Positions 1 through 36,210 of a stretch of 36,210 nucleotides of DNA are shown in pieces. The translations under genes were made by a program, and so were the position numbers. How positions within the stretch are numbered: position 1 is the first letter of the stretch; every line of letters starts with the position of its first letter. Origin of the DNA: Candidatus Gastranaerophilales bacterium. Lineage in GTDB: Bacteria; Cyanobacteriota; Vampirovibrionia; Gastranaerophilales; Gastranaerophilaceae. Location: contig CALVEO010000015.1 in NCBI GenBank assembly GCA_944326615.1, positions 1 through 36,210 on the forward strand. The letters run 5' to 3'. Under the pieces are notes generated by a model. That model was not told the DNA's origin. It searched no databases and saw only the letters and a list, made by a program, of their open reading frames with translations.

Positions 1-107
1 CGCTTAATTTAGTCAATGCACCCGGGGAATACTGTCATTCTGAACTTGTTTCAGAATCTTCTTCTCCCTCGCACCTTTTTTGTTTTTGAAACTTTCGTAA
101 TAGGATC
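1..107 (-). repeat. Intergenic repeat element, copy 1 (cut by window edge)
   Basis: This stretch matches the downstream parts of 789-967 and 3063-3238. Shared blocks on the plus strand are GTCAATGCAC, CTCGCACCTTTTTTG and TTCGTAAT. It contains a perfect 8-bp hairpin (37-44 with 50-57, 5-nt loop). It lies directly after the stop of the exbB-like gene when read on the coding (minus) strand. The left part of the element is outside the window. Confidence 0.75.
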
Positions 108-111
108 TTAC

Positions 112-762
112 TTATGACAGCGATATATTTGCATTGCTCGGTGTTGTCGACTCATCGTTAGAATCTACAAAGCTTAAGAACAGCAATTTGATTAGCTGGA
201 AGTCATCTTCGTAACGTTTAACAATTGACTGGAAAGAATTGTAGAATATAACCGCAACAATTGCAACACCAAGACCGAAAGCTGTTGCTATCAATGCTGA
301 TGCAATACCTGATGCTACTGCCGCTGACTGGTTGCCTTGAGAAGCAAGATCCTGGAATGTGAAAAGAATTCTTACAACTGTTCCGAACAACCCTAAAAAC
401 GGAGCCACACCGCCGATCGTACCTAAAATTGTTAAATGACTTTCTAATTTTCTGGATTCTAAAGATGCTGCAATGTCAAATGAGCGGGAAAAACCGCTTT
501 TTTGTTCTGCAAATATTCTTACAGCTTCTTCAGTTACTTCACCGATTGCTCCGCCGCATTGTACTGCAAGTGTTTCTGCGCCTTCAAGATTGTTTTTGGC
601 AAGTTCTTTTTTCAATCTTGGAATAAAAAGTACAACATCTCTTTTGTTTTTCTTGTAAAAAGAAAACCTGTTGATTACAACGGCTACAACCAGTATTGAG
701 CAGATTAAAATCGGCAGTAATACCGGCCAGTCCATTTTGATTGATTCTAATAATAGTCCCAT
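112..762 (-). CDS. exbB: ExbB/TolQ/MotA-family proton channel subunit
   Basis: This inner-membrane protein belongs to the MotA/TolQ/ExbB family, which couples proton flow to a periplasm-spanning partner. At 216 residues it is close to ExbB/TolQ length. It shows three hydrophobic segments (about 13-33, 112-134 and 148-174) and the family signature GLFGTV at the start of the second one. Start ATG is preceded by GAGAGGAT. It is the last gene of a minus-strand set headed by two secreted proteins and a TonB-like gene, so it most likely energises that TonB-like protein. No ExbD/TolR-type subunit is visible here; it may lie beyond the left edge or elsewhere. ExbB rather than TolQ is inferred from the TonB neighbour. 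The C-terminal tail is rich in Ser, Thr and Asn and looks unstructured. Confidence 0.85.
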   Translation of the reverse strand: MGLLLESIKMDWPVLLPILICSILVVAVVINRFSFYKKNKRDVVLFIPRLKKELAKNNLEGAETLAVQCGGAIGEVTEEAVRIFAEQKSGFSRSFDIAASLESRKLESHLTILGTIGGVAPFLGLFGTVVRILFTFQDLASQGNQSAAVASGIASALIATAFGLGVAIVAVIFYNSFQSIVKRYEDDFQLIKLLFLSFVDSNDESTTPSNANISLS

Positions 763-788
763 ATATTTATCCTCTCTTTTTTCTTTTC

Positions 789-967
789 TACCATAGCTTA
801 CGACTTTCTAATCGGCGCTTTTTTATAATTTTGCATTAACTTATATTATTATTATTGTGTTATCGCTTTATGCAGTCAATGCACTCGGGTATTTCAGTCA
901 TTCTGTACTAGTTTTGAAATCTATTGTCCCTCGCACCTTTTTTGTTTTAGAACCCTTCGTAATTTCC
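789..967 (-). repeat. Intergenic repeat element, copy 2
   Basis: This is the fullest copy along with 3063-3238. On the plus strand it opens with TACCATAGCTTACGACTTTC and GGCGCTTTTT, then carries TTATCGCTT, GTCAATGCACTCGGG, CTCGCACCTTTTTTG and CCTTCGTAATTTCC. On the minus strand it fills the space between the tonB-like stop and the exbB ribosome-binding site. The central hairpin seen in the other copies is degenerate here. A second truncated start of the same unit follows at 981. Confidence 0.75.
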
Positions 968-980
968 TTTCTTTTCTTTC

Positions 981-1015
981 TACCATAACTTACGACTGCC
1001 TAAAAGGCGCTTTTT
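981..1015 (-). repeat. Truncated extra start of the intergenic repeat
   Basis: This short piece repeats only the first blocks of the element (TACCATAACTTACGACT and GGCGCTTTTTC), in direct orientation immediately after copy 2. It suggests tandem duplication or recombination of the unit at this site. It lies just downstream of the tonB-like stop codon. Confidence 0.6.
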
Positions 1016-1031
1016 CTTGCCTTCCTGACCT

Positions 1032-2222
1032 CTAATTGTATCCTGATGCTCCAAATACGTTGTAATCAAACGTAAATTGAATATCAATACTTGAACCTTT
1101 GAATTCTGCCGGAAGCGGTCTGAATGGTGCTGTCGCCTGAACTGCATTTATTGCTGCTTTATCAGCTCCCGGAAGTCCTGATGATTTAAATACACTACAG
1201 GATAGTAATCTTCCGTCTTTTGCTATTTTGAATAGCAGTACAACACGTTTACTTTCGTTTCCTTTTGGCGGATCCCAGTTCATTTTTATGCGTCTTTGGA
1301 GTTCTCTCATATAAGGCCCGAAATCCGGTTCTCTTATTGCATCAATACCGGGTCTGCCGTTTGGATTTCCGGGGCCTGGGTTGCCATAACCGCCTGTTCC
1401 ACCGCCGCCGCCTTTGGCAAGTTTACTGCCTGAGCCGCCTGTCGGAGCAAGTGATGGAGTGGGTGCTCCGCTGCCTCGCCCTGTGGTAGCTGTACTGCCA
1501 CCGCCGCCGCCTTTAGCAGATGTACCTGAACCGCTTATAGGGCCTGTTGTGTATCTGCCTGAACCTGTTCCGCCTTTAGGCACCGGAACTGTGAAAGGAC
1601 TTGATGGTTTTGCAACAGGTCTTGGTGTTGTCGGAGGTTTAATAGATGGTCTTGCCGTTGGAGGTGCTGGTTTGGCTGCCTGAGGTTTTTTAGGAGAAGG
1701 AGCAGGCTGCTGAACAACTTTTTTAGTCGGTTGAGGCTGTACCTGTTCAGTTACCTGTTTAACTATTTTTTGCAAAGGATTTTGCATTGCCTGTTTTGCC
1801 GGTGCCGGTTTTTTAGCTGGTGCTGCTGCCGCCTGTTTGGGGGCGCCTGGAGCCGGTGATGGCATTGAAACTTTTCTTGTCGGGTCATGGTGACCGCCTG
1901 CTCGTGAATTTATATCTGCTCTGTAAGGCGTTTTAGGATTTATAGGTGTTTCTTCTTTGTCAACCAGAACAAATTCTATATCGTTCATTTTTGGTTTTGG
2001 TTTGTCAAAGATTGTCAGAGTAATCCCCAGCATTCCTAGTATAATCACAATAAGAGCCCATACGCCTATTGCAGTTGGGTGAAGTATTGCTGAAATAAGT
2101 ATTGATTTTTTCAAGCTTATATCTTCATCGTCTTTCAATACTGCAGGCGTAATGTAGCCTGTATTTTGTTCCTGCTCGTCATCTTCTATAAAATTTTCTG
2201 TATATTTTCCTATTAAGGACAT
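1032..2222 (-). CDS. tonB: TonB-like energy transducer
   Basis: Energy-transducing protein that carries inner-membrane proton motive force to an outer-membrane receptor. The 396-residue chain has a roughly 49-residue cytoplasmic head, one membrane segment (about 50-71), a long linker rich in Pro, Ala, Lys and then Gly (about 85-290), and a C-terminal TonB-type domain (about 295-390). That domain carries SSGLPGADKAAINAV and APFRPLP, typical of the family. A Ser44-x3-His48 pair at the edge of the membrane segment matches the Ser/His pair of TonB that is needed for coupling to ExbB-ExbD. The linker is long enough to span a periplasm. The upstream gap of 77 bp lacks the repeat element found elsewhere in this locus. 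TolA is the alternative; the C-terminal domain and the linker fit TonB better. Confidence 0.82.
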   Translation of the reverse strand: MSLIGKYTENFIEDDEQEQNTGYITPAVLKDDEDISLKKSILISAILHPTAIGVWALIVIILGMLGITLTIFDKPKPKMNDIEFVLVDKEETPINPKTPYRADINSRAGGHHDPTRKVSMPSPAPGAPKQAAAAPAKKPAPAKQAMQNPLQKIVKQVTEQVQPQPTKKVVQQPAPSPKKPQAAKPAPPTARPSIKPPTTPRPVAKPSSPFTVPVPKGGTGSGRYTTGPISGSGTSAKGGGGGSTATTGRGSGAPTPSLAPTGGSGSKLAKGGGGGTGGYGNPGPGNPNGRPGIDAIREPDFGPYMRELQRRIKMNWDPPKGNESKRVVLLFKIAKDGRLLSCSVFKSSGLPGADKAAINAVQATAPFRPLPAEFKGSSIDIQFTFDYNVFGASGYN

Positions 2223-2299
2223 TATTTTATTTTCCCAAATATCTGTTTCTTATGTGTTAATTTTATTTTAAAACAAAAATAAAATTATTGCCCGACTTT

Positions 2300-3043
2300 C
2301 TAATAATTGTTATTAAACATTGCGGGGTTAACGGTAATCGGTTGGGTAAGAACAAGTTCTATGGCTGAATTTGCCGGAATTTCAACATCATTACCTTTAT
2401 CCCAAATTGATTTTACAAGACCTCCGCCTGCACCTACTGCGGTTGCAAGAGCTGTTCCTTTACCTATGTCGCCGCCTGCAAGAGGTGATATTATAACTCC
2501 TGCTAAAGCGCCTGCGCCTGCCCCGACAGCAAGATCTTTGCCATAGTCTTTTGCAACATCAAGTTTTGTTCCGCCTATCAAAACTCCGGTATTGTCACTT
2601 GTTTTAACAACTGCAGAAATAGGTATTTGAAGTCCGTAAGGTGTTGTTATCTGGGTAAATCTTAAAAGAAGTTTGCCGTTTAAGCTGCCATGTTTTGCCC
2701 TTGAAACTTCAATTGCAGTTCCGGTAACAGAGCTGCCGGCAGGAGCTATAAGGTTGCCGTTGTAATAGAAATCTGAGCCGAGAGCAACATTTACACTTTG
2801 ACCGGTTGTCATATTTGCAGAACTGATAGGTGTTGTAACTATTACAGGAACTTTCTGGCCTGCAGGCACTGTTACTACACTTCCCTTTAGAGTCTGGTTC
2901 CCGCTTAAAGTTTGTACAGGATAGTAATTTTGCTGGTATGAAGGAGCTGGAGTTTGCTGCTGTACACTGTAATTAGGCGCGGCATTTGCAATACCTGCTG
3001 ATAAAATTATTGCGGTTAAGATTAATAAGTATTTTTTTCTCAT
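2300..3043 (-). CDS. Secreted beta-domain protein, TrbI/VirB10-like, with glycine-rich segment
   Basis: Exported protein of unknown role. It begins with a signal peptide (about 1-21, ending ANA), followed by a Gln/Pro/Tyr-rich stretch and a beta-rich domain. The pattern VPAGQKVPVIVTTPI, a central ALGSDFYYNG, then APAGSSVTG and a late IELVLTQPITV resembles the periplasmic domain of TrbI/VirB10 proteins. A small-residue helical segment (about 170-205, rich in Gly and Ala) could be membrane-active, as in VirB10-like channels. The next upstream gene (3271-3855) has the same layout and a matching C-terminal motif, so the two are probably distant paralogs. Start ATG follows AAAGGGA. The link to the TonB/ExbB genes is by position only. 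Confidence 0.6.
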   Translation of the reverse strand: MRKKYLLILTAIILSAGIANAAPNYSVQQQTPAPSYQQNYYPVQTLSGNQTLKGSVVTVPAGQKVPVIVTTPISSANMTTGQSVNVALGSDFYYNGNLIAPAGSSVTGTAIEVSRAKHGSLNGKLLLRFTQITTPYGLQIPISAVVKTSDNTGVLIGGTKLDVAKDYGKDLAVGAGAGALAGVIISPLAGGDIGKGTALATAVGAGGGLVKSIWDKGNDVEIPANSAIELVLTQPITVNPAMFNNNY

Positions 3044-3062
3044 AAAATCCCTTTCGTTTTTT

Positions 3063-3238
3063 ATACCATAGCTTACGACTTTCTAATCGGCGCTTTTTAT
3101 AGTTTTGCTTTAACCTTTTTATATATTGTATTATCGCTTCATTCGGTCAATGCACTCGGGCACTCCCGTCCTGCTGAATTCGTTTCAGCATCTCTTTTTC
3201 CTCGCACCTTTTTTGTTTTAGAAATTTTTGTAATCTCC
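3063..3238 (-). repeat. Intergenic repeat element, copy 3
   Basis: This copy aligns along its length with 789-967 and partly with 1-107. It holds the hairpin TGCTGAA/TTCAGCA (3172-3178 with 3184-3190). Relative to copy 1 the paired positions have changed on both arms, so pairing is kept. It lies between two minus-strand genes and ends about 20 bp upstream of the next gene's start. Confidence 0.75.
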
Positions 3239-3270
3239 TTTTTTCATTTTATTTCACAATTTATATTAAG

Positions 3271-3855
3271 TCAATTTGTTAAGGTATGAGTAATCCACAC
3301 AGGAGATGTAAGTATTATAAGTTCATTTGACCCTGGAGCTATTGTTGTATGTGTTCCCATTTTTCGCTCATAAGACGGACGCGCCTGCAGGGTTGTTTTT
3401 TTAACTTTTTGCTGCCTTTGTGCAATTCTTACATATTTGGCAGGTTCTGAAATTCCGCCTCCGAACAAATTGTCATTTGATGTATATAAATATCCTCTCA
3501 CTGGAACTTCATAGCCGTCTGTATAAACCATTTTTGTTATTTTTATTTTCATAGCGGCGTTAGTTCCAATAACAGGAGCATTAATCTTTTCTATATATCC
3601 GTAAAATTCTGTATCTTTAGGAATAATATTTGTATCATGAAGGAACATATCATTTGTGCATATAAATTTTACTTTGTAGCCTTCATCACAGCTTTGTGTT
3701 GAAATTTCCTGTGTATTCATTACGGGAACAAAAGTTCCCTCGGGGATAATAATTCCATGGTAATCCCTTAGATTAATCTGCACATTAGGAAGCTCTGCCG
3801 TATGGGCGCAATATGGAATTATGAATAACGCTAGGATTAGTAAAAATTTTTTCAT
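3271..3855 (-). CDS. Secreted protein related to the 2300-3043 product
   Basis: Exported 194-residue protein of unknown function. A signal peptide (about 1-19, ending AHTA) is followed by a beta-rich body. The opening IIIPEGTFVPV, the middle IIPKDTEFYGYIEKI, EVPVRGYLY and the closing PGSNELIILTSPVWI follow the same order as in the neighbouring 247-residue protein, which suggests common ancestry and a TrbI-like fold. Two cysteines (in QSCDEG and FICTN) could form a disulfide. No Shine-Dalgarno is visible, but an extended -10 box lies 7 nt before the ATG, so the mRNA may be leaderless. It is the first gene of the minus-strand locus. No function is claimed. Confidence 0.6.
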   Translation of the reverse strand: MKKFLLILALFIIPYCAHTAELPNVQINLRDYHGIIIPEGTFVPVMNTQEISTQSCDEGYKVKFICTNDMFLHDTNIIPKDTEFYGYIEKINAPVIGTNAAMKIKITKMVYTDGYEVPVRGYLYTSNDNLFGGGISEPAKYVRIAQRQQKVKKTTLQARPSYERKMGTHTTIAPGSNELIILTSPVWITHTLTN

Positions 3856-3862
3856 AATAATT

Positions 3863-3871
3863 ATTATAACA
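3863..3871 (-). promoter_or_regulatory. Extended -10 promoter 7 nt before the start at 3855
   Basis: On the minus strand the sequence reads TGTTATAAT, an extended -10 box, followed by AATTATT and the ATG. The expected transcription start falls on or next to the A of the start codon. Confidence 0.55.
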
Positions 3872-3929
3872 GTTTTTTTTCTATTATCAATAGAACGATT
3901 ATTATAAATTTTTGTTCATTATTTTTTTG

Positions 3930-3941
3930 TTACAATTGTAA
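3930..3941. promoter_or_regulatory. 12-bp palindrome in divergent intergenic region
   Basis: TTACAATTGTAA is a perfect palindrome between the divergent genes at 3855 and 4022. It could be an operator, but in such AT-rich sequence chance is a real alternative. Confidence 0.25.
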
Positions 3942-4021
3942 ATTTTTGGAATTTTTAGTCAATTTTTATAAAAAAAATTACTTTATATAAATGGTAGTGT
4001 AGTTTATAAAGGTGAATTATA

Positions 4022-4699
4022 GTGTTCAGTGCAGTCGCATCAGGAATATTTGCATACCGTAATGCTGATAAGACTAAAAATGGTGAAATCGGCAGAAGTG
4101 CTGTTACATTAGGGCAGACTGCCGGACTTTTGCAGGAGGTTGCCAAATATGACGGTCTGGCTGCTAATGCTGCAAGAAGTACACTCAGCGTATTTTCAAA
4201 TCTTGCAAAACAAAACAAAATGTTTGAATATGCAGGTAAAGCTACTCAATTTGCAGTTAACAATGTAAATCCGCTGATTTGCGCTTCAGGTGTTATTAAA
4301 ACAGCTATGTCTGATGATAAAGTCGGTACTGGCGTTACAGAAGCCGCTGCTTTGTCTGCTATGTTTGCAGGGGAAGGTCTTATTAAGCAATATTATGACA
4401 AAACTGTTAATTCAAAAACATGCAATAATTTAATTGAAAAAGCTTCTGATAAAAAATATATAAAACCTGTTTTTGAATATCTTGAAAAACATAAGCTGAA
4501 AGGGAAAACAGGAGCGGTTATAAAAGGGCTTGTTTTTGTCGGCGGTTCTATGTCATCCTATGCGGTAGGACAGAATCTGGGTAAAGATATTTCAAAGCGT
4601 GTAAAAGCAAATCTCGGAATAAAAACAGAGGAAAAAGAACCTGAAACAAAGATTAAACAAGAAGAAGACAAAAAACAAAAAATCAATCGCATGGTCTAA
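4022..4699 (+). CDS. Unknown protein with hydrophobic helices and charged C-terminus
   Basis: I do not recognise this 225-residue protein. It starts with GTG, chosen because AAAGGTGA lies 7 nt upstream and the only nearby ATG (3991) runs into a stop at once. The sequence is mostly alpha-helical and rich in Ala and Gly, with weakly hydrophobic stretches (about 95-125 and 165-185), and ends in a highly charged Lys/Glu tail. There is no signal peptide. Similar Ala/Gly-rich proteins with charged tails are common in gut Melainabacteria, but that is an impression and not a family match. The SpoIID-like gene follows after a short gap with its own promoter. Confidence 0.6.
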   Translation: MFSAVASGIFAYRNADKTKNGEIGRSAVTLGQTAGLLQEVAKYDGLAANAARSTLSVFSNLAKQNKMFEYAGKATQFAVNNVNPLICASGVIKTAMSDDKVGTGVTEAAALSAMFAGEGLIKQYYDKTVNSKTCNNLIEKASDKKYIKPVFEYLEKHKLKGKTGAVIKGLVFVGGSMSSYAVGQNLGKDISKRVKANLGIKTEEKEPETKIKQEEDKKQKINRMV

Positions 4700-4718
4700 T
4701 CCCTTTTGATTTATTGTG

Positions 4719-4727
4719 TGTTATAAT
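4719..4727 (+). promoter_or_regulatory. Extended -10 promoter of the SpoIID-like gene
   Basis: TGTTATAAT ends 6 nt before the GTG at 4734. There is no good -35 box and no Shine-Dalgarno. The transcript would start at the GTG, which supports 4734 rather than 4716 as the start. Confidence 0.5.
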
Positions 4728-4733
4728 AATAAA

Positions 4734-5606
4734 GTGAAAAAGATTTTTATTATATTTTCAATATTATTTTTAACACAATTTTGTGCCAGCCCTTGTTATG
4801 CTATAAAAATAGGGCTGCAGACAGATGTTCAGTCTGCTGGAATTGGAACATCGGTTAAAGGCGTTATTATAGATGCAAATACAAATCACAGTGTATGCGA
4901 TCTTGAGGCTATGAAAGGGTATGAAATCAAGCCTTACCATAACCTTATGGCTATCCGTTATAACGGCAAATATTACAAAATAAATTCTGATAATATTGTA
5001 ATAAAAACGACAGCTCCGGGATTTGTAAGCGCGAAAAGCAAATGGTACAGAGGAATTCTTATGATACAAAATAAAAACGGTAAATTAACCGTTATAAATA
5101 ATGTTCCTCTGGAAGATTATATAAAAGGAGTAGTCCCATCTGAAATGCCTACAAGCTGGGCAACAGAAGCTCACAAAGCTCAGGCAATTGCTGCAAGAAG
5201 TTATGCTCTTGCTAATTTAGGGAAACGTGCTAAATTTGGATATGACCTGAAAGACACACCTGAAGATCAGGCTTACGGCGGAGCCTCAAAAGAAACGGCA
5301 GATACAAATTACGCAGTAGATGAGACTAAAGGAATTGTTTTGACTTATAATATGAAAGTAATAAATGCCTATTATTCTGCATCTGCAGGAGGACAGACAA
5401 CAGCCGGAGGCTGGGGAGCTAATCTCCCGTATCTTCGTTCTGTCCCGTCATTTGATGATAATGTACGTAAAAACGGGCATGGAGTCGGAATGTCACAGCA
5501 TGGTGCAAATAATTTAGCAAAACAAGGGTATAATGCTTACCAAATTTTACAATATTTTTATAAAGATGTTAAATTTGCACGTGTTGATTCTAAATCATAT
5601 AATTAG
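4734..5606 (+). CDS. SpoIID/LytB-domain protein, compact form
   Basis: Probable peptidoglycan-remodelling protein of the SpoIID/LytB family; SpoIID itself is a lytic transglycosylase that cuts glycan strands lacking stem peptides. A signal peptide starts at KKIFIIFSILFL and ends at CYA. The family core is clear: LEDYIKGVVPSEMP, then EAHKAQAIAARSYAL, YYSASAGGQT and HGVGMSQHGANNLA. Only about 8 residues lie between PYLRSVPS and the GHGVGMSQ motif, where many SpoIID/LytB proteins have a much longer segment, so this is a compact variant. I place the start at GTG 4734: it begins the signal peptide directly and sits 6 nt after a -10 box. GTG 4716 would overlap that box. Catalytic activity is inferred from the family. 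Confidence 0.8.
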   Translation: MKKIFIIFSILFLTQFCASPCYAIKIGLQTDVQSAGIGTSVKGVIIDANTNHSVCDLEAMKGYEIKPYHNLMAIRYNGKYYKINSDNIVIKTTAPGFVSAKSKWYRGILMIQNKNGKLTVINNVPLEDYIKGVVPSEMPTSWATEAHKAQAIAARSYALANLGKRAKFGYDLKDTPEDQAYGGASKETADTNYAVDETKGIVLTYNMKVINAYYSASAGGQTTAGGWGANLPYLRSVPSFDDNVRKNGHGVGMSQHGANNLAKQGYNAYQILQYFYKDVKFARVDSKSYN

Positions 5607-5645
5607 ACAAAAACTCTTGATATGTAGCTGTTTAGCAGATTTTAA

Positions 5646-5663
5646 ATTCTTGAAATCAAGAAT
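5646..5663 (+). terminator. Weak hairpin after the SpoIID-like gene
   Basis: ATTCTTGA and TCAAGAAT can pair with almost no loop. The U-rich run comes only about 20 nt later, so this is a weak terminator at best. Confidence 0.3.
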
Positions 5664-5699
5664 ATAATACAAAATTTATAATTTTTTTTTGAAAAACAC

Positions 5700-5727
5700 T
5701 TGCCAAATAGAAATAAAATGCTATAAT
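5700..5727 (+). promoter_or_regulatory. Sigma70-type promoter of the HU gene
   Basis: TTGCCA and TATAAT are separated by 16 bp. The distance to the HU start leaves a 5' leader of roughly 70 nt ending in a strong AAAGGAGGT. Confidence 0.65.
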
Positions 5728-5805
5728 AATTCTTGTCGATAACAAAAGCATGCGGAAGAGAGATGGTTTCTATTACTGTATGCACAAGGTAAAAGGAGGT
5801 TCATA

Positions 5806-6081
5806 ATGAACAAAGAAGAATTGGTAAAAGAAGTATCAAAAAAAGCAAAAGTTTCTCAAAAAGCTACTGCTGATATCATCGCAGCTACTTTAGAAACTAT
5901 TGAAAAAACTGTATCAAAAGGTAAAAAAGTTACACTGGTTGGTTTTGGAACATTCGAACCGCGTAAAAGAGCTGCAAGAACAGGAAGAAATCCTCAAACA
6001 GGTGCTCCTTTGAAAATTGCTGCTAAAACAGTTCCTGCTTTTTCAGCTGGTAAAAAATTCAAAGAACTTCTTAAGAAGTAG
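5806..6081 (+). CDS. hup: HU-family DNA-binding protein
   Basis: Small basic histone-like protein that bends and compacts DNA as a dimer. The 91 residues match HU length throughout. The N-terminal helices (NKEELVKEVSKKAKVSQ) are followed by VTLVGFGTFEPRKRAARTGR and the DNA-binding arm with RNPQTGAPLKI, then a C-terminal AFSAGKKFKELL. The start codon has a near-perfect AAAGGAGG 7 nt upstream. It is monocistronic, with a clear promoter before it and a strong terminator after it. HU versus IHF cannot be settled fully from sequence, but a homodimeric HU is the usual case for this form. Confidence 0.95.
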   Translation: MNKEELVKEVSKKAKVSQKATADIIAATLETIEKTVSKGKKVTLVGFGTFEPRKRAARTGRNPQTGAPLKIAAKTVPAFSAGKKFKELLKK

Positions 6082-6105
6082 GAAATTATTTGTTTATAAA
6101 AGTCT

Positions 6106-6137
6106 AAAAGCAGAGCTCTAATTCAGCTCTGCTTTTG
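6106..6137 (+). terminator. Rho-independent terminator of the HU gene
   Basis: AAAAGCAGAGCT (6106-6117) pairs perfectly with AGCTCTGCTTTT (6125-6136) around a 7-nt loop, followed by a T-rich stretch. Confidence 0.85.
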
Positions 6138-6142
6138 TTATA

Positions 6143-6171
6143 TTGTAAATATAAAGAATATATGTTATAAT
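6143..6171 (+). promoter_or_regulatory. Promoter of the poly-G prepilin gene
   Basis: TTGTAA and TATAAT are separated by 17 bp, about 40 bp before the ATG at 6212. Confidence 0.6.
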
Positions 6172-6211
6172 TTAGTATATAATTTTTGCAATTTGAAAAG
6201 AAGGAGGATTT

Positions 6212-7726
6212 ATGAAATTATTACGTAATGTTAATCGGGGGGGGGGGCACTCCCAGCTAGCAGAAGGCAGGAAGTCAGGAAATCAATTTGTTTACAGTAA
6301 TGTCATTGCGCATTTATTGCGCAATCTGGAATTTGTCCTAAAAAGATCGCGCAACAAGTGCGCGATGACTGGTCTTAATATTCAACAATCCCTCGCCCCT
6401 TTGGGGAGAGGGGCTTATCAGGATAGCGGCCGGAGGATCGGATGTCAGGAGGTCAAGCTATTATCAGTGCTGCGCACTAAAATAACTTCTGTAACCAGCC
6501 TGCCTTCTTGCCATCTGAACTTATGTTCTTCTGATTGTTACCCACCCTCCCTAATCAGTGAGGGAGCATGTTCCCGTAAATCCATTCTAAAAGCTAATAT
6601 CTGTCATTGCGAGCGACAGAATGGAGCGTCGCAATCTCATAATTTATGTAATATTAATGAGATTACTACGTCGAATGCTTCGCATTCTCCTCGCAATGAC
6701 ATAGAAAGTTTATGCAAGACACAAGTGGTGGATGGAACGGCTACGTTCCCTCGTAATGACATAGAAAATTCATGCAAAACACAGGTGTCGGGTGCAGTGG
6801 CTACGCTGCCGCATAGGGGAGAAGGAATAAGTAACTACAATCAAATTATATATAATAATCAGCCCTCACCCCAACCCTCTCCCACAGGAGAGGAAGTAAG
6901 TAATTATAAGATGCTGAAACAAGTTCAGCATGACACTAATTCCTCGAAACGAACTTATTCACCTATTCACTTATTCTCTTATTCACCTTGTAAACGCTGC
7001 GCGTTTACATTAGCGGAGGTGTTGATTACATTAGGAATTATAGGCATAGTCGCAGCTATGACTATGCCGTCGCTGATTGCAAACCATAGAGAAAAGCAAA
7101 CTGTTGCACAATTAAAAAAAGCGTATTCTACAATACAACAGGCTTATTTAATGGCTATTAACAAATACGGTGATGCTGAAAGCTGGAGTCTTAGCAATAC
7201 ACATATAGGAGACGACGATGAGGGAAATGCTATTACAGATTACACAAGTGCATATACAATTTTTAATTACCTTGCCGAAAATATGAAATCAGTAGACGGA
7301 GGCAAAGCAAATCAATATATTCATCATGAATATGATTCTTACTCATTAGACGGAACCTTCAGAAATACAATCTCAACCAACAGGGATATTCCAAATATAG
7401 CCCTAGCTGATGGTACAACAATTTCATCAGGATGGATAGAAAACGGAATGATGGATATTTATGTTTCACTTAATAAATGCATGAATAAAGGTAAATGTAC
7501 TTTGGGAAAAGATACATTTTATTTTCAAATTTACTTTTCACCCGCCAAAATTGTCCCGGAGGGTAGTCCAACATACAGTACAACATATTTCAAAAACCTC
7601 TGTAATAAAGGAATAACAGACAGAAATAACGGACGCGGATGTACTGCATGGGTTTTGCAAAATGAAAACATGGATTATCTGCACTGTGATGATTTAGATT
7701 GGAATACAAAAATCAGATGCAAGTAA
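6212..7726 (+). CDS. Prepilin-type protein with 264-residue repeat-built leader and poly-G run
   Basis: Type IV pilin-like (or pseudopilin-like) protein. The class III-type processing site is Ala264-Phe265, starting FTLAEVLITLGIIG, with the conserved Glu at mature position 5; about 240 mature residues follow, with several cysteines. Upstream, the reading frame stays open through about 790 bp of short hairpin repeats, giving an unusually long leader. Start ATG 6212 has AAGGAGG 6 nt upstream, so translation from there is likely. Codons 9-12 lie in a run of 11 G (6237-6247); loss or gain of one G would put the frame into an early stop. Residues from 160 on contain a 20-residue tandem repeat (RNDIE.xCKTQV). 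An internal ATG at 6911 could give a short normal leader of about 31 residues. Whether the long leader is made, cleaved or tolerated cannot be told from sequence. Confidence 0.75.
   Translation: MKLLRNVNRGGGHSQLAEGRKSGNQFVYSNVIAHLLRNLEFVLKRSRNKCAMTGLNIQQSLAPLGRGAYQDSGRRIGCQEVKLLSVLRTKITSVTSLPSCHLNLCSSDCYPPSLISEGACSRKSILKANICHCERQNGASQSHNLCNINEITTSNASHSPRNDIESLCKTQVVDGTATFPRNDIENSCKTQVSGAVATLPHRGEGISNYNQIIYNNQPSPQPSPTGEEVSNYKMLKQVQHDTNSSKRTYSPIHLFSYSPCKRCAFTLAEVLITLGIIGIVAAMTMPSLIANHREKQTVAQLKKAYSTIQQAYLMAINKYGDAESWSLSNTHIGDDDEGNAITDYTSAYTIFNYLAENMKSVDGGKANQYIHHEYDSYSLDGTFRNTISTNRDIPNIALADGTTISSGWIENGMMDIYVSLNKCMNKGKCTLGKDTFYFQIYFSPAKIVPEGSPTYSTTYFKNLCNKGITDRNNGRGCTAWVLQNENMDYLHCDDLDWNTKIRCK
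6237..6247 (+). repeat. Run of 11 G in codons 9-12 of the prepilin gene
   Basis: With 11 G the frame runs on to the pilin. With 10 G it stops at a TAG about 10 nt downstream; with 12 G it stops at a TAA near 6297. This is the layout of a slipped-strand phase switch. An assembly or sequencing error in the run length is possible. Confidence 0.7.
6602..6701 (+). repeat. Hairpin repeat with 12-bp terminal inverted repeats inside the prepilin leader
   Basis: TGTCATTGCGAG (6602-6613) is exactly repeated in inverted form at 6690-6701, flanking 76 bp. An inner hairpin GAATGCTTCGCATTC lies within. The unit resembles the small palindromic repeats that occur in many bacterial genomes, here in frame in a coding region. 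Confidence 0.65.
6689..6808 (+). repeat. Two 60-bp tandem units, in frame
   Basis: 6689-6748 and 6749-6808 are diverged copies of one 60-bp unit, beginning CCTCGCAATGAC and CCTCGTAATGAC. Each encodes 20 residues (RNDIE...CKTQV...AT.P). Because the unit is a multiple of three, copy number could change without breaking the frame. The end of unit 1 (6725-6748) is identical to the reverse complement of 22494-22517 in the intergenic repeat island. Confidence 0.7.
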
Positions 7727-7756
7727 TAATTAAAATCTGTAAATTATAATACTTAT

Positions 7757-7798
7757 ATAATAATCATTAGTATGTTTAATCATACTAATGATTATTAT
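7757..7798. terminator. Bidirectional terminator between convergent pilin and porin genes
   Basis: An 18-bp perfect stem (7757-7774 with 7781-7798) encloses a 6-nt loop. It lies between convergent genes and is flanked by T-rich sequence in the plus direction and A/T-rich sequence in the other, so it probably serves both. Confidence 0.75.
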
Positions 7799-7870
7799 TT
7801 GTATTAAAAAATTTTCATGCAATTTGGCTTTCGATTTATTTTGAAATATAAAATATAATTCCGGATAATC

Positions 7871-9175
7871 TTATAAAACGATTTGGGTTCCGAGAATAAT
7901 TCTGTGGCTGTCTTCTGTATCTTCGTTATCGCAAAACACGTAATTAAGAATTAAACGCAGAGCCTGACCTTTTATGAAGTAATTGAGACCTACGGAATAC
8001 TCTCTTCGCTTGTTATCCGCAATATCGCGGTTCGGGTCAAACTGATCGTAACGCGCAAGTATATGCAGTTTTTGGGTAAGTCTGTAAGCTATTGTAGTAT
8101 AAAAACCTTCTGCTTTATCAGTGCTTCTATAGGTTCCGTTGTAACCGTCAGCTATTGCATATTCAAAATTAGCCATAAATTTTTTGTACCTGTAACTTGC
8201 ATACGCACCGCCTACTGTGTAATCAGTATCATTGTGCCCTGCATTAAGACCACCGCCGAGCACAAGCGTTCCGTATCTGCCGTCAGTTTTTCCAAGCGGT
8301 TTTAAATTTACCCAACCCGTAAATTCTACTCCAGGGAAAAATTCCTTAAAAAATCTATCGGAACTGTTCAATGCCACACTGTAGTCTACCAAATCATAAT
8401 CACCTACTACCCTCAACCCTAGAGCTCTTGTGTTACCGAATGTCCTTGAAATCTGAGAACGCATAGCAAAAGGCAAAACATAAGAGCCCATTCCGCCTTC
8501 AAATCCTACCTGATTTCTTGAATTTCCCACAATAATTTTATGGTGTGGAATACGCGTATTCATTATATATGCATCGGTTATAAGACCTTGAAGATATGTT
8601 CTGTTCTCACCCGGTTTAAAGTTAAACTGCAGTTTAAAATCGGTATTTTTATCCTTGAAATCACCGACAACACCGGCTTCCATAAACCCGAAACCGTAAT
8701 CTGTATCGTAATCCGCCCCTTCAAATCCGAAACCTAAATTACCCTGATAAGCACCGTAAAATTGAACTTTATCGATGGGCCCTTTATCATATTTGAAAGT
8801 CAATTCATCCTGCAAAAGAAACGAAGGAATTGAAGTTCTCTCAAGCTTTTTTTTATAAATTCGTCCGAACAGAGATTCTTCCTCAATTTTAAAAGGATGT
8901 TCGTTCTCTTTATCAGTATCCAAAAGTTGGTCAAAAATCGAGAACTCTGTATCAACGTTATCTCTTATAATATCTTTTTGCACCCAGTCGTTATTATTTT
9001 TGTTACCGATCGGGGGTGGATTTTCACCGTCATTTTTTACAACATCAAGGTGAATAACTTCCTGAGTTTCAACAGTGTTTTGCTCCTGCTGTTTATTTTT
9101 CCCGAATGCAAAAACTGGAGGGGCAAGAAGCATTAAAAGAAGTATTACAGCTATTCTCTTGAAAAAATAGTTCAC
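7871..9175 (-). CDS. Outer-membrane porin, phosphate-selective porin O/P-like
   Basis: Predicted outer-membrane beta-barrel similar to the phosphate-selective porin O and P family (OprO/OprP type). A signal peptide (KRIAVILLLMLLAPPVFAFG) is followed by a charged, low-complexity stretch, then many alternating aromatic/polar strands with turns such as HKIIVGNSRNQVGFEGG and LHILARYDQFDPNRD, and a last strand ending GTQIVL. Length fits a 16-strand-type porin. I place the start at GTG 9175 because the signal peptide begins right there; a TTG at 9205 is in frame but adds residues unlike a signal peptide, and neither has a Shine-Dalgarno. Divergent from the decarboxylase. The substrate is not proven; phosphate or other anions is the family suggestion. 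Confidence 0.75.
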   Translation of the reverse strand: MNYFFKRIAVILLLMLLAPPVFAFGKNKQQEQNTVETQEVIHLDVVKNDGENPPPIGNKNNNDWVQKDIIRDNVDTEFSIFDQLLDTDKENEHPFKIEEESLFGRIYKKKLERTSIPSFLLQDELTFKYDKGPIDKVQFYGAYQGNLGFGFEGADYDTDYGFGFMEAGVVGDFKDKNTDFKLQFNFKPGENRTYLQGLITDAYIMNTRIPHHKIIVGNSRNQVGFEGGMGSYVLPFAMRSQISRTFGNTRALGLRVVGDYDLVDYSVALNSSDRFFKEFFPGVEFTGWVNLKPLGKTDGRYGTLVLGGGLNAGHNDTDYTVGGAYASYRYKKFMANFEYAIADGYNGTYRSTDKAEGFYTTIAYRLTQKLHILARYDQFDPNRDIADNKRREYSVGLNYFIKGQALRLILNYVFCDNEDTEDSHRIILGTQIVL

Positions 9176-9223
9176 AAATATTAATGTAACACAAAATATA
9201 TGCAAAAAAAATTTTTTTTAGTG

Positions 9224-9229
9224 TATATT
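9224..9229 (+). promoter_or_regulatory. -10 box 7 nt before the decarboxylase start
   Basis: TATATT is followed by 7 nt and the ATG at 9237. No Shine-Dalgarno is visible and the -35 region is weak. Confidence 0.35.
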
Positions 9230-9236
9230 AATTATT

Positions 9237-10688
9237 ATGACGAATGTAACAAAAAAAATGATGAATAAAACTTTAGAAAATAAATATACTAAAATAAAAG
9301 TTAAAGCCCCGATTGTAGAAGCTTTAAAAAAAGCTTATGAAAATCCGAGCTATCAGTTTCATATTCCGGGTCACACAAAAGGCAACGGTTCTTTGCCGGA
9401 ATTCAAAAAACTTATCGGAGCAAAAGCTCTTTCAATTGACACTACTGATGAATTTGACGGACTTGGCACGCTTCATCCTGCAACAGGCCCGATAAAAGAG
9501 GCTCAGGAACTTGCAGCTCAGGCATTCGGTGCTGAAAAAACATTCTTTTTACTGAACGGTTCAACAGCAGGCAACCTTGCACTTGCAATGGGGTTGACAA
9601 GACGCGGACAAAAAATTATCACAAACCGCAACTGCCACCGCTCAATTTTAACGGGTATGATAATTTCGGGTGCAGAGCCTTTATGGCTTATTCCGAAAAG
9701 ATTTTCTGAATGGGGAATCTGGGGTAATGTTACTCCTGAAAGCGTTGAAGAAATGCTCAATCATAACCCCGATGCTTCAATGGTATGGATTACAAATCCG
9801 ACTTATGAAGGTGTTGTATCGGATATAAAATCAATTTCCGCAATCTGTAAAAAATATAATGTTCCTTTAATTGTTGATGAAGCCCACGCATGTCTTTGGA
9901 ATTTTAATAATCATCTGCCTGAAACAGCTTTAAAATTAGGTGCTGATGCGGTTGTTCATTCTCTGCATAAAACAGGCGGAAGCATGAGCCAAAGCTCTAT
10001 GCTTCATATTGCAAAAAATTCCATGATTGATTGTGATGCCGTTGAAAAGGCTTTGAAATTACTGCATACCACAAGTCCTTCTCTAATGCTTCTTGCAAGT
10101 TTAGATGCTGCACGCGCAAACCTTGACAGTTCAAGAGGCAGAAAACAGCTTGAAAGGGCTGTACAGAATGCAAAATATTTACGCAGAGAAATCGACAAAC
10201 TTGAACATATTCATCATCTTCAGCCTGATTTCGGCTACAAAACAGATATTACAAAAGTTTTCATAAGAGATGACAGATTATCAGGCAAACGTCTTGAATC
10301 AATTTTAGAAATTGATTTTAACATAGAAGTTGAAAGTGCTTCTGATGCAGGACTTTTAATTCTTTCAAATATTGGTAACACAAGAGCTGATATGCAATAT
10401 CTTGTAAAATGTCTTGAACAGATAGACAGAACAAATTATACAGACATCTGCTATCTGGAAAAGAAAAAACACATGCCGATGCTCACACCGATTATCAAAA
10501 TGACGCTTCGTGAAGCTTTTTACTCTCATAAAGAAAGAATCCCTAAAGAGCATGCAGTAGGAAGAATTGCGGCAGAAGTAATTGCAGAATGTCCTCCGGG
10601 TATTGCCGTTCTGCTCCCGGGTGAATTGATAACAGAAGAGCATCTGCCATACCTTGTGGATTACGACACGATTGAAGTGATTAAGTAA
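9237..10688 (+). CDS. speA: Orn/Lys/Arg-type PLP decarboxylase (arginine decarboxylase-like)
   Basis: Cytosolic PLP-dependent amino-acid decarboxylase of the Orn/Lys/Arg group I fold, 483 residues, the length of the compact Gram-positive/cyanobacterial type. Visible landmarks are FHIPGHTKGNG (about 41-51), the LLNGSTAGN loop (105-113), NRNCHRS (131-137), the cofactor Asp in VDEAHA (213-218) and the PLP lysine Lys245 in HSLHKTGG. The C-terminal domain ends with PPGIAVLLPGE, also typical. The likely reaction is arginine to agmatine (polyamine synthesis), but lysine or ornithine cannot be excluded. There is no Shine-Dalgarno; a -10 box 7 nt upstream suggests a leaderless mRNA, so the start is only moderately sure. 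The next in-frame ATGs are at codons 8 and 9. Confidence 0.85.
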   Translation: MTNVTKKMMNKTLENKYTKIKVKAPIVEALKKAYENPSYQFHIPGHTKGNGSLPEFKKLIGAKALSIDTTDEFDGLGTLHPATGPIKEAQELAAQAFGAEKTFFLLNGSTAGNLALAMGLTRRGQKIITNRNCHRSILTGMIISGAEPLWLIPKRFSEWGIWGNVTPESVEEMLNHNPDASMVWITNPTYEGVVSDIKSISAICKKYNVPLIVDEAHACLWNFNNHLPETALKLGADAVVHSLHKTGGSMSQSSMLHIAKNSMIDCDAVEKALKLLHTTSPSLMLLASLDAARANLDSSRGRKQLERAVQNAKYLRREIDKLEHIHHLQPDFGYKTDITKVFIRDDRLSGKRLESILEIDFNIEVESASDAGLLILSNIGNTRADMQYLVKCLEQIDRTNYTDICYLEKKKHMPMLTPIIKMTLREAFYSHKERIPKEHAVGRIAAEVIAECPPGIAVLLPGELITEEHLPYLVDYDTIEVIK

Positions 10689-10721
10689 TTTGACTTTTTT
10701 TAACAATGAACAAAAATTAAT

Positions 10722-10892
10722 CTATGCTTTTTCATTCTGCTTCTTTTCAAGAACAATACGGTTATCCTTAACTGTTAATGTCATTACATCAGTCTCAGGG
10801 TTAATATCTAATATTTTCAAAAACCAGGGAGGAATAATCATACCCCAGCTTCTGCCTAATTTTACAAATTTTTTGTCTAAGTCAAATCTCAT
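10722..10892 (-). CDS. Small AbrB/MazE-fold DNA-binding protein
   Basis: A 56-residue protein with the SpoVT/AbrB swapped-hairpin pattern: FVKLGRSWGMIIPPWFLKIL, then LDINPETDV and a last strand DNRIVLEK. This is the typical single AbrB domain of transition-state regulators and of MazE/VapB-type antitoxins, and it should bind DNA as a dimer. No toxin gene is next to it. The decarboxylase is convergent with it and a broken HTH gene is divergent. The start has no Shine-Dalgarno but an extended -10 box (TGTTATGAT) 6 nt upstream. GTCTTA/TAAGAC half-sites lie in the region of its promoter, so autoregulation is plausible. Confidence 0.75.
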   Translation of the reverse strand: MRFDLDKKFVKLGRSWGMIIPPWFLKILDINPETDVMTLTVKDNRIVLEKKQNEKA

Positions 10893-10898
10893 AACGAT

Positions 10899-10907
10899 AT
10901 CATAACA
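10899..10907 (-). promoter_or_regulatory. Extended -10 promoter of the AbrB-like gene
   Basis: The minus strand reads TGTTATGAT, then 6 nt, then ATG. The transcript would begin at or next to the start codon. Confidence 0.45.
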
Positions 10908-10921
10908 TTTTATTAAAATAT

Positions 10922-10984
10922 GTCTTAATTTTTATATAAGACTTTACATTGATATTAATTTGGATTAATATTATGTCTAAGACA
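10922..10984. promoter_or_regulatory. Candidate operator: TGTCTTA/TAAGACA half-sites
   Basis: GTCTTA at 10922 pairs in inverted orientation with TAAGAC at 10937, and 10974-10984 is the perfect palindrome TGTCTAAGACA. The sites lie between the divergent AbrB-like and HTH genes. One half-site sits about 17 bp upstream of the AbrB -10 box, where a repressor would block polymerase. Confidence 0.4.
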
Positions 10985-11010
10985 AATTTAAAATTATAGG
11001 AATTTATATT

Positions 11011-11243
11011 ATGAACGAATTTAACTTTAAAAAAATCTTACCTTACTCGGGAAGAGAGTTAAAGAAATCCGACTCGGGAAAAACTGGTCGTTAAAAGAAC
11101 TTTCCATAAAATCTGGAATTTCAATAAAATATCTGAAAATAATTGAAGAAGGAAAAGCAGTTGGAATAACAACCGTCCATCTTTTTGCTATTTGTAAAAG
11201 TTTTGGATTGTCATCTTTTAATGATTTACTAAATTTTTATTAA
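11011..11243 (+). pseudogene. Frameshifted small XRE-type HTH regulator
   Basis: The start ATG (11011) opens MNEFNFKKI but hits a stop after 28 codons. A second frame, with no start codon of its own, continues from about 11031 to 11243 and reads like a small XRE-type helix-turn-helix: KRVKEIRLGKNWSLKELS, then KSGISIKYLKIIEEG and FAICKSFGLSS. Adding one A to the run of seven A at 11029-11035 joins the two parts into one protein of about 77 residues. This is either a recent pseudogene, a length-variable tract, polymerase slippage on A7, or a sequencing error. Confidence 0.6.
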
Positions 11244-11267
11244 ATTAATATTACACTAAACAAATGA

Positions 11268-11295
11268 TTACAAACCAATTTGCATAGCCTATAAT
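11268..11295 (+). promoter_or_regulatory. Promoter of the YbjQ-M48 operon
   Basis: TTACAA and TATAAT are separated by 16 bp, just before the CGGAGG ribosome-binding site of the first gene. Confidence 0.55.
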
Positions 11296-11314
11296 TTTCG
11301 CGGAGGTTATGAAG

Positions 11315-11638
11315 ATGATTTTAACAAACATTGAAAGTGTTCCCGGGATGGTGATTACCGCTCAATACGGCCTTGTTACCGGAAGCACAGTGAGAGCAAA
11401 AAACGCTATTAAAGATTTTGGCGCAGGATTGAAAAACATGGTCGGCGGAGAGTTAAAAAGTTATACGGAACTTCTGTCAGAAGCACGTGAAGAAGCTATT
11501 CACCGTATGCAGCAGCAGGCGCAGATGATGGGAGCAAATGCCGTAATTAACGTAAGACTTGCAACATCATCGGTTACTGTAGGCGCTGCAGAAGTTTACG
11601 CTTATGGAACAGCAGTAAAAGTAGCACCGAAAGGATAA
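11315..11638 (+). CDS. YbjQ/UPF0145-family protein
   Basis: Small soluble protein of the YbjQ (UPF0145, heavy-metal-binding-domain-like) family, whose biochemical role is not established. The 107 residues carry the family's order: ILTNIESVPGMVI, QYGLVTGSTV, the GGELKSYTELLSEAREEAI helix, MGANAVINVR and a closing AYGTAVKV. I choose ATG 11315 because GGAGG (11302-11306) lies 8 nt upstream and the family begins with M-I; the ATG at 11309 is only 2 nt from that GGAGG. It is the first gene of a tightly spaced five-gene operon, followed after 5 bp by a membrane-anchored paralog. Confidence 0.85.
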   Translation: MILTNIESVPGMVITAQYGLVTGSTVRAKNAIKDFGAGLKNMVGGELKSYTELLSEAREEAIHRMQQQAQMMGANAVINVRLATSSVTVGAAEVYAYGTAVKVAPKG

Positions 11639-11643
11639 ATATA

Positions 11644-12096
11644 ATGGGTGATATATTACTACTTTTAATTGTGCTTGGAATTACTTTTATGACAGGTACA
11701 ATTATTGAAAAAAGACATTTTGAGAATATTAAAAAACGCGAAATCGCACTTATTAAAAAACCGATTATAAATTTCGGCGCAAAAACATGGCATACAAACA
11801 GAAAAATTAAAAGTATCCAACTTGTTACGGGCGAATGTGTGATAAGCGGCGATTATTTTAAGAATTTTGTAGCATCGCTGAAAAGCTTTTTCGGCGGCAG
11901 ACTTACAACTTTTGAATCGGTATTGGACAGAGGCAGACGCGAAGCAATCCTTAGGATGCGTGAAAAAGCACGCGGTGCAAACTTTATCATAAATACGCGC
12001 ATAGAATCCGTTATGATTAATGATACTTACAATCCTCAGGAGAGTGTTCCACAGTGTGCCATAATAGCCTACGGAACTGCCATAACTTATGAATAA
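11644..12096 (+). CDS. Membrane-anchored YbjQ-like paralog
   Basis: A 150-residue protein with one N-terminal membrane segment (about 3-20) and a diverged YbjQ-type domain from about residue 57. The matching features are SIQLVTGECVISGDYFKN, FFGGRLTTFESVLDRGRREAILRM, ARGANFIINTRIES and AIIAYGTAI. It lies 5 bp after the soluble YbjQ protein and overlaps the M48 protease gene by 8 bp, so the three are very likely translated together. The duplication into a soluble and an anchored form suggests YbjQ-like subunits that assemble partly at the membrane. Function unknown. Confidence 0.75.
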   Translation: MGDILLLLIVLGITFMTGTIIEKRHFENIKKREIALIKKPIINFGAKTWHTNRKIKSIQLVTGECVISGDYFKNFVASLKSFFGGRLTTFESVLDRGRREAILRMREKARGANFIINTRIESVMINDTYNPQESVPQCAIIAYGTAITYE

Positions 12097-12877
12097 AAAC
12101 CTTGAAGAAAAATATTTAAGTGTAATAGAAAATAATATCAATGTCGGCAAATCCAATGCAGGTACAGAATTTTTGATTTTGCTTGCAGGTATAGCCGGAA
12201 TATGTATTCTCCTGTATCTTTTTGCAGATGCAATCGGCTGCTTCTTTATCGACAGAATGTCCAATGAAACTCAAATAAAAATTGAAAACGCATTCTCATT
12301 CGACACAAAACCTAATAAAGCTGCAGACAAAAATGAAAACATTACAAAACTTGAAAACATAAGAGATAAAATTGTTGCGCTTGATAAAAATCTTCAGGGC
12401 AAATCAAAGTTCCATATTGATGAATATCCTGAAAAGCAAATTAACGCATTTATAACCCCGAACGGAAATATATATTTTACGCAGGGGCTTCTAAAAGAAA
12501 TAAAAGATGAAGAAATTCTTACTTTCATTATGGCGCATGAACTCGGTCATTACGCACACAGAGACCACTTGAAAAGTATGAGCAGACAAATAATTGTTGC
12601 TCTTATAACATCAATGTTTGCATCAGAAAATAAAGATATAAATCTGACAGTTAACAGCATTTCAGGTCTCAGCGGACTAACATATTCAAGAAGACAAGAA
12701 AGAGAAGCAGACAAATATGCAAACAAAATCGTATACAGATTATATGGGAACAACAAAGGTGCTGTTGAATTTTTCAAATTGCTTGAAGCAAAAGAAAAGT
12801 CTCCTGAATTTCTTCAATACTTTTCGACCCATCCGTCCACAAAACAAAGACTTAATTTAATACAAAACAGAAGGTAA
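12089..12877 (+). CDS. M48-family membrane metalloprotease
   Basis: Zinc metalloprotease of family M48 (HtpX/Oma1/BepA relatives), 262 residues. A membrane segment (about 27-50) precedes the catalytic domain. HELGH at 150-154 gives the two zinc His and the catalytic Glu; the third ligand is Glu204 in QEREADKYA. NAFITPNGNIYFTQGLL is the usual strand before the active site. No second transmembrane pair as in HtpX is seen, so it is closer to the single-anchor forms. It overlaps the preceding YbjQ-like gene and precedes two membrane proteins, so the operon may handle membrane or envelope protein quality, by inference from M48 relatives. Confidence 0.87.
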   Translation: MNKNLEEKYLSVIENNINVGKSNAGTEFLILLAGIAGICILLYLFADAIGCFFIDRMSNETQIKIENAFSFDTKPNKAADKNENITKLENIRDKIVALDKNLQGKSKFHIDEYPEKQINAFITPNGNIYFTQGLLKEIKDEEILTFIMAHELGHYAHRDHLKSMSRQIIVALITSMFASENKDINLTVNSISGLSGLTYSRRQEREADKYANKIVYRLYGNNKGAVEFFKLLEAKEKSPEFLQYFSTHPSTKQRLNLIQNRR

Positions 12878-12882
12878 ATTTT

Positions 12883-13788
12883 ATGCACATAAACAATGTA
12901 TCTGTAAGAACATCAAAAAAATACATATTACTTTTTACATTATTTTCGGTTTTATACACCGCCGGAATCATTCTGGCTTATGTATATCTTTCAGTAGATG
13001 CACAAAAAACAATTCCAGGATTTTTTTCATGGGCAGTAACAGCTTTTGACAGCTTACTAAAAAACAATCCAGAAGATCCATGGATAGCCTGGGGGCTTTT
13101 TATTATTATGCCGGCAGTATTTTATATAGGGCTGATACTTGCAATAATCGAAAGACATGCAGGACTTAAAGAACTTTCATCATCATTAAATCTCAAATCT
13201 GTTGATTTTTTGCCGGACAGGGTCAAATTTAACTTTAATCGCCCGCAATATGATTTTGTCTGCGGATACTCCGAAATAAATAATCTGGAAATGATTTTGG
13301 TAACTGCGCTTGCCCGCAGCAAATACGGCACTTGTATTGTATTAAATGAGGTTAAACTTAATTTTACTGTTTTAAATAATAAAGAATTTTCTTTAACTAA
13401 TACTCCTATGGCTGCTATGAGGTTAATTTATAATATAGTTGACTGCGCAAGGAAAGTTAATCATTTTTCATACAAATTTGGAGGTGCAGGCGAAGATAAA
13501 GATTTAAAAGAAAAAATTGAAGACTATCTGCACAAAGGTACAAAACCAGTTTTAACAAGCGTTGGCGAAACAAAATTTAAATGGATGTCAATTGTATTTT
13601 TTATCATAGGTATGGTATTTCTCGTAGGATTTAAAGATGTCTTTAACGATTATTTATACAAAGACTTTATGATGCTTTTGATTCCGCTTCTGCCTGTTGG
13701 AGCATTTTTAGGAACTTCATTTATATTCGACATAATTCTAATAATTGACAAAATTAAAGAAAAAAGTTACAGAGGTTACAATGGATAA
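12883..13788 (+). CDS. Unknown four-helix membrane protein
   Basis: I do not recognise this 301-residue protein. It has hydrophobic segments near 14-34, 68-87, 222-241 and 252-276, with a soluble stretch of about 130 residues between the second and third. That loop contains FNRPQYDFVCGYSEINNLEMI and looks like a mixed alpha/beta domain. The gene begins 5 bp after the M48 protease and overlaps the next gene by 8 bp. Its constant position in the operon suggests that it works with the protease or with the YbjQ-like proteins. There is no catalytic motif. Confidence 0.65.
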   Translation: MHINNVSVRTSKKYILLFTLFSVLYTAGIILAYVYLSVDAQKTIPGFFSWAVTAFDSLLKNNPEDPWIAWGLFIIMPAVFYIGLILAIIERHAGLKELSSSLNLKSVDFLPDRVKFNFNRPQYDFVCGYSEINNLEMILVTALARSKYGTCIVLNEVKLNFTVLNNKEFSLTNTPMAAMRLIYNIVDCARKVNHFSYKFGGAGEDKDLKEKIEDYLHKGTKPVLTSVGETKFKWMSIVFFIIGMVFLVGFKDVFNDYLYKDFMMLLIPLLPVGAFLGTSFIFDIILIIDKIKEKSYRGYNG

Positions 13789-15040
13789 TAAAGAATTAGA
13801 AAAGCTCATTGAAAATCTTGAAAATATTGTACCGACTATTACGGAAAATTCAAGTGATGAAGAAAAACAAAAGGTTTTAGAACAAATAAACCAGGCTGTT
13901 CAATTGGCACCTGAAGATGAATTTGTGTTAACCTGGAAAGCTCTTTATTACCAGGCGATTGAAGATTATGATAATGCAATACTTGCCTATCAGGATGTTT
14001 TAAAAGTCAAGCCGAATGACCAACTTACAAAAGACAGCATAAAAGACTGTGAAGAATTTAAAAAATGGAAGGAAGAAGGTTTCATGAGTTCCAACTATAC
14101 TCATGGCGGACATAGTGAACCCGATTTGCTTGAAAAAGTTCCGGTAAGTTTGCTTGTAACAGCAAAAATAATTATTCTTGCGGCCGTAATCTGGTTTTGC
14201 TGTCCGGCTTTAATCTTTTCTTTCCACGATAATAAAATTTTGAATGTAAAAAACACCTCAAGTTTTCAAACCATAAAAGTCAATCCATTAAGTGAATACG
14301 ATTATTTAACAAAACAACAAATTTATGACATAAGAAAAAAACATGTAAAAAATTCACTTTTTGCAAGTGAAAATTATAGTCCAAACAATGCAGTTTTCGG
14401 CTCAATAGTTGATAACAAACCCTGGTGGGGAACGACAAGATGCGCTCAATTGGACTATACAGGCGATTACCATGAACGCATTGAAGGCCCTTCAAAAGTA
14501 AGCGCGCAAATGAATAACCCTGATGCCCTTGTAGGTCTTAGCCTTCCGTTTTTACCATGGGATCAGGACTATAATAAAGAGTTCTGCACCGGCGAGTACG
14601 GTAAATTTTTGCCGCTGTCTCTTCAATATAGTAAAAAAGATAATTTAATAATTGCAAAATACAAACTCACGCGAAAATTCCTTAAATTCCGCGACAACGT
14701 AAATGGTAAAACGACCAGATATCCAATACAACTATCAGGGTTGAATGCCAGAGATTTCGGATATAATTACGTTTACATTTATGACTCAAAAAATATAGAA
14801 ATGTTTTCAAAAAACGATAACGTTACAGATGATGTAAAAAAATTCGCTGACTACATTCACCTTGGCGGAAGCTGTCGATATAAAGATGGATGCAACAATA
14901 TATCCCCTATGCAGTATGACAAAATATTTACTGTATATAAACTTCCTGCAGAAATTAATCTTAAATTGTGGAAAAAAGAACCGGTTAATAAATATATGAA
15001 AGCAGATATGTATTACAGAATTATCTTTGATACAAAATAA
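13781..15040 (+). CDS. Unknown TPR-like membrane protein
   Basis: A 419-residue protein. The N-terminal part (about 35-95) looks like two TPR helix pairs (AVQLAPEDEFVLTWKALYY and YDNAILAYQDVLKVKPND). A single membrane segment follows (about 123-145), then about 270 residues of unrecognised, probably extracytoplasmic sequence with several cysteines. Start ATG 13781 is chosen because AGAGGT lies just upstream and it gives an 8-bp overlap with the previous gene; the in-frame ATG at 13745 lies well inside that gene. Last gene of the operon; its stop is followed by a hairpin that serves the convergent pilin. Confidence 0.65.
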   Translation: MDNKELEKLIENLENIVPTITENSSDEEKQKVLEQINQAVQLAPEDEFVLTWKALYYQAIEDYDNAILAYQDVLKVKPNDQLTKDSIKDCEEFKKWKEEGFMSSNYTHGGHSEPDLLEKVPVSLLVTAKIIILAAVIWFCCPALIFSFHDNKILNVKNTSSFQTIKVNPLSEYDYLTKQQIYDIRKKHVKNSLFASENYSPNNAVFGSIVDNKPWWGTTRCAQLDYTGDYHERIEGPSKVSAQMNNPDALVGLSLPFLPWDQDYNKEFCTGEYGKFLPLSLQYSKKDNLIIAKYKLTRKFLKFRDNVNGKTTRYPIQLSGLNARDFGYNYVYIYDSKNIEMFSKNDNVTDDVKKFADYIHLGGSCRYKDGCNNISPMQYDKIFTVYKLPAEINLKLWKKEPVNKYMKADMYYRIIFDTK

Positions 15041-15062
15041 AAATCGCGGATAAAACCGCGAT
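15036..15062 (-). terminator. Terminator of the minus-strand pilin gene
   Basis: ATCGCGG and CCGCGAT form a 7-bp stem around a 6-nt loop. On the minus strand it is followed by TTTTTATTTT, so it ends transcripts from the gene at 15124-15936. It begins just past the stop of the convergent operon. Confidence 0.7.
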
Positions 15063-15123
15063 AAAAAAATGAATACCTTAGTTACGAAGAAAAAAATTAA
15101 ATCCAATTTATCCTATTTTTTTC

Positions 15124-15936
15124 TTAAAAACTTATTCTTCTGGGGTAATTTTTCGGGATTTTCCAGCCGTTTCTTTGGATTATTGCGGTACAATATGCAC
15201 CCCAACCATTATTACTATTATTATTACATCCGTATGTACTATCTGTATATAATGAATTTTCATCGCCATCCCATTTGTATAGAAAAGGCTCCATACCTTT
15301 TTTGTATAAATATTTCCAGTCAGGACTATTGCCGTCTATTGGATAAAATTCAAACGCAAAAGAGCATATCCCCTTTATTTCATCATAGGTTCCGTTAGAT
15401 TTATTTATGCATTTTTCGGGATTTTTAGGATAAAAAGCTAGATCGCGGTTTTCATGATAAGCAAAAGAAAAAGCAGAACCGTCGGCTAAAAAGTAAAGAA
15501 TAATTTTGTTACCGCCGGCATCCTTTGCTTCTTTTTTATGAGTAATTTTCAAATACGGCGCAAGGTATTTTTGGAATGACTCATCATTTTTGTCGGTCTG
15601 ATTAACTGTATTTCCTTCATCATCAGTAACATCAGCATTAAAATAGCTCCAGCTTTCAACCTCACCATTATCAACAATAGATTGTAATATAGCCTGATTC
15701 ATAATAGAATAGAATTTTTTCAATCTTGCTTCTGCTACGCTGTGTGTGTAATTTTGAATTAAAGCCGGCATAGTCAAAGCCGCCACAACCCCTATAATTC
15801 CTAATGTTATCAAGACTTCAGCTAAAGTAAAAGCAGCACGACGAACATTGTCAAAGTGGGCTACGTGCGTAGCACCCTCTGCCAGCGTAAATGTATTTTT
15901 ATGAATTTGTTGTGCTTTTAACTTTGTTTTTAACAT
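15124..15936 (-). CDS. Prepilin-type protein with a duplicated FTLAE processing motif
   Basis: Type IV pilin-like protein, 270 residues. The true hydrophobic helix starts at Phe36 (FTLAEVLITLGIIGVVAAL) after Ala35, giving a mature chain of about 235 residues with Cys-containing loops near the C-terminus. The leader holds a second FTLAE at residues 16-20, not followed by a hydrophobic helix. Residues 16-35 are exactly 20 codons, so a 60-bp insertion appears to have copied the motif. The inserted DNA carries a small hairpin (CTACG-CA-CGTAG). Start ATG follows AGGAGGTAAC. A good promoter lies upstream and a small HTH gene diverges from it. It probably is a pilin or minor pilin; a secretion pseudopilin is possible. 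Confidence 0.82.
   Translation of the reverse strand: MLKTKLKAQQIHKNTFTLAEGATHVAHFDNVRRAAFTLAEVLITLGIIGVVAALTMPALIQNYTHSVAEARLKKFYSIMNQAILQSIVDNGEVESWSYFNADVTDDEGNTVNQTDKNDESFQKYLAPYLKITHKKEAKDAGGNKIILYFLADGSAFSFAYHENRDLAFYPKNPEKCINKSNGTYDEIKGICSFAFEFYPIDGNSPDWKYLYKKGMEPFLYKWDGDENSLYTDSTYGCNNNSNNGWGAYCTAIIQRNGWKIPKNYPRRISF
15877..15891 (-). repeat. Duplicated FTLAE codons (first copy; second at 15817-15831)
   Basis: TTTACGCTGGCAGAG and TTTACTTTAGCTGAA both encode FTLAE and differ at silent positions. Forty-five bp lie between them. They look like a target duplication or an unequal recombination left by a repeat insertion. Confidence 0.55.
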
Positions 15937-15960
15937 TTAAGTTACCTCCTAAATATAAAA

Positions 15961-16000
15961 TAGATTATTTATATATAAATTAGACTACTTATATATAGAT
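15961..16000. promoter_or_regulatory. Two 20-bp direct repeats downstream of the pilin -10 box
   Basis: 15961-15980 and 15981-16000 are adjacent 20-bp units that agree at 17 of 20 positions, with a common TTATATATA core. They sit between the -10 box of the pilin promoter and the pilin start. This is a fitting place for a repressor such as the adjacent HTH protein. The AT-rich context makes chance similarity possible. Confidence 0.4.
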
Positions 16001-16001
16001 T

Positions 16002-16030
16002 AATATAACTTATTTTACATTAAAAGTCAA
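16002..16030 (-). promoter_or_regulatory. Promoter of the pilin gene at 15124-15936
   Basis: On the minus strand TTGACT and TATATT are separated by 17 bp. The promoter overlaps the divergent promoter of the HTH gene (16015-16043). Confidence 0.6.
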
Positions 16031-16043
16031 GGTAACATATAAT
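16015..16043 (+). promoter_or_regulatory. Promoter of the small HTH gene, 6 nt before its ATG
   Basis: TTACAT and TATAAT are separated by 17 bp; 6 nt follow before the ATG at 16050. No Shine-Dalgarno is present, so the transcript should be leaderless. Confidence 0.55.
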
Positions 16044-16049
16044 TATAAG

Positions 16050-16277
16050 ATGCTTATAAACGATATGACAGATTTTCAGTTAGTAAAATTCCTTTTGAAT
16101 AAAGAGTATATGCTTCAAAAGGAATTGTCTGATAAGTTGAATGAATATTTTGGAAAAAATACAAAGCCGGCGAATTTTTCTGCAAAATTAAAACGAGAAT
16201 ATTTAACTTTCAAAGATTTGAAAGCAATTTGCGATATCCTCGGGTATGACTTAATTATTGAAAAAAGAAAGAGTTAA
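16050..16277 (+). CDS. Small HTH protein divergent from a pilin gene
   Basis: A 75-residue putative DNA-binding protein. It has no signal peptide, is charged and helical, and contains MLQKELSDKLNEYFG, then NFSAKLKREYLTFKDL and ICDILGYDLIIEK, a pattern like short XRE-type helix-turn-helix domains. The 18265-18498 product shows the same pattern and length, so they are paralogs. Each lies head-to-head with a pilin-like gene, here with overlapping divergent promoters, which makes a regulatory role for the pilin likely but unproven. The start has no Shine-Dalgarno and lies 6 nt after a -10 box. Confidence 0.65.
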   Translation: MLINDMTDFQLVKFLLNKEYMLQKELSDKLNEYFGKNTKPANFSAKLKREYLTFKDLKAICDILGYDLIIEKRKS

Positions 16278-16291
16278 TAATAAGTTTATAA

Positions 16292-16492
16292 CTAATTTTC
16301 TTTTTTATGTTTAACATCTTCTTTGATAACAATAAGATTATTGATGATTTTCATAGCACATGTCGGAAGCACTACATCATCAAGCCCTGATGCTATACTG
16401 ATAATTTTTCCGGCACCTAACACAACTTCTTCACCTTTGTAGAAGAATTTGTAATCATCTTTTCTGTCTGAACGAATTGTAATCTGGCTCAT
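16292..16492 (-). CDS. Unknown small protein
   Basis: A 66-residue protein that I do not recognise. It has a good ribosome-binding site (GAGGT, 7 nt before ATG). The sequence is beta-rich: SQITIRSDRK, FFYKGEEVVLGAGKIISIA, then LPTCAMKIINNLIVIKED and a Lys-rich end. No signal peptide or membrane segment. It is convergent with the HTH gene and lies after the nucleotidyltransferase-like gene, with a 112-bp gap. It could be a small beta-barrel protein; no function is claimed. Confidence 0.55.
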   Translation of the reverse strand: MSQITIRSDRKDDYKFFYKGEEVVLGAGKIISIASGLDDVVLPTCAMKIINNLIVIKEDVKHKKEN

Positions 16493-16604
16493 TTTTTTAC
16501 CTCTTTTGTTTATTTTATATCTAATATACTTGTTTGTTGAAATTTCGTCTTATACCTTCACATGAATTTTTAAACTCACCGGTTAAGCCGATGCAAATTA
16601 ATAT

Positions 16605-16949
16605 CTATTTAGCAGGAGGAATAGCACGCTCCCCTTTGTTGTTGTAGAAAATTCCTTCTGCCATAACTTCATTATAAATTTCTTCATCTTGCTTGAAGCT
16701 TTCAGGTGTATAAGGGTATAAATCTATGCATACATCCATATCTGTTTCTATTTTACCAATAATAGGCCAGATTTGTTCTCTTTTTGATTTGTCTTCAATA
16801 TCAAAAATTGCAGCGAGTTCAATATCTTCGCCTTCATGCATTTTGCCGTCTGTGTGAATTCCGAATAAATACATGCCTTTAAAGTCATTAAATACGCGAT
16901 TGAAGGCTAATGATAACTTTACAATTACTTCATCAACAGAATTTGCCAT
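16605..16949 (-). CDS. Degenerate nucleotidyltransferase-like protein
   Basis: A 114-residue protein that resembles the minimal nucleotidyltransferase (Pol beta) fold. YLFGIHTDGK lies where the family has hG[GS], and GEDIELAAIF fits the [DE]h[DE] metal-binding pair. The usual Gly-Ser is Gly-Ile here, so activity is doubtful. A later VCIDLYPYTPESF matches the third strand. The start lies 3 bp after the hisS stop, so the two genes form an operon. MntA-type antitoxins share this fold, but no HEPN partner is nearby. It could be a non-catalytic or housekeeping relative. Confidence 0.55.
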   Translation of the reverse strand: MANSVDEVIVKLSLAFNRVFNDFKGMYLFGIHTDGKMHEGEDIELAAIFDIEDKSKREQIWPIIGKIETDMDVCIDLYPYTPESFKQDEEIYNEVMAEGIFYNNKGERAIPPAK

Positions 16950-16952
16950 AAT

Positions 16953-18194
16953 TTACCCTTTTATTTCAGATGTAACCTCTTTTCTGGCGACTGTAACCTG
17001 TTTTGATGTCGACAGATTTTTTATTGAAACTTTGTTTTCTTTAATCTCGTCTTCGCCCAAAATCAATGCAAATTTAGCAATTTTTGCAGCTTTTTCGAGC
17101 TGTTTGGTGAATTTTTTATTTGCAAGATCAAATTCAATTTTGAGCCCCTGTCCTCTGAGTTCTTCAGCTAGTTCAAGAGCGTGAACAGGAGAATTTGAGA
17201 CGATATAGGCGTCAAGTTTTTCCGGTTCAATTTCCGGCAGTAATGAATTTAATCTTTCCATACCCATTGCCCAGCCGACAGCAGGAGTATCCTCACCGCC
17301 TAGGTTTTTAACAAGGCTGTCATATCGTCCGCCGCCGCAGACAGCATTTTGGGAGCCCAGATTGTTTGATTTAATTTCAAAAACCGTTCTGTTATAATAG
17401 TCCAGGCCTCTGACTAAAAGTTTGTTTTCAACATATTTTATCTTTAATTTATCTAAATAAGATTTTACTTGTTTGTAATGTTCGGCACATTCTTCGCAAA
17501 TGAAATCCGATTGAATAACTTTTTGAATTTCTGGCTTTGCAAAAATTTCTTTGCAACTTTCCACTTTGCAATCTAAAAGTCTTAGAGGATTTTTTTCATA
17601 TCTGTTTTGACAGTCCTCGCAGAGATTGTTGAATTCTGGTTTTAGAACTTCTTTAATCTTATTTTTGTATTCTTCCCGGCATTTTGGACAACCAAGAGAA
17701 TTAATCTCAACTTCCAAGTTGTTTAAGCCTAGAGATTTAAGATAATTGACAGCCAGAAGAATAACTTCGGCATCTGCAGCCGGTTCTTTAATCCCGAACA
17801 TTTCGATTCCGACCTGATGGAATTGTCTTTGTCTTCCTGCCTGCGGGCGTTCATATCTGAACATCGGCCCTTTATACCAGAGTTTGACCGGAGCAGATAA
17901 CCTTGCCATTCCGTTTTCGATGAACGAACGTACCACTCCTGCAGTATTTTCAGGGCGTAATGTTATTGAGCGGTCACTTTTTTCAAAGGTGTACATTTCT
18001 TTATTGACAATATCTGTTGTATCACCTACCCCGCGTGCAAACAGTTCTGTTGCTTCAAAAATCGGTGTTCTGATTTCTTTGTATCCGTATCTGGTGAATA
18101 TGTCGAGTGCATTTTTCTCTAACCTCTGCCACTGCCCGACTTCCTGAGGTAAAATGTCTTTTGTTCCTTTTTGTACTTTAATCATTTTAGTCAT
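16953..18194 (-). CDS. hisS: Histidyl-tRNA synthetase
   Basis: Class II aminoacyl-tRNA synthetase that charges tRNA-His. The 413-residue length is typical. KGTKDILPQEV opens the protein; motif 2 is visible around WYKGPMFRYERPQAGRQRQFHQ, the histidine-specific loop LVRGLDYYNRTVFE is present, and motif 3 is GWAMGMERL. A Cys-rich insertion (GCPKC, LCEDC, LDCKVESC, ICEEC) probably binds zinc or is structural, as in many bacterial forms. The C-terminal anticodon domain follows. The promoter is TTGACA-17 bp-TATAAT with the -10 box 6 nt before the ATG, so the mRNA should be leaderless. A second ATG at codon 4 is an alternative. The nucleotidyltransferase-like gene follows. Confidence 0.96.
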   Translation of the reverse strand: MTKMIKVQKGTKDILPQEVGQWQRLEKNALDIFTRYGYKEIRTPIFEATELFARGVGDTTDIVNKEMYTFEKSDRSITLRPENTAGVVRSFIENGMARLSAPVKLWYKGPMFRYERPQAGRQRQFHQVGIEMFGIKEPAADAEVILLAVNYLKSLGLNNLEVEINSLGCPKCREEYKNKIKEVLKPEFNNLCEDCQNRYEKNPLRLLDCKVESCKEIFAKPEIQKVIQSDFICEECAEHYKQVKSYLDKLKIKYVENKLLVRGLDYYNRTVFEIKSNNLGSQNAVCGGGRYDSLVKNLGGEDTPAVGWAMGMERLNSLLPEIEPEKLDAYIVSNSPVHALELAEELRGQGLKIEFDLANKKFTKQLEKAAKIAKFALILGEDEIKENKVSIKNLSTSKQVTVARKEVTSEIKG

Positions 18195-18200
18195 AAAGCT

Positions 18201-18229
18201 ATTATATAAATTTGAGGAGTAATTGTCAA
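18201..18229 (-). promoter_or_regulatory. Consensus promoter of hisS directly abutting its ATG
   Basis: On the minus strand TTGACA and TATAAT are both perfect and 17 bp apart. Six nt (AGCTTT) separate the -10 box from the ATG, placing the transcription start at the first base of the coding region. Confidence 0.8.
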
Positions 18230-18264
18230 ATATAAATCTGCAAAAGCTTTAATGACGCTTGTTT

Positions 18265-18498
18265 TTAAATTTTTTCGATAAATTCAATTTTGAACCCTAA
18301 AATTTGGCAGATGTAGCCCATTTCATATAATTTAAGCTTATTTTGTGAAAGGCGGTAATTTAAATTTTGCTGGGAATAATACTTTCCGCTTGCCTGAGAT
18401 AATTTTTCAGCAAGCATTTTCATGGTCCATGCTTTTTTTGAAAGCATAATCTTTACTTCTTTTTTTGCATCTATTGTGATTAGGTTACTTTCAAGCAT
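18265..18498 (-). CDS. Small HTH protein, paralog of 16050-16277, divergent from a pilin-like gene
   Basis: A 77-residue helical protein. Its pattern KKAWTMKMLAEKLSQ, QNLNYRLSQNKLKLYEMG and ICQILGFKIEFIEK matches the HTH protein at 16050 in length and in the spacing of hydrophobic positions. The N-terminal 17 residues are extra and the true start might be the Met at codon 18, but ATG 18498 lies 7 nt after a TATAAT, fitting the leaderless pattern seen at other genes here. It is head-to-head with the pilin-like gene at 18635, whose promoter contains a perfect inverted repeat. A regulatory link is inferred from position only. Confidence 0.62.
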   Translation of the reverse strand: MLESNLITIDAKKEVKIMLSKKAWTMKMLAEKLSQASGKYYSQQNLNYRLSQNKLKLYEMGYICQILGFKIEFIEKI

Positions 18499-18505
18499 AT
18501 ATCAA

Positions 18506-18511
18506 ATTATA
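18506..18511 (-). promoter_or_regulatory. -10 box 7 nt before the HTH start at 18498
   Basis: The minus strand reads TATAAT, then TTGATAT, then ATG. The -35 region (TTATAC at the right distance) is weak. Confidence 0.4.
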
Positions 18512-18542
18512 TATTTAATATTAAGAATGTATAAGTCTGGGC

Positions 18543-18571
18543 TTGACAAAATAAAAGAAATGTTGCATAAT
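18543..18571 (+). promoter_or_regulatory. Promoter of the pilin-like gene at 18635
   Basis: TTGACA and CATAAT are 17 bp apart. The predicted start lies near 18578, inside the inverted repeat 18568-18591. Confidence 0.7.
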
Positions 18572-18591
18572 TAAAAATATACTTTTAATTA
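18568..18591. promoter_or_regulatory. 9-bp inverted repeat over the pilin promoter start site
   Basis: TAATTAAAA (18568-18576) is followed, after 6 bp, by its exact inverted copy TTTTAATTA (18583-18591). It overlaps the end of the -10 box and the transcription start, a fitting operator site for the divergent HTH protein. A 5' hairpin in the mRNA is also possible. Confidence 0.45.
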
Positions 18592-18634
18592 TAAAATAAT
18601 GCTTTTAAAAATTTAAACATTCAAAGGAGTTAAT

Positions 18635-20455
18635 ATGGCCGGGTCTAAATTAGCTGGGAAAAATTATGCTTATACATTAGCCGAAATAATAATTGTAATG
18701 CTTGTTATAGCACTTATTGTTGCGGTGAGTATACGTATAACCAAGATGAAGCTGGATAATATAGTAACTTATACATACTATTCAGCTTATTCTACATTAC
18801 GGAATATTTCCCGTAATATGATTTCAGATTTTAAGCCTGACGATGAAACTTATATGACAACATACAATATTTTAAACAATTACAAACTGGCAAATAATAT
18901 ATTTTCAGGCCTGACTGTTTTGTTTGAGTCAAAAGCATTTGGCGGAAGATATTATGAAGATGGTCCTGATGATATATATGCAGATCAGATTTCTAATGAT
19001 TGTAATGGTAATGATGGTTACTACATTTGTGGTTATTCATATATGTATATACCAGGTGAAGGTGGTCGTGCTATCAGTTCCAATTTTGAGGATGGAGTTT
19101 TATATGACGGAGATGAGCCTCCAAAAAGTAAAGCTGTTTATGGATTGCCAAAAAATTTTAGTTCTATTTGTACTTCAATGCCTTTACATGAATATTTTTT
19201 TAGTCTTTATCCGGATTATGTTTCCGGAGGTACGTATGGTGGCGCAGGTATAAACGATACTTTATACTCTTCAGAATGTCCAGGCCATTATAAGGGGTTG
19301 TCAACCTATGCTTATCCAGGTAAAAGTGTAGAAGAAGGATGTATTTATCCTTGTAATAGTTATCCGGAGACTAATGATTGTGGTTATTATTCTGGAATAG
19401 CGGCTTATGGTGGACCACTTTTTGGCGACGATTTGATTGATACAATTTATAGCTATCATTTCAGGAGGCAATATCCCTCAAGGTTTGTTTCTGGCTCAAA
19501 GTATAATCATGGTGCTGTGTATGTTGCCTGTCATCCAAGAGATAATGGAGAAGACCCAAATCCTGGAGTTACTCCGGATCCAGAACCCACTCCTGAACCA
19601 GATCCAGACCCGTCTCCAGTTCCAGAAGAACCAGAGCTTCCAGCCTGTAATGTACCAGATGCATTGAGTCAGCAGGAAGCTTATTGTGCGCATGGCTATC
19701 AAAACTATGATTCAACGCCCGGCGTATGTGATTATAGCATCAAGCCAGCCAATTGGCCTCCGGAATGTAATAAAGGTTATCGCTGGAACAATGACCCGAC
19801 AGATTGTAAATGTGTTTTAGAACCCCGTACATTACCTCGTAACGGTGAAAACTTCTGTAATATGTTCGCTGGTTATGTTAATACAAAAGGTAACGGTGCA
19901 GAATGTACAGGCGATGTAATTTCATCAAATACAACAGATTTTAGTGAAAAAGTACCGGATTTAATCTTGCGCAACGGCATGCGTTTATATAACGTACATC
20001 AAGATCCGCAGGAAATAGCCGAATTAGCCGGAAATAATGAAGGCCCCGGCTATGACGGAGTCGAGAATGTAAATACGCATGGCTATACAGTTTACGTGGA
20101 TATAGACGGGGAGAATAGTAATTCAATTCTTTGGGAAGATGTTTATCCCTTTTACATAACCATGTCAGGTACAGTAATTCCTGTATACGACCATTCTCAC
20201 CCCGGCCTTTCCGGCGGCGACAGCCGTAATCATTTAATGGTAAGCGTAGAAAATGAGACAATAGGCGGTGACGGCCACCGTCATACATACTGGCTGAAAA
20301 AAAGTGTTTCGTTTAAAGAAGGCGCCTGTACTACGGGTTATGTATCTTCATCAACACCATATTGCAGCGGCGTTCCTGTAGATTTATCGTGTGCCGGCGC
20401 TAATGGTTATTCATGTAATTTGAAACACATCAAACCTGTAAAATTTCTCTTTTGA
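18635..20455 (+). CDS. Large prepilin-type surface protein with proline-rich linker
   Basis: A 606-residue protein that begins as a type IV pilin-like protein: short leader, cleavage probably after Ala12, then YTLAEIIIVMLVIALIVAV with Glu at mature position 5. A Tyr/Gly/Asp/Cys-rich first domain (to about 305) is joined by a Pro/Asp/Glu-rich linker (about 306-333) to a Cys-rich second domain (about 334-606) with CNMFAGYVNT, HGYTVYVDIDG and SHPGLSGGDSRN. This is far larger than a normal pilin and suggests a minor-pilin tip adhesin or exported pseudopilin. Start ATG follows AAAGGAGT. The DNA from about 19800 on looks less AT-rich than the first half, so the second domain might be a swapped cassette. 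Monocistronic, with promoter and terminator. Confidence 0.75.
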   Translation: MAGSKLAGKNYAYTLAEIIIVMLVIALIVAVSIRITKMKLDNIVTYTYYSAYSTLRNISRNMISDFKPDDETYMTTYNILNNYKLANNIFSGLTVLFESKAFGGRYYEDGPDDIYADQISNDCNGNDGYYICGYSYMYIPGEGGRAISSNFEDGVLYDGDEPPKSKAVYGLPKNFSSICTSMPLHEYFFSLYPDYVSGGTYGGAGINDTLYSSECPGHYKGLSTYAYPGKSVEEGCIYPCNSYPETNDCGYYSGIAAYGGPLFGDDLIDTIYSYHFRRQYPSRFVSGSKYNHGAVYVACHPRDNGEDPNPGVTPDPEPTPEPDPDPSPVPEEPELPACNVPDALSQQEAYCAHGYQNYDSTPGVCDYSIKPANWPPECNKGYRWNNDPTDCKCVLEPRTLPRNGENFCNMFAGYVNTKGNGAECTGDVISSNTTDFSEKVPDLILRNGMRLYNVHQDPQEIAELAGNNEGPGYDGVENVNTHGYTVYVDIDGENSNSILWEDVYPFYITMSGTVIPVYDHSHPGLSGGDSRNHLMVSVENETIGGDGHRHTYWLKKSVSFKEGACTTGYVSSSTPYCSGVPVDLSCAGANGYSCNLKHIKPVKFLF

Positions 20456-20488
20456 ATATGCGTGCTTACAAAAAATCGCAAAACTGAC

Positions 20489-20517
20489 AGCGGAAAATTA
20501 TTTTTCCGCTTTTTTTA
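20489..20517 (+). terminator. Rho-independent terminator of the large pilin-like gene
   Basis: AGCGGAAAA pairs with TTTTCCGCT over a 4-nt loop, followed by a run of seven T. Confidence 0.85.
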
Positions 20518-20538
20518 AACTGGCTATCAGTCGGTGTT

Positions 20539-21006
20539 TTATTTTATGATTGTTGCAACCTGATCAGTGATATCATCTCCGCCAAAAAGAACTGTATTTT
20601 TGGGTAAAACCAGATTGTAATGCATTGAGCGAGCTTTTTCTACTACTGCTGTTTTAATTTTGCTGTCAATCGCTTTGAGCTTATCATTGTAAGATGCATC
20701 AAGCGCCAGTTTTTGTTTATTAATTTCATTCCTGTATTTGTCTTCCAATTGTGAAATCTTTGCAGGGTCTTTTTCTTTTGAGATTTCGGTTCTTGCTTTT
20801 TCAATAGTTGATTGCATATTTTGCATTTGTTTTTCCTGATCTAGTTTAAGAGATTTTATTTCGGATGAGTTTGCAACAATCTGCTGAATATCTACAACAG
20901 CAATTTTATATTCCGGTGCTGTGTTTGAAACAGCAATACTGTTTATAGAATAACCAATGGCAAAAGCTGTGATAACTGCAGCTGTAGCAAGTATTTTTTT
21001 CTTCAT
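20539..21006 (-). CDS. OmpH/Skp-family periplasmic protein
   Basis: A 155-residue protein of the OmpH/Skp family; Skp is a periplasmic chaperone for unfolded outer-membrane proteins. An N-terminal signal sequence or anchor (about 4-25) is followed by IAVVDIQQIVANS, the family's first strand, a long coiled-coil (about 45-125, rich in Lys, Glu and Gln) and a last strand YNLVLPKNTVLFGG. The length matches Skp. Start ATG follows AAAGGATTT. Divergent from pgk. Skp activity is inferred from the family. It fits the presence of a porin and a TonB system in the window. Confidence 0.87.
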   Translation of the reverse strand: MKKKILATAAVITAFAIGYSINSIAVSNTAPEYKIAVVDIQQIVANSSEIKSLKLDQEKQMQNMQSTIEKARTEISKEKDPAKISQLEDKYRNEINKQKLALDASYNDKLKAIDSKIKTAVVEKARSMHYNLVLPKNTVLFGGDDITDQVATIIK

Positions 21007-21088
21007 AAGTAAATCCTTTCTTTTGTAGTGAGTTACAATTTGGTATAATTATTCTGGGAATAAATTACGAAATTTTTTAATTGGTTAC

Positions 21089-21117
21089 TTGGATAAATTT
21101 CATGTTTTTTGTATTAT
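21089..21117 (+). promoter_or_regulatory. Promoter of pgk
   Basis: TTGGAT and TATTAT are separated by 17 bp. The predicted start leaves a leader of about 37 nt that ends in AAGGAGA. Confidence 0.55.
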
Positions 21118-21160
21118 AGAATTGCAAAAGATTTTATCTTAAAGAAGGAGATGTACAATT

Positions 21161-22363
21161 ATGAAAAAATCAATTAACGATTTAGGCGATGTAAAAGGAA
21201 AACGTGCTCTTGTAAGAGTTGACGTTAACGTACCCTTGGATGAAAACCACAATGTAACAGACGACACAAGAATTCAGGCAATTGTTCCTACAATCAGAGC
21301 ATTGCAGGAAAAAGGCGCTAAAATTATTCTTATGGCACATTTAGGCAGACCAAAAGGTGAATGGAAAACTGAATTTACGCTTGAACCTGTTGCAAAATAT
21401 ATGTCAAAAGTTCTTGGTGAAGATGTATTATTTGTAAAATCACCTGTCGGAGAAGGCGCTGATAAAGAACTGGCAGATTTGAAAGACGGCCAGGTTGCGC
21501 TGTTAGAAAATATTCGTTTCTACAAAGCTGAAGAAGCTAAAGATGATGATATGACTTTTGCAGAAGAACTTGCAAAACTCGGCGATTTCTATGTAAACGA
21601 TGCATTCGGCGCAGCTCATAGAAAACACACTTCAACAGCTAAAGTTGCTCATATTCTGAAACCGGCTGTTGCAGGTTTGTTGATGGAAAAAGAAATCAGA
21701 TGCCTGTCTCAGGCTCTTGATAACCCGACAAGACCTTTTACTGCAGTTGTAGGCGGAGCTAAAGTTTCTTCAAAAATCGGTGTTTTGGAAAATTTAATTG
21801 ATAAAGTTGATAACATGATTATCGGCGGCGGTATGGCTTATACATTCGTAAAAGCTAACGGCGGGAAAATCGGTAATTCAATTTGTGAAGATGATCAGAT
21901 GGAAGTTGCAAAAGCTATTGAAAAGAAAGCTGCTGATAAAGGTGTTAAAATTGTTATGGCAACAGATGTCCTTGCAGCTGATGATTTTTCAGGCAACGGT
22001 ACAAATAAAGTCGTTCCGATTAACGAAATACCTGACGGATTTGAAGGGGTAGATGCCGGCCCTGAAAGCCAGAAAGCTTTTGCTGAAGTAATCAAAAATT
22101 CAAAAACAATTTTGATGAACGGCCCTGTAGGAGCATTTGAAAATCCAAAATTTGCAGAAGGTACAAAAGCTGTATTGCAGGCGATTGTTGATGCAACCAA
22201 AAATGGTGCAGTATCTGTAATAGGCGGCGGTGATTCTGTATCTGCAGCTAAGAAATACTTTAAGGCAGAAGATTTTACACATGTTTCAACAGGCGGCGGT
22301 GCTTCTCTTGAATTTATTGAAGGTAAAGTATTGCCTGGTGTTGCAGCTCTTGACGATAAGTAA
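21161..22363 (+). CDS. pgk: Phosphoglycerate kinase
   Basis: Cytosolic glycolytic enzyme that transfers phosphate from 1,3-bisphosphoglycerate to ADP. The 400-residue length is that of the family. Landmarks are RVDVNVPLDENH, the substrate-binding LMAHLGRPKG and LLENIRFY, VNDAFGAAHRKHTST, the hinge segment VVGGAKVSSKIGVLENL, and the nucleotide site with NGPVGAFE and VIGGGDSVSAAKK. A Shine-Dalgarno AAGGAGA precedes the ATG. It has its own promoter and terminator and appears monocistronic, with no gapA next to it. No odd residues noticed. Confidence 0.97.
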   Translation: MKKSINDLGDVKGKRALVRVDVNVPLDENHNVTDDTRIQAIVPTIRALQEKGAKIILMAHLGRPKGEWKTEFTLEPVAKYMSKVLGEDVLFVKSPVGEGADKELADLKDGQVALLENIRFYKAEEAKDDDMTFAEELAKLGDFYVNDAFGAAHRKHTSTAKVAHILKPAVAGLLMEKEIRCLSQALDNPTRPFTAVVGGAKVSSKIGVLENLIDKVDNMIIGGGMAYTFVKANGGKIGNSICEDDQMEVAKAIEKKAADKGVKIVMATDVLAADDFSGNGTNKVVPINEIPDGFEGVDAGPESQKAFAEVIKNSKTILMNGPVGAFENPKFAEGTKAVLQAIVDATKNGAVSVIGGGDSVSAAKKYFKAEDFTHVSTGGGASLEFIEGKVLPGVAALDDK

Positions 22364-22393
22364 ATTATCAGCATAATGTAACAAAAATATATT

Positions 22394-22428
22394 AAAAAAG
22401 CCGGATTTCACTTAGAAGTCCGGTTTTT
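22394..22428 (+). terminator. Rho-independent terminator of pgk
   Basis: CCGGA-TTTC and GAAG-TCCGG form a stem with A/T-rich ends, followed by TTTTT. Confidence 0.8.
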
Positions 22429-22439
22429 GATTATTATAT

Positions 22440-22729
22440 TTGATGTTTGAACTATTAAGTGGCCGTTCATTCCCTCTCACAAAGAGAGAGGGTGAACGTA
22501 GCCGTTCCATCCACCACATACTCCCTCCCTTGTGGGAGGGCTGGGGAGAGGGTTAGCAGAAGCTAAGAGGGTAGGAGGGTATGAAGATAAGCTTTTTACT
22601 GTAAATAGCCTACCTTCCTATCTTCCCACCTTCTTACCCTCTAAATCCGCTTGACCTCCTGACCTCCGTCTGCCAAATAGCCTACCCTCCTATCTTCCTA
22701 CCTTACTATCCTCTAAATCCGCTTGCCCT
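22440..22729. repeat. Repeat island between pgk and the ZorA-like gene
   Basis: No gene lies in 22364-22773. After the pgk terminator the region holds small hairpins (CCCTCTC/GAGAGAGGG near 22472-22493 and CCCTCCC-TTGT-GGGAGGG near 22522-22540). It also has a segment (22494-22517) identical to the reverse complement of 6725-6748 in the prepilin leader. Two 55-bp direct repeats follow (22603-22657 and 22675-22729), preceded by a related inverted block near 22565-22595. CTTGACCTCCTGAC (22650-22663) recurs inverted at 6444-6457. These look like dispersed short palindromic repeats. Confidence 0.75.
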
Positions 22730-22751
22730 ATTCCCTTGATTATGCTATAAT
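22723..22751 (+). promoter_or_regulatory. Promoter of the ZorA-like gene, with -35 box inside a repeat
   Basis: TTGCCC (22723-22728) and TATAAT (22746-22751) are 17 bp apart. The -35 hexamer lies at the end of the second 55-bp direct repeat; the same site in the first copy reads TTGACC. Confidence 0.7.
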
Positions 22752-22773
22752 ATTGCCAAGAAACGGAGAGATT

Positions 22774-23682
22774 ATGAATTTACTCAATATATTTACCGAT
22801 ATTCCTATTATGATTGTAATTTTTACTTTCATATTTTCAATTATTTATTGCGCAAAGAACTATTTTTATGTTAATAAAAATTTAAAAATACTGTTAGCGT
22901 TTATTTCTAATTTTAAAAAAACAGATTTGAATTTTCGGTTTAAAGAAATAGATGAGTGGATGTCTTACAATCCTTATGTATCGGCTGCCTGGATGGAGTT
23001 TAAAAACACTCTTGTTTTCTCCGAATCCATTGCATTGAAAGGTAAAAATAACGATTTAACGTATAAAGAAGTTTCTTCTACTGTTCAAAATATTCAGACA
23101 ACTGTTGATCCTCTGTATTTTTTTAATGAAGAAACGCTCATAACTTCAAAATTTAACAACAAATTTTTACAGACCGTTCCTACAATTTTGACAGGTTTCG
23201 GTCCTTTATTTACATTTTTGAACATTGCAATTGCTTTCGGTAAAATTGATTTTTCATCTCAGGAAAAAACAATTGCCTCAGTAGCCGGTTTGATGTCCAG
23301 TATGCAGACAGCCGCTCTTGTATCAGTTATTGCTGTTGGTTCTTCACTGTTATTTCTTATGTTTGAGAGAATTACCTGCCAGCTTTTATGCAAAATTCCG
23401 CTTTCCAGATGCGAAGATTTGTTAGGCAAATTGTTTGACAATATTTCATCTGAAAAATTCCTGCTGGAACTTTTGAAAGAGACAAAAATTCAGAATAATT
23501 CAATATCAAATTTAATAACTGCTTTGCCTCAGCAGTTTAAGGTTGCATTGGAGTCAAGTATCGCAAGTAATCTTGTTCCATATCTCGAAAATCTGATTTT
23601 TGGGATAAATCAGATGAATAAAAATGTTAAAGAGGCAGTAAAACATGGGGGTAAAGCTGATGATGTTGATGATTTGTTCTAG
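22774..23682 (+). CDS. ZorA/MotA-like proton channel subunit
   Basis: A 302-residue inner-membrane protein that resembles MotA/TolQ/ExbB-fold stator subunits, and ZorA of Zorya anti-phage systems in layout. Hydrophobic segments lie near 9-27, 133-155 and 172-197; the VPTILTGFGPLFTFL and SSMQTAALVSVIAVGSSLLFL stretches fit the family's second and third membrane helices. A cytoplasmic tail of about 100 residues follows, much shorter than the long coiled-coil tail of ZorA in Zorya systems. ATG 22774 is chosen for its GGAGAG box; an upstream in-frame ATG at 22723 lies in the promoter. It is followed 15 bp later by a ZorB/MotB-like gene. No ZorC, ZorD or ZorE is seen, so a defence role is uncertain. 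Confidence 0.65.
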   Translation: MNLLNIFTDIPIMIVIFTFIFSIIYCAKNYFYVNKNLKILLAFISNFKKTDLNFRFKEIDEWMSYNPYVSAAWMEFKNTLVFSESIALKGKNNDLTYKEVSSTVQNIQTTVDPLYFFNEETLITSKFNNKFLQTVPTILTGFGPLFTFLNIAIAFGKIDFSSQEKTIASVAGLMSSMQTAALVSVIAVGSSLLFLMFERITCQLLCKIPLSRCEDLLGKLFDNISSEKFLLELLKETKIQNNSISNLITALPQQFKVALESSIASNLVPYLENLIFGINQMNKNVKEAVKHGGKADDVDDLF

Positions 23683-23684
23683 TC

Positions 23685-23691
23685 GGGGGGG
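23685..23691 (+). promoter_or_regulatory. Run of seven G serving as ribosome-binding site
   Basis: GGGGGGG lies 6 nt before the ATG at 23698 and just after the TAG of the preceding gene. There is no other Shine-Dalgarno, so the run itself probably pairs with 16S rRNA. Its length could affect translation. Confidence 0.5.
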
Positions 23692-23697
23692 CGCCTC

Positions 23698-24408
23698 ATG
23701 GCTTTATTAGCGAGAAAAACCCAGAATGAAGAAACTGATAATAATATTTTCTGGACCACAATGGCAGATTTGCTTTTGGGTCTGGCTATTATATTTATGA
23801 CTTTGTTTGTTCTTGCAATGACAGGTTTTACACAGCAGGGACTTGAACAAAAACAACAGCAGATTGAAGTTAATAAAGAGCTGATTGAAAATCTTAAAAA
23901 AGAAAATATTGATGCTCAGGTTGATCCTATGACCGGGGATATAAAAATTTCTGATCTGGAGCTTTTTGAAGTTAACAGCTATAATCTTTCTGCCAAAGGC
24001 AAGGCCTACCTTGATAAACTTATTCCGATTTATATAAATACTATTTTTTCGAAAAAAGAACTTGTCGGTGAAATAGAAAATATTATTATTCAGGGACATA
24101 CTGACAGCCAGTCTTATGCGGGAATTAAGAATCCTGATGAGCAGTATATGAAAAATATGTCTTTAAGTTTACAGAGAGCTAATTCTGTTGCAGATTATAT
24201 GTTCCATACTAATTTTGATAAGAAATATACTCCTCAGCTAAAAAAAATGCTGGTAGTGGAAGGAAAAAGTTTCTCAGAACCTATTTTGGTTAATGGTAAA
24301 GAAGATTACAACAAAAGCAGGCGTGTTGAAATGCATTTGAAGGTTAAAAAGCTTGATGTAACAGAAGTTTTATTTCATGGAGTTCAATTTATAAAAAATG
24401 ATAAATAA
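23698..24408 (+). CDS. ZorB/MotB-like protein with OmpA peptidoglycan-binding domain
   Basis: A 236-residue partner of the preceding gene. A short cytoplasmic head is followed by one membrane segment (about 22-43), whose Asp24 in [13 protein letters not shown] fits the proton-binding Asp of MotB/ExbD/ZorB proteins. A plug-like linker and an OmpA domain (about 95-225) follow, with [33 protein letters not shown] and NKSRRVEM. It should anchor the stator to peptidoglycan. It reads as the B subunit of a MotAB/ZorAB-type motor. The 3' end overlaps the next gene by 11 bp. A ribosome-binding site made of seven G is unusual. Confidence 0.75.
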
Positions 24409-25759
24409 AGATTTAATACTTGAAACAATTAATATGATAAAGCTGTATAACCTTGATATAAGAACGGTTACACTTGCCTTGAGCCTTAGAGATTGCGTTG
24501 ACAGTGATGTTAATATTGTCTGTGAAAATATTTATAATAAAATTACACGATATGCTAAGAATTTGGTAGAATATGCAAACGAATTTGAAAATGATTATTC
24601 AATACCTATTGTTAATAAAAGAATATCAGTAACTCCTATTTCTATAATTGGGGAAGGATGCAAAAATCCTGATTATGTAAAAATTGCTAAGACTCTTGAT
24701 AAAGCAGCAAAAGATGTAGGTGTGAATTTTATCGGCGGATTTTCCGCCCTTGTAGAAAAGGGAATGACAAAAGGCGATGAGCTTCTTATTGAAAGCATTC
24801 CTGAGGCGCTTAGTCAAACCGAAAGACTTTGTTCATCTGTAAATGTTGCGTCTTCAAAAGCCGGAATTAATATGGATGCAGTTTTAAAGATGGCGGGAAT
24901 TATCAAAAAATCAGCAGAACTTACAAAAGACAGAGATGGCCTTGGTGCGGCAAAGCTTGTTGTGTTCTGTAATTCTCCGGGAGATAACCCGTTTATGGCG
25001 GGTGCTTTTTGCGGTGTTGGCGAGCCTGAATGTGCATTAAATGTCGGCGTTTCAGGCCCGGGAGTTGTACGGGCTGCCGTTGAGGCTCTTGATAAAAAAG
25101 CAGATCTTGGCGAACTTTCAAATAAAATTAAACATATTGCATATAAAATAACTACAACAGGAGAACTTGTCGGCCGTAAACTTGCGGCCAGATTGGGTGT
25201 TCCTTTTGGAGTAATAGATTTGTCTCTTGCACCGACTCCGGCTGTTGGAGACAGTGTTGCAGGAATTTTTCAGGCAATGGGTCTGGAACATGCAGGTGCC
25301 CATGGCACAACTGCTGCCCTTGCAATGCTTAATGATGCAGTTAAAAAAGGCGGAATTATGGCAAGCTCTTATGTTGGCGGTTTGTCAGGCGCCTTTATTC
25401 CGGTTTCTGAAGATGCAGGGATGATTGAAGCGGCAGCAAAAGGTTATTTAACTTTTGACAAACTGGAAGCAATGACATCTGTGTGTTCTGTAGGACTTGA
25501 TATGATTGCAATTCCGGGTGATACACCTGCAGAAACTGTAGCAGGTATTATTGCAGACGAAATGGCTATCGGAATGATTAACAAAAAGACAACTGCTGTT
25601 AGAATTATTCCTGTTGTGGGAAAGAATATAGGAGAAGAGGTTATATATGGAGGACTGCTTGGGCAGGCTCCTGTAATGCCGGTAAATAATTTATCTTCTG
25701 CAGGATTTGTTTGCAGAGGCGGCAGGATACCGGCACCTATCCATAGTTTAAATAATTAA
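24398..25759 (+). CDS. UPF0210 (DUF711) family protein
   Basis: A 453-residue soluble protein that matches the conserved UPF0210 family (DUF711, sometimes annotated PFL family), whose function is not established. Recognisable stretches are [89 protein letters not shown] and [16 protein letters not shown]. Length agrees with the family. The ATG overlaps the end of the ZorB-like gene by 11 bp, so the two may be translationally coupled, though the family is usually found in housekeeping contexts. No partner ACT-domain regulator is visible next to it. Confidence 0.85.
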
Positions 25760-25790
25760 TTACAAAAGATGAAAGTTCGGGGTTAAAGAA

Positions 25791-26291
25791 ATGCCAGAGT
25801 CAATTCGTGTATTTGAGAATAGTTTACGGGAATACCTGTTGAATGTTCAGGCGGATTCTTACAATACACAGGTGAAAATACAACATAAGTATAACAATTT
25901 GAAAGTTTATATGGATCCTAAAAAATTGTCTACGCCACATTTCTGGGTATCTGTAAATATTTCTGCTGTCTGCTATCAGATTGATCCGCTGGAAAAAATT
26001 GACGGCAGCATGGGGTCTGATGAACGTTTTGTTATGATGTGGGCAGGCCGCCCGAATATTAACGGAGAGTTAAAAAAACACTGGGTTTATATAACAAGAT
26101 CTAATGAACTCTTAACCCAGCAGGTGCAGAATGAGAAAAAAGTAAAAGAAAATATGGAAATTTCAAAAGCAGAACTGAAAGAAGCGGCGGAAGCTGTTAC
26201 AGGTTCCGGTGTAAAGCGGCGTCTAAAGGCTTTTGAGGCACGAATAAGGATGAAGAGATATGGCAAAAACGCTCAACGAACTCGCGGGTGA
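25791..26291 (+). CDS. Unknown protein, first of a tandem paralog pair
   Basis: I do not recognise this 166-residue protein. The central part (KYNNLKVYMDPKK ... FWVSVNISAVCYQI ... EKIDGSMGSDERFVMMW) is closely matched by the next gene, so they are tandem duplicates. The C-terminal extension (about 110-166) is a Lys/Glu-rich helix followed by a very basic end (RLKAFEARIRMKRYGKN). No signal peptide or membrane segment. It overlaps the second paralog by 32 bp and follows the UPF0210 gene by 31 bp. A small alpha/beta domain is suggested by the pattern. Confidence 0.6.
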   Translation: MPESIRVFENSLREYLLNVQADSYNTQVKIQHKYNNLKVYMDPKKLSTPHFWVSVNISAVCYQIDPLEKIDGSMGSDERFVMMWAGRPNINGELKKHWVYITRSNELLTQQVQNEKKVKENMEISKAELKEAAEAVTGSGVKRRLKAFEARIRMKRYGKNAQRTRG

Positions 26292-26592
26292 TCTTAAAGA
26301 TTTGATTATAGAATTACAATCTGACGCTCATAACAAAGGAAATTTAAGAGTTGAAAGATACAATAACTTAAAACTTTCCATGGATGTATCAATAAACTCC
26401 AGCCCGCAGGTAGTCATAAATATAGCTATGTCTGAGGCAATATTTAATGTAAAAACAGGCGAAAAAATTAACGGCAGTCTTGGGCCTGATGAGCGTTATG
26501 TTTTAAGATGGCTGAGTAAATCCGGAACTCTTGAGGCACTGCAGGAAGCATGGAGAAACCAGAGGAAAAACGGCGGTAGAGAAAAAGAATAA
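26260..26592 (+). CDS. Unknown protein, second of a tandem paralog pair
   Basis: A 110-residue unknown that shares RYNNLKLSMD, VVINIAMSEAIFNV and EKINGSLGPDERYVLRW with the preceding protein, but lacks its basic C-terminal extension and has its own amphipathic C-terminal helix. ATG 26260 lies within the 3' end of the first paralog, with GAAGAG upstream. Its TAA is part of the stem of a terminator shared with the convergent uvrC. The duplication suggests that both are kept together, perhaps as a hetero-oligomer, but there is no direct evidence. Confidence 0.6.
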   Translation: MAKTLNELAGDLKDLIIELQSDAHNKGNLRVERYNNLKLSMDVSINSSPQVVINIAMSEAIFNVKTGEKINGSLGPDERYVLRWLSKSGTLEALQEAWRNQRKNGGREKE

Positions 26593-26612
26593 TAGCTATA
26601 TTATTCTTTTTT
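26582..26612. terminator. Bidirectional terminator containing both stop codons
   Basis: AAAAAGAATAAT (26582-26593) pairs perfectly with ATTATTCTTTTT (26600-26611). The stop of the plus-strand paralog (26590-26592) and the stop of minus-strand uvrC (26601-26603) both fall in the stem, and each direction ends in a T run. Confidence 0.8.
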
Positions 26613-28268
26613 ACTTTCAATCATTGCTTTTGAGCGTAATTTTCTGTGATAAGTTATAGCAAACCTGTGCGCTTCATCTCTTATTCTCTGGAACAGGAAA
26701 AGTGCACTTGAATTTCGCGGTAGAATTACAGGTTTTGACTGTTTAGGCAGGAATACTTCTTCATGTTTTTTTGCAAGACTGACTACATCAATTCCGGTTA
26801 TACCAAGCCCTTCTATGATTTCCATAACACTTGAAAGCTGGCCTTTGCCGCCGTCAATTATCATCAAATCAGGTTTTTCCCATTTTTTTTCGCCAAGATG
26901 TGATAATCTGCGTGTTAAAACTTCTTTCATCGAAAGAAAATCATCGGGTTTTCCTTCTGTTGAGTCTACTTTAAATTTTCTGTATTCTGATTTTTTAGGA
27001 ACTCCGTTTATGAATGTAACCATTGAAGCGACGGTATTTGTACCTTGAATATGTGAAATATCATAGCATTCCATGCGGTATGGAAAATTTCTGAGATGCA
27101 GTTTTTCTGCCAGATAGGAGCCTATTTCGTTAAAATCATCTCGTATTTTGGACATTTTGGTAATTTTTGCATTATCAAGGACTACTTTTGCATTTTTGTC
27201 GGCAAGCATCTGGAGTTCTTTGCCTTGTGCTGATTTGCCGTAACTTATTTTTACTTTCTTTTTCGCAAGAATTTCAAGCCATTCTTCATATAATGCTTTT
27301 TCGCCTACTGCTTCAAGTTCGTTGGAGACAATTCTATCAGGATATTCAAGTTTAAGAGTGCTGTAGTATTCTTTGAAAAATGTTGCAAAGAATTCTGTTC
27401 TGTCATCTTCTTCAACTTCGTAGACAAAATCTTTTTTATCAATAAGTCTTCCTTCCCGAATCATCAGAATTACAATTGCAAAAATTCCGTCTTCTGCCAT
27501 AAGTGATATTACATCTTCATTAAGTTTTGTATTTTCATAGACTACTTTTTGTTTTTCTAAAGTTTTTGCAAGGTCGTTGTAGCTGTCTCTTAATTTTGCT
27601 GCTTTTTCAAATTGCAGTGAGTCAGAGTATTTTTGCATTTGTTCTTTAATTTGTGCCATTAGTTCTGATTGTTTACCGGACAGAAAAAGTTCAGCCTGCT
27701 TTACAACAGTTTTATATTCATCGGGAGTTACAAGATTCTGGCATGGAGCCATACAGCGTCCGATATGGTAGTAAAGGCAGGGGCGGTCTTTGAATTTTGG
27801 TGATTTGCATTGTTTGAGCGGAAAAATTTTTTTTAAAAAATCAAGAGTAGCATGCATTGCCCTGATATCTGTGTAGGGGCCGTAATATCTGCCTTTTTCC
27901 GGGTTTATATTTTTTTTGCGCACAATTGTTATGCGCGGAAAATCTTCATCAGTGATTAGAAAATACGGATATTTTTTGTCATCTTTTAAAAGAACATTGT
28001 AACGTGGTTTGTATTTTTTTATTAAATGACTTTCTAATATTAATGCTTCAACTTCCGTATTTGTAATAATATATTCAAGTCTTTCAATCTGCGGAACAAG
28101 AACATTAAGTTTAACGCTGTCGTGTTTTCTGTTAAAATAGCTCATTACACGACGTTTTAATATTTTTGCTTTGCCGACATAAATTACCTCACCGTCCTTG
28201 TTATAGTAAATATAGCATCCTGGAAGCGAGGGCAGAAGTTTGAGTGTTTGTTTTAATCCGTCATTCAT
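26601..28268 (-). CDS. uvrC: UvrC nuclease subunit, lacking the C-terminal HhH domain
   Basis: Endonuclease of UvrABC nucleotide excision repair. The N-terminal GIY-YIG nuclease (SLPGCYIYYNKDGEVIYVGKA) makes the 3' cut; a Cys cluster (KQCK, RPCLYYHIGRCMAPC) and a UVR motif (SLQFEKAAKLRD) follow; then the RNase H-like 5' nuclease with CYDISHIQGTNTVASMV and MIIDGGKGQL. The chain ends at YHRKLRSKAMIESKKE, where other UvrC proteins go on with a helix-hairpin-helix domain of about 50 residues or more. The 555 residues compare with about 600 in typical members. No HhH remnant is seen downstream. It has an extended -10 box 7 nt before ATG and no Shine-Dalgarno. Confidence 0.9.
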   Translation of the reverse strand: MNDGLKQTLKLLPSLPGCYIYYNKDGEVIYVGKAKILKRRVMSYFNRKHDSVKLNVLVPQIERLEYIITNTEVEALILESHLIKKYKPRYNVLLKDDKKYPYFLITDEDFPRITIVRKKNINPEKGRYYGPYTDIRAMHATLDFLKKIFPLKQCKSPKFKDRPCLYYHIGRCMAPCQNLVTPDEYKTVVKQAELFLSGKQSELMAQIKEQMQKYSDSLQFEKAAKLRDSYNDLAKTLEKQKVVYENTKLNEDVISLMAEDGIFAIVILMIREGRLIDKKDFVYEVEEDDRTEFFATFFKEYYSTLKLEYPDRIVSNELEAVGEKALYEEWLEILAKKKVKISYGKSAQGKELQMLADKNAKVVLDNAKITKMSKIRDDFNEIGSYLAEKLHLRNFPYRMECYDISHIQGTNTVASMVTFINGVPKKSEYRKFKVDSTEGKPDDFLSMKEVLTRRLSHLGEKKWEKPDLMIIDGGKGQLSSVMEIIEGLGITGIDVVSLAKKHEEVFLPKQSKPVILPRNSSALFLFQRIRDEAHRFAITYHRKLRSKAMIESKKE

Positions 28269-28275
28269 TATTTTT

Positions 28276-28284
28276 ATTATATCA
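28276..28284 (-). promoter_or_regulatory. Extended -10 promoter of uvrC
   Basis: On the minus strand TGATATAAT is followed by 7 nt and the uvrC ATG. The divergent promoter of the 28340 gene begins about 20 bp away. Confidence 0.5.
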
Positions 28285-28302
28285 TATATTCTTGTATCAG
28301 GA

Positions 28303-28331
28303 TTGAAAAAAATGATTGTGTAATTTATAAT
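28303..28331 (+). promoter_or_regulatory. Promoter of the secreted protein at 28340
   Basis: TTGAAA and TATAAT are 17 bp apart, and the ATG begins 8 nt after the -10 box, predicting a leader of one or two nt. Confidence 0.6.
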
Positions 28332-28339
28332 AAATTATT

Positions 28340-28753
28340 ATGAAGGCTGGATTAAGAAAACTTATATTGCTGTTTTTATTTTTGTTGTGCTTTTTGCAGT
28401 GTGCAAATGCCGAAAATGCCCGTCCTCAGTGGAAAGATTTTTGCCCGAAGGGTTTGGAAAATGCAGAATATAAAGAAATTCAGTGGTTTTGGCCAGAGGG
28501 AACAAAGTCGACACAGGCGATTTATAATTATTGGGCGCAAAGACGTGTTGAATTTGAAAAAGGACTTGAAGAATGCGATTCCATACAGGGAGGGCTGAAT
28601 AACAGCTGTTATGAAGAATTACGCAAGCGCCAGCTTTTCGTTACGGATCAGTACAATAAAGATATTCAGCAAAAACAGATAAGCAACCAGGTCTGGCGGG
28701 ATATTCATGATAAAGGTTCCAGTCCCATTATGATTAATATTTTTATGAAATGA
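28340..28753 (+). CDS. Unknown secreted protein
   Basis: A 137-residue exported protein that I do not recognise. The signal peptide (about 1-24, RKLILLFLFLLCFLQC then ANA) could be lipoprotein-like because of Cys21, but the sequence around it is not a clear lipobox. The mature part is Trp/Gln-rich with FCPKGLENAEYKEIQWFWPEG, YWAQRRVEFEKGLEEC and three cysteines. Near the C-terminus it ends SPIMINIFMK. It is divergent from uvrC with overlapping promoter space, and has no operon partner. No Shine-Dalgarno; the -10 box is 8 nt before the ATG. Confidence 0.6.
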   Translation: MKAGLRKLILLFLFLLCFLQCANAENARPQWKDFCPKGLENAEYKEIQWFWPEGTKSTQAIYNYWAQRRVEFEKGLEECDSIQGGLNNSCYEELRKRQLFVTDQYNKDIQQKQISNQVWRDIHDKGSSPIMINIFMK

Positions 28754-28805
28754 ATAACGTGACATGTATTGTTCTATATCACATGTAACAAAATGTAAAG
28801 ATAAG

Positions 28806-28834
28806 TTTAAAAAGTCTGGAATCCTTGATATAAT
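28806..28834 (+). promoter_or_regulatory. Promoter of the amber-interrupted gene
   Basis: TTTAAA and an extended -10 box TGATATAAT are 17 bp apart. The predicted leader is about 85 nt and contains a small ATAGG/CCTAT hairpin and a run of six T, so a regulatory leader is conceivable. Confidence 0.45.
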
Positions 28835-28926
28835 GCTCATAGGATAGGATGAACTGCGCCTATAGCAAAAATTTTCGCCTTTTTTGTTTAATAAAATTAT
28901 AGGGAAAAATAGAAAGGGAAAATTTT

Positions 28927-29820
28927 ATGCCAATAGATAAAATAGCATTTCGCGGTTTAGAACATCCACAACAGTTACCTCAAGCTAAGAAAGACGATGT
29001 TTAGAATGCTCCTGATAATGAATTATCCATAGAGGATAAAGAAAAATCCAATGCATCAAAATATATGATAGGCGCAGCAGCATTAGCCGGCGTAATAGCA
29101 ATTGGCATAATCGGTCATAAAAATAACTGGTGGCGCAAAGCTCAAGATATTGGCGAAGATTTAAGTAAAAAAGGTGTGGACGCAGCTAGTGGCGGCGAAC
29201 GTAAAGCAGGCCAGACGGCCACGCCCGAAGCAGCTTCTGCGGGTTCAAAAGCTGATGACATTCAAACACCGAAGACGGATGAAAAACCTTCTGTTGAAGC
29301 TCCAAAAGTTGAACCGGAAGTAAAAAAGCCGGTTGAAGAACAGAACCCTGTAGAGTCTCCTAAACAGGAGGAAATACCTGTTGAACCGCCTAAACCGGAA
29401 TTAAAAGGTGTTGATTTGATAAAAAGCAATTTAGAATCTTTGGATCCTAAAATGGGCGAAGAAAAAGTATCAGAGATTTTGCGAGATACAAGTTCTGAAA
29501 TTAATAAATTACCGAATGATAATGAAAAATTTTCATATTTTGATGATTATTCTTTGATGAGATTGGAAGATTTATTTCAAATCAAAAAAATTGAAGGTGC
29601 ATCAGGTTATATTGGCAGAGTTTATGTTGGCGATGAAAAAGCTTTGGAATTTCGCCGTACAGCATTTGATTTGTGGACACAAAACGGCGGCGTAACCGAA
29701 AAGAAAGCAAAAAGATATTTAAATGACGAATATCATTTTTATGATCATATTCCTGCCGGTCTTAAAATGAGCAGGGAAGAATTTTTGAACATAATTAAGG
29801 CTGCAGAGAAAAAGGATTAA
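28927..29820 (+). pseudogene. Unknown membrane-anchored gene with in-frame amber codon
   Basis: From ATG 28927 (AAAGGGA upstream) the frame reads MPIDKIAFRGLEHPQQ and then meets TAG at 29002-29004 after 25 codons. The same frame continues open to 29820. The downstream part has a membrane helix (AAALAGVIAIGIIGH), a Pro/Glu/Lys-rich linker and a C-terminal helical domain with YFDDYSLMRLEDLF and YHFYDHIPAGLKMSREEF. An internal ATG at 29065 could begin a shorter protein of 251 residues, but it has no Shine-Dalgarno. TAG is used as a normal stop by other genes here (hup and the ZorA-like gene), so genome-wide recoding is not supported. It is a nonsense mutation, a readthrough site or a sequencing error. 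Confidence 0.55.
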
Positions 29821-29821
29821 A

Positions 29822-30151
29822 TTAAGTATTGGTCCATTTTTTAGGGTCGAATTTTAAATCTTTTACATTCATTTTTAAAGATTTTAGATATGGTTCAAAT
29901 TTAGCAAGTAGCTGGGTTTTTCGTAAAGTTAATTCCTGTGCGACTATTGCATTTTCGCAGGCAATTATCATAACGCCCCCGCCGAGCATTGAATATGGTT
30001 TTGATTTTTTTGCAAATTTTTCTCCTGCGGCTTTATCCCAGAATTTGTAGAGATTGCTGCGTGTGATTGCTTTTTTTATTTCTTTGTTATCGAGTAATTC
30101 TTCGATTAAAGATTCTGTTTTTACGAAATCTGTATAGAGAACTTTTTTCAC
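29822..30151 (-). CDS. DciA-like (DUF721) protein
   Basis: A 109-residue protein of the DUF721/DciA type; DciA helps load the replicative helicase in many bacteria that lack DnaC or DnaI. The family pattern is present: SNLYKFWDKAAGEKFAKKSKP, then GGGVMIIACENAIVAQELTL and LLAKFEPYLKSLKMNVKDLKF. The start is GTG, chosen because GGAGGGATT directly precedes it. That ribosome-binding site lies in a repeated element (30153-30198). It ends 1 bp from the convergent upstream gene. Confidence for DciA is moderate, as the sequence is short and diverged. Confidence 0.65.
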   Translation of the reverse strand: MKKVLYTDFVKTESLIEELLDNKEIKKAITRSNLYKFWDKAAGEKFAKKSKPYSMLGGGVMIIACENAIVAQELTLRKTQLLAKFEPYLKSLKMNVKDLKFDPKKWTNT

Positions 30152-30152
30152 A

Positions 30153-30270
30153 ATCCCTCCACCGCTTACGCGGTCCCCTCCCTTTCCAAGGGAGGTAAAG
30201 TTACAATTTTATTTTGAATTAACCTCCACCGCTTGCGTACTCCAACTCACTTTGTCAAGGGAAGTAATGT
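30153..30270. repeat. Two copies of a CCTCCACCGCTT repeat upstream of the dciA-like gene
   Basis: 30153-30198 and 30222-30270 are diverged copies that share CCTCCACCGCTT, then AAGGGAGGTAA or AAGGGAAGTAA. The first holds hairpins (ACCGCTTACGCGGT and CCTCCCTTTCCAAGGGAGG). Similar CCCTCC/GGGAGG hairpins occur at 22440-22560. Its outer edge supplies the ribosome-binding site of the dciA-like gene. Confidence 0.6.
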
Positions 30271-30301
30271 TTCATTATTTTTTTTGTGATAATATTAAGT
30301 A

Positions 30302-31267
30302 ATGGATTATTCTAAGTTAAATGATATCATAAAATCGTCCAAAAACATATTGATAATTTCGCATGTTAACCCTGACGGAGACACATTAGGCTCAATGTGC
30401 GGATTGTATTCGGCTATCCTTGAAAATTACAAAAAAAAATGCGATATGCTCGCTATTTCTAAAATTCCCGATGTTTATTCGTTTGTCCCGCATATTTCAG
30501 ATGTTAAAAATATTGAAGGTGCTGACAAATCACGTGAATATGATCTTGTTATAAATGTTGATGTCGCGTCAATTGAGAGAGTATGTGATGCACAAATTCT
30601 TTTTGATAAGGCTAAGTTTACCGTAAATATTGATCACCATAAAACTAACAATGCTTACGGAAATTTGAATTTTATCAACCCTGATGCAAGTTCAACTGGC
30701 GAGGTTTTATTTGACTGTTTCAACAAAATGGGCTGGAATGTTAATCTTGATACGGCAGCTTGCTTATATACTGCAATTCTGACAGATACTGGATCTTTCA
30801 GGTTTGATAATACAAAACCTTCAACTTTTGATGCTGCCGCAAAACTTGTTGAAATCGGCGTTCAGCCTTCTGATATTTATAAAAAAGTTTATGAATCTGA
30901 TTCAAAAACACTTGTTATGTTTCAGTCTTACTGTATAAGCAAGGCGAAATTTCTTGATGATGATAAAATAGCTTACACAAGTGTTTATAAAAAAGATATG
31001 GAAAAATTTTCGGCTGGTGATGATTGTATGGAAGGATTAACCGAAAAATTGAGGGCAATTGTTACAACGCGTATTGCATTTGTTGCAAAGGAGATGAAAT
31101 CCGGCGGCACAAAAATTTCAATGCGGAGCAAGTTTGCCGATGTCGCTGAAATTTGCGGAGTATTTGGCGGAGGCGGACATAAATTTGCCGCAGGATGTAC
31201 AATTAAGGCTCCTGTTGAACAGGCAGTGAAAAAAATGCTTGATGAAATTAAGAAAAGAGAGATATAA
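30302..31267 (+). CDS. nrnA: DHH/DHHA1 phosphoesterase, NrnA-like
   Basis: A 321-residue DHH-superfamily phosphoesterase, most like NrnA, which degrades nanoRNA and dephosphorylates pAp. The DHH catalytic domain shows SHVNPDGDTLGS, INVDVAS, NIDHHKTN and TDTGSFRF; the C-terminal DHHA1 domain has CGVFGGGGHKFAAG. Length is close to that of NrnA. Start ATG 30302 has no clear Shine-Dalgarno; GATAAT lies 8 nt upstream, so a leaderless start is possible. The YihY gene follows within 15 bp, so the two form an operon. A c-di-AMP/c-di-GMP phosphodiesterase role is an alternative, but no sensor domain is present. Confidence 0.87.
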   Translation: MDYSKLNDIIKSSKNILIISHVNPDGDTLGSMCGLYSAILENYKKKCDMLAISKIPDVYSFVPHISDVKNIEGADKSREYDLVINVDVASIERVCDAQILFDKAKFTVNIDHHKTNNAYGNLNFINPDASSTGEVLFDCFNKMGWNVNLDTAACLYTAILTDTGSFRFDNTKPSTFDAAAKLVEIGVQPSDIYKKVYESDSKTLVMFQSYCISKAKFLDDDKIAYTSVYKKDMEKFSAGDDCMEGLTEKLRAIVTTRIAFVAKEMKSGGTKISMRSKFADVAEICGVFGGGGHKFAAGCTIKAPVEQAVKKMLDEIKKREI

Positions 31268-31281
31268 GGAGGCTCTCTTTG

Positions 31282-32274
31282 ATGACAAAAGATTGGCAGA
31301 AAAATTTTAATTTAAAATTTAAAGGTTTTGTAAGAGGTGTAAAAAGATTAATTATATCCGTTATAAAAAACGATTTCTACGGAATGGCTGCGGAAATGGG
31401 TTTTATGATGGTTATAGGAATTTTCCCTTTTATGCTTTTTCTCACTGCTGTTTTCGGGTGGATGGGAAACAAGGCTATGATGGAGCCAATCTTGAGATTT
31501 CTCGGAACATTTATGCCTGAACAGGCAATGGATTTGATTATGACAGTCCTTTCAGAAGCGATGATTTTTTCTCATGGACGCTTAATGGCTATAATAGGTT
31601 TCTGCGTTACGCTTGTATTATCTACGAATGCTGTTGCTGTTGTTTTAAAGGGTATGAACAGGGCCTATAAAGTTACCGAGACCCGAAATTTTATATATAC
31701 GCGTGCGTTATCTTTGTTAATGGTGTTTGTAGATACTATGGTAATGTTTTTGAGTATAAACCTTATAGTATTTGGCAAGGCTATTATAAATTTGATGGTA
31801 ACTCATTTTCACATGTCGGCAGCAGTTGCGATTACGCTTTTGACTTTACGTTGGCCTGTAGCTTTTGCGGCTTTGTATTTAATGGCGTTTTTAAGTTATT
31901 ATATTCTGCCTGATTTGCGCGGGAATGACAGGTTTAAAAGAAAGAGTGCAATTCCCGGAACATGGTTTTTTGTAACTTTCTGGTTAATCGGTTCGTGGGG
32001 GTTTTCGATTTACGTTAACAATTTAAAAACTTACAACATGGTTTACGGAACAATCGGGGCATTTGCTGTTTTAATGGTATGGCTTTATTACACGTCTGTT
32101 TTGGTCCTTATCGGCGCGGAGATAAATTCGCAGGTTTATAACCAGTTAGAGAGAAAGGCGCAGGAAATAAGAGATGATTTTGCAAAGCTTTCGGTTATAG
32201 AAAAAATTGTTAACAAAGTAGTCAAGAAAACAGAAGACAAATCCGAGGAAAAAAACGAATATAAAACTGATTAA
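31282..32274 (+). CDS. YihY/BrkB-family inner-membrane protein
   Basis: A 330-residue polytopic membrane protein of the YihY/virulence factor BrkB family, whose molecular role remains unclear. About six hydrophobic segments are seen. Family landmarks are AAEMGFMMVIGIFPFMLFLTA near the start, LKGMNRAYKV, YYILPDLR, FSIYVNNLKTYNMVYGTIGA and WLYYTSVLVLIGAEIN at the end. A charged cytoplasmic C-tail follows. ATG 31282 is chosen with AAGGAGG 9 nt upstream; a TTG one codon earlier is possible. It follows the DHH gene closely and precedes clpB, which has its own ribosome-binding site after about 80 bp. Confidence 0.85.
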   Translation: MTKDWQKNFNLKFKGFVRGVKRLIISVIKNDFYGMAAEMGFMMVIGIFPFMLFLTAVFGWMGNKAMMEPILRFLGTFMPEQAMDLIMTVLSEAMIFSHGRLMAIIGFCVTLVLSTNAVAVVLKGMNRAYKVTETRNFIYTRALSLLMVFVDTMVMFLSINLIVFGKAIINLMVTHFHMSAAVAITLLTLRWPVAFAALYLMAFLSYYILPDLRGNDRFKRKSAIPGTWFFVTFWLIGSWGFSIYVNNLKTYNMVYGTIGAFAVLMVWLYYTSVLVLIGAEINSQVYNQLERKAQEIRDDFAKLSVIEKIVNKVVKKTEDKSEEKNEYKTD

Positions 32275-32354
32275 CCATAGTTTTAAGTCAAGCGATTGTA
32301 TGATGCTTTATAAGTTTAATGCATTTATAATTTTTGTAAAAAGAGGATTATCAA

Positions 32355-35000
32355 ATGCTTTTAACAGATCATGTACAGGCAATTATAAAATCGGCAAAAT
32401 CAATAGTTGTAGCACGTAATTATCCGGAACTTACACCGGAACATTTGATGCTTGCTTTAATGCTTGATCAAAACGATTTGCCGAAGATACTTTTTGAACG
32501 TGTCGGAATTGATAATCCTGAAATTGTTGACCGGCTGAATAATTATGTGTCAAAACGCGCCTATTTTGCCCGCGGAAAGTTCTCCGACGTAAGATTGTCT
32601 ACAGAGACTATTGTTTTGATGAAAGTTGCTCAGGAAGAAGCCGAAAAACATAATGATGAACAGGTAAGCATAGAACATCTAATGCTTGCATTATTCAGAG
32701 TTGATAACAGGACTTTAAATCACCTGTGGGAACAGTCCGGGATAAACAGGCTTGAACTTTATGAAAAGATGACCGAAGAGGTTAACAATATTGTTAATGT
32801 TGAAGAAACAGTACCTGCGGAAGATGACGAAAGTCCAAAGGATGAAAATTTCAGCAAAAATCAAACGAAATCTTCAATGTCAGTAAAAAAAGAAGAAAAG
32901 AAAAATGAAGCTTTAGCCAAATACACTACTGATTTAACCGAACTTGCCAAGAATAATAAACTTGACCCTGTTATAGGAAGAGATGATGAAATCCGCCGTA
33001 CAATCCAGATATTAAACAGACGCTCTAAAAATAATCCGGTTATAATAGGTGAGCCTGGTGTCGGCAAAACAGCTATAATTGAAGGGCTTGCACAAAGAAT
33101 TGTATCAGGTGATGTCCCGGAAAGTCTGCGTAATGATAAAATTTTATCTCTAGATCTCGGCGCACTTCTTGCAGGAGCTTCTTACAGGGGAGAATTTGAG
33201 GAGCGTTTGAAAGCAGTGCTCAAAGGTATTGAAGAAAAGTCTGATGACCTGATGCTTTTTATCGATGAAATTCATACGATTATGGGTGCCGGATCATCTG
33301 AAGGTTCTGCTGATGCCGGTAATCTTTTAAAACCTATGCTTGCAAGAGGCGGAATAAGAGTTATAGGCGCAACAACAATAGATGAATACCGTCAGTACAT
33401 TGAAAAAGATAAAGCTATGGAGCGTCGTTTTCAGCCTGTTGTTGCAGATGAACCGTCAGAGGAAACAACAATTACAATTTTGCGCGGCCTTAAAGATAAA
33501 TATGAAGGTTATCATGGTATAAAGATTACTGATAGTGCAATTGTAGCAGCTGTAAAACTTTCAAAACGATATATTGCAGACAGACATCTTCCCGATAAAG
33601 CAATAGATTTGCTCGATGAAGCTGCATCTGCCCTCAGAATTGAAATTGATACTATGCCTGAAGAAATTGATGTATTCATACGAGAAAAAATGCAGCTTGA
33701 ATTGAATAAAAAGGCTCTTGAAAAAGATGAAGCCCCTGATTCGGCGAAAAAACTTGAAAAAATTACAAAAAAAATATCAGATTTGGAATCTAAAATAGAT
33801 AAACTAAAAGAACAATGGCTGAAAGAAAAGAAATTTATAGATTCTTATGCGGCAGTGAAACGTAATATTGAAAAATTAAAAGCACAGATAGAACTTAATA
33901 AAAAAAATCCCACGATGTCAGCCTCGCTTGAAGCAAAATACAGTCAGATGCTTGATATGGAAAATAAATTACGTTCTATTCAGGCGCAGTCAGGTAAAAA
34001 ACGTCTGCTGAAAGAAGAAGTAGATGAAGATGATATCGCATCCATTGTTGCAAAGTGGACAGGAATTCCCGTAACACGCCTGATGGAAGATGAATCTAAA
34101 AAATTAATCGGCATGGAAAAGGTTATGCATGAGCGTGTAATGGGACAGGATGAAGCAGTTACAAAAATTGCAAATGCAATACGTCTTTCGCGTTCCGGTC
34201 TGCGCGATCCCAAACGTCCGATAGGGACTTTTCTTTTTCTCGGTCCGACTGGTGTCGGCAAAACCGAACTTGGAAAGACTCTTGCTTATATTCTTTTTAA
34301 TAATGAAGATGCCCTTGTCCGTATAGATATGTCGGAATTTATGGAAAAGGCGGCAATTTCAAGACTGGTCGGAGCAACAGCAGGTTATGTCGGTTATGAA
34401 GAAGGCGGTCAGCTTACAGAAGCAGTCAGACGTAAACCGTATTCTGTTGTTCTTTTTGATGAAGTTGAAAAAGCACACCCTGATATTTTTAACCTGATGC
34501 TTCAAATGTTTGATGACGGACGTTTAACAGACGGTCAGGGAAGACTTGTTGACTTTAAAAATACTGTTATCATAATGACAAGCAATCTCGGAAGCGATAT
34601 TATTCTTGATGAAAAACTTTCTGAAGAAGACAAAAAAGAACAGCTTAATCAAGCATTAAAACAAAAGTTCAAACCGGAATTTTTGAACCGTATTGACGAA
34701 ATAATAATGTTTAAAGCTCTTACATTAAAAGAACTTACCGGCATTGTTGATATCCAGACAAATTCACTTAAAAAGCGTCTGCTTGATCAGGATATTGAGC
34801 TTGATATTACACAGAAGGCAAAAGATTATCTGGCAAATGAAGGCTATGAACCACTGTATGGTGCAAGACCGCTAAAACGTGTCATAAGGCAGCTAGTTGA
34901 AATACCTATGTCGATGAAAATTCTTGAAGGTGAATTTGTTAAAGGTGACAAGGTGTCAGTAGATTGTAAGAATAATAATTTAACATTCACAAAGGTTTAA
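32355..35000 (+). CDS. clpB: ClpB protein disaggregase
   Basis: Hsp100 chaperone that extracts polypeptides from aggregates with DnaK, using two AAA+ rings. The 881-residue chain has an N-terminal Clp repeat domain (about 1-150), a first AAA+ domain with GEPGVGKTA and LMLFIDEIHT, a long M-domain coiled coil (about 430-555) starting TMPEEIDVF and including LKEQWLKEKKF, and a second AAA+ domain with GPTGVGKTEL and VVLFDEVEKAHPD. The long middle coiled coil identifies ClpB rather than ClpC or ClpA. The linker after the N-domain is somewhat enriched in acidic and Lys residues. A Shine-Dalgarno AGAGGA precedes the ATG. No CIRCE element was seen. Confidence 0.93.
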   Translation: MLLTDHVQAIIKSAKSIVVARNYPELTPEHLMLALMLDQNDLPKILFERVGIDNPEIVDRLNNYVSKRAYFARGKFSDVRLSTETIVLMKVAQEEAEKHNDEQVSIEHLMLALFRVDNRTLNHLWEQSGINRLELYEKMTEEVNNIVNVEETVPAEDDESPKDENFSKNQTKSSMSVKKEEKKNEALAKYTTDLTELAKNNKLDPVIGRDDEIRRTIQILNRRSKNNPVIIGEPGVGKTAIIEGLAQRIVSGDVPESLRNDKILSLDLGALLAGASYRGEFEERLKAVLKGIEEKSDDLMLFIDEIHTIMGAGSSEGSADAGNLLKPMLARGGIRVIGATTIDEYRQYIEKDKAMERRFQPVVADEPSEETTITILRGLKDKYEGYHGIKITDSAIVAAVKLSKRYIADRHLPDKAIDLLDEAASALRIEIDTMPEEIDVFIREKMQLELNKKALEKDEAPDSAKKLEKITKKISDLESKIDKLKEQWLKEKKFIDSYAAVKRNIEKLKAQIELNKKNPTMSASLEAKYSQMLDMENKLRSIQAQSGKKRLLKEEVDEDDIASIVAKWTGIPVTRLMEDESKKLIGMEKVMHERVMGQDEAVTKIANAIRLSRSGLRDPKRPIGTFLFLGPTGVGKTELGKTLAYILFNNEDALVRIDMSEFMEKAAISRLVGATAGYVGYEEGGQLTEAVRRKPYSVVLFDEVEKAHPDIFNLMLQMFDDGRLTDGQGRLVDFKNTVIIMTSNLGSDIILDEKLSEEDKKEQLNQALKQKFKPEFLNRIDEIIMFKALTLKELTGIVDIQTNSLKKRLLDQDIELDITQKAKDYLANEGYEPLYGARPLKRVIRQLVEIPMSMKILEGEFVKGDKVSVDCKNNNLTFTKV

Positions 35001-35002
35001 TG

Positions 35003-35031
35003 TTGAAAAATAATTTAATGTAGTATATAAT
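35003..35031 (+). promoter_or_regulatory. Promoter of the pilin/beta-roll gene
   Basis: TTGAAA and TATAAT are 17 bp apart and begin just after the clpB stop. The ATG lies about 32 bp downstream with AAGGAGT between. Confidence 0.65.
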
Positions 35032-35062
35032 AAAACATGTAGACCAAAAAAGGAGTGGAAGC

Positions 35063-36210
35063 ATGGAAACAGTATTAAGAAATGTAAACATCGGGGGGGG
35101 GGCACTTCTAAGCACTCCTGCCAATAGTTTCGGGGTATTCAGCCGTCGTAAAAAGAGCGGATTTACGCTAGCGGAGATGATGGTCGTGATGTTAATCATG
35201 AGTATCATTTTGGCGGCCATGGCGCCTGTAATGACAACGCGTAACAAATCAGATTATTCATCACCCTGGCGCTATTCAACGAACGGGTCAGATGCGTATT
35301 TTGGCGCTGGCGAACAGCAGGTGGCATTAATCGGGCAGCACGACACAACCGGCGATGATGCCGATACCAAGTTACTCATCAATGTAGCAGACAACAGCAC
35401 TTTCAGTCATATTTTATTTAAACAGGGTGCATCAATTTTGGGCCGTTTAAGTCTTGACCAAAGAAATAATTTATATTTAAGCAATACCCGTCCGAACGAG
35501 AACAGTGAACGTAATACAACCGTAGGCATAGATGCCTTAAAAAATAATACCGAAGGCGACGATAACACTGCGATCGGCTTTAATTCTTTAACATCTAATA
35601 CAGAAGGTGGCGGTAATGTGGCAATCGGTTCAAACTCAATGCAATCAAATACAACCGGGCACAGTAATACAGCTATCGGCAGGAGTTCTCTATCTGATAT
35701 GACGAATTCAAGTCATAACAATATTGCAATCGGGAGTTATTCAAACTGGAGGCTACCTGGTGAAGCCAATAGTAGTGGCTGGACGCCAAGAGGCACAATT
35801 GCTATCGGCTCATTTTCATCAGCTCAATCAGAGAAATCAATAGCAATAGGTACAGGTACATATTCAAACGAAGTAGTTAACGCAACAACTGCTTTTGGAA
35901 CGAATTCCATAGCCCTAGGAGCTGCAGCACATGCTGGTTTAAATGCAGCCGGCACCATAGTTGGCACTAATGCGACTGCTATCGGCTTTTCATCTCAAGC
36001 ACTTAGTAACTATTCAATTGCAATAGGCAGTGAAACACGTGCATCCAGTCAATATTCCGTAGCTATAGGCGATGAATCAGAGACTTATGGATCTTATTCT
36101 TTGGCGATAGGTCCCTATTTGGCCAAAGCTTACGGAGCGAATAGCATAGCCATAGGTAGAGAAGCTTTTGCCGGAGTAGAAGATGATGGTGCTATTAATA
36201 ACGCTATTGC
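35063..36210 (+). CDS. Prepilin fused to YadA/tail-fibre-like beta-roll (runs off window)
   Basis: This gene is open to the window edge, so only the first 382 codons are visible. Residues 1-33 form a leader (METVLRNVNIGGG...RRKKSG), then comes a type IV prepilin helix from Phe34 (FTLAEMMVVMLIMSIILAA) with Glu at mature position 5. After a roughly 95-residue spacer, repeats begin near residue 153: NTAIGFNSL, NVAIGSNSM, NTAIGRSSL, NNIAIGSYS, SIAIGTGT, then SIAIGSET and SVAIGDES. These match the left-handed beta-roll head of trimeric autotransporters (YadA) and of tail-fibre-like proteins with an S74 chaperone domain. Start ATG follows AAGGAGT. The leader has a run of 10 G. A secreted or pilus-displayed trimeric adhesin is inferred. 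Confidence 0.8.
   Translation, partial: METVLRNVNIGGGALLSTPANSFGVFSRRKKSGFTLAEMMVVMLIMSIILAAMAPVMTTRNKSDYSSPWRYSTNGSDAYFGAGEQQVALIGQHDTTGDDADTKLLINVADNSTFSHILFKQGASILGRLSLDQRNNLYLSNTRPNENSERNTTVGIDALKNNTEGDDNTAIGFNSLTSNTEGGGNVAIGSNSMQSNTTGHSNTAIGRSSLSDMTNSSHNNIAIGSYSNWRLPGEANSSGWTPRGTIAIGSFSSAQSEKSIAIGTGTYSNEVVNATTAFGTNSIALGAAAHAGLNAAGTIVGTNATAIGFSSQALSNYSIAIGSETRASSQYSVAIGDESETYGSYSLAIGPYLAKAYGANSIAIGREAFAGVEDDGAINNAI
35093..35102 (+). repeat. Run of 10 G in codons 11-14 of the pilin/beta-roll gene
   Basis: With 10 G the frame is open. With 9 G a TAA follows within three codons; with 11 G a TAG follows about 9 codons on. The position in the leader (after LRNVN) is the same as in the prepilin gene at 6212. 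Confidence 0.7.

Follow-up and report, generated by a model that had tools for sequence, protein, structure and literature searches.

Gastranaerophilales prepilins with a YadA-type head and an S74 domain, and a putative G-tract switch in their leader

A gene family of the Gastranaerophilales, gut bacteria related to cyanobacteria, almost certainly encodes, as judged from its sequences, proteins in which a type IV pilin N-terminus, a YadA-type head and an S74 domain are combined. We slightly favor the reading that these proteins are phase-variable modular minor pilins bearing trimeric adhesins. One member is located at the end of the window, i.e., the whole stretch of DNA that was analyzed, which is the entire contig C15 (36,210 bases) of a Candidatus Gastranaerophilales genome (1.96 Mb, 78 contigs, 98% complete). 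The sequence-only reading of this gene overlooked a tract of ten G (G10) inside its leader and the associated on/off pattern across the lineage.

The window gene, its paralogues and its relatives

The window gene (35063-36210, forward strand) is open at the contig end, with 382 codons visible (35063-36208), and its C-terminus is missing. It is preceded by a promoter-like site, TTGAAA-17-TATAAT (35003-35031, forward strand), which agrees with the consensus at 11 of 12 positions, is a consensus match only, and has a nearly identical counterpart upstream of the copies on contigs C27 and C41. A ribosome-binding site, GGAG (35052-35055, forward strand), was read from the sequence 7 nt upstream of the ATG. 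The coding region begins with the leader peptide METVLRNVNIGGGALLSTPANSFGVFSRRKKSG (35063-35161), which would be removed by prepilin peptidase, represented in the genome by one gene (PF01478). The class III prepilin signal KKSG/FTLAE follows, with the processing site (G-1, F+1, E+5; 35159-35176) supported by Pfam and by the alignment of relatives, and F34 is the first mature residue. Behind it lie the hydrophobic pilin helix alpha-1 (35168-35233; residues 4-25 of the AlphaFold2 model m00ca2eab1246) and an N-terminal domain (35234-35488) that, according to the alignment and a class-wide search, is family-specific and conserved in the Gastranaerophilaceae; when 289 genomes from across the class were sampled, strong matches to this domain were all found within this family, the window's own. 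The rest of the visible gene (35519-36210) encodes a YadA-head beta-roll, recognized by Pfam, by motif spacing and by structure matches of a homologue, and cut by the contig end.

Both parts were detected by Pfam in the same frame, N_methyl at residues 28-53 with an E-value of 1.1e-8 and YadA_head in five stretches with an E-value of 4.6e-18. The roll contains 13 motifs of the form [AT][IVL]G, spread over residues 153-365 and recurring every 14-18 residues in most of this stretch. There are 11 AIG/SIG motifs, whereas 2000 shuffled sequences had 0.75 on average and never more than 5. A prepilin site with a helix from residue 34 and at least ten AIG-type repeats in the frame of the pilin signal, as the sequence-only reading had described them, are thus both borne out.

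Further proteins with an N-methylation domain and YadA-head repeats, a search for which had been proposed, were found among paralogues and relatives. Three paralogues, located on the long contigs C5 (716 aa), C21 (647 aa) and C27 and each with its own flanks, have an intact frame from the pilin through the roll to the C-terminus. According to Pfam, the complete paralogues carry N_methyl, YadA_head and Peptidase_S74, an endosialidase-type chaperone domain that forms their C-terminus together with a coiled coil and retains an intact Ser-Lys dyad. The genome contains six S74 genes, all placed in the pilin-roll family by context. A YadA membrane anchor, the defining C-terminal feature of an anchored autotransporter, was looked for and is absent from the complete paralogues and from the whole, 98% complete genome; therefore, the family is classed with the modular pilins and not with the autotransporters. 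The question of the anchor, which the sequence-only reading had left to the missing C-terminus, is thereby answered for the paralogues, in favor of S74 and a coiled coil and against a YadA anchor, while the window gene itself is cut before this point. The partner domain of the head in the family sequences is one of the two known kinds, S74, here placed behind a pilin.

An SDxRLK motif is present in all 65 family members, with its S and K invariant. The catalytic Ser and Lys are five residues apart, as required of S74 or intramolecular chaperone (ICA) proteins, and the same spacing is found in the cleaving dyads S587/K592 of MyRF and S911/K916 of endoNF (PMC8326128). Cleavage of MyRF has been reported only with ICA domains organized as trimers (PMC8326128). 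Among the matches listed, the S74 domain of the family shares 37-42% identity with phage proteins. The family proteins are very likely assembled into trimers driven by S74.

The AlphaFold2 monomer model of the full-length homologue L026 (695 aa, pLDDT 76.7) was used for the structure comparison, the model of the cut-off window protein having given weak matches only. In this model, a helix at the N-terminus is followed by a long roll, and the S74 domain at the C-terminus is accompanied by a helix of 40 residues. In the structure search, the roll matched BpaC (Z 24.0), UspA1 (Z 20.3), CbpF (Z 18.9) and YadA (Z 16.4), and the MyRF ICA domain was matched by residues 590-689 (Z 8.2), with 99 residues superposed at an rmsd of 2.6. 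The copy on C21 also matches PDB chains by sequence, namely the BpaC head, the YadA head and the MyRF ICA domain.

Family matches were obtained at 80 loci in named genomes, nearly all of them metagenome-assembled genomes (MAGs) labelled Gastranaerophilales or Melainabacteria. Stray labels such as Heliobacteriaceae and Fusobacterium look like misnamed MAGs; the oddly labelled locus L103 has match coordinates identical to those of genome G265, a member of the window's own family. S74 was detected in all full-length members scanned (62/62) and YadA_head, at E<=0.001, in 41 of the 62. At the same threshold N_methyl was found in just 26/62 once the leader was cut off. The processing-site residues F+1, L+3, A+4 and E+5 are strictly conserved across the 62 members, the E being invariant.

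The G tract in the leader

The G10 tract of the window gene is located at 35093-35102 (forward strand), inside the leader, and leaves the pilin in frame; if it is a slippage switch, the gene is in the ON state. Because the prepilin cut falls downstream of the tract, the mature pilin would not reflect the tract length. In 29 copies among the 80 relatives, a run of 9-11 G is found after the start codon and before the processing site; the pilin is in frame in 11 of these copies and out of frame in 18. An in-frame start is present in 47/52 copies without a tract versus 11/29 copies with one (Fisher p 1e-6). Copies that have the same leader and occur within one genome differ by a single G in both directions: L033 (G11) is in frame and L042 (G10) is out of frame; in a second set, likewise from one genome, L066 (G10) is in frame and L058 and L070 (G11) are out. 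The tract lengths recorded in the relatives (9, 10, 11 and more) are metagenome assembly consensus values, some of which could be blurred by homopolymer errors or PCR slippage.

Where complete, the out-of-frame copies keep open pilin frames of 487-750 codons, and in every complete one the break is located at or beside the tract. Between the tract and the pilin no in-frame start was found, except for one TTG in a single out-of-frame copy. The copy on C27, the tract of which is interrupted by an A, is also out of frame. As in known phase-variable genes, a homopolymer near the 5' end thus varies in length between copies and sets the frame. The one-G differences between same-leader copies, together with the frame pattern, point to phase variation driven by slippage, which we consider likely. 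Beside an S74 prepilin, a radical-SAM-like gene (L063, from 10387) contains a G10 (10471-10480) in frame in its 5' coding part and is possibly a switched gene other than a pilin.

In the genome of the window, 74 G10 matches were counted on both strands. A scan identified 66 tracts behind a ribosome-binding site and an ATG, a figure in which some tracts are entered once per strand; a length of exactly 10 was recorded for 62. The genes that follow the tracts are mostly other prepilins (FTLAEVLITLGIIGVVAA). Of the prepilin tracts, 39 are out of frame, nearly all by the same base, and 5 are in frame, these calls being weaker for prepilins whose long leaders leave room for an internal start; at length 11, all three prepilin tracts are in frame. 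G10 or C10 stands right after the starts of dozens of prepilins, e.g., at G000:C1:12782, C3:57759 and C24:6627. Sister genomes range from none or a handful up to several hundred G10 matches, and most other families of the class have few or none, with exceptions. The near-uniform frame, one base short, fits a default-off design and also transcriptional slippage; it would not be foreseen from random slippage alone.

A second prepilin gene of the window (6212-7726) has a G11 at 6237-6247, 25 nt after the ATG and in frame, and an unusually long, repeat-like leader of about 260 residues before FTLAEVLITLG. Two further prepilin-like genes of the window, 15124-15936 (reverse strand) and 18635-20455 (forward strand), one of which belongs to the DUF6613 family, contain no G tract of 8 or more.

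Beyond the S74 family, the Gastranaerophilaceae prepilin repertoire, including the S74 YadA-head adhesins, may tentatively be seen as a var-gene-like library of antigens or adhesins on the type IV pili of commensal gut bacteria. Each member would be gated by a G/C tract in its leader, one base short by default and mostly silent, with single copies slipped on; we place this wider proposal on the doubtful side of even.

Alternative explanations

The ends of the window contig and of other copies raise the question of assembly. Copies represented by an N-terminal part that is cut at a contig end are found on C15, C67 and C41, and copies represented by a likewise cut C-terminal part on C49, C38 and C65. 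At every contig end tested, 77-98 bases are identical to a word in another copy, and these words are all that the cut starts and cut ends have in common, no exact overlap between them having been found. Because repeats of this kind usually break short-read assemblies, the end of C15 can be attributed to such a shared word. The window copy is moreover a patchwork of its paralogues, the nearest relative shifting along the gene from C27/C41 through C67, C5, C21, C27 and C49 back to C27, which fits recombination among paralogues resembling gene conversion. It is possible that the window copy by itself is a short-read chimera between paralogues; the architecture is unaffected either way. An assembly error between the pilin and the repeats, which the sequence-only reading had named as grounds for rejecting the fusion, is contradicted by the unbroken join in C5, C21 and C27. 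The broken contigs and the mosaic window copy are what could be held to favor a misjoin between a prepilin gene and a tail-fibre gene of a phage, but the join recurs in these three complete paralogues and in dozens of genomes from different projects and assemblers, no phage genes were seen around the window gene, and its N-terminal part is without a match in 50,697 phage records. We therefore rejected both an origin of the fusion in a chimeric assembly and a phage origin of the locus, and the probability of such a misjoin is negligible. A reading that leaves the fusion intact is that the N-terminal helix serves merely to anchor the protein in the membrane or to direct its export, in which case the trimer would stay on the inner membrane or serve a type II-like pseudopilus. 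Large C-terminal domains are unusual in pilins, and the genome showed only a single secretin and a single PilB-like operon, two observations that would suit such a protein. However, the strict conservation of F+1, L+3, A+4 and E+5 suits assembly into a filament better than mere anchoring, and CofB and TcpB are trimeric minor pilins for which a place at the pilus tip has been proposed or reported (PMC8179133); we consider the anchor-only function rather improbable.

Two explanations other than a DNA switch apply to the tract. The out-of-frame copies could be decaying pseudogenes with an incidental tract, as the interrupted tract of the C27 copy would suggest, but the long open frames retained by the complete out-of-frame copies, the position of the break and the lack of in-frame starts, save the one TTG, between tract and pilin make this very unlikely. 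Slippage of RNA polymerase or of the ribosome at G10/C10 could instead yield a fixed in-frame share from every copy. The uniform length of 62/66 scored tracts, the deviation of nearly all prepilin copies by the same one base and the similar behavior of G and C tracts are in keeping with this explanation. The one-G differences in both directions between same-leader copies of a genome speak against it, as do the spread of lengths among the relatives, the in-frame position of all three G11 prepilin tracts of the genome and the variation in the DNA of the pilus G tracts of 10-12 in Bifidobacterium breve (PMC9187656), and we regard it as unlikely. Slippage in the DNA, switching single copies on and off, remains the reading that we prefer.

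Relation to known systems and possible function

The genome contains a secretin, a PilB-type ATPase and a PilC-like platform protein in a single cluster on C1, as well as additional T2SSE-family ATPases, of which one resembles PilT in size, so that the PilB/PilT family is represented. Type IV pilus genes have been reported in the Gastranaerophilales before (PMC5877343). In view of these genes and of the pilin signal, display of the family proteins on a type IV filament is fairly probable. The new display route for a trimeric adhesin put forward in the sequence-only reading is upheld as far as the pilin signal, the roll, the missing anchor and the type IV pilus machine are concerned, but the join is not wholly new. 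Pilin plus S74 (IPR012902-IPR030392) has been listed as a modular-pilin architecture and was read as a predicted peptidase, with no characterized protein (PMC8179133).

Modular type IV pilins such as PilB of Streptococcus sanguinis likewise combine a class III signal and a pilin helix with a grafted module, which is a vWA module in PilB and a YadA-type roll with S74 in the window family. The work that listed the S74 fusions took them as possible peptidases and described no G-tract switch (PMC8179133), whereas S74 is best read here as a trimerizing, self-cleaving chaperone. With the trimeric autotransporter adhesins (type Vc; YadA, BpaC, UspA1, CbpF) the family shares the beta-roll head with AIG repeats, but it lacks the YadA membrane anchor, and the prepilin signal replaces the usual signal peptide. 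The C-terminal S74, the dyad spacing and the coiled-coil tail are shared with MyRF and with phage tail spikes and fibres containing S74/ICA (endoNF); in contrast to the phage proteins, the S74 domains of which are less than 60% identical (best 42% among the matches listed), the family is carried on chromosomal prepilin genes. CofB and TcpB are also homotrimers with pilin helices and large C-terminal modules and a proposed place at the pilus tip (PMC8179133), but the modules differ and trimerization occurs without S74. As for the tract, a gut pilus gene of B. breve has its reading frame set by the length of a G10-G12 tract (PMC9187656); this concerns sortase pili of a Gram-positive bacterium at two loci, compared with dozens of prepilin leaders here. 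In the open-licence literature, no paper was found on pilin-YadA fusions or phase variation in the Gastranaerophilales, nor on the combination of prepilin, YadA head and S74. The YadA head, the chaperone reading and the G-tract switch thus appear to be undescribed, the join of pilin and S74 being already known.

We propose that a family protein would be exported via Sec and would trimerize through its C-terminal coiled coil and S74 domain while the roll head folds, after which the S74 domain would cut itself off. Prepilin peptidase would take off the leader and, with it, every trace of the G tract. The three pilin helices would then be built into a type IV filament, on which the protein, probably positioned at the tip, would act as an adhesin. 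Slippage of the tract would turn single copies on or off, and a cell would show just part of the repertoire.

The lineage is uncultured or nearly so. If the proposed reading is correct, type IV filaments provide a second display route for YadA-type trimeric adhesins, on which a phage-type S74 chaperone replaces the outer-membrane anchor. The pilin-S74 architecture, previously listed without a concrete role, would thereby gain one, that of a trimerizing chaperone and not of a protease, and the G tracts in the leaders would make a common uncultured gut lineage a case of large-scale pilin phase variation.
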